DNA from: Diatrype stigma
Lineage: Eukaryota; Ascomycota; Sordariomycetes; Xylariales; Diatrypaceae
Direction of reading: 5' to 3'
Assembly: GCA_022225965.2 (NCBI GenBank)
Contig: JAKJXP020000005.1
Span: 124,001 to 188,000, forward strand
DNA length: 64,000 nucleotides
How positions within the stretch are numbered: position 1 is the stretch's first letter; every line of letters starts with the position of its first letter. The position numbers and the translations under genes are program-made. The notes beneath the pieces are model-generated. The model did not search any database. It saw only the letters and a list, made by a program, of their open reading frames with translations, and was not told the DNA's origin. Positions 1 to 64,000 of this stretch are shown one piece after another.

Positions 1-220
1 TGATACTTACTACCAACTCGTCTCCTGGCGTGAGCTCAGCTCTCGGGATGAAGCCCGATGAGAACTGACACGCATCTCGAGACATCCCACATTTAGGGGC
101 AGTAGTAACTAGGAGCGGTACAAGTATGGTATCGTCATCCTCGGCGTCGTGGACACATTTTTCTATGCTCTGACGCTAAGTATTGTATCGTAATCTATCG
201 TCGTGTCGTCGTGGGCACGA
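1..220. other. Window edge, no gene seen
   Basis: This short stretch lies beyond the stop codon of the IZH3-like gene. It should hold that gene's 3' untranslated region. I see no coding signal or RNA gene in it. Confidence 0.5.
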
Positions 221-1852
221 TCAAAAAGATGGGCAGCCTTCTTCCGCTCGTTGGAAAGCGCCCGAGAAGAACTGCTGCATAGCAACATAGTGGTAAAAAA
301 TGCCACCAAGCACTGCGATCTGTTCTGGGTGTTCAGCAACAGGTCAGTGATTGTGTGTGGAAGGGTCTGTTACTCACATGCCACAAGTTATGTGCGTTGC
401 CGAAATAATCGAAAGAGCCCGGGAACCAACGCTCCGGCACCTTGCTGGCGTATATACAAGCTCCGAGTACGTACACAGACAGCGATTTCAGCAAATTCGA
501 GTCCATGTAGAAGTCCAGAGCCCAGGCAGCACCGCGCGTATAGATGACTTGGAACACCGGCATGAAACCTGTAGCGCCCAACCCCACGAAGAAAGCCACT
601 CTCAACCAGGCCATGTCCTGACCGTTGAAAGTCGGGTGCCAGGGCATGATAACACCTGCAATTCCCAGGAAAGCGGTAGCTGACATGTAGGCCCATTGGC
701 TCAGGGGCTCGCAGTAGAAGACTGTATATTCGACGGTCATGATGGACGCGGCAATGAGCAGGGAGATGCCCGTGTAGTCGATGCACGCGAAGCATTCCAT
801 AAGATTCTGGTCGGCAACGCAATTCATGGTGTGCCAGATAGTACTGCAGATCAGGCACTTGCAAGCCGCGAAGAAAAAGAAGGCAGTGATCAAGACGTCC
901 GTCTTCGTGTACTGCGCGAAGTTGGACGAAGTAGGATAGAAGTAGAAGGCGATCGAGAGCACAATCGCTAGCCCTAGAGCGTGAGACCAGATGTTGACCG
1001 TCTCGTTCGAGACACCGAAAACGGACCGTACACAGCCAACTTTCGACTCGCAGAACCGGTATCCTTTCTGGATATGCGGATTGATGCGCCATGGGACGGG
1101 CAACTCCTCGTATTTGAGGTGGCCGTGGTCTCTCGCTCTCGTGATTGCGTATTGAATATTCTCTTCGAGGGTGTCTCTCGCGCGCCTTGCCCGCTCGAAG
1201 CCCTCGTCGACAACGACGCGGGCACGGTCGAGACCTTCGTCGACCACCCTCCGTCCCTCGTCCATCAGGCTGCCGGCAGCACCCGCAGCGTTCGCGAACC
1301 CCTGGTCCCTCATTTTCAGAGCCCTTGCCTCGAAATCCGTAAGCATGCTGTCTAGTAGTTCGACGCCGACGCGCGCCTTCTCGTTCATAGACTCCGCGGC
1401 GGCAAGGGCCTCGGCGTATCGTGTATCCAAGGTCTCTACCATGATTTGGAGCCGTCGTCGACCAGCTCCAATGAGCTCTCCTGACACCTGTGAGCATCTT
1501 TCACGGACTGCCTGCAGAGTGGCAAAAGTTCGCGCAACGCTTGCATCGATGGTGCATTCCCCGTAGTTCTCTAAATGCTCTAGCCGTCTCTCCAGTTCCG
1601 TGAGAAACAGGTCAACCTATCGAGATCAGTGATTAGAAAGTGCCGATGCGGGCTGCTTACGTCTGCCAAGCAACGTACCTTGAGCAGGATTCCCTCGTCT
1701 CCGTCCATGGTGTTGTCGCCGAAGGACGTCCTCCGAGGAATGAAAAATGAGTGCCGTCTGCGGTGCTTTGGTCTCGACTGCTGGACGTCTGCACCTGAAG
1801 TAGCGGCCAGGTCATCCTGGGACGTGAGGGTGAAAGAGGAAGTACACGACAT
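221..1852 (-). CDS. IZH3: IZH3/AdipoR-type (PAQR, haemolysin III family) membrane protein
   Basis: Three exons on the minus strand: 1852-1679, 1616-378 and 319-221, joined by introns of 62 and 58 nt, giving about 503 aa with no frame break. The N-terminal half is soluble and helical (LFLTELERRLEHLENYG near residue 60, then repeats such as VVDEGLDRARVVVDEG). The C-terminal half holds the seven-helix PAQR domain. Likely metal-site residues are visible: SxxxNIWSH near residue 270, an STIWH segment, ACIDYTG, and GNAHNLWH just before the last intron. The last exon reads IAVLGGIFYHYVAMQQF, the usual family ending. The start at 1852 (MSCTSSF) was chosen because it precedes the basic RRRHSFFIPRR stretch; an upstream in-frame ATG at 1984 exists. 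The family is linked to sterol and zinc homeostasis in yeast; that role is inferred here. Confidence 0.88.
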
Positions 1853-3611
1853 ATTGGCGGATGTGATGTTGAATATGGGTGAAGAGGCGAGCGGAATGCG
1901 CAGCAGTGTCACGTTGAGTAAGACGGGCTGGGCTGGTGGCTTATAGAGCCGCCACGGGACCCTGCATGTGCTCGAATGGACCAACAGTACCTATTCGATA
2001 CTACGTAGTCTCTGTGCAAAGGGTGGTATCCCTGAACAGCAAACAGCGTTGTTAGTGGTTTAAAATACGTTGGACGAGTGTAGGACAAGCGTGGGAAAAC
2101 GTGGGAAAACGTGGGCAAGCAAGCGTAGGACAGTGTTCTTGCAATTAGGCCAGAGAGGTTTAAGTCAGAGAGGTTTGAGAAGGCAAGACAAGACAGGACA
2201 AGACAGGACAGTAAGACGAGATATTTCCACGAGCTGGAATACAACCCGCCAATTGGCTGGGAGGGGGATCGACCTTGGGCGACGTTGGGGGGGGAGGGGG
2301 GCTTGGGGGGAATAGTACGTAGTACATAGGTCGTAATGTGGGGGTGAGCCAGCGTCTCATTCAAATTAATGCGAAATCGGGCATACCTACTTCGTACTTT
2401 CGTATAGCTGGGTCTGGAATCTGGATCCTTCCGAAAGGAGGGAAGTGATATGCGATGTTGGTAGCTGGCAATTTAACTACATGTAGGTAGGGCTGGTAGT
2501 AGGAGGTGGATGGGTGTTATGGGTGTTATTTATAAGTTCAATGTTCAAGGTTGTTGAGTAGGCGAGTTGTCAAGGTCTCTGCTCTGTAGTGATTCAGTAT
2601 TACATATGTAGGTACTTCGTATGTGGGTAGGTATGTAGTATGTAGGCTACTTAGATAGGGAGGTAAATGTAGGTTTATAACTTCAAGTTGTCAACACCTT
2701 TCGACTTGGCGATTCAAGAGTAGATGGTTGTACAAACAAAACGAGGCAATTCAAACCGACAATGATGTCGTCAGTAGGAAGTACGAAGTTCTATAGCCAT
2801 GCCGAGCAACCCGGGCAACGTAGAGAGATGAGCTGGAATCTGACAAGATATACATGGTTATCTGGTGGCGTACGCGTCCACATTTTCGCCATTTATCAGC
2901 ACGCTAACTATATCATAGGCTCATCATAGAAGGACATGACAAGCTTGAAGTTGACAGCACGAGTTCCTACGCAGGGTCACTCAACAAGAAACAAACACTT
3001 ACTACTATCAAGGTCCATACTTAACTAGACAGCGCTGATTTTCTTACTTTGACCGCACCTTCCATGGACATAAACAGGTAGGTAAGTGGAGGTCAAAAAT
3101 GTTATATGTTATATGAACTATTGAACTATATGGACTATGGATTACTTCGATGGTTGTTGCATCGATCGCACCCACGACGCGACGTCGGTACCTAAGCAGC
3201 TAAGTTAGGTGCCTTTAAGTTTCAGAGAGGTGTTAGGTATAAGTCGGCAAATGCTAGGCCGAGTAACGAATCACAAACGGGAACAGCTTCGGATAGCGGA
3301 TACCTGTAACCTAGGTATGCACTACCTCTTACTACCTAGGTAGTTATGTTGAGGAATGACTAACCCCCACCTAAGCCTCAGCCCTTGCATCAACCACCAC
3401 ATGCAGCTTTCCTCATTCTCAGCTGAACCCACTGAGCACTTGAAACGTCATTGGCCAAGTGCGACGGTTCAGCAGTTCAGTCCCGATTTCACATGACAAG
3501 GCTAAGGTCAATTTCTACATCGACGCGGCCGTCGGTCAAAGCACAATAACAATATTTATCATCGCCGAACGTCTATATCTACCTCAAGATTCACCCTACA
3601 CGACCGACGAC
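1853..3611. other. Intergenic, divergent promoter region
   Basis: This region separates the minus-strand IZH3-like gene from the plus-strand THOC5-like gene, so it should hold both promoters. It is rich in short degenerate repeats (GTGGGAAAAC-type near 2090-2120, AGACAGGACA-type near 2185-2215, and TAGGTA/TACCTA words from 2370 on). No open frame here resembles a protein. Confidence 0.5.
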
Positions 3612-4405
3612 ATGGCAATTGACGAGATCGTGACCGACCCGAATCTCTCGGCTGTGCTGAGTACATCCCGCGACACGCGCTTGCAAGCGCTCACTCTTGT
3701 CGACCTTATTGCAGCTACCGGAGCCGTCACCAATGCACCTCCTGATGCGCAGTTGGAGATATCCAAGCAACAGAAACTCCTAATTACGAACCTCGCCCAG
3801 CTTCGCGGCCTTCACCGAGCTGCCCACTTTGGAGCGCGCCAAACTAAGGCTCAAACCTCCGAGGCCCGCCAGGAAGTCGACCGGCTGCACCTTCAGCTGC
3901 AGAATCTATACTATGAGCAACGGCACTTGCAAGGGGAGATTGCTGCCTGTGAATCATATGAGTTAGTCTTAGACTATACATTCCTCTCGCGATTGAACCT
4001 TCTTGCCGCCGGGAACTGCCCGATCTCAATATTAAAGCTGGCGCAGGAGCTAACGAAAACGTAGTCATACTTACCAGCAACTTCCCTTGATACCCGTCGA
4101 AGAATTTCTCTCCCTGCACCCGGAACATGCTGATGACGACGAGAATACGTTAATGATTTCACGAATCGAACATGAGCGTGCGGAGCGAGAAGCGTTGGAG
4201 CAGCAGCGCATGGAATTGCTGAAGAGAAAGCAGAAGCTTATCGCTGATAATAAGAAGAGAAAAGATGATTTGGCCAATCTGGACAAGGAACTGGAGAAGT
4301 TTATCGATGTTCGTACTATATGGGAGACGTTCTTTATTGGGCATGTGCTGACGGATGAAACAGGCCGCGAAACCTATCCAGAAACTATTCGACAAAAACG
4401 TCTAA
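3612..4405 (+). CDS. THOC5: THOC5-like subunit of the THO/TREX mRNA export complex
   Basis: Three exons, 3612-3961, 4065-4308 and 4364-4405, give 636 nt in frame and about 211 aa. Introns are 103 nt (GTTAGT...GTAG) and 55 nt (GTTCGT...CAG). The protein is a coiled-coil chain with the THOC5/FimP signature: LHLQLQNLYYEQRHLQGEI, then CESYDHTYQQLPLIPVEEF across intron 1, then SRIEHERAEREALEQQR and KKRKDDLANLDKELEKFID. The last exon adds AAKPIQKLFDKNV and stops. Human THOC5 is much longer; a short form matching only its N-terminal part is what I recall for fungi. The ATG at 3612 (MAIDEIV) is preferred because the in-frame sequence upstream does not look coding. Role by family: coupling transcription to mRNA export in the nucleus. 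Confidence 0.85.
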
Positions 4406-7400
4406 TGCCTACGAAGGACCTGCGCGAACAATACAGTCATAACTTTCTACTCCCGCCGAACTCGTGCTTGAGAACGTAGCAGAACGGTCAGAAGAGAACG
4501 TATGGATACTGTCCTAATCAGCGTAAATCTTAAGAGCTCTAATTCCACAGATCAACCAAATCTCGCTATGTGCGAAAATTGGCGGATGTAATCTCTTCTC
4601 ACGAGACTCTATAGTCAACATATGTCCCGGATGCTGGCACTCCGAACGGCCAGCCGGCGCAAATGTTTGCTTCATGACACTCAGAAGACAAAACCCTGAG
4701 AGCTAGCAGCATCAATACCATCTAGGAGATGGAATCTGCTGGCAGCCATGATCTCGTAGGGCCGAACAAATACCCGCAGGGGCAGGGACTGCAAGGAGTC
4801 CATCTTGTCATTACTTCGGCCATTGCACAAAGTCTGGCCTGGTCGTCGAAAGGCAAATAGAGATATCCTTAGCATGAGCAGAGCACCTGACGAACAAGCA
4901 AGGTAGTTTGGTTGTTAATACACATAATAAATAATCGAGACAATTCTTGGGGGTTTTGTAATACAGGGCCAGATTTAGCAGTCCAACTTCGCATAGTCTC
5001 GCAAATGGAGTCAAGTGAACATTCTCTTCATATATGCTTCGTAAGGCACAAAGCTAGTTAGCAGTGGCCCGTGGATAGCTGGCGGGATACTTCGGTCCTG
5101 CAGCATCTAGGTTCATCGGCATGGCTCTCAGCGTCATGGATATCCCCATAAAAATTGACTGGTAACAATTTGCGGTATGCGATGTTTCGGGGCTCTCCAC
5201 GGCGGAAGATTGAATATTTCAACCGAACGGCGGAATTACAGAATATGAGCTCCCGTTTACTAGTACTTAGACCATTGGATAGTCTATTGAGCACACACCA
5301 ATTACTGTGGTTTCACCTCGACAAACATCTCTGTCGGGGCTCGGCACTGGCACGAACGGTGATTCGTTCTACATCTGCAGGAGTGGTGATAGAGTTCGGG
5401 CCTTCGATATCCCCGAACATGTTCGGCATTGCACCCGTAGTCACCGGTGTCTATTTCGGCCCTCGATGATTTGATACAAACCGCGAGATGTACGAAGTGC
5501 CCTTTAAAAATCTCAGGTACGATGTGACATTTCGAGTTGCGGGTTGCTTGCATTAAACTGATACGCAGTTGGTAATTTATCAGCGAGCATTCCTCATTAT
5601 CTTGTGACTTGACTGACCTTGTAAGCTTGAAGCAGACTAATGATGAGCAATCTCCAAGCCAACTTGTCACGTAGTATAAATCTTATCAATTCATGCAGTT
5701 GCTTTGTCATTCGATCTCGCAAACCCCCTTACTTCTCCTGTTGTATAGGTGTGAAATTGACCCTTTCACGCATACCCGAGGCCGGTTTACATAAAAAGCG
5801 TGCCGACTTACACCCCGAGGGCCCGCCGCGCGATACTAGTTTCCCGTGAGCCCGTCAGCCCACTGAACTTAACGCGCATTGTACAGTACATGAAGGTACA
5901 TGGAGGGAATCCTCATGCTTAAGGCGTAGCAACCTCTACTGCGTTCAGTAAGAGCGAACGACACAAGCGATGCGCTGGTCTGCCTATACGTACGCTAGAT
6001 TGGTAGATGGGGTATTACCTAGGTAGGCCCTGAACAGGAAGGAATTTTTTTTCTCCCAGCTACGGATTTACGGCAAGTCGAGACGTCTACTGTCATAGTT
6101 AGGCTTCACCTAATACCCGTTAAAACAGACGAGCTACAGTTAGCTCTCCGCGCGAGAGAGCGCAAGACAGCCGCAGTCGAAACTACGAGCCAATGAGAAA
6201 AGCCCGCAGCCATCGTTTAGACGGTAAGATTAGCTGAGCGGAGACAATGTAACGCTGCAGACCGGGGCGAGCCCTTGCCCGGCGTACAAATGCACCCGGG
6301 GACCCTTCTCACGCCCCTCCTGCTCTCGCGACGCGCCCTCCAATTTGTCGGCGGCCTCCATTATCTCATGATGTGATGGATGACAGTTTCCGCGTATAGC
6401 CCAAGAAGGAAAAGATGGTGGCTGGCAAGTTTTATGACAGCTTTTATACATAAAACCCTCTTAGTGCACATAACGAGCAAGTGAAAGCGGCAGTTATTAT
6501 CCTAGTGGTGAGAGCGTTGCGAGGTGAAGACTCCAAAGCTAGGTACTGAGTATCTTGATCGAGCCAACTCTATTTCTCTATGGGGCCTACCATGGAGACC
6601 ATGTACGTACATGTAGGGATGGACATCTTAAAAATAAGAATTCCTTAAAGAGGAAAAAGAGAGAAGAAAAAAATTTCGCTGCCTGAATCGATTTTTGTTT
6701 CTAGTTCCCGAGCTGCTAACTACGTACTTGCCTAGTCTGAGCCCGGCCTGTGAAATGAGCACGGGCGGACATCTTGAGCGCTTCAACAACTGGTTCCCGA
6801 GGGTACCCATCGCACGTTCCTGGCTTTATGTTGATGACAAAGCTGGGATGGCCCGGTAAAAAATAACGATTTATAGCTTCAGTATTATCATAAATGTAGG
6901 TGACGATGCAACAACACGGAAATGCAATCATCCGAGCATGCACTGAGTACTTCGTGCTACGAAAAATACATCCCCATCCAGAGCCCAGAGGTTCAGAGAG
7001 TGAGACATAATAGAGGCTCTATCGCGAATGCGGTGATCCACTTCGAGGGAATGCAACCTAAAAGTGCTTCACAATGTGGTTAGAAAGCTCCGGATGATGA
7101 CAGTTTCCTACGGACTGGAAAGCTATCGCGCAACCTTACTGGTCTGGCAACATCCATGGATGTATGTCGCACAGGCAGAGGAAGCTTGGCTACCTAAGAA
7201 ACGCTTATGCACAGTTGAGTCTCTTGCATAGGTGATGTCAGTCTGGTCACAGTGGAAGCATCAAGGTCGTACCTCAGAGTCATAGTAGAAATGCGATAGG
7301 GTTCACATCGACTCCCACACTCGGACCTCAGACCTACCGCATTCAGCTTGGGCTCGAGAAATCTATTCGGCAACGGTTGCTTAATCAGTTTAATAAGTCC

Positions 7401-10400
7401 AGCATTCTCACTCGGCCTGTGAGCCGAATGTCCTAGCACATAATGAGTGGGATGGACTACCTATATACATACCTACCTACGTGATCTTATCGACGCATTC
7501 GGCTTCTGGGGGATCTACGCTTGGGTGTCTGACTTCCTGCACGATAACCGATTCAGGACCTCGAAAGAAAGCGCGAACGGGGCTGGCCGCAAACATCACT
7601 GCATGTGCGATAGATTTGGATGTCATGTGAAGGAGATATGTGGGCAAAACCACGATTTTACGGTTACATCCAATGCAACATTTCCCCTAGCTAGGTGCGG
7701 TTGAGGACAGCCCATAGAGGAGGGGTGGCAGTACCTACTGATACGCCATAAACTCCATAATGCTGCTCAAGCTGTCAGAATGTATGTGTGGGCGATGACG
7801 ACTACAGCACCGAGGCTGTGGGCTGGTAGATATCTGCCTTCGTACTTGCGAAGTAACTTAGTAAGTCAGTCTGTATTCTCCAGATATCAAAGCTGATATG
7901 CTTCGCCTCGAGATATATTTACATAGCACGTGGCTTGGACAGACACCCCACTAGTGAGTTAGCGGGGGAGTACCGTACCTCCTCCATCCTCCATCCTCCA
8001 GCCAGCCAGCCAGCCAGCTATTGCAGGTCTGCAGGTATATACGATGGCAATCGCTAAAAGGACAAAGGGATTCTATGAGATGAGGTTATAGCCGATCGTT
8101 GGCGGTGTTCCACATTGCCAACCGGAGCTATCGCCTGTCCATTTATTACGGTGCAGCGGTCCTACCAGGATTGTTGCAAGACCATTGATCAAGTGAAGTG
8201 CTTGAAACATCACGACTGCCAGGATAAGGGGATAGGTGGTTTGACAACACAACGCATGCAGTCACACATCGCAGGAGCGCAGTCTCATCAACTCTCGTCA
8301 GGCAAACTTAGACTAACAACGCCAGTGAAACGAAAATAGCTACATTTAACTCGCAGCCTACCGCTACACGGAGCCCGCATGCGTGCAGGACTGAGCGGTC
8401 TTGGGAGTGGCTTAGCAGCAGCTTACATACGTAGCAGAAGCTGGAAGCGCTCTATGATCGTCTTGCTGAACGCGGCAGCAGGGCCAAAGGCCGACTGATT
8501 TTCAGCCAAGCTGTGGCGGTGGGCACAAGTTAGATGGTAATCATCGGTATGCAATTGGCGTATCGTCCATGCTTTAGGGATCAGCCCAGCCAAGGCGAGC
8601 CAGTGATAAGTACGGTAGTATGCCAAAGTTATGAAGGGTGCCTAGGCACCTACATATGTATTACTATCCATGTATGTAAGCACTTATGTAGGACAAGGCC
8701 TCTTCTTTTGCGTAGCATATACAGTAATGTTCTGACGCATTTTGTTGGAAACATGGCCACGTGCTACGCTGTTGTAACCATGTAGGAATAAAGATAGGAA
8801 TAGAACCAATTGTTTAAGAGACCATGCTGAGCCATCTGAGGCATGGCTAAATTTGAAGACAGGAGGCTCCAATGCCCCTTCAAAGCCAGGGCTTGGCTTA
8901 GTAAGTGGTTTACGGTCAAGAGTATACGGTAAGATCCATATAATCATGTCGCGGCAGATCGAAACGCTTGATGTAATGGGAGGTCTAACAAGCTGACCAG
9001 GCAGCTGCCAAGCTACAAGTCCAGTCTTATTACATAGTTTCAACTTCACATGGATCATGAATCCCGCCAGCAACTTTAAATCTACGAACACGACACATAG
9101 AAGTTGATGGGATTTTGAGGTAAAGCACCCTGTCAGCCCTGTGAGAAACATCGGCATGCCTAGGTATGTAATAAGGTAAACCCTACAAAGCACCCAGGCA
9201 CTACTCAAGGCAGGTCTAGTGACGGTTGGCCGGGTCCCCAGTGACACTTGAAGATACTTCGTGGTTAAGGCCATGATCATGCTTACTTTATCGGGCCTGT
9301 ACCGAACACTGACAGTCAACTCATACGAAGCCGGTAGGTTGAATCAGTTACTACACCACTAGAGTAGCTTGAGGAGTTCTGGTTTGGTTATTGGATAATT
9401 GGGAATTTCTAGTAGTAGAGACATTTGAGAGAAGTTGCTGCAAAATGACGATCAATGGGGACGAGCAAGTTGGGGACGAAACGCACATGTGCTTAGTTCC
9501 ATATATGTACATATACGCTGCAGTAGAGGTAATATCGCACCATGTCCTCTCCGAGCTGGGTACAGGCATAGGGCCAGCATTAAGGTAGCAGGAATCCCGC
9601 ATTGCTAACTGGAACCAACCTGCAATGCTAAGACAATTGCCGCTAGCAATGTTAGTGGTCAATCCTGCCAAATTCCCACATGCATAATTGGATGCGGGTT
9701 TGGATGCGCTTGTATAATACCGGAATACATAGTAATACAAGTACATACAAGGGCTGCAGTGCAGTGCAATGCAGCGCAGCGCGGACTGGCGGCACTACAA
9801 AACTCTTCACCTGCACACCTCTTGCACCCCCCAGCGCCCCAGTGCCAGGCGCCCCCCATGGCAACGCTAGTGCGCTAGAACGACCTGTGGACCCGCCCTA
9901 CTCATTTGCTCATTTCCCAATTTCTCACGCCTCCTAATCTTGCCTAATCTGCAGCCTCGAACCTCCTTACCAAGCAGCACCAGCCAACCCTTCCTGTGCC
10001 AGCCAGGCCTGCCCGCTGCCCATTGCCCACTGCCCATCCCATCACCCATCCCGATTTCCGACCAAGACAGCGAGACAATCTTAAACTTGAATCCGCATTT
10101 CCCGTTATTCCTCGTTGTCGTGATTCCTCCTGCTGCTGCTGCCAACCCGCCCACACTGCACCTCCAGCCAGCACCAGCACCAGCACCGACACCAGCACCT
10201 TCACAAGAGTTGTCCATGACTTTGTGAAACCCTTATCGACTCCGACTAACTTGCATCGATTCTTCTTCTTGCCCTGCTCTGTATCTAATAGTTCCTTTGC
10301 AACAGTACATGTTCCGTGTAGCTGGTACAGCTTATCCGTGGCCTAATCGTCAGCCAGCATATCCGGCTTGGTGGTTTTACTACCGGTTGCTGCCGTCGCT

Positions 10401-10604
10401 GACCTACCTATCTTCCGCTTTTAACTATTAATACCTCTAAACCCTCATACCCTCAAATCACATACCGATCTCCTTGACAGCCAACAAGCAGCGGACCGTG
10501 TATCTTTGTCGGCTACCCTCCCTCCCCTTTCGCCTAGATCCCCCCCCCAGCCTTTCTCCCCTTTCTCGGCCTGACCTCGCACGGCTCCTAAACACGGCGC
10601 CAGC
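4406..10604. other. Gene-poor 6.2-kb region
   Basis: No open frame here can be recognised or joined into a plausible gene. The longest is a 211-codon minus-strand frame at 8684-9319 without recognisable motifs. Short low-complexity patches occur (CCTCCATCCTCCATC then CAGC repeats near 7981-8018; TACCTAGG-type palindromes near 6017). The part from about 9,900 to 10,600 is pyrimidine-rich and probably serves as promoter and leader of the glycosyltransferase gene. Eroded transposon or pseudogene sequence is possible but I cannot show it. Confidence 0.45.
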
Positions 10605-12760
10605 ATGTCTCTCCTTAACTGGTGTTCGCGGCGTGCCGGCGGTCTCGCCTTGATAGGGACTCTCTCCCTCAGCTATTGGGTTATTTCGAGGGAAGCAGAA
10701 GCAACGCGGCACGGGTACTCGCTTGGCTCCTCTCCCACTACCGGCTCGCAGGGCGCCGGGAGATGGACCATCCTCTTCGCTTACTACTGCCTTGTCATTC
10801 ACTTATTGGTGTTTATGTTCCCGTTACGTTCTATGTACTCGACATGGGATTTGACTCGTAGCTTGGAGAAGGTAGCACGGAGCAAGTCGCTTCAAAACTT
10901 CAAGCTTGCTCACCGACGCCGCGGCTCGTCCACCTCTCTCTCTAGCTCCGAGACCTTGACATCCTCTCATGATGGTTCCATCCCATCATCGTCTACCACT
11001 AGCGAAGCTGGCGACCTTGACCCCGAACTGTATACCGATGGTGACGCGGAAGGCCACCATGTGGTCCATGCCATCATTGTACCTAATTATAAGGAGGAGG
11101 TTGACACCTTGAGGGAGACTTTGGACGTGTTGGCATCGCATCCCCAAGCCCGTGACAACTATGATGTAAGTTCCTGTTTTCATCTACTCTTCGTCGGGCA
11201 GAATGCCGCATGTCGTATCGTTTAGGTCCCCCGATACCTTACTTACACAAGTCGCATAGGTCTATCTTGGCATGGAGCAGCGCGAACACAACGCCGAGCT
11301 CAAGGCAATGAGTCTGATCCAGGAATTTGTCAAGAAATTTCGGTCAATCGATTTCACGCTCCACCCATCCGACATCCCTGGCGAGTCTCCTGGAAAGGGC
11401 AGCAATGTAGCTTGGGCCGCGCGTAAACTGAGCGAGAGATATTCCAAAGGTGTCAGAAAAGATGTCATTGTCACGGGAATCGATGGTATGTATCCCCATG
11501 TCAGCAAGTGACTCGTGCATAGATCGCTAACGGCTTCGTCGCTGCTATAGCTGATAGTCACCTCTTGTCCAACTACTTTGCCCATCTGACTAGCATGCAC
11601 GTCTCCCACCCTGAGACTGCCCGGACCACTCTGTACGCTGCGCCTATCATCTTCGACCGAAACGCCCACCAGGTTCCGGCTATTGTTCGAGTTGCCGACA
11701 TCCTCTGGGCTGCCGCTGGTATTTCGGGTCTTTACCGTGGATCGTCTATTGCTCCCCCCACGTCCGTGTACTCCGTGCCTCTTGAATTGATCGACCGCGT
11801 CGGTGGATGGGATTGCGACCCTGAGGCGATTGGCGAGGATTTGCATATGTACCTCAAGTGCTTCTTTGCTCTGAACGGCCACCTAACAACCCGAACGATC
11901 ATGAGCCCGGTCAGCCAAAGCAATGTCAAGGGTGATGGCGGCGATGGATTTGTCCCCAGAACATACAGCGACATGCGCGCTCGTTACAAGCAGGCACTGA
12001 GACACATGTGGGGAGCGCTGGACACGGGTTATGCTATCAGAAAATTCGTCGACCTTTGGCAGGAGCGGAAACATACCTCGCGGGCCTTCAGACCGCTTCA
12101 CGTCGCTTTGTAAGAGATATGTCCTGGCCGTTCCAGTCTCGTTGAAACTAATTTGTGCTTAGGAACAATCCCGATGTTGACGATTCCTACATTACTCAGT
12201 CGCAGCTCGATAATCTCGACCCTGAGCAAACTGTGGAGAATGGCATCTATTCCGATGTGATTACGGATACCCTGAAAAGCCCCAATTGGGAGCGCATGTT
12301 CTATCTCGGCCACCGTCTCTTCGAAGCCCATTTTCTTCCCCTCCAGATGACCATCCTCGTCCTAGCTTCGACTTTGTACGATTGGGTTGCGTCCGGTGGC
12401 TCTGATCCTCACAACCTGTCCTGGATCTTTTTCTGGTGCAATGTTCTTCGGACCGCGGGTTTCATGGAGGTCGCCCTATACATGTGCTTTTACGAGCGCT
12501 TGCACCGGGTTGCCGCCACCTCTCGTGAGAGGGAGATGACTGAAGCTGGCCTTGCGAAGGGGATGTGCTTCTCATACCGTTCTCTCAAGAACAACATCCT
12601 TGACTACGTCATGGTGCCCTTGGTGGCGCCGTTATATGGTGCAATTCCGTGTGCGCAAGCACAACTGCAACATTTCTGGACGGTAGACCTGGTTTATACG
12701 GTCAGCAAGAAAGTAACGAGACAAAGAGCAAAGTCGGTGACAGCCGCTGGGAAGGTATAG
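10605..12760 (+). CDS. Family 2 glycosyltransferase, multi-pass membrane protein
   Basis: Four exons, 10605-11165, 11260-11485, 11551-12109 and 12163-12760, give 1944 nt in frame and 647 aa. Introns are 94, 65 and 53 nt with GTAAGT, GTATGT and GTAAGA donors. Two N-terminal hydrophobic helices are followed by a GT-A fold: HAIIVPNYKEE near residue 157, a GIDADSH segment near 261 containing the DAD (DxD) metal site, GGWDCDPEAIGEDLHMY with the acidic ED pair near 358, and QALRHMW as a QxxRW-like variant. Three or more C-terminal hydrophobic segments follow. This layout resembles processive polysaccharide synthases; a related conserved fungal GT2 is known to be needed for hyphal growth on surfaces. 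Substrate and orthology are not settled by the sequence. Confidence 0.85.
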
Positions 12761-14920
12761 CAACGCGACGGTCGTTTATAATTCATAATTTCTATCGGGG
12801 ATTCGCGCCATGATCTGCGTATCCCTGGTTTCTTCTATTCCCGGCTTGTCTGTCCAATGCGACCTGGCTACCGTTTTTACAACTTTTTTGCACAACGGCT
12901 TCTCGAATCGACTGTAAATAGAGGGCATCATGTTGATATGATGGTATGGCATTGGCATTGGCATTCTATACACCGGAGTATCTTTCGGGGCCAGCGGAGT
13001 TCCGGGGGCAAAGTGCAGGAAGTGATGAATTTTCTTCCTGTCAGCATTCGTTTATACGGCGAGAGATGAGGCGTGGAGGAACAAGTCAGTCGTTAAAACG
13101 GATCTCCCAAGGGAAGAGGTCCCTTCGTCCGCTGGGGGGCGGGCTAGCCCAGCGAGGACGGGCTGCGCGCGAGTCTACGATGCGGACAGACTCGCGCCGC
13201 CAGCAACATTGGCCTGTTAATAATTAATACGTGTACATAATTGACGGAACTAGCTCGAGACCTCCAGCCTGCCTCTCAAGGTCAGTGGAGAAGGATGGCT
13301 AGTGAAGCAGTGCATCTGTAGAGTCGTACTCACTAAAACAATTGGCGCCGCAAATGCGCCGTTCCTCTCGCGATTATGGATTGCAACATGAACAGTGACG
13401 ATGATGTTGTATGAGTATAAGAAGGCCTTTACGTTCGTCTAATTTTTGCCTTTGCTCTCTGGCGAAAACCGCAGGCATACAATAGCCCGCCATGTAAGAA
13501 GTACCGGGTAGGTCTTTGTCCAGGCAATGAAAGGGACATGAGCCTTTTCCAGTCTAGCAACCTCGTGAAGAGCCCTTTTCTATACTTGAGCTGATTATAA
13601 TACACGCCCAAGTGGGTAGTACGGAGTAGGGCGCTTCGGAGATCCGACCGGTGGACGATATAGCTAGGTTGCTTATTAGCCAACCAATTGCATATAGCAA
13701 AGCTCTTGTTATTTCTTACGTGGTATATAACCGCGTGCTATACCTAGCCTACCGGCCGCCGAGCTCTACAGCCTGCATGTCTCACTCTGGAGCGGGTCCG
13801 ACTTCTGGCTCCGCCGTGGGATTCCGGCTCGGTGAGACAAGTCGGGTGCGACTCGCTTACCGACTGGTTCGCCGGTAGACGGTTGGGTGGGTGTGTGGAT
13901 GCGTGATACCATCGCTGAGACCCGGCCGGTCCCTGAGGACGGTGTGATTTCGCGACTACCCCTGATTTCTTTCAGGACGAAGTCTTCGCCCCTTACACGG
14001 GACGTGGGATGCCGGCCTGGAGGTTGCTTGCTGGCCGAGGTCGACACGATGTGGAATTCGGTACCCGGAGGTGATTAATTTGTCCGCCTGGTTCTTATGC
14101 TTCCTCTTCAGTGCTATCTAGTTATACCCATCCACCTTGGTTGGATAAATCTGGCCTATCTTTTGGCTTGTTGGGTGTTTTCCATCTGTGCAAAGAAAGC
14201 CTATCAATTATAAGTAAGCAGCATATAGCACGATATCTTCTACCCCTGAGTTTGGCCGATAGCCCCTCTCCACGACAATGGTTCCAATAGTCAAAAGCCT
14301 GGGTTAAACAGCACAAATTGGCGATTAGGAAGGCTTGATACAGGCGCTAGATGCTTCGGAGTGGTAGTCTCCCGTTCGTCGCCTTTTATTAACACTTGAC
14401 TACCTATACTACTTGGCAGGAGCTCTACAGTGGCTTGGAGACGGCACTCGTAGCTCAGAACAGCCTCAATATCAGTGACCTCATGACAGCTAGTCAGCTA
14501 GCACCCATCGTTCTTGGAGATCTACTGGTTGTATCTACGAGGTTACGAAAACTAGGATTACCGCTTACAACCATACGGAGACGAACATGCTACCAATACC
14601 GATGATTTCGAATCCGCATGTCACATGTCTCCCCGCTTGCAAGGCATCCAATGAAGTCAACAGCCCAGAAACGAAACAATAGCAAAGTATTGTCTAATAC
14701 ATCCTCACAAGTCGATCTGTGACGCAACTTCTGAGAGGTGGCGGTTGCTGGTTGTTGTATATTTGAAAATATATGATTCCGAATGTCTGGAGATCGGAGT
14801 GCTTAACACCTGTAATACTAAGTAAACGTTGTAAAAGCTGTGATAGGCTTCATGCTTCCCCAAGTCCGCAAGTCTTTCTGCACATCACCACATGCAGTAG
14901 AACTTGTGGGGCCAACCTGC

Positions 14921-14985
14921 TTCAGGTTCTTCCGGTTCTTCAGGTTCTTCAGGTCCTTCAGGCTTTTTCAGGTTCTAAGGCTCTC
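14921..14985 (+). repeat. 9-bp tandem repeat (TTCTTCAGG-like)
   Basis: About seven imperfect units of a TTCTTCAGG-type 9-mer run head to tail, with single-base changes and one slightly altered unit near the end. The length is a multiple of three, so one frame reads as repeated Phe/Arg, but no gene surrounds it. It is best read as an intergenic minisatellite. Confidence 0.8.
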
Positions 14986-15236
14986 TTTGCCATTCGACAA
15001 CAGTAAACGTTCACCTAACTAGCCGCTAACAAGTACCTGCCTACGTAGTGCAGGTGCCTAGCTGTCTACCAGCGGAACGAAGTTTACTATGGTAAAGGCA
15101 GTTAAACACGAACCTTGGAAGTTAAACACTGCTAGGACACTGGTTGCAGGTGGGTTGCTGGGTACCTACCGACTTAGGTACTATAGTAGCCTGCAGGTAG
15201 GGGGAGTAGGTGGCTGGATGGGGCGAGCTTGACTCT

Positions 15237-15273
15237 GTAGCGCATTGTAGCGCATGGTAACGCATTGTAACGC
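15237..15273 (+). repeat. Short tandem repeat (GTARCGCATT-like)
   Basis: Four imperfect copies of a 10-bp unit, GTAGCGCATT or GTAACGCATT, lie head to tail. The last copy degenerates into GTAACGCGTC. No coding context. Confidence 0.75.
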
Positions 15274-15613
15274 GTCGATAATGCTGATAACGGGCACTAG
15301 CGTCTCTTATCAGTGGGGTGCTACCCTCTGTAGGCTGAACCAGAGCTACCAGAGAAAGAAAAAAGAAAAAAAGTTTTCGAGGTTTGGTAGCTGCGAATCG
15401 CTTCTAAGTAAAAGCTTCTGAGCACTAGTACATCTCGACCTTCACGCAGCCGTCGACTTCTCTTCTCCCTCCTTCCTCCCCCAATCCCTTCCCGTCCCAT
15501 CAGATTTGTGAAGACCCAAGACACTCTTTATCTGCTTGTCGCATCACATAAACTTAATTGTTAATCGCACATTTCCAAAAGCATCGTCCACCTTCGCTTT
15601 CGCATTCACCAAT

Positions 15614-17371
15614 ATGTCTCTGCTGCCTGTCCAAGTGTACGGGCTCGAGATCCCGCCCGGACAGGATGTGTTGACTCCTGCCCGACAGGAGTTCGACGTG
15701 CCTAATGCCGTGGTAAGTTGCATATCTCCGATCTGCCTCCAGTCCGGTCAAATATCACCGCTTCCTATTGTTGCAGGTGCAGGATGGCATTCGCAATTGC
15801 CCGATGGATCAGCAATGTCTTGAACAATGTCTTGTCATTCACTACAGTTGCTAACAGCTCGGAAATAGTTCCGTATCACCATGGCTGCCATCGATCCCAC
15901 AGACCCTCCCCAGGCTGATGAGGATGGCAACATTCCTAGCGTCCCGCGGGCCACCTTGAAGATCGTCCGCCCGCGATTCCCCGACATGATGGATGAGCTT
16001 GACGACGACCGTCTGCAGCGACTCATGTATGGCTCGGATGACAGCGACGATGATAGCGACGATGACAGCAAGAATGGCGACGACGAGCCCAACGGTGGTC
16101 CCAGCGACCCTGCCAAGACGAAGAAGGCAAGGCGAGAGGCTGCTCTGAAGAAGCTCATCGAGGCCGCCCAGGCTGAGGAGGACTCAGACGAGGAGATGGC
16201 TGACGGCGGCGCCAAGAAGACCAATGGCACTGCTAAGAAGGTCAACAAGAAGGGCAAGAAGCCTGCCACTTCCAGCGACGAGGACTCGGATGAGGATGAC
16301 GAGGACGACGAGGAAGTCGACTGGCAGGAGCTTGTTGTCTGCACTCTCGACACCGAGCGCGTAAGTATTCTTCTACTCCGGGAATCTTGATTTGTACTAA
16401 CAAGCCCCAAGAATTTCCAACAACCCCTTGATATCACCATTGCCCCCAACGAGGATGTTCACTTCGTAGTGAAGGGCACTCATACTGTCTATCTCTCCGG
16501 CAACTATGTCATTGATGCCGACGAGGACGACTCGTCCGAGGAGGACGAGGAGGATGACTACGACTACCCTGAGGGTATCGACGAGTATGACTCGGAGGAT
16601 TCCGAGATCGACGAGCTCGACGACATCCAGGACCCGCGTGTCACCGAGGTTGAATCCGACGAAGAGGAGGCGCCCAAGCTTGTGGCCGCCGACACCAAGA
16701 AGGGCAAGAACAAGCGTGCCGCCCCAGAAGAGGCCGAAGACCTCGATGCCATGATCGCCAAGGCCGCTGCTGCCACTGATACCAAACTCAGCAAGAAGCA
16801 GCAGAAGAAGTTGAAGAACAACAAGGGCGAAGCTGTTGCTGCTGAGGCAGACAAGAAGGCGGCCGAGACGGCTAAGGAGGCTCCCGCGAAAGGAGATAAG
16901 AAGGTTCAATTCGCTAAGAACCTCGAGCAAGGCCCTACCGGCTCTGCCGCCTCGGAGAAGCCTGCTGGGAAGGCAGCTTCAGTCGGTGTCAAGGTTGTCC
17001 AGGGTGTCACAGTCGATGACCGCAAGGCTGGCTCCGGACGTAGCGTGAAGAAGGGTGACCGGGTCGACGTGAGATACATTGGCAAGCTCGCAGATGGCAA
17101 GGTGTTCGATTGTAAGTTTACCCCCGCCTAACTATGCCAACCATTTGCTAACTGTCACTCAATAGCCAACAAGAAGGGCAAGCCCTTCAGCTTCAAGGCT
17201 GGTGACGGACAAGTCATCAAGGGCTGGGATGTTGGTATCATCGGCATGTCTGTTGGTGGAGAGCGCCGACTGACCATCCCTGCGCACCTCGCTTATGGAA
17301 GCAAGGCGTTGCCTGGCATTCCTGCCAACAGCCAGCTTATCTTTGATGTCAAGCTGCTTGGTATCAAATGA
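15614..17371 (+). CDS. FPR4: Nucleolar FKBP-type peptidyl-prolyl isomerase (Fpr3/Fpr4-like)
   Basis: Four exons, 15614-15712, 15869-16360, 16412-17111 and 17166-17371, give 1497 nt in frame and 498 aa. Introns are 156, 51 and 54 nt. The N-terminus ([14 protein letters not shown]...[11 protein letters not shown]) is the nucleoplasmin-like module of Fpr3/4 proteins. It is followed by several acidic Asp/Glu-Ser tracts separated by Lys-rich stretches typical of nucleolar histone chaperones. The C-terminal FKBP domain covers about residues 410-498: [48 protein letters not shown] and [11 protein letters not shown]. By family it should isomerise proline bonds, including in histone tails, and bind rDNA chromatin. 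The first intron is the longest and hides no extra conserved exon that I can see. Confidence 0.93.
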
Positions 17372-18414
17372 TACTAGAAAACTCGTGACATCTCCGATAT
17401 AAGTGTCTGGTCGATCTTCTCGTCAGGGATGTCAAAACCACCGGCATGCCTGATAATAAATGAAGCAGCCGCCACATCTGAGATGGACTGAACAGGTGGT
17501 CGCAATACCATCTGGCGATTACTCACCTATGAGGGTTGTCTTCCTACGATCTCACCCAGATCGCAGCAGTCCCTCTACATGTATTATTTGACCTCGGTCC
17601 AATGCCTTTTTCGTGTCGGGACCCCTCATTTCCTTAGTATGAGCTTCACGATTATACTCTCACGCTTTTGCGCTGCAAGGTCTCTGACTGGCGTATTTCT
17701 GCGAGGATCCTGTCCCCCAGGACGTGGGAAGCAGATGTCATAAGGGATGACGAGGTCTACATTGCATTACAGGCGTACGGAAAAGTCGGTCTATAGTCAG
17801 GGTCTATTGTTTACTATTTCGTTAGTCTCTAGGTCATGGAGCGTCGTTAATAAAACGTCTTTCTGTCTTACAAATGTCTTCTTTCTCCCTCGGCTTTTCT
17901 TCTCCTGTTCTATTCTAGTCGATTTACTCCCCAGGTGACATATATATGCGACTCCCCTACGACACTCGAGTTTGCCAAAGCCTACCAGGTAGCTGGTAAG
18001 TAATCCGCTATTGCTGTTGTTTGTCGGCTTGGGGAAAGCCATGGGCTCATACATTCCCGTAGAGGTGGTGACTTCCATCTTGTAGCTTACTTCAGTCAGT
18101 ACAGCCTGAGGTCCTTCCTTGCCTTCGACTATACTGAAGGCAAGAGCGGTCACTGGGTAAGTGTAGGTAATCAGGACGTTAACCTTGTGACATAGGTTAG
18201 GTAGGTTCTCGTTGCTCCCATCTCACAACAACATCTTACAACCATACATTCTTTGGCGTTGGGCTATATCCCAGCCCCAACTTACGCCCTCTACTTCCCA
18301 TCGTTAGATCCAGCATATGGCCCCCGGTCACATAGCTTCGGGGCCAGCATTATACTTTGCAGATCAGTTCCCCAACAGTCCTTTCGAACGGCATACATAG
18401 AAAAGGTGAAAATC
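17372..18414. other. Intergenic, no gene seen
   Basis: This region runs between two genes in the same orientation. Open frames are short on both strands and show no recognisable protein. An in-frame ATG at 18253 could lengthen the kinase N-terminus, but that extension looks less protein-like than the sequence from 18415. Confidence 0.45.
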
Positions 18415-21344
18415 ATGAAGAGGAACTTTCCATTGATGGCGAGCTCGCCAGCCCTCCCAGCAAATGATGGGCCGCCCTCGTTGAAGACCACATCATCGTC
18501 AACATCACTTCCAATGCGCCCTGGGGCCGAGCCTCCTCATAAAAACCGAAGACAAGGATCACGGGTCAGGTCTGCTTTAAAATCATTGACAAATAGCCGT
18601 CGGTTTCCGCCTGGTCTCTGTATCGCGTGATACTAACATGTGCCCAGTATCAAACTCCAACTCTGCCGAGGTGGCCACTACATGGCCAACAAACTCCCCG
18701 ACACCAACGCCGATACCAGCAAACAGACCACCGGAAAGGCGTCATATCATAAAAAGGCTATCACTCCCCTTCCTTTGGAAGCCTTTCGGCGCTGCGGTCC
18801 CCATACTTCACCGAAAACCGACCATTTCTAGGCCACCTCCCCCTTCATTAGAAAAGCAAGGCCGAGCGACTACCCCAAATCGTACCCCTGGCGTTACACC
18901 ACCATCCGATAGTAACAGTAACAGTAACAGCACTAGTAATGCCACGTCCAGTGGTAAGTCGTCCGGCCAGACTCATGCTACGACTAATACCGCAAAGACT
19001 TCGGTAGATTCCAAGCTCTCTAGCAGAGACCATGATTCCAGTGATAAAAAGTCAGCTACGGTGATTCGTGTTGAGAGACCCGAGGGCTGTGCCGTGCCTG
19101 ATTGTCTCACCACGATCCAGGAGACTGCACTCGACTTGGCTTCACCTACTATCTTGACTGTCGAGAAAGCCGCAGCAGCAAAGATCTACCTGGAGTTGTA
19201 CTTCAACAAATATCTGAACAAACCCACCCCCCGCTCTCTTCGTAGAAGATATCTAGAGTTGGAACTTTATCATGACAAGACACTGACACCACTAGAAAAG
19301 GATCTACGACGACAGGCGTTCTACAAGCAGGAGACAGACCACTTGCGAGAGACGCGTTCTCTGAAAGCGAAGAGCCTTGCCACGACTCAAAGGAATCACA
19401 CCCCTCTTGTAGATAACTATGAAGTCTTGAAGATACTCGGAAAAGGCAGCTTCGGTGTCGTAAGGCTAGTACGTGAGAAGGCAGATGCGGATAACGCAGC
19501 ACATAGCCTTGGTCATCCACGACAAGTATACGCTATGAAAGTCATCCGCAAGTCTACAATGTTGAGGACGAGCCAGGAGGGCCACCTACGAGCTGAGCGT
19601 GATTTCCTAGTAGCTTCAGAGGGCTCGAGATGGTGAGTTGCAATACCCGACTCGCTCCTAGTGTGCCAACTAGCATGTTGACCTGGCTATCTGTAGGGTT
19701 GTCCCATTGATTGCCAGCTTCCAAGATACAGCCAATCTTTATCTTGTCATGGAGTATATGCCTGGGGGTGACTTCCTTGGTCTCCTAATTCGAGAGAATA
19801 TTCTTAGCGAGCCAGTTGCCAAGTTCTATATCGCGGAGATGATTCTCTGCATCGAGGAAGCTCACTCGCTCCGCTGTATACACCGGGACATCAAGCCGGA
19901 CAACTTCCTGGTATCAGCATCTGGCCATTTGATGATATCTGATTTCGGCTTGGCGTTTGACGGTCACTGGTCCCACGATACAAGCTACTATCTCACGCAC
20001 CGCTATAGCCTACTCCACAAACTGGGGATTGCAGTGGAAGGCGATTCCCATGATCGTGCCGAGGGGCTAAATGGAGCGAGTAAGTGGACGCAGGGCGTTG
20101 CAACGGCAATGCAAAGGCATGAACGCCGGCCATCTATTTATGAGTCCGACGAAGAGCTACTCTTGGACTGGCGCAACCGATGTAGCAATCGTATGGCAGC
20201 CAGATCCTGCGTTGGAACAAGCCAGTACATGGCGCCAGAAGTCATCCAGGAGGGTGAATATGATGCGAGATGCGATTAGTGGAGTCTCGGCGTCATTCTG
20301 TATGAGTGTTTGTATGGCCACACGCCGTTTTTGTCCGAGGAGGGCGGGCGGCAAGCCACAAAGCGGAATATCGTCAACCACAAGCAAACCTTTGCATTCC
20401 CACCTCGTCCCATTGTCTCGAGGCGTTGCGTAGATCTCATTTCCAGCCTCATTTGCGAGCAGGAGAACCGCCTCTGCTCGCACCGCTACCGATATAGCCC
20501 AGCGACTAACTCGGGTTGCTCTCCGCCCGCAGATTACACGGGTCGCGCAGTGTACTCCCACGATGCGGAGGACATCAAGGCGCACAGATGGTTCCGTGAC
20601 CTGCCGTGGGACCAGTTACACCAGCTCCCGCCGCCGTTCATCCCGCAGATCAGCAGCCTTGAGGATACACACTATTTCGATGAGGAAGAGCCCATATCCG
20701 ACTGGTCGGAGTCGCAATCGGAGAGCAGCATGACTTCGCAGGATATGGCTGGCGACTACTCCCTCGCCAGCCTCACCGCCTGCGGAGGCAGAGGAGCCCC
20801 GGGCGGCCACCCGACCCTGTTCAGCGGCGGAACACCGGCGTCGAAGGGCAGCTGGAGCGGCGCCCTGAAGGCGGCCGCCATGCAGGCCGAGCTAGCGAAG
20901 TTCCCACCGCACTGGCGCGGGATGATGGCGCACTTCGTGGCGACGCCGTACGACGCGGTGAAGCTCAAGCGGATGGACCAGGAGATGGAGGGCGTGGCGA
21001 TGGCGGCGGCGTACGGCGGGGCCGACGCCGCCGCCTCCTGCGAGAGGATGAAGGCGTTCGTGCGGGCGTTCGGGCGCCGCGAGCGCAAGCGGCCGCGCGA
21101 CCGGCTGCTCCGCGACCGGCGGACCAAGGGCGTCGCGCTCCAGGTGCGCAAGCAGACGGCCTTCTTGGGCTACACGTACCGCCGCCGGCGGTATTATCGG
21201 CCTCGGAACTACTACGGCCATCACTGCTGGGATCTTGAGGAGCCTGCTATGGACCTTTCTGCTAATACGGCCCCTAACCCTCGTTCCGCCGACCCCCATC
21301 CTACTACTGCCGACCGAAGCCCTGGCACTGCTGGACTGGAGTAG
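18415..21344 (+). CDS. PUK1: NDR-like AGC kinase, PUK1/stk-21 type, with in-frame TAG at a conserved Trp
   Basis: Proposed exons 18415-18598, 18648-19632 and 19697-21344 give 939 codons in frame, with a single internal stop (TAG, 20277-20279, codon 584). The 64-nt intron 2 is clear; the 49-nt intron 1 and the start are less sure. The kinase domain is complete up to the stop: GKGSFGVVRLV, YAMKVIRKS, HRDIKPDN, DFGLAFDG, a long NDR-type insert, and GTSQYMAPEVIQEGEYDARCD. After TAG the same frame continues WSLGVILYECLYGHTPF and a long tail ending at 21344. Relatives read CDWWSLG here, so TAG replaces TGG. Read literally, the product stops in subdomain IX at 583 aa. In Fusarium, PUK1 stops at this kind of site are corrected to Trp by A-to-I RNA editing in perithecia. 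Full length would be 938 aa. A recent null allele is the alternative. Confidence 0.85.
20277..20279 (+). promoter_or_regulatory. PUK1: Putative A-to-I editing site: UAG to UGG (Trp)
   Basis: The codon at the first Trp of DWWSLG is TAG; the next codon is TGG. The candidate edited base is A20278, preceded by U and followed by G, the context favoured in fungal A-to-I editing. Bases 20266-20271 (CGAGAT) can pair with 20284-20289 (GTCTCG) through five Watson-Crick pairs and one U-G wobble, leaving a 12-nt loop that contains A20278. Edited sites in Fusarium tend to lie in hairpin loops. Editing itself cannot be seen in DNA. Confidence 0.7.
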
Positions 21345-22230
21345 GGAGAGTATGATGAATGGAGTTTGGATCGGGGCGGTCGCTGCACGAAGTGACGTGA
21401 TGTGGCATCGTCGGTCAATGTTGTGGTCTCGATGTTGGTGTTAGCGGGATGAAGTATTACGGGGAAACGAGCCACTGAGTGAGTAGTGATTCGGGGTCAG
21501 AGGTAGTACGGAATGGGGGGAAAACAACTCAAAAGAGAACACAAAAACACAAGGAAGGTATGGAGTGATGAGAGAGGTGCCTTGGTTCAGGTCACGAGCA
21601 GCGGACGATTGGTTGGCTGGGTTTCAATCTCCGACGCCCCTATCAGGAGGTCATATGGTTAGTCGGTCGATTGCTGAATATGCGTGGGGAGGAGTATATT
21701 GGTGTTGGTCGATGGCTGAACTGTGTGGAAAACAGCAATGGGAAAGGGGCAATGGATGATAAAGGGGTAAAAGGGGCATGCGATGTACTGACTGGTTGTA
21801 CCCAGTCTTGACATGCATCCCTGAAGGAACACGGAAAGAAAGGACGAACAGAAGTGAAAAACACAGGGAAAAGACGAAAACGAAACACAGTTGCTAATCA
21901 AGTAGTATGCTTAGTTTATATCGTTTAGACTACAATGTTATTGATCCATCCCGAAAGCTCCTGCTCAGACTACCTAGAGAGTTTCTCTAGCTCGAGTCCC
22001 TAACTATATGATTCACATGGTGTCGAAGCCCTTTTACGTTTTGCAACGTTGCTTTTCCCATGTAGGATGGAAGTGCATTCTCGAAGAGCCCAAGAAGACA
22101 GGTGGTCAGTCTATTCATCTATAAAATATAGTTCTGTTCTATCTTGTTTCGATACCTAGGCCCCCCGTCCTTGTCTTCACAACCATACCACCCGCCGGTC
22201 GCATCAGGCAACTTCAAGTCAAGACACCCT
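21345..22230. other. Convergent intergenic region, no gene seen
   Basis: The kinase and the nucleoside hydrolase converge here, so the stretch should contain both 3' ends. The open frames present are short and show no family features. Confidence 0.45.
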
Positions 22231-23850
22231 TCAGGAGCCTTCCGAGGCAATCTTCGCGTTGGCGGCGTCGGCCCTCTCGCAGCACTCCTCGATGACCTTC
22301 CAGAAGAGCGCGATGTCGAGGCCGCGCGGGATTCGGACGCCCTCGGCGGCGGCGCCGCCCTCGAGCTTGCGCACGATGGTGCGGCCCGTCTGCGCGCCGC
22401 GGAACGCGTCCTCGAGCGTGCCCTCGGTCACCACCTCGACGGCGAACCGCTCGCGCTCCGGCCGCTGCCCCGGCGCCGCGGGCGGCACCGCCTTCGGGTC
22501 GAAGTCGTAGAAGGGGATCTCCCACGGCGTCCCCGCCAGCGCGGCCGCCACCGCGAGCGGGTCGTGCAGGGGCGGGCCTTCGACGATGCCGAATACGTCG
22601 CTGTGCAGTGCGTTAGTTGGATTGGATTGAATTGGATTGGATGGCAGCAAAGAAACATATACGATGAGAGGTTATAGGAAACAAAGTTCCCCGTTAAAAA
22701 CTTCATTTCACTCACCGGTACGTCCCCGCGAAGAAGTTCAGCAGCTCCACGAGCATGACCCTCAAGTCGGACTTGCCCCTGCCCTCCCTCTTCTTGTCGC
22801 CCGCGCCCTCGGGCCCGGAACGAGGGCCGTGCAGCAGCAGGTCCTGCACCTCGCTCGTGGCGAGGACGAGGTGGGTCAGGTCCAGGGGGACGATGGTGGT
22901 CTTGGGGGCGAGGACGGGGTGGCCGAGCAGGAAGGCGGCGGCCTCGGGGTCGATCAGGACGTTGAACTCGGCCCACTGGGTCCAGTTGCCGACGCGGTCG
23001 ACGCCGGCGACCTGGCCCAGGGGCGCGGCCGTGAAGCCGCCGCCGACGGCCCCGCCCATGGCGCTCAGGCCCCGCACGTGGCCCGCCAGCGCCGGGTGCG
23101 CCTGGAACAGCGCCGCCGCGTTCGTCAGCGCCCCCGTCGCCACCATCCACGCCGTGCCGGGCGCCGTGGCCGACAGCGCCGCCGCCATCGCGTCCACGGC
23201 CGGCACGGGCGACGCCGCGCTCCGCGGCGCCGGGAGCAGCGCCGTCCCGTCCAGCCCGGACTCGCCGTGGATGTCGGTGGGCGCGTGGATGGATTGGCGG
23301 TGCTGTGCGCGCGATGTTGTGTGAATAGGAGATGGTTTCTTTATGTCAACTATACTTTGGGGGAGGGGAGGGGAGGAAAGGGGGTTTTGATAAGGAACTA
23401 TTATGGGATTGTATACTCTGGTAGCGACGTATTAGTAAGGGCCAAGCATTTCCAAGAGATTCTTCCCGGCGGGAGCAGGGCTTCTTACGACAAGCGCATG
23501 TGCCGCACCCGGGTGTACGGTAACCTCCTTGTGCTTGCCGATGGCGGCTAGCAGCGACAGGGCATTGTTCGTCGTCTTTTCCAGGGACGCGTTGCCGTGC
23601 ACCGTGCTTATGCCCAGCAGCTTGATGCCGGGGTGGTACGCGGCAAGGAGGATGGCGAATGCGTCCTACCGTGGCGAGACAATCAGAACGATTTATTCTT
23701 ATTTTTTATTGTTCATTTTTATTGGGCTGTTGAATGCGGGCGAAAATCGAAGTTATCACTCGTTCCGCATCCCTTGACTTGTCGATATGATCAATCACTT
23801 ACATCGTGGCCGGGATCGCAGTCCAACCATAGCGGAACGGGGTCCGACAT
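22231..23850 (-). CDS. Nucleoside hydrolase (inosine-uridine preferring type)
   Basis: Exons recognised on the minus strand: 23850-23803, 23665-23489, 23300-22716 and 22600-22231. The start reads LWLDCDPGHDDAFAILLAA, with the DxDxxxDD calcium/ribose-binding cluster split by intron 1. Further family segments are GISTVHGNASLEKTTNNA, DIHGESGLDGTALLP, MVATGALTNAAALFQ, GNWTQWAEFNVLIDPEAA, and a C-terminal VVTEGT near the end. By family it cleaves N-glycosidic bonds of ribonucleosides in salvage. The join between 23489 and 23300 is unresolved: the obvious donor (GTAAGA) is phase 0 but the acceptor (CACAG at 23301) needs phase 2. An extra 62-nt proline-rich exon at about 23417-23356 would restore frame; otherwise the gene carries a frame break. 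Other joins are consistent. Confidence 0.8.
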
Positions 23851-24510
23851 GTTGAAGAAGCAGCTTAAACCCCTTCCCCTCGTTTACCCGAGAAGAACAA
23901 AGAAAGAATCCGATCCCTAGCGACCGGGATGTGCAACAATGTAACCTCTAATACAGTATTCACAACCTCGTTTTGAAACAGAAGTCGTAACCTTGTTTAC
24001 TCGCTTACATATAAGATATAAAATAAGGATTGTATGGTATTATACCAACCAGTAGGTTAGGGAATTGGGAGGGACACATAGTAGACGGGGTTGAGTTACC
24101 GCCTTATATTAGCGTACAATTGTATACATAGTACAATACTATAGTACTTACTACCTATAGTACCCCCTCAGCCCCTATAGTAATCGTACAGCTAAGCAAC
24201 GAAGCTCTCATTTGCGGGACGATGTGGGACTGTCTGCACAATACAATACACGAACCATACCGACTTATAGCTGACCTACCTATTCGTATGTAGGGAGCTA
24301 TCCTCAAAAGTGGCTGAGCGTGGCAAAATGATACTAGGTACAAGTACCTAATCGGTCAGAAATCTTGCAGCGCAGCCACGCCTGTGGCTTAGCGCGCAGG
24401 CAAAAGGGGGATGGGGTCCCAGGAGGTCTCCCCCTGGAAATTCCCTTACTCTACGTAGTGATGTTCGACGGCACCCATGAACCAATCAAAGCAGCCTGAG
24501 GCACGAAGCT
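23851..24510. other. Intergenic, AT-richer, no gene seen
   Basis: Promoter side of the nucleoside hydrolase and upstream side of the HET relic. It contains AT-rich runs (about 23980-24180) with TATA-like and TACTAT words but no convincing frame. Confidence 0.4.
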
Positions 24511-26434
24511 TTGCAAGAGAATCCCGAGGAGAGACCCCTGAAAACCAAGTTCTATGGTATGATCTATGCAGATCCCATCAGCTTGAAACCGACCTCACTA
24601 TGGTTCCTGGACCAAAGTCGAGAAGGATATATCATAGGGTTCGCTATTGTCTATCACGGAGGTCGGATTCCATCCCCACTACCCAGCCTGACGAGAAGAT
24701 TTAGCATATCTAACACCGTATAGACGGTACACTTCGTTTTGAAGTACCTATGGCTCTCACAAATGACAACCAGCGATGTTCTGGCTTCCTAGAAAGGTGT
24801 ATGGCTGACTGCCTCGCGTCTCACGAAGAGTGTTGCCGGGGGAAGGGTACAGACAGGATGGATCCCTTCTAGGCTTCTTGATGTCAGCATTTCTAGCAAC
24901 CCTGAAATTGTGTGTCTTCGCGAGCGAGACGAGATCTTGTCTCGAGTGGGCGATATTAAGCACATTCTTACCTCGCCTTGAGTCATATGTGGGGGACAGA
25001 AGAGCTTTATACCCTGACGCAAAACACCCCCACGGCGCTGAAGCAAGGCGTGAATACCACCGAGCTTCGGCAGGTCTTCAGGGATGCCATCGCTTTGGCT
25101 CGAAAGTTCAGCGTGAAGTATTTATTGATCGACTCCCTGTGGCAAATATCTTAGAGAGGAGAGTACCTCCATACTCATCAGCTAATCTCCTACCAGCATT
25201 CTACAGGACTCCCAATCCGACTGGGAAGCGGAATCGAGCGCGATAGGGGAAGTCTACCAGCACTGCCTTTGCAACATCGCGGCAAGTTCGGCTGTCAAAT
25301 CGGGGGAGGGCCTGTTCCTTGCGAGGGAGGAGCCGGAGCTAGCCGGAGCAGCACCAGCCACATGGTTCTGGGACCAACGCCATTGGGACGTCTCGATAGT
25401 ACCATCGTGGTGGTTTCTCATGCGACAGATTTCTCTCAGCAAGCGCGGCTGGGTTTACCAAGAACGGCTGCTCAGCCCTCGGACGATACACTTCTCGACG
25501 CACCCGATGTGGGAATGCAGGAAGCTGTTTTCTACGGAATTATGCCCTTCTCCGGCACATGTAGCGATCTTGCCTGAGAAACCTGTGCGGCGGAAAACCT
25601 GCCAAGCGACCTACCACGGTATCTGGCCATGCGATTGGCCGTTGGTCGTATCCGAATACAGCAGAACCAGGTTGACAAGGGCGACAGATAGGCTGGTGGC
25701 GTTTTCCGGAGTTGCGAGGATCATGTGTCGAGCGTTTGGTGCCGAATACTATGCTGGGGTCTTGGGCTGTGATCTACCAAGAGGACTGCTATGGACAGTC
25801 CGATCACCATGTAAATCAGCTCGCACACTTGAGTGCATCGGTACGTCTAGTATAGAGACATAACCTGATCTTGAAAGAAAGAATATACGTAATGCTCTAC
25901 ATAGCACCATCGTGGCCATGGGCTTCGGTCACCGGACCAGTACGTCCTCTCTTCCCGAGAGTTGGGATTTCCGAATGTCTTAGCGAGGTGCTGTCTATCA
26001 AGACCGACCTTGTCACAGATGACCCGTTTGGCCAGGTCTCTGGCGGCGAGTTGCGACTACGAGGGTGCCTATTCAGGCTGTCGTATTCTCCGGCTATTTC
26101 AAAGCGGGATGGCATCCAGACGGCACCGTCCCCCATCTTCGATAGTCGCAAGACAGCCATATTTGACGAGCGTCGTGTAGAAACCCTCGGAGAAGTAAGC
26201 TTCTTTTTGCCCATGGCAGTGTTGTCCGAGTTCGATCCAGCGGCTAAGCCGAGAATCCGCGGGCTGGTCGTCCAGCGTACTCCGGGGTTCCAGAAGTCCG
26301 GAACCTACAGACGGGTTGGCGACGCAGATATGACAGAGGCGGGTAGTGAACGACGCTCGGGTTTTTGGAGCTGCGAAAATTGGACTGGCAGACCGTGGCC
26401 GGAGTCGCAACGACAGACAATTGTTCTGATTTGA
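24511..26434 (+). pseudogene. Decayed HET-domain (heterokaryon incompatibility) gene
   Basis: HET-domain landmarks occur in order but in changing frames. CMADCLASHEECC lies near 24800. WIPSRLLDVSISSNPEIVCLRE near 24860 is in another frame. YLALSHMWGTEELYTL (the classical HET motif) near 24972 is in a third. VFRDAIALARKFSVKYLLID near 25078 follows in that frame. Two frameshifts (about 24840 and 24970) break the 5' half. The 3' half is largely open: after a 55-nt intron that would need a GC donor (GCAAAT at 25142, acceptor at 25196) it reads CILQDSQSDWEAESS, NIAASSAV, SKRGWVYQERLLSPRTIHF, YSRTRLTRATDRLVAFSGVA, LPRGLLW, then YIAPSWPWASVTGPV and ends at 26434. HET genes normally trigger cell death when incompatible hyphae fuse. 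The breaks make a full product unlikely, though sequencing error is possible. The true 5' end is unknown. Confidence 0.8.
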
Positions 26435-26598
26435 CATGGAATATACCATAGAGAGATATGACATGCCGGAGAATACACACGTGAAAATGGGAAATTCGTT
26501 ACTACGCAGTTGTTAATTATATATCACATTAGCGACAACTTATTTAGCTTAAAATCCTCTGGTTGTAATACCTAAGACGTTATGGGGAACCCGGTTAA

Positions 26599-28341
26599 TC
26601 ATTTGGCGCCTCGCTGCTTCTCCATCGCCCGTAAAACATCCGCCGCATTATTCGCATCGCCCTTCCGCTTCTTCGGACCTCTCTTGCGCTTGGAACCGCC
26701 GCCGGCTCCGCCCTGGGCTCCGTCGCCGTCGCCATCCTCGCCCCACCGCGCCAGCTTGATCTTGCTGTTGTCGTTGTCGAAGTCGGCCTCGTCCTCGAAC
26801 CGGCTCGTGCCGAAGCCCATGTCCATATCTTCGAGATCGCGGTCGTCGTTCTGTAGCATTTTTCTCCGCCGCTCCGCCTTCGCTCGCGCTTCCTCGCTGT
26901 CTCGGTCTTTTCCTTCTTCGTCATCGTCGTTTTCCCGGGGGATCGCCCGGAGGGAAGCGGCCTTCTTTAGCGCCGCCTGGATCGTGGGATCCGACATGGA
27001 CGGCGCTTTGAGCGTCTCAGACGACGCCAGCGCCGTCTTGGAATCTTTGAAGTAATTGCGCGGCTCCGCGCTGCTGGCGGCGGGTCGTGGCGGCGGTGGC
27101 ATTGCGTCTTTGTCGAGTTGTTTCGCGCTGTCCGATGGTCGGAGTTTCTTGCTAGACTTTTCGTCTTCTAATTCCCCTTCCTCTTCGCCGGAGCTATCGG
27201 AGCCGTCGTCATCGTCGGAGCCGCTGTCGCTAAGACCCGCTAGAGGGTCGTAGTCATCGCCGGCACCATCGAAGATGTCTATATCCTCGTCTTCCGGCTC
27301 CTCTGCCTTCTGCTTGTAGGCGTCAGGAACCTCCATGCCAAGAGGTTTGGCGTTCTTATCAGGCATCAGCAGCTCCCTGGCTCTGTTTGCTTCCTCCTCG
27401 GCAGCGGCGGCCGGCTGAGCTCTGCGCACCATGCGTTTCTCGTTACCGCGCTCGTCGGTGATGATAAGTATTTCTCTCCCCTTCTTATCTCGCTCTACCC
27501 TCGACCCGGGGGTATTCGCGCCGATCTTCCGGAATTTAGTCCCCAAACTAGATTGCTCCTTGGCCGCCTTGGCCGCGTCTCTGGCGGCCTTCATTTCGGC
27601 CAGAATCTGATCCCTTGTTCGCTTCTTGCTGGGGTTCAGGGGCACTGTCGATAACTGGCCCTTCTTTGATGCTTTTCCCTTCTCGATCGCTGCTATTTCG
27701 GCTTGTTCGAGGCGCTCAAATTCGTCGTCGACGTCTTCGGGCACGGCCTCCTCGCCGTCTTCTTGCTCCTTTTTCTCTTCGTATACATTTTCGCCCTGTT
27801 TTATCCGCTGGAGAAGCTTGAAATCCAAGCCCTTCACTAGATGAGTGCTGGACAAGTCTCCACCAGCAATTTCGATGCGGACCTTGTCGAACGTTTCCTG
27901 GTCGATCTCCTCTTTCTTCAAGGCCTCCTCTAGAGCTTTCAATCGCACAGCTCGTTCGTCGTCTTCTTCGGAAGTTCTGGTGTGAGCGCGGTCTGTATAG
28001 CCCGCTGCAATTTTACTGCCCTTAGGGGCGAAGGACCGGAACTTCTTGTCGGGCTTTTGACTTTGATCGCGCTCGGCTAGTTGTCGCGCGAAGTCGGACT
28101 TGTTCAGGCCTGCTACTGAGCGGCTAATTTTCTGTTAGTAACTTTGAATGTTGAATGATATCACCTCAAGCCAAGCATAACATGTATGGCATATGGGCAC
28201 TTACGGTGTCATGGGAATGCTGGAAGTCTTCCGTGATCCCAATGCCACAGCGCGAGATGGCGATGGGCTAGCTCCATTGCTGCTACTTGATGGCTTTGGA
28301 GTGTTGGCGCCAACGAGACGACGGAATTGATCGTTGTTCAT
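26599..28341 (-). CDS. RED/IK-like spliceosomal protein
   Basis: Two exons, 28341-28205 and 28123-26599, are joined by an 81-nt intron with a TACTAAC branch point, giving 1662 nt in frame and 553 aa. The N-terminus MNNDQFRRLVGANT, then SVAGLNKSDFARQLAERD and KKFRSFAPKGSKIAAGYTDR, belongs to the RED N-terminal domain. The core RDQILAEMKAARDAAKAAKE followed by SSLGTKFRKIG is its most recognisable part. The rest is highly charged and low in complexity, with acidic Asp/Glu/Ser blocks and a basic tail (KRKRGPKKRK) that probably acts as a nuclear signal. By family it works with Smu1 in the spliceosomal B complex. It is divergent from REV1, about 800 bp apart. Confidence 0.9.
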
Positions 28342-29140
28342 GTTGGCAGAAATAATACATGAAGAGAAGATTGGCACTTGTTCAAAATCAGCGGCAGAGA
28401 GCTGAAGATTAGAGGACAGAGGATGGGGGATGGAAGGTTCCAAAGTTTGAAGCCTCCAAGGAACTATTCCGCACCCTATCACTGCCTACCTGCAGGTGCG
28501 ATCGGCATGACTACATACATAGTCTACCAGGTATGTAGGCAGGTACACTGTACAGAGTGGCTTAACTACTGTGGCTGTCGTGGGGGTAAGGTTATGCAGG
28601 TGGCTGTGTGGCATTGGCTAGCGTGGCACCATGTCAAGGAGGTGGGTCTACTAGGTACGTAATAAGTTAGGTCTAAGCGTATGCAAACAATTAAAGTCAC
28701 GGGATGACGTGACTATAAAGATAGAGCCACCATACCTATAATGCCTAGGTGCCTATGTACAATAGGTAATCATCCTACCGTGGCGCGTCGTGAACTCCTC
28801 CCTTGAAGAACTTTCGGAATTTTCGGACCTGACTTTCTATACCTACCTACTTAGGTACTTAGTTACGTGTTGACTTCATGCAAGGCCATTCGAGGCCATT
28901 CGAACCTCAGATATGACACGTGCATAAATTTTGCCATACTCAAACTATCGGCATGAACTCCTTGGCTCCCTATGCCTAATGCTTCTGTACCTCGTGACGC
29001 GTTAGCTGTGGTGAACCAAACCGTACCACTCTGCCACTTCCAAGATGATCTCTCATATGACAGAGGGCCAGGAGTTATACAATACACACTTTTGGCATCT
29101 TCGAGCCGATTTTTGGAATTTTGATCGCTAGCCTCTCATC
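28342..29140. other. Divergent promoter region, RED/IK and REV1
   Basis: This 0.8-kb stretch lies between two start codons on opposite strands. It contains TACCTA/TAGGTA words and a TGACGT-containing segment (GGGATGACGTGAC near 28700) that resembles a CRE/ATF half site, but I cannot assign a regulator. No gene is seen. Confidence 0.45.
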
Positions 29141-32100
29141 ATGGGCAGCCGCCTCGACGCCAATTCCAGTGCTGTGCGCAAGCGCATTGAAAACCACACC
29201 TTCTCGGACGAAGCAGGGGAGGAGTATGAAGGAAGCGCCTTTGGTGGTTTTGATGATTATTTCCGCCGCAAGAAGATCAAGTTGCAGAACCTTGATGCGG
29301 ATCTCCGGTCGTCTTCAGCAGATAAACCTCGGATCTTCAAAGGTGTCGTGGCGCATGTCTCTGGCTATACACAGCCACCACTGCACGTGTGAGTGCACAC
29401 TCTGCCCTGAGTACACCACCATTTAAGATGTAGTCTTTCGCTAATATCGTTACAAAGTCTTCATCGAGAACTAGTTCAACATGGCGCTGGGTTTCTGCAG
29501 TATCTTGATTCCAAGACCATGGCCACTCACATCATAGCATCTAGCTTGCCCCCCAAAAAGGCTATAGACTTCAACAAGTATCGAATAGTAAAGCCAGCAT
29601 GGGTCACAGATTCCATCCAAGCTGGGAAGATGCTGCCATGGTCAGACTACCGGGTCATTGAAGAAACCCCCCGGCAGAAGATTTTGAAGTTAGACGGTAG
29701 CACATTCTCCACCCAATCAGCCACGCAGCAATCACCCCTGGCGGGCTATCGAGAGCAAACGGAACATAGTTTTTATAATAGTCAGCTTAAAAGGATCGCC
29801 GGCACCATTGATGGAAAACACGTGGGCGATGAGTCGCCTAGTCGACGCAAACAAGTCGAGGAAATCGATTCCGATGAAGATGAATCCGATGACCTCGCAA
29901 TCGCTTCAAACGTGTTGGATAAGTCACGTAGCGGCCCGGATATTCTTACCGGTGAACCCATGGAAACTACTGTTTCCGAGGAGTTACCCATGGGAAACGT
30001 CATGCCCGAGAACTCACCTGATGGACCGGTCGACACGCCAGAACCGGGGCATGATGACGAGCCCTCGCCCGAACCAAAGAAGGCTATGACCTCTGAGGAA
30101 CACAACGCTCTATTACTGAAAGACCCTCGGATGAAGAAATCATCTACTGCAAATCCGGACTTCATTCAACAGTATTACTCTGAGAGCCGCCTTCACCATC
30201 TTTCGACATGGAAGGCCGAGTTAAAATCCAGAATGCAGAGACTTGCGGCTGAGAAGGGACCTCGGCAAAAGCCCCCGAAAAAGAAGCCCGGCGCGAGACG
30301 CTACATCATGCATGTCGATTTTGATAGCTTTTTCTGTGCTGTCTCGCTGAAAGGCGCCCCAGAGTTCGTTGACAAGCCTGCAGTCGTGGCTCATGGCACC
30401 GGTACCGGCTCGGAGATCGCGAGCTGTAATTATCCGGCTAGGAAATATGGTGTCAAGAATGGCATGTGGATGAAAACGGCTAAAGACTTATACCCTGACC
30501 TCAAAGTCCTCCCTTACGATTTCCCGGGCTACGAGGATGCTAGCAGATTATTCTACGAATGCATCCTTGAGGTCGGCGGCATCGTACAAAGTGTGAGCAT
30601 CGACGAAGCTTTGATCGACGCGACATCAGTTATCCTTGCTGCAGTCGGCTCTGATGGGTCTGGTGTCGACGAAGGCAGCATCTGGCGGGAACAAGAGAAA
30701 GCAGACCAGATTGCACTTGCTCTACGAGACCGAATCAAACAGAAGACAGGCTGTGCTGTATCAGTGGGAATCGGAGGCAACATCCTGCTTGCAAAGGTTG
30801 CCCTCCGCAGAGCCAAGCCCGCTGGACAGTTCCAGATCAAGCCGGACGATGTTCTGCCCATTCTCGGCGATTTGAAGGTTGATAGTCTGCCAGGGGTAGC
30901 TTATAGCATCGCCGGAAAGCTGGAGGAGATCGGCGTGAAGTACGTTAGTGACGTTCGGCAGACGTCGAAAGAGCGCCTGATTAATACGCTCGGTCCCAAG
31001 ACTGGGGAGAAGCTCTGGGAATACGCTCGCGGCATTGATCGGACAGAAGTGGGAGACCAGCCCATCCGCAAGTCAGTCTCTGCCGAAGTAAACTGGGGAA
31101 TCCGATTCATTAGCCAGGAGGAAGCCGAGGAATTCGTCTATAACCTGTGCAAGGAAGTAGAAAAGCGTCTGCTCAACGAACAAGTCAAAGGGAAGCAGTT
31201 GACGATGAAGATAATGAAACGGTCCGCCGACGCGCCGCTAGACCCACCAAAGCACCTAGGGCATGGCAAATGCGATACCTTCAACAAGAGTGTCTCCTTT
31301 GGCGTTGCGACCCATGATTACCAGGTCCTTGGAAAAGAGGCAGTGGCAATATTGCGCTCATATAAGTTCAGCCCCGGTGACCTTCGCGGCTTAGGTGTTC
31401 AGTTGACGAAACTCGAGCCGATCAAGACGTCTCCGTCAGGTCCGGATGGCAGCCAGAAGCGACTCAGTTTTGGACCCTTCCGAGGCAGTCCTGCATCGGC
31501 AAAGAAGCCGGCCCAGGATCCCATTCAAGAAATCGGCGGTGGTCTAGAAACAAACCAGAGCTCGATGCCAAAGCGAGGCGCATCCGATGACGACGACCCT
31601 ATCGTGGACGATCCCCTCACACCCAAGAAGCCGAGGCCGAAGTCAAGCACGGTGATGCACCCGGCCTTGACAATCGGGCGGGCGAACGAGAAGGACGACA
31701 AGGCCAACACGCCCCTCAACATCGGAGGCACGCAGTTCATCATGCCCAGCAACCCGGACCCGGCCGTCCTCGCCGAGCTCCCTCAGGACATCCGCAGCCG
31801 GCTGCTTAACCAAGGCGGCAACCGATCCAAAACCACCTCCACCCCACCGCAGGCTACCCCGAAGCCGCGAACGACGGAGAGCCCGCCGCCGCCGCCGCCA
31901 CCAGCAGCATTCGACGAGATCCCGCCGGAGATCGACCCGGAAGTCTTCCACGCGCTCCCCGACGACGTGAAAGCGGAGGTGCTCGCCGCCTACCAGCCAC
32001 GGCGATCCCACACGCCGCTGGCAGCGGCACAGCAGCAGCAGCAGCAGCAAACGCTACTCCCGCAGTCCCCGCACAAGAACCGCCTCGTCGAGCAACACCA

Positions 32101-32292
32101 CCAACAGCAACCGCTCAAGAAGATGACGCCGCCCAAGCCGCGCCGCGGCCGGCCGAGCCGCGAGAAGCGAGCCGACGCCAGCGCCGGCATCGTGCAGACG
32201 AGGATGTTCTCGGCTTCGTCGTCGAACAATATGAACAACAGCAACAGCCGTCCTAATCGTCAGCAGCCCGCGAGTGGTGGTGGCGAAGATCC

Positions 32293-32329
<37 letters not shown>

Positions 32330-32989
32330 GAAGAAGAAAACGGGCTGATGGAAGAGCTCGATCCGGCCTTCCTCGCCGAGCTCCCGGACGACGTGCGCCG
32401 GGAGATCGTCGCGGACCACCGGCGCCGGCGGGCGCAGCGGTCGGGGCTCGACCTGAAGCCCCTCCCTGGCGTTTCTGCACCGCCTTCTCACCACAAACGT
32501 CAGAAGCGGAGTCTCCCCGGTGACGAGACGACAGCCGGCGGCGGCGGCGGCGGCGGACAGAACACGCCGAGACTGCAGTTCGCGCCGCGGCCCGCGCGCG
32601 TCGGGTTCACGAGCGGCGGGCTGACGGGCCTGCCGGAGATCCGGGACATGCTGAACGTGTGGCACCGGGAGACTTCGGGCTCCAGGCCGGGTGGGGAGGA
32701 GGAGGAGGAGGATGTGGGGGCGGGGGCCGGCCCGCACGCCCGCGACGTCGAGGTGCTGCGGCGGTACCTGGTGCGGGTCGTGGCGGAGGAGCGAGATATG
32801 GATAAGGCGGTCAAGGTGGTCAAGTGGCTGGAGTATCTCGTCGAAGAAGAGGAGGAGGGGGTGGGGGTAGGGAGAGATGAGGGAGGCGAGGAGGGGAAGG
32901 AGGCGTGGCGGGGCGTCGTGCGGGATATGAAGGATGCGGTGCAGAAAGCCGTGCGGGAAAGGGGGCTGGGATCACTGGATTTGGGATGA
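29141..32989 (+). CDS. REV1: DNA repair protein REV1, Y-family deoxycytidyl transferase
   Basis: Exons 29141-29388 and 29458-32989, with a 69-nt intron, give 3780 nt in frame and 1259 aa. Exon 1 plus the start of exon 2 holds a BRCT domain (IFKGVVAHVSGYTQPPLHVL, THIIASSLPPKK, KPAWVTDSIQAGKMLPW). The Y-family polymerase core follows: HVDFDSFFCAVSL near residue 369 with catalytic acidic residues, NYPARKYGVKNGMW, QSVSIDEALID near 462, and GIGGNILLAKVALRRAKPAG. The tail carries three UBM-like ubiquitin-binding motifs near residues 850, 908 and 1050 (LAELPQDIRSRLL, FHALPDDVKAEVL, FLAELPDDVRREIV) and two glutamine tracts. The C-terminal 100 residues match the position of the Rev7/polymerase-binding domain. 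By family it inserts dCMP opposite lesions and scaffolds translesion synthesis in the nucleus. Confidence 0.95.
32030..32050 (+). repeat. REV1: CAG/CAA trinucleotide run in REV1
   Basis: Seven consecutive glutamine codons (six CAG, one CAA) lie in the low-complexity linker between the second and third UBM-like motifs. Confidence 0.9.
32294..32329 (+). repeat. REV1: Longer CAG/CAA run in REV1
   Basis: Twelve consecutive glutamine codons, eleven CAG and a final CAA, followed by several glutamate codons, directly precede the third UBM-like motif. The purity of the CAG run suggests it is length-variable between strains. Confidence 0.92.
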
Positions 32990-33378
32990 GTGAGGTGTTT
33001 GAAGTATTAAGATGATTGAATGGCGTGACGATTACATTAATGACGAATAGGATGGGATACCATTTTTTGCGTTCACAGTACCTAGGATATATACGTTAGC
33101 ACGCATATTACCCTGAATGGCGATGGTGACCGATCATGAAGCAGAATAAGGAACTCGATTTTTCTTTTTACATTAGGTGGTTTTTCGGTTTTCTCGAGTC
33201 TTGTGGTATCCATGTAATGATGCTCTTTAAGTCTGATTCAAAGCCCATTCCACCGGCTTTTCCCATAACGACAGTTAACACCCCTTTCCACATGTATTGC
33301 CCTCCCTATTTCTCTTGTCTTTTCGACGCCATTTACAGAACCCGATTCCACACCATACAAATTTGTCAGTGGTACCGC
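32990..33378. other. Convergent intergenic region
   Basis: This stretch lies between the REV1 stop and the stop of the WSC gene on the opposite strand. It should contain both 3' ends. I see no gene in it. Confidence 0.5.
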
Positions 33379-34149
33379 TCAAAGGGAGCATCCTACAGCT
33401 AACAGAAATGCGCTGACCAGAACACCAATTGATGTTACTCCGTTGGCTGCCGCGGTCCCGACAGGGCGCCCGTGGTGGGATCCATCGTCGGATCCATGGT
33501 CACCCTGGGTGAGGTTATACAAGACAAGAAGATTGGGACCACCACAGGCTACGCTGAGATTCCCATCACAAGGCGTATTGCACTTAGCATCTGCTACATT
33601 CTCGGAGGCGGCAGCAAGGCCGTCACTGCATGTGCACACTGCGGCGTCTAGGACCGCGTCGTATGCTACGCCCGCGTACTGGTACTGCTCGTCATTGTCG
33701 TGGTCGTAGGCACTGATGGGGTAGCCGTTCTTGACTGGATGAGTTTGGTAAAAGACATTCTTCTCATCTTCGTCATCGATGCGACCCTTGCTGCTAGAAT
33801 TGGTAAAGGACCTGAAGTGCTGCTGCATGGACTCTGCACGGGCCTGACGGGCCACCTTGAGAAAGGCGGCGGAGGCCTTGCAAGCGTACAGGCACGCCTC
33901 CGGCGTCATGCGGCCGGGTGCCGTCACATTCACGCCCGCATCGAGGGCGGGGATCGAGGGGTCCGAGGTGAAGCACCCTATGTAGCCGTAGCCAACTGCC
34001 GTGTTGTTCCAGACGACGGGGGTGTCATCCCTGGCCATGATGCGGACTGTGTTGTTTTCAAACAGATGAGCCGCGGTTGGACTGATGATGGTGCTTAGGA
34101 AAGCACCAGCGGCCATTGTGGTGAGGGGTAGCTTATTGATCCGAGTCAT
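33379..34149 (-). CDS. WSC-domain secreted or GPI-anchored surface protein
   Basis: A single exon of 771 nt encodes 256 aa if it starts at 34149 (MTRINKLP), followed by a hydrophobic signal peptide (TTMAAGAFLSTIISPTAAH). An in-frame ATG at 34257 exists but would put 36 polar residues before the signal. The WSC-like cysteine domain begins at GYGYIGCFTSD, continues with ACLYACK and AVCTCSDGLAAA, and ends with CNTPCDGNLSVACGGPNLLVLYN. A charged insert (about 60 residues with DDEDEKN and DHDNDEQ) splits the domain between the second and third cysteine groups. The tail HHGRPVGTAAANG followed by a hydrophobic end (VLVSAFLLAVG) looks like a GPI signal. WSC proteins are cell-wall stress sensors or carbohydrate binders; this one lacks a cytoplasmic tail, so a binding role is more likely. 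Confidence 0.82.
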   Translation of the reverse strand: MTRINKLPLTTMAAGAFLSTIISPTAAHLFENNTVRIMARDDTPVVWNNTAVGYGYIGCFTSDPSIPALDAGVNVTAPGRMTPEACLYACKASAAFLKVARQARAESMQQHFRSFTNSSSKGRIDDEDEKNVFYQTHPVKNGYPISAYDHDNDEQYQYAGVAYDAVLDAAVCTCSDGLAAASENVADAKCNTPCDGNLSVACGGPNLLVLYNLTQGDHGSDDGSHHGRPVGTAAANGVTSIGVLVSAFLLAVGCSL

Positions 34150-35291
34150 ATTTTCCCGGTGAGAAGGGTTCTTCTTAAGATATTCTTGGGATACTTGTGG
34201 TGGATACAGGGATCTGGACGAGTAGGTAGAGGGTTTGTTTATGTTGCAGGAGTGCAACTGGGTGGGCTAAGCTGACAATCGGAGCAACAGCAATGCCAAT
34301 ATTATAGATGAGAGAACGGTAATAGCAATGCTGTGCAACGAATGATCTGCCTTTGGGAAAAGCAGTGATAAAGCGGAACAGTAGTGATGGTTGAAATCTG
34401 AGGGTTTGGGAAAAGGCAGAAGAGGAGAAGGGAGGGAGGTCTGTCGTCCTGCGAGTGAGGGGAGACTAGAAGCGTCACCTTTTCTGCCTTGGCAAGATGA
34501 GGGAAGGTGCAAGTGAAAACACAAAGTACCTAGATCACATTATTGAGGAAGGCACAATCCCAAGATCCAGGAAAGGGCTGTACAACAACGTCATCCATAG
34601 CAAGAGCGAGAAGGGGATCCAGTGCGTTCGTGGATGATACCTCCTAGGCACTGGTTTCCAATTTGGCAAGCACCTCGGAGTGACATGTTCAGCTGCCTGG
34701 CCTTAACCCTGAGGCATGAAACGTCTGATTATACCTAGGTACTTACCTCCTGACAACATTTTAAAGATGCAGGCTTGCCCAGTCACCTCCTGCTACCTTT
34801 CTTAGGTGGTACATTGCAGGGCAAATACCCCAGCATTGCACCTAGAAGATTGACCCCTTTCTGGACACAATATAGAGCAAATACCAAATGAGCTGGTTGG
34901 TATCTAGCATACGATGATCCACGACGCAAAGGGGTGGATATTTCATATATTTCAGTAGCGATATTGAGTTACCGAAATCACTATGACGAGAAGCAAGTTG
35001 CCGATAATCGTTCTTAACTTCCATGATAACCCAGGCAGACTACAGCACTTGCAGCACATACATCAGTGGAAGGTTCCAAGTAGGCAATGAGCTGATGCTT
35101 GAGAGGTGCTGCTTCCAGGTTCCCTTCAACCAGGCTTCACAAGTTGAGTTCATTCCTGGAAATCGTAATATATAATAGTACTACCTACTTATACATCATT
35201 CATTACACAGACGGCAGCCGCGCATCTTAATATTGGCAGGCATATTTGATCAACATCAGGTCCAGATTCGGCCAGTCATCACCTGCATGTA
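34150..35291. other. Intergenic, no gene seen
   Basis: Promoter and leader of the WSC gene and the 3' side of OCT1. A minus-strand frame at 34267-34524 encodes a serine/leucine-rich peptide without family features, and I treat it as chance. Confidence 0.45.
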
Positions 35292-37715
35292 TCATTTTGC
35301 CGTAGGGTCATCCTTGACTCCCCAGCTACCAACAATGCGCATGGCCTTCTCGTCACCATCAATCAGACGTTCATCTTGCAGCGCACCCGACAGACACCTC
35401 CACGGATTCCGGCTGCCTCCCCATCGGAGGAGGTTGCTCTTCAGTCGCTCGCCGTTCTCCCTGTTCACAGCGCCGTGGTCCTTTCCGCCAGCGAAGACGA
35501 CCCTCCACACGCGCTCAGAGAGCACCTCGTCAAAGATGTAGCTGTAGTAGGCGCCCCCGTAGCCGAACAGATGGCCAAAGAACCCTTGCCACCTCGTTCC
35601 TCGGGCGTCCGACGGGAGCTTTCCATGTTCTCTCTGGAGGCTATGGTATGTCTCCGTAGAGTCGAAGCCAGCGCTATTCGGAAGTGACGAGTGGTATGCT
35701 TGGTCTAGCATGGCAAGGATGATGTGGTTCTCTCTATCCGATGCCTTGAAACGAGTGGAAATGCGAAGCCTATCCGCCACCATTTCATACGGTAAGGGTT
35801 TATCCGTTGCGTAATGGCGAGCGAACAATGAGAGCACCGTAGGATCCGCACAAAAATGCTCCATTAATGTCGAGGGAAGCTCCGCGAAGTCGGTTGCGCA
35901 TCGCGTCCCAGCCACATTTTGTAAGGACGTTCGTGCTAATATAGAATGGATCGCATGGCCCATCTCATGAAAGAGCGTCTCCATTTCGTAGTAATCGAGC
36001 AGCGCAGGCTCGTTCCTTAACCTCCCGTCTTGGCGGAAGTCACAAATCAAGGCAATGGTCGGTAGCTGCATGACTGACGAGGACCCCGGCTTCTTGGATA
36101 CATGCATACCGTCATTAGCCGCATCGATGTGTGATTCAAAATGCGGGAGCCCCTCGACCCCATCCGCACCTTGTTCTGCCGTCTCTTGGATCTCCTCCTG
36201 GGATATTTCCCTCGAGCAACGCACAGTAAAATGCGCCGGATTCGGAGACTTATCGTCCCTGTAGAAGAGATCGCAGTAAAGCACCGCAACATGGCCGTCG
36301 GTATCGGAAATGACATCCAACCGTCTCACATCGGGATGCCATGTCTCCCCGGGTAAGGTATCCTTTGGCACAAATCGGATGCCATATAAGCGGTTGAAGA
36401 GTCTCGACAGGCCCTGCATAACAGTCCCTAGGGAGAAGTAGGCTGACAAAAAGTCATCATGACGTCTTTGCGATCTCATACCTGATCGGATGCTCTCCAT
36501 ATAATAATCCTTGTCCCATGGATGTAAGTCCGTCGCGGTATGTTGATTGAGCTTGCGCCCTTTCTCCTTCAGTAGGTCGGCGACATCTTGTTCGACCCGG
36601 CTAGAATTATGCTTCGACAGGGCCAGCAGGAACTCGTGGACAGATTCAGGCGACTTTGCCATCATCTTATCTTGAAGAGCCATGTGGCCATAGCTTTTGA
36701 AGCCTGATAAAGCGGCAAGTTCTGCGCGCAACCTTAACACAGTCTCTAATACCTTGACTGATCTTCTTGAAGCAGTTCTTGTGGCATAATATATAGCCTT
36801 TCTTGTATCTTCGTCATGGATAGTCCTTAAAGCCATTGTAGCCTCCGGCGACATAGTTGGGAGTCGGATAACACCCCCACGGACGAGGCGCTGGGCTGTG
36901 CGAGGATCCATGCCTTGGGCCTTGCTACTAGGAAATTCAAGATATTTCTCTTCGGGCTGCATGTCCTCGACGAAGGACGAGCCGAGCTCGCTGATAGTCT
37001 GCGATAAGTCTACGAACCGATCGCGTGACTCTTTAGGCAGGTGAATAGCGGACTTCATAAAGTCCTGCTGCAAGATATTGGCCACCGTCTGCTCCTCTTC
37101 ATTCCAGCTGTCCATCACTTCGGGATTGTTGAGAGCCTTTCCGAGTTGAACACTAAGACCGGTTTCCGTGTTCAACTGATTCATGTATTGGTAAACGAAT
37201 GACCAAGCCTGGGATGCTGCCGCTTGTATCTTAACATCGGGGTGTGTAACCCGTACGAAGTCGGATACATCTAGAACTCGGCAAAGAAGATCACTGAGTC
37301 TGTCTAAGTCTCGCACTATAGCCTTATATTCTTCCAGTGTGGATGCGTTAAGCACCTTGTCCACCAGCTTCTGCGCTCGTTTCACAGTGACTTCGGCGAA
37401 TTTTAAGAACCCTTCGGGAGAGGTTAGGTACTTGTTTCTGAACAGCCCAACATTGCGGCCGCTTAGGACGTCCTTCAATGGCTTCGCAAAGTACTTGAAG
37501 GTGGGTGGAGAGTCGAAGATCTGGCGTAGGAGGGCGTCGTCATGCTTCGCATCAGGGGGCGCATGGTTGACGGGGGGTGGGTGTGCAGTGCCGATGTTGG
37601 CAGTAGAAGACGCTGCGTGCAGCCAGCGCCTCTGTTGCTGCTGCTGCCGTGCTTGGGAAGCCTGGCGCAGGCATCTCGAGCAGGTCCATAGACCTGACCG
37701 GGCGGTTTTTATCAT
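35292..37715 (-). CDS. OCT1: Mitochondrial intermediate peptidase OCT1
   Basis: A single uninterrupted exon of 2424 nt encodes 807 aa, the usual size for the family (about 770-810). The N-terminus (MIKTARSGLWTCSRCLRQAS, then a glutamine/arginine-rich stretch) is a mitochondrial presequence. The M3 metalloprotease zinc site is present as ETLFHEMGHAIHS near residue 580, with the downstream glutamate ligand in the segment FAELPSTLMEHF. The C-terminus has the conserved GYGGAYYSYIFDEVLSERVW. By family it removes an octapeptide from matrix-targeted proteins after the main processing peptidase has cut. It is divergently arranged with the MIC26/27 gene, 538 bp between start codons, so the two mitochondrial genes may share a promoter. 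Confidence 0.97.
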   Translation of the reverse strand: MIKTARSGLWTCSRCLRQASQARQQQQQRRWLHAASSTANIGTAHPPPVNHAPPDAKHDDALLRQIFDSPPTFKYFAKPLKDVLSGRNVGLFRNKYLTSPEGFLKFAEVTVKRAQKLVDKVLNASTLEEYKAIVRDLDRLSDLLCRVLDVSDFVRVTHPDVKIQAAASQAWSFVYQYMNQLNTETGLSVQLGKALNNPEVMDSWNEEEQTVANILQQDFMKSAIHLPKESRDRFVDLSQTISELGSSFVEDMQPEEKYLEFPSSKAQGMDPRTAQRLVRGGVIRLPTMSPEATMALRTIHDEDTRKAIYYATRTASRRSVKVLETVLRLRAELAALSGFKSYGHMALQDKMMAKSPESVHEFLLALSKHNSSRVEQDVADLLKEKGRKLNQHTATDLHPWDKDYYMESIRSGMRSQRRHDDFLSAYFSLGTVMQGLSRLFNRLYGIRFVPKDTLPGETWHPDVRRLDVISDTDGHVAVLYCDLFYRDDKSPNPAHFTVRCSREISQEEIQETAEQGADGVEGLPHFESHIDAANDGMHVSKKPGSSSVMQLPTIALICDFRQDGRLRNEPALLDYYEMETLFHEMGHAIHSILARTSLQNVAGTRCATDFAELPSTLMEHFCADPTVLSLFARHYATDKPLPYEMVADRLRISTRFKASDRENHIILAMLDQAYHSSLPNSAGFDSTETYHSLQREHGKLPSDARGTRWQGFFGHLFGYGGAYYSYIFDEVLSERVWRVVFAGGKDHGAVNRENGERLKSNLLRWGGSRNPWRCLSGALQDERLIDGDEKAMRIVGSWGVKDDPTAK

Positions 37716-38253
37716 GTTGTGTGCAGCAGCATAACGGGAAGTCTATAGGCTATTTTAGACACACCATACCCCGAGCACATGCTGCAATCAAGGTCGGGAA
37801 GGTCAGGAGGACAGAAAAGTTTCAGGTCAAGCTACACCACACTGGAATTGGTGAATAGTGTCTGGTCGTAGCTCACATCGATCGAGTGCTCTTATAAAAC
37901 GCATTCGTTCGTGATAAGAAAAGTTGCTAGTCTAAGTCGGCATGTAGGTAAGCCAGGTAAGTATAAGTAACTGATAGGTATGACGAGATGCCGGTGCTCG
38001 GAAAGACCCGGTAAAACCAGGTACAGCGGAACGGGATTTGCATCATCACACTAACAATTAATTATCGACCACCTGCACCTGCACCTGCACCTGCACTATC
38101 AATCAACTATCAGCTGGAACAAACATCTCAACTCAACCTGCCTACAGGTACTTACCACTTATCTACCTACCCACATACTTCTACTGCATGTAATGATAGT
38201 AAATTGACCCTTCAGGCCCGACGAATTTACCACCTACGTCAATTGAGGGCAAC
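37716..38253. promoter_or_regulatory. Bidirectional promoter region, OCT1 and MIC26/27
   Basis: This 538-bp stretch lies between two divergent start codons of mitochondrial genes. It contains a hexanucleotide repeat (listed separately) and several TACCTA/TAGGTA words. I see no coding frame and cannot name a regulator. Confidence 0.5.
38071..38096 (+). repeat. (ACCTGC)n hexanucleotide repeat
   Basis: Just over four perfect head-to-tail ACCTGC units lie in the OCT1-MIC26/27 promoter interval. Confidence 0.9.
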
Positions 38254-39225
38254 ATGGCCGCGAGAGTGTTGCTGCGACGGGTACGTAGAGCTCTAGAGAA
38301 CTCAGTTGAACTGGCTCTTTTCCGAACCCCTCGGATGCTAACAGAATGTGCACAGCGAGCCGCCCCCCTGATGGCCGCGACTCTGATCTCAGGCGCTATA
38401 ATTCCCTCGGTCGCCCACGCCGAAGCACCGCCATCCGACTACCATGTACGACGACGACCTTGATCCATCCTATTATCCCCCTCCTCTTCCCTAGTGCCTC
38501 TCGTTTCCATGCTGACTGTCGAAACCCCAAACCAGTCCAAGAAGCCCATCTACGACGACTTCTACCAGCCCCCCCTCCCCAAAGTAGCCAGCGCCACCAC
38601 ACTCGCCAGCACCCCCGTCCCCTCGCCAGCATCGGAGACGATACCCCACGCGGCAGCGGTGCAACATGAAGAACCGTCACGGCAGCACCCGCACTCGCAC
38701 CCGCACCGGCCCACGCCCACGGACCGGCTCGCCGGCGAGATCGGGCGAGCGCGGCTCTTCCTGTACCAGCGGGCCGTGGCGGCCGAGGACGCCGTGAACG
38801 GGGCGATGGACCGGGCCTTCTCGCTGGAGCAGACGTTCACGTCGACGATCGCGTCGCTCGCGCCGCCGCGGTCCAGCGGCGAGCAGCTGGTGCCCGGCCT
38901 GTGCTACGTGCTGGTGGCGTCGATGGCCGGCAGCATCGTGGCGCGCAACCGGGGCCTCGTCGCGCGCGCCGCCGCGCCCCTCGCCCTCGGCGTCGGCGCC
39001 GGCTGGCTCGTCCTGCCCCTCACCATGCGCAACGTCTCCGACCTGCTGTGGCGCTTCGAGCAGCGCGTCCCCGCCGTCGCCGGCGCCCACCTCGCCGCCC
39101 GCGACGGCCTCCGCCAGGGCTGGAGCTTCGCCGCCGTCCACGCCCGCCTCGGCCGCGACTTCGTCGACGGGAAGGTCCACGCCGCGCGCGATCTGGCCGA
39201 GGATTGGGTGAAGCAGGGGAAATGA
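38254..39225 (+). CDS. MIC26: MICOS subunit MIC26/MIC27 (apolipoprotein O-like)
   Basis: Exons 38254-38445 and 38536-39225, with a 90-nt intron, give 882 nt in frame and 293 aa. The N-terminus is basic and amphipathic (MAARVLLRRVRRALENSVE), followed by a hydrophobic stretch (LMAATLISGAIIPSVAHAE). The segment SKKPIYDDFYQPP after the intron is typical of fungal MIC26/27. The ApoO domain follows: RLFLYQRAVAAEDAVNGAMD, GEQLVPGLCYVLVASMAGSI with the first membrane helix, then APLALGVGAGWLVLPLTM with the second. A His/Pro/Arg-rich linker precedes the domain. By family it sits in the mitochondrial inner membrane and shapes crista junctions. Fungi have paralogous MIC26 and MIC27; I cannot tell which this is. 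Confidence 0.9.
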
Positions 39226-39975
39226 AGAGGGGAAGAAAGAAGGAAGAAAGAAAGAAAGTAAAAATATGGTTGGGGAGAGATCGACAGGAGGTAGATAAAA
39301 GTAGTGGATCAAGGTACATAGGCAGAGGAAGGGAGGGGGGGAGAGGATGGAGGGGAAGAGGAGAGACGAAGAAAAAGCTTGTACTCATGTACTATTATAG
39401 AGCAATAGATGTGCCCTTTCCCCTTTGTTCATGCATGTTTTGTGGCTGGCTGGATGGTTATATACCTAGGTAGTGTGCATCTAAGGCAGCATATTGGTTT
39501 GGGCAAATAGCTCACGGACATCCCGATTTCGGGGTTTCTGTGATATCTTATGAACCAAGCCTTGCAGCAATGATTTCAAATGCAGCAGACAGTGTATAGA
39601 TGTCACTATTTATTTATATGCATATACCAAATCACACGATAATTTCTCGATACCTGAAAAAGAGAGCTAGATCTCCAGTGATACTTCGAGAATATAAAGC
39701 AATCTTTTGTTGGCAGAGCAAGAGAGGTAAGCTACGAGACCTCCCTAGTTTACATAACCATGGCAGCAATGCTGTCATCTGTCATCCGTCTAGAGTCTAT
39801 ATGAATATGAGTATGTATGGGGGGTATATACCAAATACGCCGGCAAACAAACAAACAAACAAACCTGCAACTGCGCCATCCTGATTTACCGCACGGAATA
39901 CAAGAAGCCCACCCCATTCCCCTGACTGCATTCCCCCCCACCCCCCTCGATCTCCCGCTAGCAGCCAAGCAACAC
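39226..39975. other. Convergent intergenic region
   Basis: Between the stops of MIC26/27 and TPC1. It contains purine-rich sequence right after the MIC26/27 stop and a short AAAC repeat (39844-39863). No gene is seen. Confidence 0.5.
39844..39863 (+). repeat. (CAAA)n microsatellite
   Basis: Five CAAA units in a row, just downstream of the TPC1 stop on the plus-strand map. Confidence 0.9.
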
Positions 39976-41204
39976 CTAACCCAACCGTCTCTCCTCTCCG
40001 GCGCGATCTCTCTCGCGAGCGATCAGCAGGTTGAGTATCCGCTCGTACGTCCACATCGTCACGGCACTATTGGGCGCGGCCTTGAACAAGCTGACGGTCA
40101 GGCCGCGGTAGAGGCCGCGGAGGCCGCTGTGGCGGACGATGGCGCGCATGGTGCGCCAGGTGCCGCCGGGGGCCTCGGGGATGTCGCGGTGGACGTAGCG
40201 GGCGCGGGTGGGGCCCTGGACCTGGATGCGCTTGCGGACGAGGTCGAGCGGGAACACGGCCGTCTTGGCCAGGACGCTGGCCAGGACGCCGGCGGTGGCG
40301 TCGCCGCTGCCGAACGGGAGCTGCCGCGGCCACTGCCCGAGCGGCGCCCGCAGCGCCTCGTACGCCGCAAAGAACAGGCCCATGTACGGCATGATCTGTG
40401 CCAGCGCCGGCGCCAGACCCCGGAAGAACCCCCGCGGCCCCTCGTCCCGCGCGATGTCCGATATCGCCCGCCGCAGCGACGCGTACACCCGGTCGTTGCC
40501 CTGCGCCGCGAACCGCGTGCGCAGGAGGTCGAGCGGGTACGTGGCCGCGGTGCCGGTGGCGCCGGCTGCGGCGCCGCAGACGAACGACTCGATGCCCTGG
40601 GGGATTTTGCTGCCGCTGCCGTCTTCTCCTTCTCCGAATGTGCGGTGCAGCAGCATCGATGTCGAACGGTACGCGGTGAACTGCACGGCGGCGTACGAGA
40701 CGTACAGAAGCTCGGCGGGGACGTTGCCCTTCCAGAGACCGGTGATCCCCTCGTTGGCGACGATGTGCCGCATTGTCTGCAGCGTGCCCTTGTAGACAGG
40801 CAGGGAGGGGTGACGAGGGTGGTGGTGGTGGTGATCGCCGGGGACATGCTTGCGGGGGTGCGGCTGAAGCTGCAGCCGGATCTTGACCACGTCGAGCGGC
40901 GCGACGACGAACCGTGAGATCAGCCCGGCCGTACCCCCGGCTACGACGACCTGGAGCCGGGAGCCCTGCGCAGTTGAAGAAAGTGGAACCGTTAGCGATG
41001 GCCAACGGACGACCCGATACTACTAAGTCAAAAGGGGGAGGGTAGGAGGGGCGGTAGGTCGGGGCATCGACGGGGCCCGGAGGACCGGATGGATCACATG
41101 CTACGCTACACAGCGATTGACCCCTGCTCGAATCCCACACGCAGGATGCCAGGGAACATGACAAAACATACCTCATCTTGAAGGCGCTCGCCGTTCCTCG
41201 ACAT
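39976..41204 (-). CDS. TPC1: Mitochondrial thiamine pyrophosphate carrier (SLC25 family)
   Basis: Exons 41204-41172 and 40965-39976 are joined by a 206-nt intron, giving 1023 nt in frame and 340 aa. Exon 1 encodes only [11 protein letters not shown]; exon 2 continues [20 protein letters not shown]. The three mitochondrial-carrier repeats are marked by [20 protein letters not shown] and [10 protein letters not shown], each in the PxD/ExxK/R pattern. The sequence matches fungal TPC1, an inner-membrane carrier importing thiamine pyrophosphate into the matrix. A histidine-rich insert ([17 protein letters not shown]) extends the loop after the first signature and is not a usual feature of the family. 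Most of the coding sequence is very GC-rich with strong third-position bias, which is why long spurious frames appear on the opposite strand. Confidence 0.93.
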
Positions 41205-43050
41205 GCATCCGAAAGTGTCCTGGCCCGGACTGGGAAGGGTGAATTGGAATATGCGCTTTTGCGGCTGAGGATCTCAGGGGACAGCGTCGGCTCAAGTCTG
41301 GTGATTCCGCGGCCGAGTCATTCGGTCACTCTCGTTCTAGACTTCGGTAGCTTGTTGGGTTGAGGGACAAGCTTCGTGTCCCGGTTTGCAGAACGTCGAG
41401 TCCCGTCTCGACTCTCGTCTTTTCACCGCTTCTACGAGGTAGTCTAATAGGTAGTTACTGCTTCGTATGCGCCTGTCCAATTCTCCGGCTCCACTAATCA
41501 ATAGTCGAGTTGACCGAGTTGTTCTGTCGTGCCGTCACTGATAACGCTATTGCTGCTACCTGGGTATTGCGCGTTCACGATCCGCGGGCCCTACTTTTCC
41601 CCCCTTGCTCTTTTTGCTTGCGGCACGAAGGGCACGGCGGCGCCAAATTTTGCAATGACGTAGATATTGTATGTACTATGTAGGTATGTTTGCACGGAGA
41701 ATTTCATTTTGAGGCGGGATTTAACTGGTTATAGCAAGGCGTTCACGCAGTCAACGCTAGGTAACCAAAAGCCCGTCTTCCGTCTCAGGTACGTACCTCT
41801 GCTGTATTACCGCATCTGGCAAGTCCATACATTTGGAAGCGTCTAAGACTTGCAGCTTCAGGGCCATTTGAAATAAAGTACGCATTTTAGCAGGTAGTTA
41901 TTCCAGATTCTGTCTATCTGTTACAACTCACAACAGCCTATGACCAGTGGCTTACATTATGAGACCAGCTTATGTTGGCAACTGTCTGTCGCACCTGGCT
42001 GAGTTCAAACTTGAGAGTTCCTAACTATGTACATACCTACTAAGTACTTATAATCAACCTGGAAGTGTCTTTGCATTAGGCTGCTCGGGCAAGCCTCAGG
42101 CAAGTTCGAAAGAATAAAACGTCTGTTCACTATAGTTATCAATGCCATGGCCCAAGGCACAATAACTGAATAACTCACTCCCAGTCAGGCAGTCAATAAG
42201 TTTCGACCGGTTCGACCACCTTCCGCTTTCTTTCTGCTCAGGTTCCCACTCGGCTCTTTTGCCCCGCAATTTGTACTTGGACGGACCCTACGAGACACTG
42301 CAGGCCCGTTGTCGCAGGTAGTGAAGTAGCTTCCGCCTGTCCGAAACGAACAGGACGAGGCGATTCCCGTCATGCGTGTATGTAATGTTAGCAGCACAGG
42401 AGACGCAATCCGGCTGGAGCTATTGGCTGAAGCCATCGACATGGGGGGAATGTAACCCCATGATGGGTCCCCCTTCGTCCATTACATTAGCGTGCCATTA
42501 GCCAGGTGTGGAGAGAGACACCGAACGAGGGTCGAGGGTCGAGGGGAAGCGAGCGAGCGGCTGCAACGTTTAGATATTTAAATATCTACCTACCAACAGC
42601 CTACCTAAGAAGCCGCGCCTCGTCTTCTTGGGTTTTCTACCGCCTGCTCCAAACCTACACTGCCTGCCTGTCTGCTGCCTGTGTTGTCCTCTTTCGTCCA
42701 ATTTTCTCGAGCTGAACCCGCCTTATTCTCGATTAGAGTTCATGACAAGGTTGATCCCGTCCAGTCACTGTAAGAGTCAAACCGTACTGGTGGAACCGCC
42801 ACATTCCCTTGGACCCCCCAGAACTTACAGTCAGCTGAGCGCGCGGGCCGTAGACCCCATCTGGTTATAAGTAACCTATAACTTATAAGGGCACCCTTAT
42901 TTGCATGTGATTACTGCATCGCTTTCTTACGCCTCCGTCCTCATGGGTTTGACCTACGTAGAATCCACCACAACACACCTCTTCTCCCCTCATCTTCACA
43001 CGGGGGTGCTGCCGCAGCAAAAACTAGCTACTAGCGGATTTACTGGCGAT
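41205..43050. other. Intergenic, divergent promoter region
   Basis: Between the TPC1 start and the start of the acidic unknown protein. It contains scattered TACCTA words and possible leader sequence from about 42,500. In-frame upstream ATGs at 42901 and 42943 could extend the next gene by up to 50 residues. No other gene is seen. Confidence 0.45.
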
Positions 43051-44418
43051 ATGTCTTCTCCAGCAGCAGCAGCAACAACACCAGGAGCAGGAAATATTAA
43101 AGCGCCAATCCTCCACGAAATACTAGGGCCTTTGCTGCCTGCGTTGCTAGCCGCTTCAGTGTCAGCAACGCCGGCTGAAACCGTCTTACCTCTTCTCTCA
43201 CCCATCCTCAGGCAGCGAGTCCAGCTTTTGTCTACGAACGATTCCGAGCCTTGGATAGACCTGCTATGTTATGACAAGGCGAACGTCCCGAGGCTCAGGG
43301 AGATTGCGCAGAGCGATCGCTTAGAACTGCACCCAGTCTCCGGGGAGGTCGAGGTCGACTGGGATTACGACGCGGAAATCCGGTACCGGAGGGTAGACGA
43401 GGAGACGCTGCAGGCGCTCGTGGTCCTCCGTGACATGGGCCTGTCGTTCCAACTGATCTACTGCACGGGAGACCCCGTAAATGGCGAAGGTTGGAGGATA
43501 GGCGAAGTCGGTGTAGTGGCGAAGCCCTCGCCATTTTCCTCTTTCGGCGGCGTCTCTACCATTGCCGAGGCGGAGAGGCAGTTCGTCGAAAAGAAGCAGC
43601 AGAAGGAACGGACGGCTACTATTGCCGCTGCAGTCGCACCCGCCGTCACCAGCGGCCTTTCGAGCAGTAGTCGCCATCTCGCCGTGGGCGGCGGTCCAGA
43701 TATGGACGAAGATGACGACGATGATTACTGGGCCCAGTATGATGCCACGCCGTCGCGGACACCGGCGATGCCGAGATCCCCAGCACCCCAGCAGCAGACG
43801 TCGAATGGCTTCGGCGGTTCGTCGACCGGCTTAGAGGAGGACTACTACTCCCAGTACGACACAGTGCAGCCCACGATGGACAACTACGACCCGGATGAGG
43901 ACGCCAACCCCAGTAGCGCCAACGTCAACGGCAACGGCAACAGCAACGGCAGCAACATGGTCAGCGTAGAGCAGGAAGTGGTGCCGGCCCCGCCTCTAGG
44001 GCTAGCGCGGCCCGTCGAAACGGGAACGACAGCCAAGGTATACGTGAACGGCAACGACGCCAGCGAAGCTGCCGAATCCAACGAGACCCAGGGCTCCTGG
44101 ACGCTAGCGGAGCCGGTAGCGCAGTCCCCGTCCCCTCCCGCAGCACGGAACGGCGGCGCGGTCGCGGACCTCGTGCACCCGCACCCGCGACCGGCGTCGG
44201 CGGCCAGCTCGCGGGCGTCGGTGGAGCGGCTCGAGGCCGCGGCCGAGAAGCGCGACCAGAGCGAGTTCGGCGTCAAGCAGCACGTGTCCCGCAGCATCAA
44301 GAGCCTGTACATGCTCTCGCGGGCGTCGGGCATCGACCGCCAGGAGTTCGAGCGGCTCGTGCGGACCGAGCTCGACATGCTGGGGCTGATGGACGAGGGC
44401 GATGATATGGATGGGTAG
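43051..44418 (+). CDS. Conserved-looking fungal protein of unknown function, acidic and disordered middle
   Basis: A single exon encodes 455 aa from ATG 43051. The first 180 residues look folded: helical ILHEILGPLLPALLAASVS, then WIDLLCYDKANVPRLREIA and LHPVSGEVEVDWDYDAEIRY and LVVLRDMGLSFQLIYC. The middle is low in complexity with two copies of an acidic aromatic motif (DDDDDYWAQYD and EEDYYSQYD), glutamine, asparagine/glycine and proline runs. The last 75 residues are again helical (FGVKQHVSRSIKSLYMLSRA then EFERLVRTELDMLGLMDEG). I do not recognise a named family. The duplicated YxQYD motif may be a short binding motif. The start is uncertain; an extension to 42901 is open but less protein-like. 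Confidence 0.75.
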   Translation: MSSPAAAATTPGAGNIKAPILHEILGPLLPALLAASVSATPAETVLPLLSPILRQRVQLLSTNDSEPWIDLLCYDKANVPRLREIAQSDRLELHPVSGEVEVDWDYDAEIRYRRVDEETLQALVVLRDMGLSFQLIYCTGDPVNGEGWRIGEVGVVAKPSPFSSFGGVSTIAEAERQFVEKKQQKERTATIAAAVAPAVTSGLSSSSRHLAVGGGPDMDEDDDDDYWAQYDATPSRTPAMPRSPAPQQQTSNGFGGSSTGLEEDYYSQYDTVQPTMDNYDPDEDANPSSANVNGNGNSNGSNMVSVEQEVVPAPPLGLARPVETGTTAKVYVNGNDASEAAESNETQGSWTLAEPVAQSPSPPAARNGGAVADLVHPHPRPASAASSRASVERLEAAAEKRDQSEFGVKQHVSRSIKSLYMLSRASGIDRQEFERLVRTELDMLGLMDEGDDMDG

Positions 44419-45592
44419 TATACCAAAAAGCACCTACCTACCTACCGGACCTCGTGACCGACCTACTTGGGATATATGAGCTAGCTAGCTAGATGGATGG
44501 GTGGGTGTGACTGGGGAAGCAGCAGGGAGAAGAGAAACAGGTACACAGAAAGGGGGCGATAACTAGGGAGAGGGGTTGGTCGTCGAATGAATTGCATTTT
44601 ATACCCGATTGCATATATATACGGCGGATGGTGGGAAGCTGGGCGAGGGGAGGGAAGCGAAATACGGGAGTTATTTCATAAGAGTTAATCGCCCTCTGGT
44701 GGTCGGTGGTGCGAAGACTCGAAAAAGACGGCTTCCCCTCTGGGGTGGGGCAGGATGGGGGCACGATCTCACTTTTGACGATACCTACTGGGTAACCTTG
44801 TTTGCTTGTGTGGTTGTTGGCTTGCTTGCTTACTTCGGATGAACCTGTCTGGGCATTTTCAGGGACTCGGGGTCAGCATATGGGTGGGTAGGTGGGTGTA
44901 CTTTTGGCATCTATCGGCGTTCAAATGCTTAACTCGGGGCATTTTGCGGTTCTCATGGCCTGTCTGTCTCACTTCTTGTACATATAGTCCTGGATAGGTC
45001 AAATGAGAAAGATTTACAAACGACTTGTGAAAATTCCCAGAAACGTCCTTGATCGTGAAAGTCGGGTCATGCGCATGAACTCTCGAGTCGCCTTGCTTGA
45101 TATATCACTGGAGGCCGAAATCTTACTGGGTATTATATGGCATGCTAGCCTCCTGAGAGGTATTGCTGGTATATCCATGTGCCTGTTCCCTAATTCTCAT
45201 AACATCCCCATAGTCATAGAACATCACGACTTTGTGGACAGTACTACGTAGGAAAATCAAGTCTTTGATATAGCTTCAACCACCAAGGACACCCTGCCAC
45301 CCCCTCCTGTACCTACTAGGTATGTGATACCAAACCCACTTCTAAGTTCGCGACCTGCGAACGTACAACCAAACCTACAAAATCTAAAATACATATCTAA
45401 TGTCTACAAAACCATACCCAATACAACCATATCATACACGATACCGTCTATAAATACAGCCAACCAGAGTGCTTAGTAAGTATGCACATGAAATATCTTG
45501 CCGGGAACTGCCCAAGCTAGGGGGAAGAAAATCCACCCGACACACGGGGACAGCACATCGATCGATCTTGAGAACGCGAGAATACTGTTTGG
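44419..45592. other. Convergent intergenic region, no gene seen
   Basis: Between the stop of the acidic unknown protein and the stop of the oxygenase on the opposite strand. Open frames are short (for example 45003-45251) and show no recognisable features. Confidence 0.45.
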
Positions 45593-48500
45593 TCAGTCTT
45601 CCTCGGTAAGGTCGATGACATCCACGATCTTACGCTTGTTACCGATCATAGCCGTCGTCGTCGTCATCGCTGTGGTGTTTGCACTGGACGCAGGCCGCCG
45701 GGGCACATTGCCACTGGTACTACCAGCAGTCGCTGGGCTCGAACCCCCGCCCCGCCACGTGGACCTTCCGCTGTTGACCTGTCCGAAAGGCGCACGGCTA
45801 CCGCCGATACTCCTCGACGACGGCGACGGCCCCACTGCCGCCGTCCTCGCCGCGGGTGCGCTGCTGGGCGGCGGCGGGCCCACCACGCGCGCGATCTCCG
45901 CGTCGAGCTGTGCCAGGTTCTGCGCGGTTGGGTTCGCGCGGGCGGCGGCGAGGCAAGCACCGAAATGGGGAGTGCCGGGCCCGGTTTCCATGAGCCCTGG
46001 CCCTGTCCGACGCCTCTTGGCCACGGGGGCGTCGAGCGCCGGCCCGGACGGGAACGATGATGCAGGGAGACAACCGCGCCTGCTACCGCTACCGCTACCG
46101 CTACCGCTGCTGTGTAAGTGTCTGGATGCGGATGCGGATGCGGATGTATATGCAGGTGCGGGCGCGGGTGCGGGTGTGGGCTGCGGTGCGGGCTGGAGGA
46201 TGATCTTCATGTCGACGATGTCGTCGTACTGGTGGGCGAGCAGCACGCGCAGCTTGTCCTGGTCGAAGGCGCGCAGCTGGCCCGCGGCCTGGAACCGCCG
46301 CTTCGACCACTCGTCGATGGATTTGTCGATCTGGGCGCTCGTCTTCGTGACGACCAGGGTCTGGGGGTTGCCCCGCCGCTCCGTCTCGTGCGTGCAGTCG
46401 ATGCGGCTGCGGTCGAGGTGGTTGTGGACGTGCTGCCGCCGCTGCTTGCTCAGGGGGAAGCGGCCGACTGGACGGTCGGCGTCCGCGAGGAAGCGGTTCA
46501 CGGCGAGGCAGTCGCCGCATCGGCAGGACACCTGCCGGACAGCGACTCTGTGCTTCTGCGGCTGTCTGCCGACGAAGCGGAGGAGGTACTGCGCGAGTAG
46601 ACATTGGTACGCCTCTTGCCAGTGGGGGGCCGTGGGCGCGACCTGTGCGATGAGGTCCTGGAACACGGGGATCCAGAGCGTGTTGAACCGCTCTCCGTCG
46701 AGAAGAGACGCCCCATCAGCAAGCTTCTTGGCGAACAATCGTAGATGCCATTCGAGTCCGTCTTCGAGTAGGGATGATACAGTCCGAACCATAGCTTCAG
46801 GGGTAACATAATTCACGGTCAGCTTATGGTTTGGAATGGCCACACTCGGCAATCTGTAGCCCATCGGGATTTTGGAAATGGCTTGAGGCGTCTTAACGGC
46901 GGTAGCAGTCGATAGGCTCATCCTCTGTATGGCGGACTTGGATAGATCCTTGTATAACCGCCGCCCTTCCTCATCTGGGATCTGTTTCCTTTTCGTGCTC
47001 TGCCGCAACGCTCTGAGGAACCCTAGCAAGAATGATGTCTGCTCGGTCGAGGGCTGGAAGATTTGCGACCCGCTTGGTCGGTTAGTCGATACGGGGCCAA
47101 ACGATGTTTCGGTTATGGTCGCGGATGCTTACAGTGTTTTCAGGCTCTCTAGATCTTTATAGTATAATGCGAGGTTGAATAGAGCAACGCCATCTTCTTC
47201 GCTTAGGAATCGGTCGGACTTGAAATTGTTCAAGGTATCGTCGACCGCTCGAGAAACCAGGAGCTCCAGCCGTTCAGTACTCTCGGTAGCTTCTGTCAAA
47301 ACTTGGACTGCCTGATATCGTTGGGATAGCGTTGGCTGGGTCCGGATACAATGACAAACCCTGAGCCGTATCAACTCGCATGTTCTCTCGGTGTGACGGA
47401 ATGGAGGCTCTCTTACCCCTTTTGGACATTCTCCCATATAATGCTCGGCTCGTGTATCTTCTCCTTGACCCAAGAGAGAAAAGCGAGGGGCACCAGCTCC
47501 TTGTTGTTGGCGAATATCAAATCCAACAGGCCGGTTTCACTTCTCAGGAGACATAGTCTCAGTATACTGTCAAGATCGTCCGTTCGTAGAGCAAGTGAAC
47601 TGGTTCCACTTCCATATATACTCCCATGCCCAGGTTTCCAGAGATGTTGGAGAACTCCATGTAGTACTGGAACATTTCTGTGGGGGGCCGCAATGCATCT
47701 CTTGATGTAATAACTCGAGATCCCAGCGGCATCATCCTTCCGCTCGGATGCAAAGGTGGAAGTTTTGAACGGTTTGAGAAGAAATGATGGGGTTATTTGG
47801 GAGGGGAGTATTATCGCAGCCTAGTGCCTCAGTGGTTAACTCAAGTTGACGGTCTTCGACAATGAATAGCTGGATAATCTACTTACGGATCGTCGATACC
47901 AATGTGTTGCCGACGGTCCCTGATCACATGGGTTAGTGTCTTGTATGCATAAGCAACATCATTACTGACCGAGTTGCCCTATCAGATTTGACGTTAGTTT
48001 TAACACTCATGCTCGCTGATCAAATGAAGGCAGCCCCAAGTGATCTGGGGTTTGAAGTTGGGGCTCGGAAACCAAACGAACCATATAGCCCTCATAATCC
48101 TCTTCATCTGGTTCATCCCCAAACGCATATTCTTGAATTACGTTGTCTCCATTGACTTCGATTTCAGAAACAATCTTGTTGCCAGCTGAGTCGAAAATCG
48201 GTTTCGCGGTGTATGTCAATTCTATGGTATCATCGATATGGTGATGACCACCTGCGTAACTGTCTCCTCCGTATTCGTCGTCATCGTCGTCATCGTCGTC
48301 ATCATCATAGTGATCCTTGTACCCCCCATAGTAGTCGTTGCCGTCGTCGTCCACCTGGCCTATTTCCATCATCTCTAGCGTAGTCAAGAAGAGATCGAAT
48401 TCCAATTCCGAGCAGATCATTTGAAGACACTGCATGCGCGTCTGGTCTATAGTCTTCAAGGCTCTCAAAGATAGATTCGCCTGGGTGTACTTGTGGTCCA

Positions 48501-49431
48501 GCACGTAGTATAACGGCTGAGCTTTTCCATGTCCTGTCTTGATCTCATGTGACCACGACTCAAGAGCCTGACGGAGATGTTGTCCCTGATCACGTACTAA
48601 GGCTGTTGCCGAAGGAAGCTTAGCCGCTGGGTGTATTGCAAGGTTATATGTCAAGACGAAACGGTATCCGGATAGAACGGGCAGGACCTCATGGGAAACA
48701 TCCGAATACCTGTAGGTGGTCAACAAAATTGTATAGGCAAATGTGGGTTCTCACATACCATGACACTGCGGACATCTCATGAGTCGAACTAGAGAACGTG
48801 GTTACTTTCCCGCAGTGTCTCAAGACAACGTCTCCGCCCTGATGGGGAGATGGAAGACATATTACGAGGGTTCCGAACATCCCAGGAATCTTCTCAGTGC
48901 TTTCATCCGGGCTGTTAGCGCAATAGACCAAGAATAAACCCACTGTTTGACTCACTCTGTATGAGCTTTGAACATAGCCCCTTTCTCGTAGATAAGCATC
49001 TTGTAGAGCTCGGCAGACACAGGAGCGTGTACGCCTAACTTCGCCGACAATCTCTTCAAGAGCATATCCATGAAAGCGCCCCATTGTGGGTTTCGAATCT
49101 CGAATTGGTCTGGATTTATCTCCCAAGTATTCCGCACCGAAGTATCAACAATAGTCTCACTGCCCTTCCCATATGGAGCTTGGTGGGATTTCGCAATAAG
49201 TTCCTTTGCCTGAAGTTCCGACAGGGGTAGGTGTACCGGTCCAACACCGTTCACGAGGATGTCTGGATCTTTTTTGTCTGCTTCCCAGGCGGCGAAGTCG
49301 CCCTTCGCGGTGATCAAGTCAAGCCCACGCTGGAGATTCTGCTTCAGACGAAGCTCTCTTTCGGCGGTATTGGGAGGGGGGCCATAGAACCCCCCTCCTG
49401 CCGGGGGCATGATCCAGTCTGTATATGGCAT
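45593..49431 (-). CDS. 2OG-Fe(II) oxygenase-domain protein, large, eight exons
   Basis: Exons on the minus strand: 49431-48956, 48911-48759, 48709-48082, 47978-47970, 47919-47887, 47820-47417, 47360-47133 and 47072-45593. They sum to 3411 nt, 1136 aa, in frame. The N-terminal third is a prolyl-4-hydroxylase-type dioxygenase. MLIYEKGAMFKAHTD supplies the HxD iron ligands (split by intron 1), followed by EKIPGMFGTLVICLPS, HQGGDVVL, SWYSDVSHEV with the distal His, and SGYRFVLTYNL. The segment GYMGNSGPSATHWYRRS is assembled from four exon pieces, including a 9-nt microexon. An Asp-rich loop precedes it. The C-terminal region has a CRCGDC cluster, a long low-complexity Pro/Ser/Ala stretch and KRKIVDVIDLTEED, which resembles a SUMO-interacting motif. 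Substrate unknown. Start at 49431 is the first ATG of exon 1. Confidence 0.83.
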
Positions 49432-50438
49432 CGCTACCGTTGAACATGGACGCTCAAGACGGGCATCAAGGCAAAAGAAAATGGTTTTGCCAAGTACTGT
49501 ACTCCGTAAGTACCTAAGCTCAAGTTGCTCAACACTGTCACCACCAGGTTCCCGGGCCTAACCAGAATGGTAACTGGGCGGTAATACGCCACTAATGTTG
49601 TCCGACTTTCAAATTGAATTCTCTGGCAGCTGTAGCAGTCGATTTGGCTCTGGGTTAGTGTCTTGAAGTAAATGGAAATTTTCGATTTCACGTTCCACAA
49701 CGACATGTAAATCCTTGACCCAGGAGTCGAGCTCTTAGACGCGATCTTGACGCGACGAATATAGTGGGGCCGGTCCGGTGTAATTAAAGATAGGAGGTAC
49801 AAGTAACTAACTAGCAGCGTTGATTTTTTATAGAATCTATAGATTGACGACTATCTCGAATACGTAGTAAATGCATATTCTCGACTTTCGACTTTACGTA
49901 CGTACTACACTACGGAGGTACGAAGTGCCTAGGTCGGTGAATATAGTTACAGGTAGGAGAACTATGTACTTGGCTAAGGTAGTAGAAGAGTAAGAAGGGT
50001 AGGTGCACGTCCACTACCCGTAGCAGCATATGGCAATATGTAGCGATGATCGTGACAAATACCTGAGTTGCGATCTAGCTGGCTTCTCTGCGCTGAAGAG
50101 TGCTGGTAAATGCTCTGCCGTCTCTATGTGCAACGCAACGGCTCCATTCCCTAGACGACCACAGCCCAGATTCCAAAGCATGGCCTCCCAATGATATATA
50201 TTGCAAGCCCAGTGTCTTTCATCTCTCCTTCCAACCGCGCTTTGAGTCATCAAGCTAACCCCTTGCCTGGCGTCATGAACAGTAGCGCATGTCATACATA
50301 GGCGGCTGCCCATTGACAAGGTATCTGCTATATCCGCATGATCAACTGGGGCCGTAAACTTGGTTTTGATGTGACATTAGGGCCATGCGTGTCCAAAGCA
50401 AGAATACCATGAGTATCTCGTCATGCGGGACACATATG
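49432..50438. other. Intergenic, no gene seen
   Basis: Promoter side of the oxygenase gene and the 3' side of PYM. Contains a TACTCCGTAAGTACC segment near 49500 and TACGTA words near 49900. Short frames here show no features. Confidence 0.45.
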
Positions 50439-51047
50439 TCATCCTGCTGTGGCGGTTTCTGCTTGAGTAGCTGACGTGCTGGCCTTTGGTTCTCCCTCAG
50501 AATCGAACCCAAGCAATCCCAGTTCTCTTATAAGCTCGTTGATCTTGATGACTTTGGCGATCTGCTCTGGTAGAAGTGTTTCGCCCTCCTCTTTCAGGCT
50601 CTTCAGCATCTTAGCCTGCTTGAGCTTCTTCCTCAGGTTGCGTGCCTTCTTCTCCCGTTCGACCTCGGGATCGACTGGTTCTGCTGCCTGAGCATCGGCT
50701 GCATCTTGTGGTGCGGTGGTGGTTGCGTCCGGTTGCTCCTCCCTGGCTTTCTTTCTCGCTTCGCGGCGCTTGGCGTTCTTACTAGTAGGTACCGATGCTG
50801 GCGGTTCCAGCCTTTGCTCTCTCAGCCCTTCAATACCCGGGATGCCGCCTTTGCCGCGGTTCCGGAAGCTCTCGGCGGTGCGGTTCTTGTACAGCTCGAC
50901 ATCCTCTGGAGGCCTGTAGCCCGGTCGGATTTTGATGGCCTTTCTCCTCGTGCCATCTGCTCGTAACGACTCGGGAATCTGTCGTTCGCCGCTGTTCTTG
51001 TCAATGACGATGCCTGCCGTCGAGGGTTGGGTTGGTTCTGAAGGCAT
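50439..51047 (-). CDS. PYM: PYM/WIBG homologue, partner of Y14-Mago (exon junction complex recycling)
   Basis: A single exon of 609 nt encodes 202 aa. The N-terminal Mago-binding segment is clear: GIVIDKNSGERQIPESLRAD followed by GTRRKAIKIRPGYRPPEDV and YKNR. The rest is a charged helical chain with Lys/Arg/Glu stretches and a C-terminal helix KRKxxxAKMLKSLKEEG-like region ending INELIRELGLLGF. By family, PYM binds Mago-Y14 and removes exon junction complexes from translated mRNA in the cytoplasm. The start at 51047 (MPSEPTQ) was chosen because the 24 in-frame residues upstream do not resemble the family. It is divergent from QCR9, 642 bp apart. Confidence 0.9.
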   Translation of the reverse strand: MPSEPTQPSTAGIVIDKNSGERQIPESLRADGTRRKAIKIRPGYRPPEDVELYKNRTAESFRNRGKGGIPGIEGLREQRLEPPASVPTSKNAKRREARKKAREEQPDATTTAPQDAADAQAAEPVDPEVEREKKARNLRKKLKQAKMLKSLKEEGETLLPEQIAKVIKINELIRELGLLGFDSEGEPKASTSATQAETATAG

Positions 51048-51689
51048 CCTGTTTTCTTTCGCAATAAGCCCTCGGTATCGTAGTACCCGTAGTCGGCTAA
51101 AGACGCTGCGGGGAGTCATACGCCACTTCCGAGCTCGGTGTCAAAGAGTGAGAGTACCAGAGGCCAAGACTTCACAGACTGAAGTTGTGAGGCCGACGTT
51201 TGTGCGGACTACCTAGGTAGGTACGTAGGTATGTAGGAGTTCGTAGAAAAGACACCTGCATGCGATGAGAGCTGATTCGTAGGTACGTAGGAAAAGACAG
51301 TGGCGCATTCGAGATGCTGCTTACTTGAAGGTTGCTTGCTTGCTAGGTACTTGGCTGTATGTACTAATTTATTGCACCAGCTGACCAGCTTTGCTTCAGC
51401 GTTCAAGCAACTTGAGCCTAGAAGACAATAGTGGGTCTATCGAAGGCCACACCAATCAATGACATCCAATTCGCAACCCGAACTTTCCACGCAGGGCAGA
51501 TTGGCCGAACCAGATTGGCCTGCGTTGGAATGCCATAGGACTCGGAGCCTCACCTTAACCTTACGAGTTTATCCTTCATGACCAACGAAGCCGCGCATTA
51601 TACACGAACATAACCCACTCCTCCCCTCCCGGAACCATCGCAATCTCAAATACCCCCGTGTACTCTCTCCCCCTGAGAAGGAAATAGCC
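51048..51689. promoter_or_regulatory. Bidirectional promoter region, PYM and QCR9
   Basis: Between two divergent start codons. It includes a palindromic CTACCTAGGTAG near 51210 and TAGGTACG repeats. No coding frame is seen. Confidence 0.45.
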
Positions 51690-52120
51690 ATGGTATGATT
51701 CTGCACCCAATGGATCCTTTTCGCAATCACACAACTAATCGCGCAAGCAGGCGGCCAGCAGTGCTTTCTACAAGCAAGTCGAGTTCCAAAGCCCCGACAA
51801 CCGAGACCCGATCCACTAACCGTAGTTGCGCAGCACTCTTTTCCGACGAAACTTCCAGATGCTGGGGCTTGTTTTCGTCTCGGCCTTCGCTTTCGAGATG
51901 TATGTAGCGATCTGAGTCTGGAGAATAGCAGCGGGTTAGACATGATGGCTGATGGTTGTCGGCACAACAGGACATACGACACTACCATGAACAAGGTCTG
52001 GGACAACATAAACAAGGGTGTGAGTATATGCCCACCTTGAAAGTTGGTTGCAATGGTTGACTGACACAGAAGTAGCGGCAATGGAAGGACATCCGACACA
52101 AATACGTTGAGGAGGAATAG
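51690..52120 (+). CDS. QCR9: Cytochrome bc1 complex subunit 9 (QCR9), five very small exons
   Basis: Exons 51690-51692 (ATG only), 51751-51773, 51834-51899, 51971-52019 and 52076-52120 give 186 nt in frame and 61 aa; yeast Qcr9 has 66. The product has the UCR 9.5-kDa layout: AASSAFYNTLFRRNFQ, a single membrane helix MLGLVFVSAFAFEM, then YDTTMNKVWDNINKG and RQWKDIRHKYVEEE. Introns are 58, 60, 71 and 56 nt. The second intron begins GCAAGT instead of GTAAGT, a GC-AG intron, with CACTAAC as branch point. All joins keep frame. By family it is a small subunit of respiratory complex III in the inner membrane, contacting the Rieske protein. The ATG-only exon is the least certain piece. A 176-codon minus-strand frame overlaps this locus and is a shadow. 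Confidence 0.88.
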
Positions 52121-53332
52121 ATGGAGTGTTGCGGCGTTCTCATTAATCGGAAAGATTGGTCAAGGAGCTATTCACTTAGATGTGACTCCTTGCGATGCTG
52201 TGCTACTGGACTCTATAGATAGGGGAATAGAACAAAAACTTGCAAAATTACCCAGTTACTACGGGAAGCTCAGGATATACGTTTAAGGGGCTCCAAGATG
52301 GCAAGACGGGCAGGCTGGAATCCAACCAGACGCGCATTGTCATCATATTGTGGTCTTAATCCCTAGACGATCGTTGCTCATCATCAACGTGTGGACGTGT
52401 GGTTTGGCTGCAGGCAAGCTATCTATCCAAGTATTGCAATTCGAGATTTCAAGATATACTGCAAGGCTCCAAGCAGTCCTCACTAAATACTGAATATACC
52501 TATCCTACAATGCCAAGCCATGTCATAGGAACAATAGGTACCTAGGCCAAGTAGACCAGGTAGATTGGATACCTATAGTTGATATTACGAAGTAGTATAC
52601 GAATACAGTGGTATTGATAGGGGGGGGTAGTCGCAGCAAACCTGGCACAATATGGATACTTAGTACATACAACGTACCTTACCCGCATGCACCCGACTTG
52701 AAGGTTCAATGGAAGGTTCCTTATCATCGATAACAGTGGGGGTCCACTGCCCTTAACTAAGGGAAGTGACGACTTTATACCTACTTAAGTGGGCAATGCC
52801 GGAGCTCCTACTGCCTACGAAGTACTGACTCCCAATGATCCAACCGCACACAAGCCATCATCGTTCAGTTTCCCTCCATCAAGCTGATAGGTGGTATAAC
52901 TCCAACAACTTGCTTCACCTCTTCCACTTAACTTATAAACCTTTTATCACTCAAAAGACGACGATCCATCAGAAACCCCTGGAAAGTAGGTACACGGGAA
53001 TGAATGCCCTTGCCCATAGTAGCTCAGTGCTAACTGCGTACTTATGTAGGTACCGATCAAGGGCCGCGACAACACCCCCCACCTCTACATAGTAGCCATT
53101 CCGCTCGCCCCTCGACATCTATCCTCGACATCCAACTTGACATTCAACTTGCCATTCAACTTACCATTCAACTCGACGGTATTCAGGAGCACTCGCGCCA
53201 CCGCTATCAATACCAGCCAATTATTCGGAAGTTTTCACGTCGTATCTCAAAGCACCCTCGGTCGGCCTTGTGACTCGGTTCAAGTCCCTATGCGGTTTTC
53301 TAGCCGCCAATAATGACCCCGCCATACCATCC
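52121..53332. other. Intergenic, UBR1 promoter side
   Basis: Between the QCR9 stop and the UBR1 start. The last 250 bases are pyrimidine-rich with repeated CAACTTGACATTCAACTTGC-like words (53127-53180) and probably belong to the UBR1 leader. No gene is seen. Confidence 0.45.
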
Positions 53333-56300
53333 ATGATGGACACACCTATGTCAACGCAGGAGCTGCAGCTCTGTCAGCACTTAATAGAGTTACCAAGACA
53401 ACAAGCTTACCGCTATGGCGATGCTGCCAGCCGCGATCTTCTGTACAACCTATTCTGGTCCATGGCCGGAGGAAAGCCCGAATACATGCGATTGTTCTTT
53501 CCCGATGGCAAGCTCACGCCCAAGGGTGTCCTGAGCCTCAGCCAGGCCCAGGGAGCTGTCGAAGGCGCCGAGTATACTGAGGCTGCCAGAGGCAAGCCAT
53601 GCGGACATATATTCAGAGCTGGTGAAGCTTCCTATTCTTGTCGGACCTGCAGCACCGACGAAACCTGCTGTCTCTGCAGCAAATGCTTCGATGCTACGGA
53701 TCATACGGGGCATATGGTCAAGATCGCAATATCACCTGGAAACAGCGGATGCTGCGATTGCGGAGATCAAGAGGCTTGGAGGCTACCCTTATTCTGCACC
53801 ATCCACAGCGAGCGCGGAACTGATCGAAACAAGGGCAAGGGAAAGGAGCCCTCTGCTTTACCCGAGGATCTCGTCACAAACATCCGTATGACCGTCTCGC
53901 GAGTCCTGGATTTCATTTGCGACGTCATTTCTTGCGCCCCGGAGCAGCTCCGACAGCCCAAGACGAAAGGGTCCATCGAGTTGGATGAGAAGACATCACG
54001 CCTCACTTCTATATACTGTGGTGGGGACGTAGAATCACCTGGTGAATACGCCTTGCTGCTATGGAATGACGAAAAACACACGGTCACAGAGGTCCAAGAC
54101 CAGGTCGCCCGAGCCTGTAGCACAACTCTAGATGAAGGCTACAATAGAGCAGTCGAGACGGACTCCCTCGGCAGGAGCATCCTGAAGTATGATACTAGCA
54201 TAGAGAATCTCTTACAGTGCGCCAACGTCCTGGAACATATCAAGGTCACAGTTACAATACGCTCGTCGAGAGACACATTCCGAGAACAGATGTGTGGAAC
54301 TATGATCGAGTGGCTCAATGACATCTGCGGATGCATGGTAGGCAGTGATCCCAACATCCTACGTTTGGTGGTCTGCGAGGAACTGTTGAAAGTCTGGCGT
54401 AAGGGTAGCCCTGGAACACATGCTATGGTTGGCAAAGATGGAATTGAAGACGAAGAGAAACTCGAGCAAGAGCATGTAGACAATCGTACTGCGTTTTTGT
54501 TCATGCAGAGAGCTCGCGTTGTTGTGCAGGCGGGTAATGTCACGGCAGCTGATTTCCTCGAATCGGACGATGAAGAGGACGAGGACGATATGGACGATCA
54601 CCATACACCATCAAGTGGTGAAGATGATGATGAAGATGAAGAGGATGACGACGATGACGATGTCATAATGATCGATACCCGGCCGGATGCAAACGCCGAT
54701 GTCAACATGGCGGATTGGCGTCAGGGTGCTATTGGAGAAGCACTCGAGGAGGACGAGGCAACAATGGCTGGTTATCCACCACCCCCGCCGCCCCCTCCCG
54801 TACCCAGGCGCACCACAAACAGAGATCGTGACCTTACGCCATCAGACTCAGATACTGCCGAACCCTTGATTGCACCGACAGTCTATGCCAAGGCAAACCT
54901 GGAGGTTCCAAAGACCCCTGGTATGTCCAAACAAGAAAAGGCAGTACCACCTAAACCGGGGCGCTACTGGGTCGAGGCTCCGGCGGCCTATATGGAACGG
55001 GGACATGCTCATCCCTTTGAAGATGTCTTCCAACGAGTTCGCCTAGACTGGCTGATTCTTTTTGACCTGAGAATGTGGAAGAAGGTCCGCAATGATTTGC
55101 GTTCCCTTTACATATCGACGGTCGTCACTATCCCTGAATTCAAACGGATCTTGGGACTGCGCTTTGCTGCTCTATATACCACCTTGGCGCAGTTATATCT
55201 CATTGCTGATCGAGAGCCGGACCACTCCATTATCAACATCTCCTTACAGATGTTGACTACACCATCAATTACCGCCGAAGTGGTTGAGAGGGGAAATTTC
55301 TTGACTACTCTCATGGCGATTTTATATACTTTCCTCACGACACGGCAGGTTGGCCATCCGTGGGAGGTTTCATCAAGCGCCGTCCTTGGCTTCGACACGG
55401 GCTCGGTGACTAACCGGCGCATGTACCATTTCTATGTTGACATGAAATTCTTGCTCGGCTCGGTCCACGTCCAAGAGCGCCTGAGGACGGAGGAAAGATA
55501 TCTGTTGCAGTTTCTTGACCTCGTAAAACTGCACCAAGGCATCTGCCCAAACGTCCGAGCTGTTGGTGAGCATGTGGAATATGAGACCGACAGTTGGATC
55601 GGGGCTTCCCTGATGACAAGAGAGATCAATAAGCTGTGCAGATTGCTATCTGACTCATATCGAGATCTCCCCCAAGAATATCAGGACGACCTCCACCGAG
55701 CGATTCGGCTGACTGCTAAGACCGTCATTGTCAACTCCATCGGTGCTGAACGCGCCAGGTTCACCCAGTCCGAGATAAAAGACGAAATACGTTTCAAAAC
55801 ATTATCAGACTTTGAATTTGCCGGAGAGGCCACGCAATTCAGCGTCGTCAAATTTGTCGTTGAAGAACAGAATATCAGTTTTCACCATGCCTTACACTAT
55901 ACTCTATCGTGGCTCGTTGAATGTGGAAAACACATGCCTCTACAAAAACTCTGCTCGCTGTTGAGCTTCACATCGCAAGACCTTAAGATGAGACCTAAAT
56001 CCATGGGCCGCAAGATCATGCCAAAACGAGACTACACCCCTGAGGACTATCTGATAGCTGTCTTTGACTACCCCCTCAGAGTCTGCACTTGGCTTGCTCA
56101 AATCAAAGCGGGCATGTGGGTGCGTAATGGCATCAGCCTGCGGCACCAGGCAATAACGTATCGCAATATTCTTCACAGGGATGTCACTCATGGCCGAGAC
56201 ATATTCCTATTGCAGACGGCCATGGTAACTTGTGACCCGAGCCGTGTGCTAGCCTCGATTGTGGACCGGTTCGGCATGGAGAAATGGGTCAAGGGGTTCT

Positions 56301-59300
56301 TTGAACAGACGTCAGCTGCGCAAGATGAGACGCAGCATCTCGATGTAGTCGAGGACATGGTTCATCTCTTGATTGTCATGCTCAGCGATCGCACGTGTCT
56401 CATTCCAGCAGATGATGACCATGAGACGCACTTGAAGGCGATGCGTCGTGACATAATCCACGTGCTCTGCTTCCGGCCTATGTCCTTCAACGAGATATGC
56501 AACAAGCTACCGGACAAATTTCACGAGCAAGACGACTTCTATCCTGTTCTAGACGAGGTAGCTACCTTCAAGCCACCCGAAGGTGTCTCGGACGTGGGAA
56601 CCTTCGAATTGAAACCAGAGCTGATCGAAGAGATCGACCCGTATATTGCCCACTACAACAAGAACCAGCGCGAGGAATCGGAGGCTGCTTATCGCAACCT
56701 GATAGCTACAAGAACAGGAAAACCCGCCGAAGAGATTGTCTATGAGCCAAGGTTGCCGCCGATCACCTCCGGGACCTTTGTCGGTTTGGCCAGATTTACG
56801 GGCACCGGCATGTTCGCTCAAATCGTCTATTACAGCCTGCTGTACCCTCTTGTTGCTAGCAAGCTAACACCAAAGGTTCCCTTCACGCGGGTGGAAACCT
56901 TCCTGCAGGTTGCACTGCATCTGGTCCTCGTTGCCATAGCTGAAGACAGAACAGACGAAAAGGGCTCCAATGAAGGAAATTCGTTCGTCTATCGCGCCTT
57001 GACAACGCAGGCTCGCAGTAATTTCATGCCAGATGCCCCAAATGCAAGGACGATCATTTCTCTGTTAGAGATGATGTCTTCTAAGGAGGAATTCAAAGTC
57101 TGCCATCCCAAGATCTGGTTGATTCTAAAGAGGATGAAGCAGAAGCTGCCACATCATTTTGATGCTGCATATCTGCGATTAGGCATTCCCGTGGACCGAG
57201 TTGACACAGCATCTCCTGCAAATGCCCACAACGCCGAGGAGGAACGCGAACGTAAGAAGAAGGCCGCATTGGATCGGCAGGCGAAGGTCATGGCACAGTT
57301 TCAGCAACAGCAGAAGAGTTTCTTGGAGATGCAGGGGGACATCGACTGGGGAGACGAAGAACTAGACGATATTGATGACGCCAGTCCAGTTGAAGAGCGG
57401 AAGAACTTCTGGAAGTATCCTAGAGGTACTTGTATACTGTGTCAAGAGGATACAGACGATGGTCGACTATACGGAACGTTTGCGCTCTTCACTGAAAGTA
57501 AGATCTTGCGGCAGACCGATTTCCAGGATGCCGACTTCGTCCGAGAGGCCGCAAAAACGCCTGTGAACCTAGACCGCTCGGCAGAGGGCATACGGCCGTT
57601 TGGTCTCGCACACGAGAATAGGACCACAGTAGAGAAGGTAAACTCGGAGGGCAACACATTCCACGCCGAGAGGCAGGGGATTGGCAAAGGTTTCCCAGCC
57701 AAACTCTGCAGATCAGGACCTGTAGCTGTAGGATGCGGGCACATTATGCACTTTAGCTGTTTCGACATGTACGTCGAAGCAACTGTTCGCCGCCATGGGC
57801 ACCAGATCGCGCGTCACCATCCCGAAGCCCTAGACCGCCTAGAATTTGTCTGTCCCCTATGCAAAGCCCTGGGAAATGCATTCCTGCCTATCGCGTGGGA
57901 TGGCAAAGAGGAAGCCTACCCTGGCATTTTGCAGACTGATACTGATCTGTCCTCGTTCATCGACTCCCATGGAAGCGGACACCGCTCCCTCTACGAGACT
58001 CCGCTTCCGGGCAATAGGGCGCAATCTGTCTTTGCTAATTATCTCCGAGAAAGAATTCCAGATACTCTGGTTGAGGGCTCTGATCAGTTGATCACGGACG
58101 CCCCAGATCCGAGTGGTGTTCGAACACCATCTACATCTGCGAGAACTCTCCCCTCGTTTAGTGAAACGTTCTCCGATGTGGCAACTCCCGGCTCTAGTAT
58201 CCGCTCACGTTCGCCCTCAGAGTCACCGCATGGTGGGAAGAAGCTCATCACTGCATATCGACGTCTCCGCGATACTCTTCGGCAGAACAAGCTCAGCCTC
58301 GGCGTTCTTACTCCTGATGGCGACGAGGCTGATGACTTGTATGGCAGTGATACTTTGGCACGGTCTGTGGGATTCTCCATATCGGCCACAGAAATTCAAC
58401 AGCGAGGTGTTGAGGCCCAATATGGGATGACACTGATCGAGAGAATACCAGAGCAAACTCTCATACAACTCCGTATCCTATCAGAAACCGTAGCCTCGTT
58501 TGTCTCCATTGGAGGTCTGATGTCCGGGGGACAAAACCTGGTGAACGAGGAGTTTCGCAGAACTAGCGAGTGGCATCATTTTGAGCTCTTTATAGGGCAT
58601 TATCTCGACGAAGAACCGAACTACGGCTGCGATCCCCCAGCTAGGAAGTTTGTGCCACTATTGAGTCAAGATACGTTCATATATCTATGCGAGTCGATGT
58701 TTGGGATGGCCGTTGCCGAAAATATGGACGTCATGCACCTGGTTAGACTCTGCTACCTTGCCGAGATTGTCAAGGTGATATTTTACGTATCCCGCAATAT
58801 ACCGACCAGCAAATGGCTCGAGTACACAATCAGTCGCGACCACGAGGATCCCGTTTTGAACAATTTCGCGGATTTCTGCAACTCCATTACATTGGCGGGG
58901 ATGGACGCCAGTAATGAAGTCGCAGAAGCCCCAGAGAACTTGTTCATTAACGCGTTCGATCAGCCAGGGTTGGCCAGCCTAGAAGGCCTGCACTCGTTCG
59001 TCAAGAAATATGCTCTTGTATTTCTACGGAAAACTGCGATCCTTCTCCATGTGCATTCGGGAGTAGATTTCAATAGCCATATCTCACCAGCCCCTGAAGC
59101 CGATGAGCTCACGCGTCTCACCGCCGCTCTTCGTTTACCCTCGTTCGACGAGATGTGCACTGCTTTGACCCCATTGAGCACGCAGTACGACTGGCCTTCC
59201 AGTACGTATGATATGGTGCTTGGTTGGATTCGCCATCAAGTCATCTGGTCTCATTTCCCCAGTGACCAGCGTGAACCCTTGCCTGCCTCGGCTCAGGTCA

Positions 59301-59923
59301 GCCACCCTGGTATCTTTGAACTTGTTGGCTTACCCAAGAACTACGACACACTCATTGAAGAATGCGCAAAGAGACGATGCCCCAAGACGGGCAAAGATCT
59401 CGCCGATCCAATTGTCTGTCTCATGTGTGGCGACATCTTCTGTGGGCAGACTATGTGTTGCCTGATGGAGCATTATCCTGAAGGACCGAATAAAGCCTTC
59501 GTACGCATAGGAGGGGGCCAACAGCACATGCTCTTCAAGTAGGTCTCTTTTTTCCCTTTTTTCCCCGTCTATCCTTAACCCCCCCCCCCCCCCCCCCAAC
59601 TCCCTTTCCCTAGCTATTTTCCTAGACATTTTACTAATCAGTATTTATTGCACAGGTGTCAGGGCAATGTCGGCATCTTCATCAACATTCGCAAGTGTGC
59701 CATTATCTACTTACACCGCACGTCAGGCAGTTTTAGCAATGCACCCTATATCGACAAGTGGGGGGAGACGGATGTCGGGCTGCGACACGGGCGCCAATTG
59801 TTTCTCAACCAGAAACGCTATGATTCCATGATCCGGGACATGTGGCTAAGACACGGTATTCCCAGTTTCATCAGCAGGAAGCTCGAGGCGGACATCAACA
59901 ACGGCGGATGGGAAACTATCTAA
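53333..59923 (+). CDS. UBR1: UBR1 N-recognin, RING E3 ubiquitin ligase of the N-degron pathway
   Basis: Exons 53333-59538 and 59656-59923, with a 117-nt intron, give 6474 nt in frame and 2157 aa. The UBR box is at about residues 88-160 (CGHIFRAGEASYSCRTC, CCLCSKCFDATDHTGH, GCCDCGDQEAW) and binds basic N-terminal residues. A ClpS-like N-domain (LLLWNDEKHTVTEVQDQV) near residue 240 binds bulky hydrophobic N-termini. Acidic runs and a proline run follow near residues 410-490. The RING-H2 domain has its first cysteines at TCILCQED near 1366 and continues with CGHIMHFSCFDMY and FVCPLCKALG after a long insert. The C-terminal segment (CPKTGKDLADPIVCLMCGD then MLFKCQGNVGIFINIRKC across the intron) is the conserved autoinhibitory region. 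ATG 53333 is immediately followed by a second ATG. Acts in cytosol and nucleus with Rad6/Ubc2 by family. Confidence 0.97.
59579..59597 (+). repeat. UBR1: Poly-C tract of 19 in the UBR1 intron
   Basis: A homopolymer of 19 cytosines lies about 40 bases into the single UBR1 intron. The exact length is likely to vary or be misread in sequencing. It does not touch either splice site. Confidence 0.9.
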
Positions 59924-60644
59924 TTGCGTTTTTCCAAGATGAGGAGGGTAGGTGGCGTATACACTGGGCAAAGGGCCAACTACAACTAATCCTTGAAATG
60001 AGTATGATGAAAGTCGGAGTCCTAGGGATAAGGAAGGAGTATGCAGCTTTAGTCCTACCCCAGAAGGTTCAGTGGGTATATACAGTATATGGCTTGACGC
60101 TGGAACGGAAGGGGAGTCTGGAGTTCGACCTGTATTGCATAGGTTAATGTTATAGACCACACGATCGTTGAAATGACACATTGAGATTATTTCTTAGGCT
60201 TGGAACGCAAATAGGCCGTCAAAAGGAGAGCAGGTCGCCTCCTGTGAAACTGCGTGAACTATTCATATCATGCTTGGCTTGACCCCCTTTCCCCCGTAGT
60301 CATAACTATTCTCCTGAGTTTAGATGTAGCTCGACACGCCTCTATATTCTAAAACTATATAGGAAGGACTATGGTCTGCCACGTCAGAAAGCCCACCTAA
60401 CAGATAGGCCTTCCTTCCAATGATATATAATTAGGTGTTACTTTACGGGAGTTAGAGATAGGTAGATTATATCTCATACGAGCAGGAGCAAAATGACCTA
60501 AATTCTATGCCCAAGGTAAACTGATTTATGCCTGTCGACCAGTCTCGGATCCGCTGTCTTATCTCATGGAACGCGCTATCTGTATTGCAGCTACCTGGAT
60601 AGTAGCCCTAATTAGAAGCAGGAGGAACTCTCCGAGGCCTTGTT
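59924..60644. other. Convergent intergenic region
   Basis: Between the UBR1 stop and the stop of the WD40 gene on the opposite strand. Contains AT-rich sequence but no recognisable gene. Confidence 0.5.
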
Positions 60645-62720
60645 CTATTCCTCTTTTTTTACATCCTCCTCTTTGAGCGGCGTCGTCTCATCGCGAGAAA
60701 TACCGCCGCGATTGTTCGGCTGTCCATCTTCATCATCATCATCACCAGCATCATCACCTGCAGCCAACAAGCCCGGAGTAGCTCCGCCCCCTGACCCTGC
60801 TGCGACCGGGACTGCGGCTCCATTTCTGAGTGCCTTCCCATCAGCTGCGAGTGTATCGCCGCCGTGGCCCCCTTCGATGGTCTTTTTACTATCGGTATCG
60901 CCGCTGCTGCTCCTTTTCAACGTCTTTCCGGCACCGTCGTGACCCGAAGGACGCTTCGGGCGCCGGTGCCGGTAGACCTTGATCTTGCCGTCCTGGCCGG
61001 CGCTGACCATGGTGTCGCCGTGGACGTCGACCCAGAAGCAGACGCCGTCGTGGGCGCGGCGGATGCGCTGCACCACCTCCTTGGTCTTGACGTCCCAGAG
61101 GACGACGTCGCCGTCCTCGCTCGCGGCCGCAATGAAGGCCTCGCCTCTGCTGCTTCCTCCTTTGCCGTCTTTGTTCTTTTTGCTATTACTGCTACTGCTG
61201 TTGTCGGTATTGTTATTATCATTAGTATCATCGTTGTTGTTATTGTTAGTGTCGTCGTCGTCGTCTTCAGCGTGATCCTTGAGCACGCCGAAGCAGCCGC
61301 CGATGCTGAACCGCGCGTTCTCGTGGCCCTGGTACGTCTTCTTGACCTCGCCCGACACGTAGTCCCACAACCGAAGGCACGAGTCGCTGCTGAAAGCCAG
61401 CACGTACCGCCCGTTGGGCGCGAAGCAGACCGAGGTGATGGGCGGGTTGTCCTCGTGCACGAGCGTCCGGAGGCACTGTCCCGTTGAGGTGTCCCATATG
61501 CGCCTGTCGGAGGGTTTTATGATCAGTATTGGGCGGGAGGCTGCTTGAGGAAAAGAAGATGGGAAGGGGGGGGATGGGAATGGGGGATAGGAAAGGTGGA
61601 TAGGAATCAAGGAATTGGAAACTCACGTCAACCCGTCCGTGCTACAGCTCACGACGAGGGTGCCGTCGCGGGCGAAATCGATGCCGCTGACGGGGTCGCT
61701 GTGGGCGGGCAGGCTGCGCATGAGGCGGCCGGCGCGGACGTCCCAGAGGAAGACGGCCTCGTCGTAGCTGCCGCTGGCGAGGATGTTGCCCTTGGGCGAG
61801 AAGGCGAGGCAGTAGACGTAGCTGTGGTGGCCGAGCAGGGGGCCGGCGCGGCTGTGGCGCGCCGCCGGCCGCCCCGTCGTCCGGTCCCACAGCCGGATCG
61901 CCTTGTCGTCCGACCCCGACGCCAGCGTCTGGCTGTCGGGCGACCACGCCACGGCCGACACCCCCGCCAGGTGGCCCACCAGCGTGTCCGCGTGCCGCCC
62001 GTCCGCCGCCGACCACACCCGCACCGTGCCGTCCGCCGACCCCGACGCGATCCACCGCCCGTCCGGCGAGATCCGCACCTGCGAGATCGCCTTCTGGTGC
62101 CCCGCCAGCACGAGCTGCGGCACGTAGTGCGGCCGCACCAGCCGCCGCGCCGGCTCCGGAGGAGGCGGCGGTGCCGGCGTGGCCGTGGCGGAGGCCGCGT
62201 GGCGGCGGCGCTGCCGATGCCCGTCGCGTCGGGGCGTGTCGTCGCCCAGTGGCGACTGCGAGCGCGTGCTGGAGCTGGTGCGGGACCGGGTCCGTGACCG
62301 CGAGCGGCTGTCGTCGGACTGTGACCTCGAGCGCGTCGTCGACCGTATCCGCGCTCGTGCTCGCGTCTGCGACCTCGACCTGGACCGCGTCCTCGACTGT
62401 GACCTCGACCGGGAGCTGAAAGGGGATCGGCTGCGGTCGCTGGAGTCGTAGTCGCGCTCCCGGCGCCGAGCGCGGTCAGGGGTCGGGCTCCGGCTTGCTG
62501 AGTCAGAGCCTACCGTCTTCTCGCGGATGGACATTTGCAGGGTTGCCTTGTCGTCTGCCGACGGCAGCTCCTGCTGCTGCTGCTGCTGCTTCTGCTGGGG
62601 GTGCTCATCGGGAGTGCTGTAACGCGGGATGCTGTCGGTGCTGTCGACGGCGACTTTGCGGCGCTTCGAAGGAGGTAGCGGTAGCGGTGGGTTCGAGACA
62701 GGATCCACAGCTTCCGGCAT
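60645..62720 (-). CDS. swd3: Swd3/WDR5-type WD40 protein (COMPASS-like) with RS-rich N-terminus
   Basis: Exons 62720-61627 and 61503-60645, with a 123-nt intron, give 1953 nt in frame and 650 aa. Residues 180 onward form a WD40 propeller. Clear blades include GHQKAISQVRISPDGRWIAS, GTVRVWSAADG, GHLAGVSAVAWSPDSQTLAS, KAIRLWDRTTG, GNILASGSYDEAVFLWDVRA, and GTLVVSCSTDGLTRIWDTST across the intron, then SCLRLWDYVSGEVKKTYQGH. The order and TYxGH motif resemble Swd3/WDR5, the core subunit of histone H3K4 methyltransferase complexes. Unlike compact WDR5 (about 330 aa), this protein has about 180 extra N-terminal residues rich in RS/SR dipeptides, an Asp/Asn/Ser-rich insert between later blades, and an acidic tail. 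Assignment to COMPASS is by similarity; a splicing-linked WD40 protein is the alternative, given the RS region. Confidence 0.85.
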
Positions 62721-64000
62721 TGTGGAAGTATTCGTATATGTTGTTGGGTATATTCGAGGTTATTTGTTCGTCATGTAAATCTGTTGTGCTGCATCATTGT
62801 CGTGGGTGTGATGAGCTTCTTGGGGTACCTCGCGATCAGTTGATTCGAGCGTAGAACCTAAGTACAATCAATACGTGATTGTTGGCAGCGAGTTGGGTTG
62901 GCTGCAAGCTGGCAAGTGTGGTCATGTAGCCACGGCAGATTCAGCCTTGAAGGGGCGGATGTGTCGAGAGAATCTCGGTAGTACTCCGTATCGTTCCGAG
63001 CGAAATGGTGGCTGATGGTAACTGAAGAATCCCTACTTCGTACATGCAGTTTTACACGTAATTTAATGGTTAAGGCTGTGATATCCTTCGCAAGTCGCGA
63101 CTCGCGCGACAACCTTGAAGCGTTGGCAACTTGGCGGGGAGATTAGCGGGATGGCCCGTGATTACTACGCCTTCGAGCCAATCATACGAAGTAAGCAGAC
63201 GATAAATGCGCTGGTCAGCGCCGTAGTTAAATTTTCAAGGCTTCAATCTTACCTACAGTGCTACAAACATACACGTAGGTACCTACATACATGTATGTAA
63301 CTTAACATGTAGGTAGGGGATTGGCCGGGAGCGACATATGCAGTCCCGACCCCCGGTGCCCCCTCAGCCCCCAAATGCGCCCTGAGTGACGCTAGCGGAA
63401 AGCTGCAGAGTGAGATCCTCCCCGAGCCCCCCCTAATAAGGCTCCAAGCCTCCAAGGCTCTCTCAAAAGCCCGCCGTTACAACCCTGAACTCAAGAAACA
63501 TCGGAAAACATCAGAAACTTCGTCAATCATAAACATGGACGCAGTCGACTCGGAGTTTCCGGACCATATGGGATCTAATGGGACTTTTGCTGTGACACTG
63601 TGGCTGCATGATACAATAACAGGATGACCACCTACATTGACATGCAGGTGAAATCCAGGGCTGCCAGGTCCTGCGAATACCAAGATTCCTAACGCAATGC
63701 GCATTGCTGTGCCCTCCTTCATTAAGCAAACTCACGTCGCACCAACAGCCTACATGCTAAGATTGGATGAATACCACCCTCCATCGCTCCATCCTGGGTG
63801 TAACTTGTCGTCTGTCGTCCTAGTATGTAGCAGTTATATCCTTACTACGATACGATTGACTGCATACTTCAGGCAGGCTGGCAGACAGGTAGGCAGCTTA
63901 AGGTGCTCAAGGTAGGAGGACTCTTGATAGCCCAAATTCTCATATCTTACATAGTCGCTCTCACCCCCCATTCATCGGGTTCACCACATCTCATTCCTAC
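62721..64000. other. Right edge, no gene seen
   Basis: Promoter side of the WD40 gene and sequence to the window end. Contains TAGGTACCTACATACATGTATG-like low-complexity words near 63277-63310 but no recognisable frame. Short frames near 63477-63735 and 63697-63915 show no features. Confidence 0.4.

Follow-up and report, generated by a model that had tools for sequence, protein, structure and literature searches.

A UAG codon in the kinase domain of a PUK1/STK-21-type gene of Diatrype stigma as a candidate for correction by A-to-I RNA editing

The kinase PUK1 was the first reported target of A-to-I mRNA editing in fungi. In Fusarium graminearum, the PUK1 transcript is changed from UAGUAG to UGGUGG in perithecia (PMC4817773), and the two stops were found to be edited there at 91% and 99% (PMC4817773, PMC11156358). 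The Neurospora crassa gene NCU03242 (stk-21) is changed from UAGUGG to UGGUGG in perithecia. In other words, the first codon of the pair is edited (PMC4817773). The same report describes editing of UGGUAG in the F. verticillioides PUK1 orthologue, and it states that the genomes of Magnaporthe oryzae and Claviceps paspali already carry the G's at the pair (PMC4817773). A first-pass annotation of the locus described here had pointed to the editing of PUK1 and stk-21, in agreement with that report. Mutants of puk1 and stk-21 indicate a role of these kinases in asci and ascospores (PMC7306014).

Editing of a premature stop also restores the full protein in AMD1, CHE1, and zao, as is proposed here, but these proteins are different from the kinase. 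CHE1 is edited in hyphae, and zao is edited by OLD proteins upon virus infection; wrong gene models were described for AMD1 and CHE1 (PMC5496914, PMC11169179, PMC12754623). A review passage on editing gives Neurospora, Sordaria, and Fusarium as its examples. Among the full-text papers searched, none reported A-to-I mRNA editing in Xylariales or Hypoxylon.

The gene considered here lies on the + strand of the window, which is the whole 64,000-nucleotide stretch of Diatrype stigma DNA that was analysed. Exon 1 (18415..18598) opens with an ATG, and the codons at its 3' end (RVRSALKSLTNS) match the homologues P0115 and P0121. It is followed by intron 1 (18599..18647; 49 nt), which runs from GT to CAG and has the branch point TACTAAC. 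Exon 2 (18648..19632) encodes an N-terminal extension and the start of the kinase domain with the motifs GKGSFG and AMKVI, and intron 2 (19633..19696; 64 nt) runs from GTGAGT to TAG. Exon 3 (19697..21344) encodes the remaining kinase domain and a C-terminal tail and has one TAG inside it. The spliced coding sequence is 2817 nt long (939 codons). The homologue searches were made with a query model in which intron 1 was set differently and which was 12 codons shorter; positions in the old numbering are therefore 12 lower.

The TAG is codon 584 (20277..20279), and its A20278, nucleotide 1751 of the coding sequence, is the candidate edited base that would turn UAG into UGG (Trp). In the spliced model, which starts at 18415 and has its final stop at 21342-21344, no other in-frame stop occurs; the first-pass annotation had described this for exon 3. 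The flanks are also whole on both sides as described there, with YDARCD before the TAG and WSLGVILYECLYGHTPF after it. About 355 protein-like codons had been estimated past the TAG; 354 were counted (20280..21341), and they are open, conserved, and comprise kinase subdomains IX to XI and the tail. As predicted from the sequence, a stop at codon 584 truncates the protein so that subdomains IX-XI are missing. No intron is present 3' of the TAG in the modelled coding sequence, so the classical exon-junction signal for nonsense-mediated decay would be absent. A 301-base stretch around the TAG has a single match in the 49-Mb assembly.

The TAG stands for the first Trp of DWWSLG, within kinase subdomain IX, and the next codon (585) is TGG, giving TAGTGG at 20277-20282. 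The locus thus resembles N. crassa stk-21, in which the Trp pair of the kinase domain is likewise written UAG UGG, with the stop in first place. The edited A is nucleotide 1628 of the coding sequence in NCU03242 rather than 1751, and the N. crassa gene is edited in perithecia, whereas for the xylarialean gene editing is what the comparison suggests. F. graminearum PUK1 (FGRRES_01058) belongs to the same kinase group by position and motif and its first stop is equivalent to that of the window, but it has a tandem UAGUAG where the window has a single UAG and then UGG. In F. verticillioides FVEG_01191, the single edited stop of this Trp pair takes the place of the second Trp. The affected Trp had been called invariant, which holds only in part. 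Of the 120 best homologue models, 46 supply their own residue in this column, and it is W in all of them, but among six other kinases encoded by the genome three have Y, F, or L. The near-universal Trp of the DxWxxG kinase motif is the second one.

By its sequence, the kinase of this xylarialean fungus is of the AGC/NDR type and probably belongs to the PUK1/STK-21 group. The part before the TAG matches Pkinase (Pfam) at 101.7 bits, and its best solved-structure match is CBK1. The part after the TAG, taken alone, scores 25.9 bits, which is below the family cut-off of 31.7. The G-loop, Lys, HRD, DFG, and APE were all found, and from these the full-length protein is expected to have kinase activity. 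Among the 120 best homologues listed, the closest named proteins are those of Monosporascus (up to 77% identity over the searched part), a genus that NCBI places in the Xylariales. Models of Claviceps, Epichloe, two Fusarium, and Podospora fall in the clade of the window kinase. Orthology to PUK1/STK-21 is tentatively proposed from motif, position, and clade. The window gene is a further gene of the PUK1/stk-21 type, and the idea of its editing is already known in kind. A search of viral contigs for the kinase found no relative. Prokaryote genome contigs gave only 14 loci, in records titled bacterial MAGs, with matches of 28-45% identity.

Matches to other families were observed on both sides of the kinase. 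Upstream, at window 16469-17131, is a reading frame that matches FKBP. A Stachybotrys model of 1269 aa (P0120) has the kinase and an FKBP domain together, which suggests that the order of the genes is conserved and that this model is a fusion. Downstream of the kinase, matches to inosine-uridine preferring nucleoside hydrolase (PF01156) are found on the - strand (window 22231-23206).

The local sequence around A20278 is of the kind that is edited in other fungi. U at -1 and G at +1 are both present, as had been pointed out, and these are reported editing preferences (PMC4817773, PMC9600606). The RNA is predicted to fold into a hairpin (20260..20296, + strand) with A20278 in the loop. An earlier proposal of a 12-nt loop stands (8 nt if a lone pair, 20273-20282, is counted), but the stem is longer and slightly shifted compared to the 20266-20271/20284-20289 pairing proposed before: 20260-20266 pairs with 20290-20296 and 20267-20271 with 20284-20288, while 20289 is bulged. 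The predicted minimum free energy is -14.6 kcal/mol, and the unpaired probability of A20278 is 1.0. Compared to shuffled sequences, the stability is not unusual for a 61-mer (z -0.78; 41/200 shuffles at least as stable), a 101-mer (z -0.60; 54/200), or a 29-mer (z -1.23; 27/200); the 41-mer is unusually stable (z -2.66; 3/200). In F. graminearum, 62.4% of edited sites were reported in hairpin loops (PMC4817773). The window holds 744 TAG on the + strand and 776 on the - strand; of these, 231 and 229, respectively, have the A in a hairpin loop, so the loop alone is weak evidence.

The genome also contains Tad2, Tad3, and one Ame1-like (MV type) gene. Tad2 (C19:306567-306944) has TAD2 as its best solved match (E 1.7e-25), and an inactive-type Tad3 (C117:5457-5726) has TAD3 (E 1.1e-12), with HAA where Tad2 has HAE. 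DUF726, searched genome-wide, matches at five places that were read as four genes (C16:79804, C16:163804, C25:343932, and C26:326642-327717), because two matches adjoin on C26. A change from KN to MV let Ame1 bind Tad3, and the MV pair is linked to editing (PMC11087585). The DUF726 protein at C25:343932-344990 has an MV pair, whereas the other three have NH, RN, and LD. Its Ser-Asp and Ser-His spacings, 58 and 98, are those of Ame1 S531, D589, and H629; its MV pair is one residue closer to the Ser than in the published Ame1 numbering. This protein is an MV-type Ame1 candidate by DUF726, MV pair, and triad spacing only. A second in-frame stop was also sought in DNA methylases of the same genome; six of the seven matches have none, and stops occur only in the weakest fragment.

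Evidence that the stop is shared comes from gene models of relatives. In these, the skipping of the codon serves as a proxy for a stop, the window's own codon being the one known as TAG. A homologue search scored 8000 candidates, of which 6952 passed. Among the best 120 of these, 73 models skip the TAG codon, 46 read W, and one, from Biscogniauxia marginata (P0115), ends exactly at the preceding Asp. A second search used only the part before the TAG as query, which favours short models; of the 120 proteins it listed, 17 terminate directly ahead of the first Trp of the pair and 5 directly ahead of the second. A metagenomic protein (P0141) ends at the TAG codon and is identical to the window kinase at 181 of 190 residues before the stop. 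Another (P0239) carries the frame on past the stop (251/301 identical, four gaps), and the two appear to lie on one contig, to judge from the longest-contig figure that they share (5511). The same stop in the independent sequence of P0141 argues against a sequencing error. An alignment of orthologues had been suggested as a check on whether the stop is conserved; P0141 together with the 73 skipping models speaks for conservation. WW is encoded directly in Nemania sp. FL0916, Rosellinia necatrix, and Pestalotiopsis fici, which are taken to be Xylariales, so the stop would be dispensable in some species.

A FastTree tree placed these proteins in two clades. It was built from 239 rows (the 238 proteins of both searches and the window) using only columns before the stop site, and was midpoint rooted. 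The clade of the window has 130 rows, and 94 of its 129 proteins skip or stop at the Trp pair, compared to 4 of 109 in the other clade. In the former, the site is deleted in 76 proteins, while 13 end before the first Trp and 5 before the second; 14 end earlier and 21 have WW. In the latter, 105 have WW and 4 end before the first Trp. Judging by genus names, we take the window's clade to be Sordariomycetes and the other to be Leotiomycetes with metagenomic rows. Some of the 21 WW rows in the window's clade may not be stop-free: a Microdochium model with WW (P0183) is without the stretch that holds W548, and the models P0128 and P0153 are short or have odd ends. Four metagenomic kinases outside the window's clade (P0150, P0154, P0179, and P0238) terminate directly ahead of the first DWW Trp. 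Editing in Pezizomycetes probably has an independent origin. If these four kinases belong to Pezizomycetes, the same Trp would have been affected on two separate occasions.

With the stop shared among relatives, the downstream frame conserved, and deaminase genes present in the genome, the suggestion that the TAG is a candidate for stop-codon correction gains support. The UAG at codon 584 of this PUK1/STK-21-type kinase is, on this analysis, very probably corrected by A-to-I editing. In hyphae, translation would stop after 583 residues, and the protein, which would lack subdomains IX-XI, should be inactive. Once fruiting bodies form, A20278 in the hairpin loop would be deaminated by Tad2-Tad3 acting with Ame1. 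The resulting UIG would be read as UGG (Trp), yielding the full 938-residue kinase. By analogy with puk1 and stk-21 mutants, the full-length kinase may serve ascus and ascospore development.

Stops in this kinase do not appear to be confined to one codon. In the window's clade, 32 models (13 + 5 + 14) reach no further than the Trp pair, and 31 of them end directly ahead of a Trp column; models ending after the pair were left out (P0109, P0128, P0137, and P0153 are short or have odd ends). These stops outside the window are seen as protein ends only. Thirteen of the 31 end at W584, five at W585, six at W520, and six at W548. The remaining one is P0188; in the column at which it ends, two of its four nearest relatives have Trp and two have Gly. 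The one of the 32 that does not end before a Trp is P0147. W520 corresponds to a TGG of the window (codon 520, 20085..20087, + strand) and is the end column of four named Apiospora models, one metagenomic model, and one Gnomoniopsis model (P0129, P0131, P0132, P0134, P0139, P0217). W548 likewise corresponds to a TGG (codon 548, 20169..20171, + strand) and is the end column of models from Annulohypoxylon maeteangense, Conoideocrella, Epichloe, Ustilaginoidea, and two Ophiocordyceps (P0123, P0148, P0155, P0159, P0174, P0184). The downstream halves of the Apiospora kinase (P0242, P0247) and a metagenomic one (P0244) have DARCDWWSLG intact, so the stop in Apiospora sits at W520 and not at W584. 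In comparison, only 12 of the 109 one-step nonsense changes in window codons 313-612 fall on Trp; because the rows are related, 31/32 versus 12/109 gives no simple probability, but the pattern recurs in several lineages and at no fewer than four positions.

From these protein ends, the stop appears to shift from one Trp codon to another, with four or five positions in use, a pattern that is possibly new: W520 in Apiospora, W548 in several Hypocreales and one Annulohypoxylon, W584 in most of the listed Xylariales models, the window gene included, and W585 elsewhere. One tentative proposal, which may well prove wrong, is that Sordariomycete PUK1-type kinases keep at least one editable stop in the kinase domain, so that selection holds an off-by-default, on-by-editing switch while the individual sites turn over. 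Under a competing view, the stop is genuine and can be edited but is neutral: editing lets it persist without benefit, and no switch is selected. This has a chance somewhat short of even. Stops come and go among relatives, some models have WW, and a neutral model has been discussed for puk1 (PMC5381528). On the other hand, the stop is kept in most of the listed Xylariales models and appears at other Trp codons, which may point beyond drift. The neutral view concerns why, and not whether, the codon is edited, and it overlaps with the explanation by editing.

Pseudogenization, splicing, and readthrough fit worse than editing. A recent pseudogene, in which TGG became TAG and the kinase was lost in Diatrype stigma, is improbable. 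A stop within the catalytic domain is a classic sign of one, and TGG to TAG takes a single transition. Nevertheless, the same stop is found in a relative that differs by 5% in protein, gene models place it in many more species, and the preference of model ends for Trp columns is not that of one-step nonsense changes. There is no second in-frame stop across 938 codons. Dinucleotide ratios show no clear mark of repeat-induced point mutation. Constraint past the stop was measured as the distance (positions 594-720, old numbering) to seven intact outgroups, which is 0.407 for the window. This exceeds the four Monosporascus models (0.384-0.393) but falls inside the range of all ten relatives (0.384-0.460), two of which have WW and are more distant than the window (0.450 and 0.460). 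The loss of constraint that the first-pass annotation had named as a refutation is thus not evident, as there is no clear acceleration. In a neutral simulation of codons 635-938 to the divergence from P0239, 72 of 1000 runs were stop-free, with a mean of 2.4 stops; taken alone, this is weak evidence. In short, the several lesions and relaxed constraint past the stop that mark a decaying pseudogene were not found.

Could the TAG lie within a small intron that is spliced out? Most public gene models of the relatives imply so, with 73 of the best 120 skipping the codon, and 12 in-frame GT-AG spans of the window cover the TAG, one of which (39 nt) ends on the TAG's own AG. Such an intron is nonetheless very improbable. 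In F. graminearum, the third predicted intron of PUK1 proved false by cDNA (PMC4817773), and false introns over such stops were also described for CHE1 (PMC11169179). The 73 skips use 22 boundary pairs that are not conserved among relatives and have the TAG site alone as their common feature, which argues that gene finders avoided a stop rather than that an intron is shared. The Trp itself is removed in 69 of the 73, and the other four end one residue earlier, so that 4 of the best 120 models show V in the first-Trp column, at the model junction. Deletions of at least 8 residues elsewhere in the kinase domain occur in 0 to 7 proteins at sampled positions from 300 to 545 (old numbering). Removal of the intron would cost conserved kinase residues including D583. 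A CTRAY branch point occurs in none of the 12 spans, a weak argument since one of the two accepted introns is also without it. Translational readthrough of the UAG, which would supply the long protein at a low level in all stages, is scarcely credible: the frame does stay in phase past the single stop, but the context UAG UGG AGU is unlike the strong signals UAG CAR YYA and UGA CUA, and a preference for Trp codons is expected of UAG-to-UGG editing but not of readthrough.

Correction of the UAG by editing would extend what is known from PUK1 in Fusarium and Neurospora to Xylariales. The analysis also suggests that an error at this codon is common to many public models of the kinase (73 of the best 120). 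Finally, because the stop appears to move from one Trp codon to another, it becomes possible to test a debated question, namely whether restorative editing is selected as a switch or merely tolerated.
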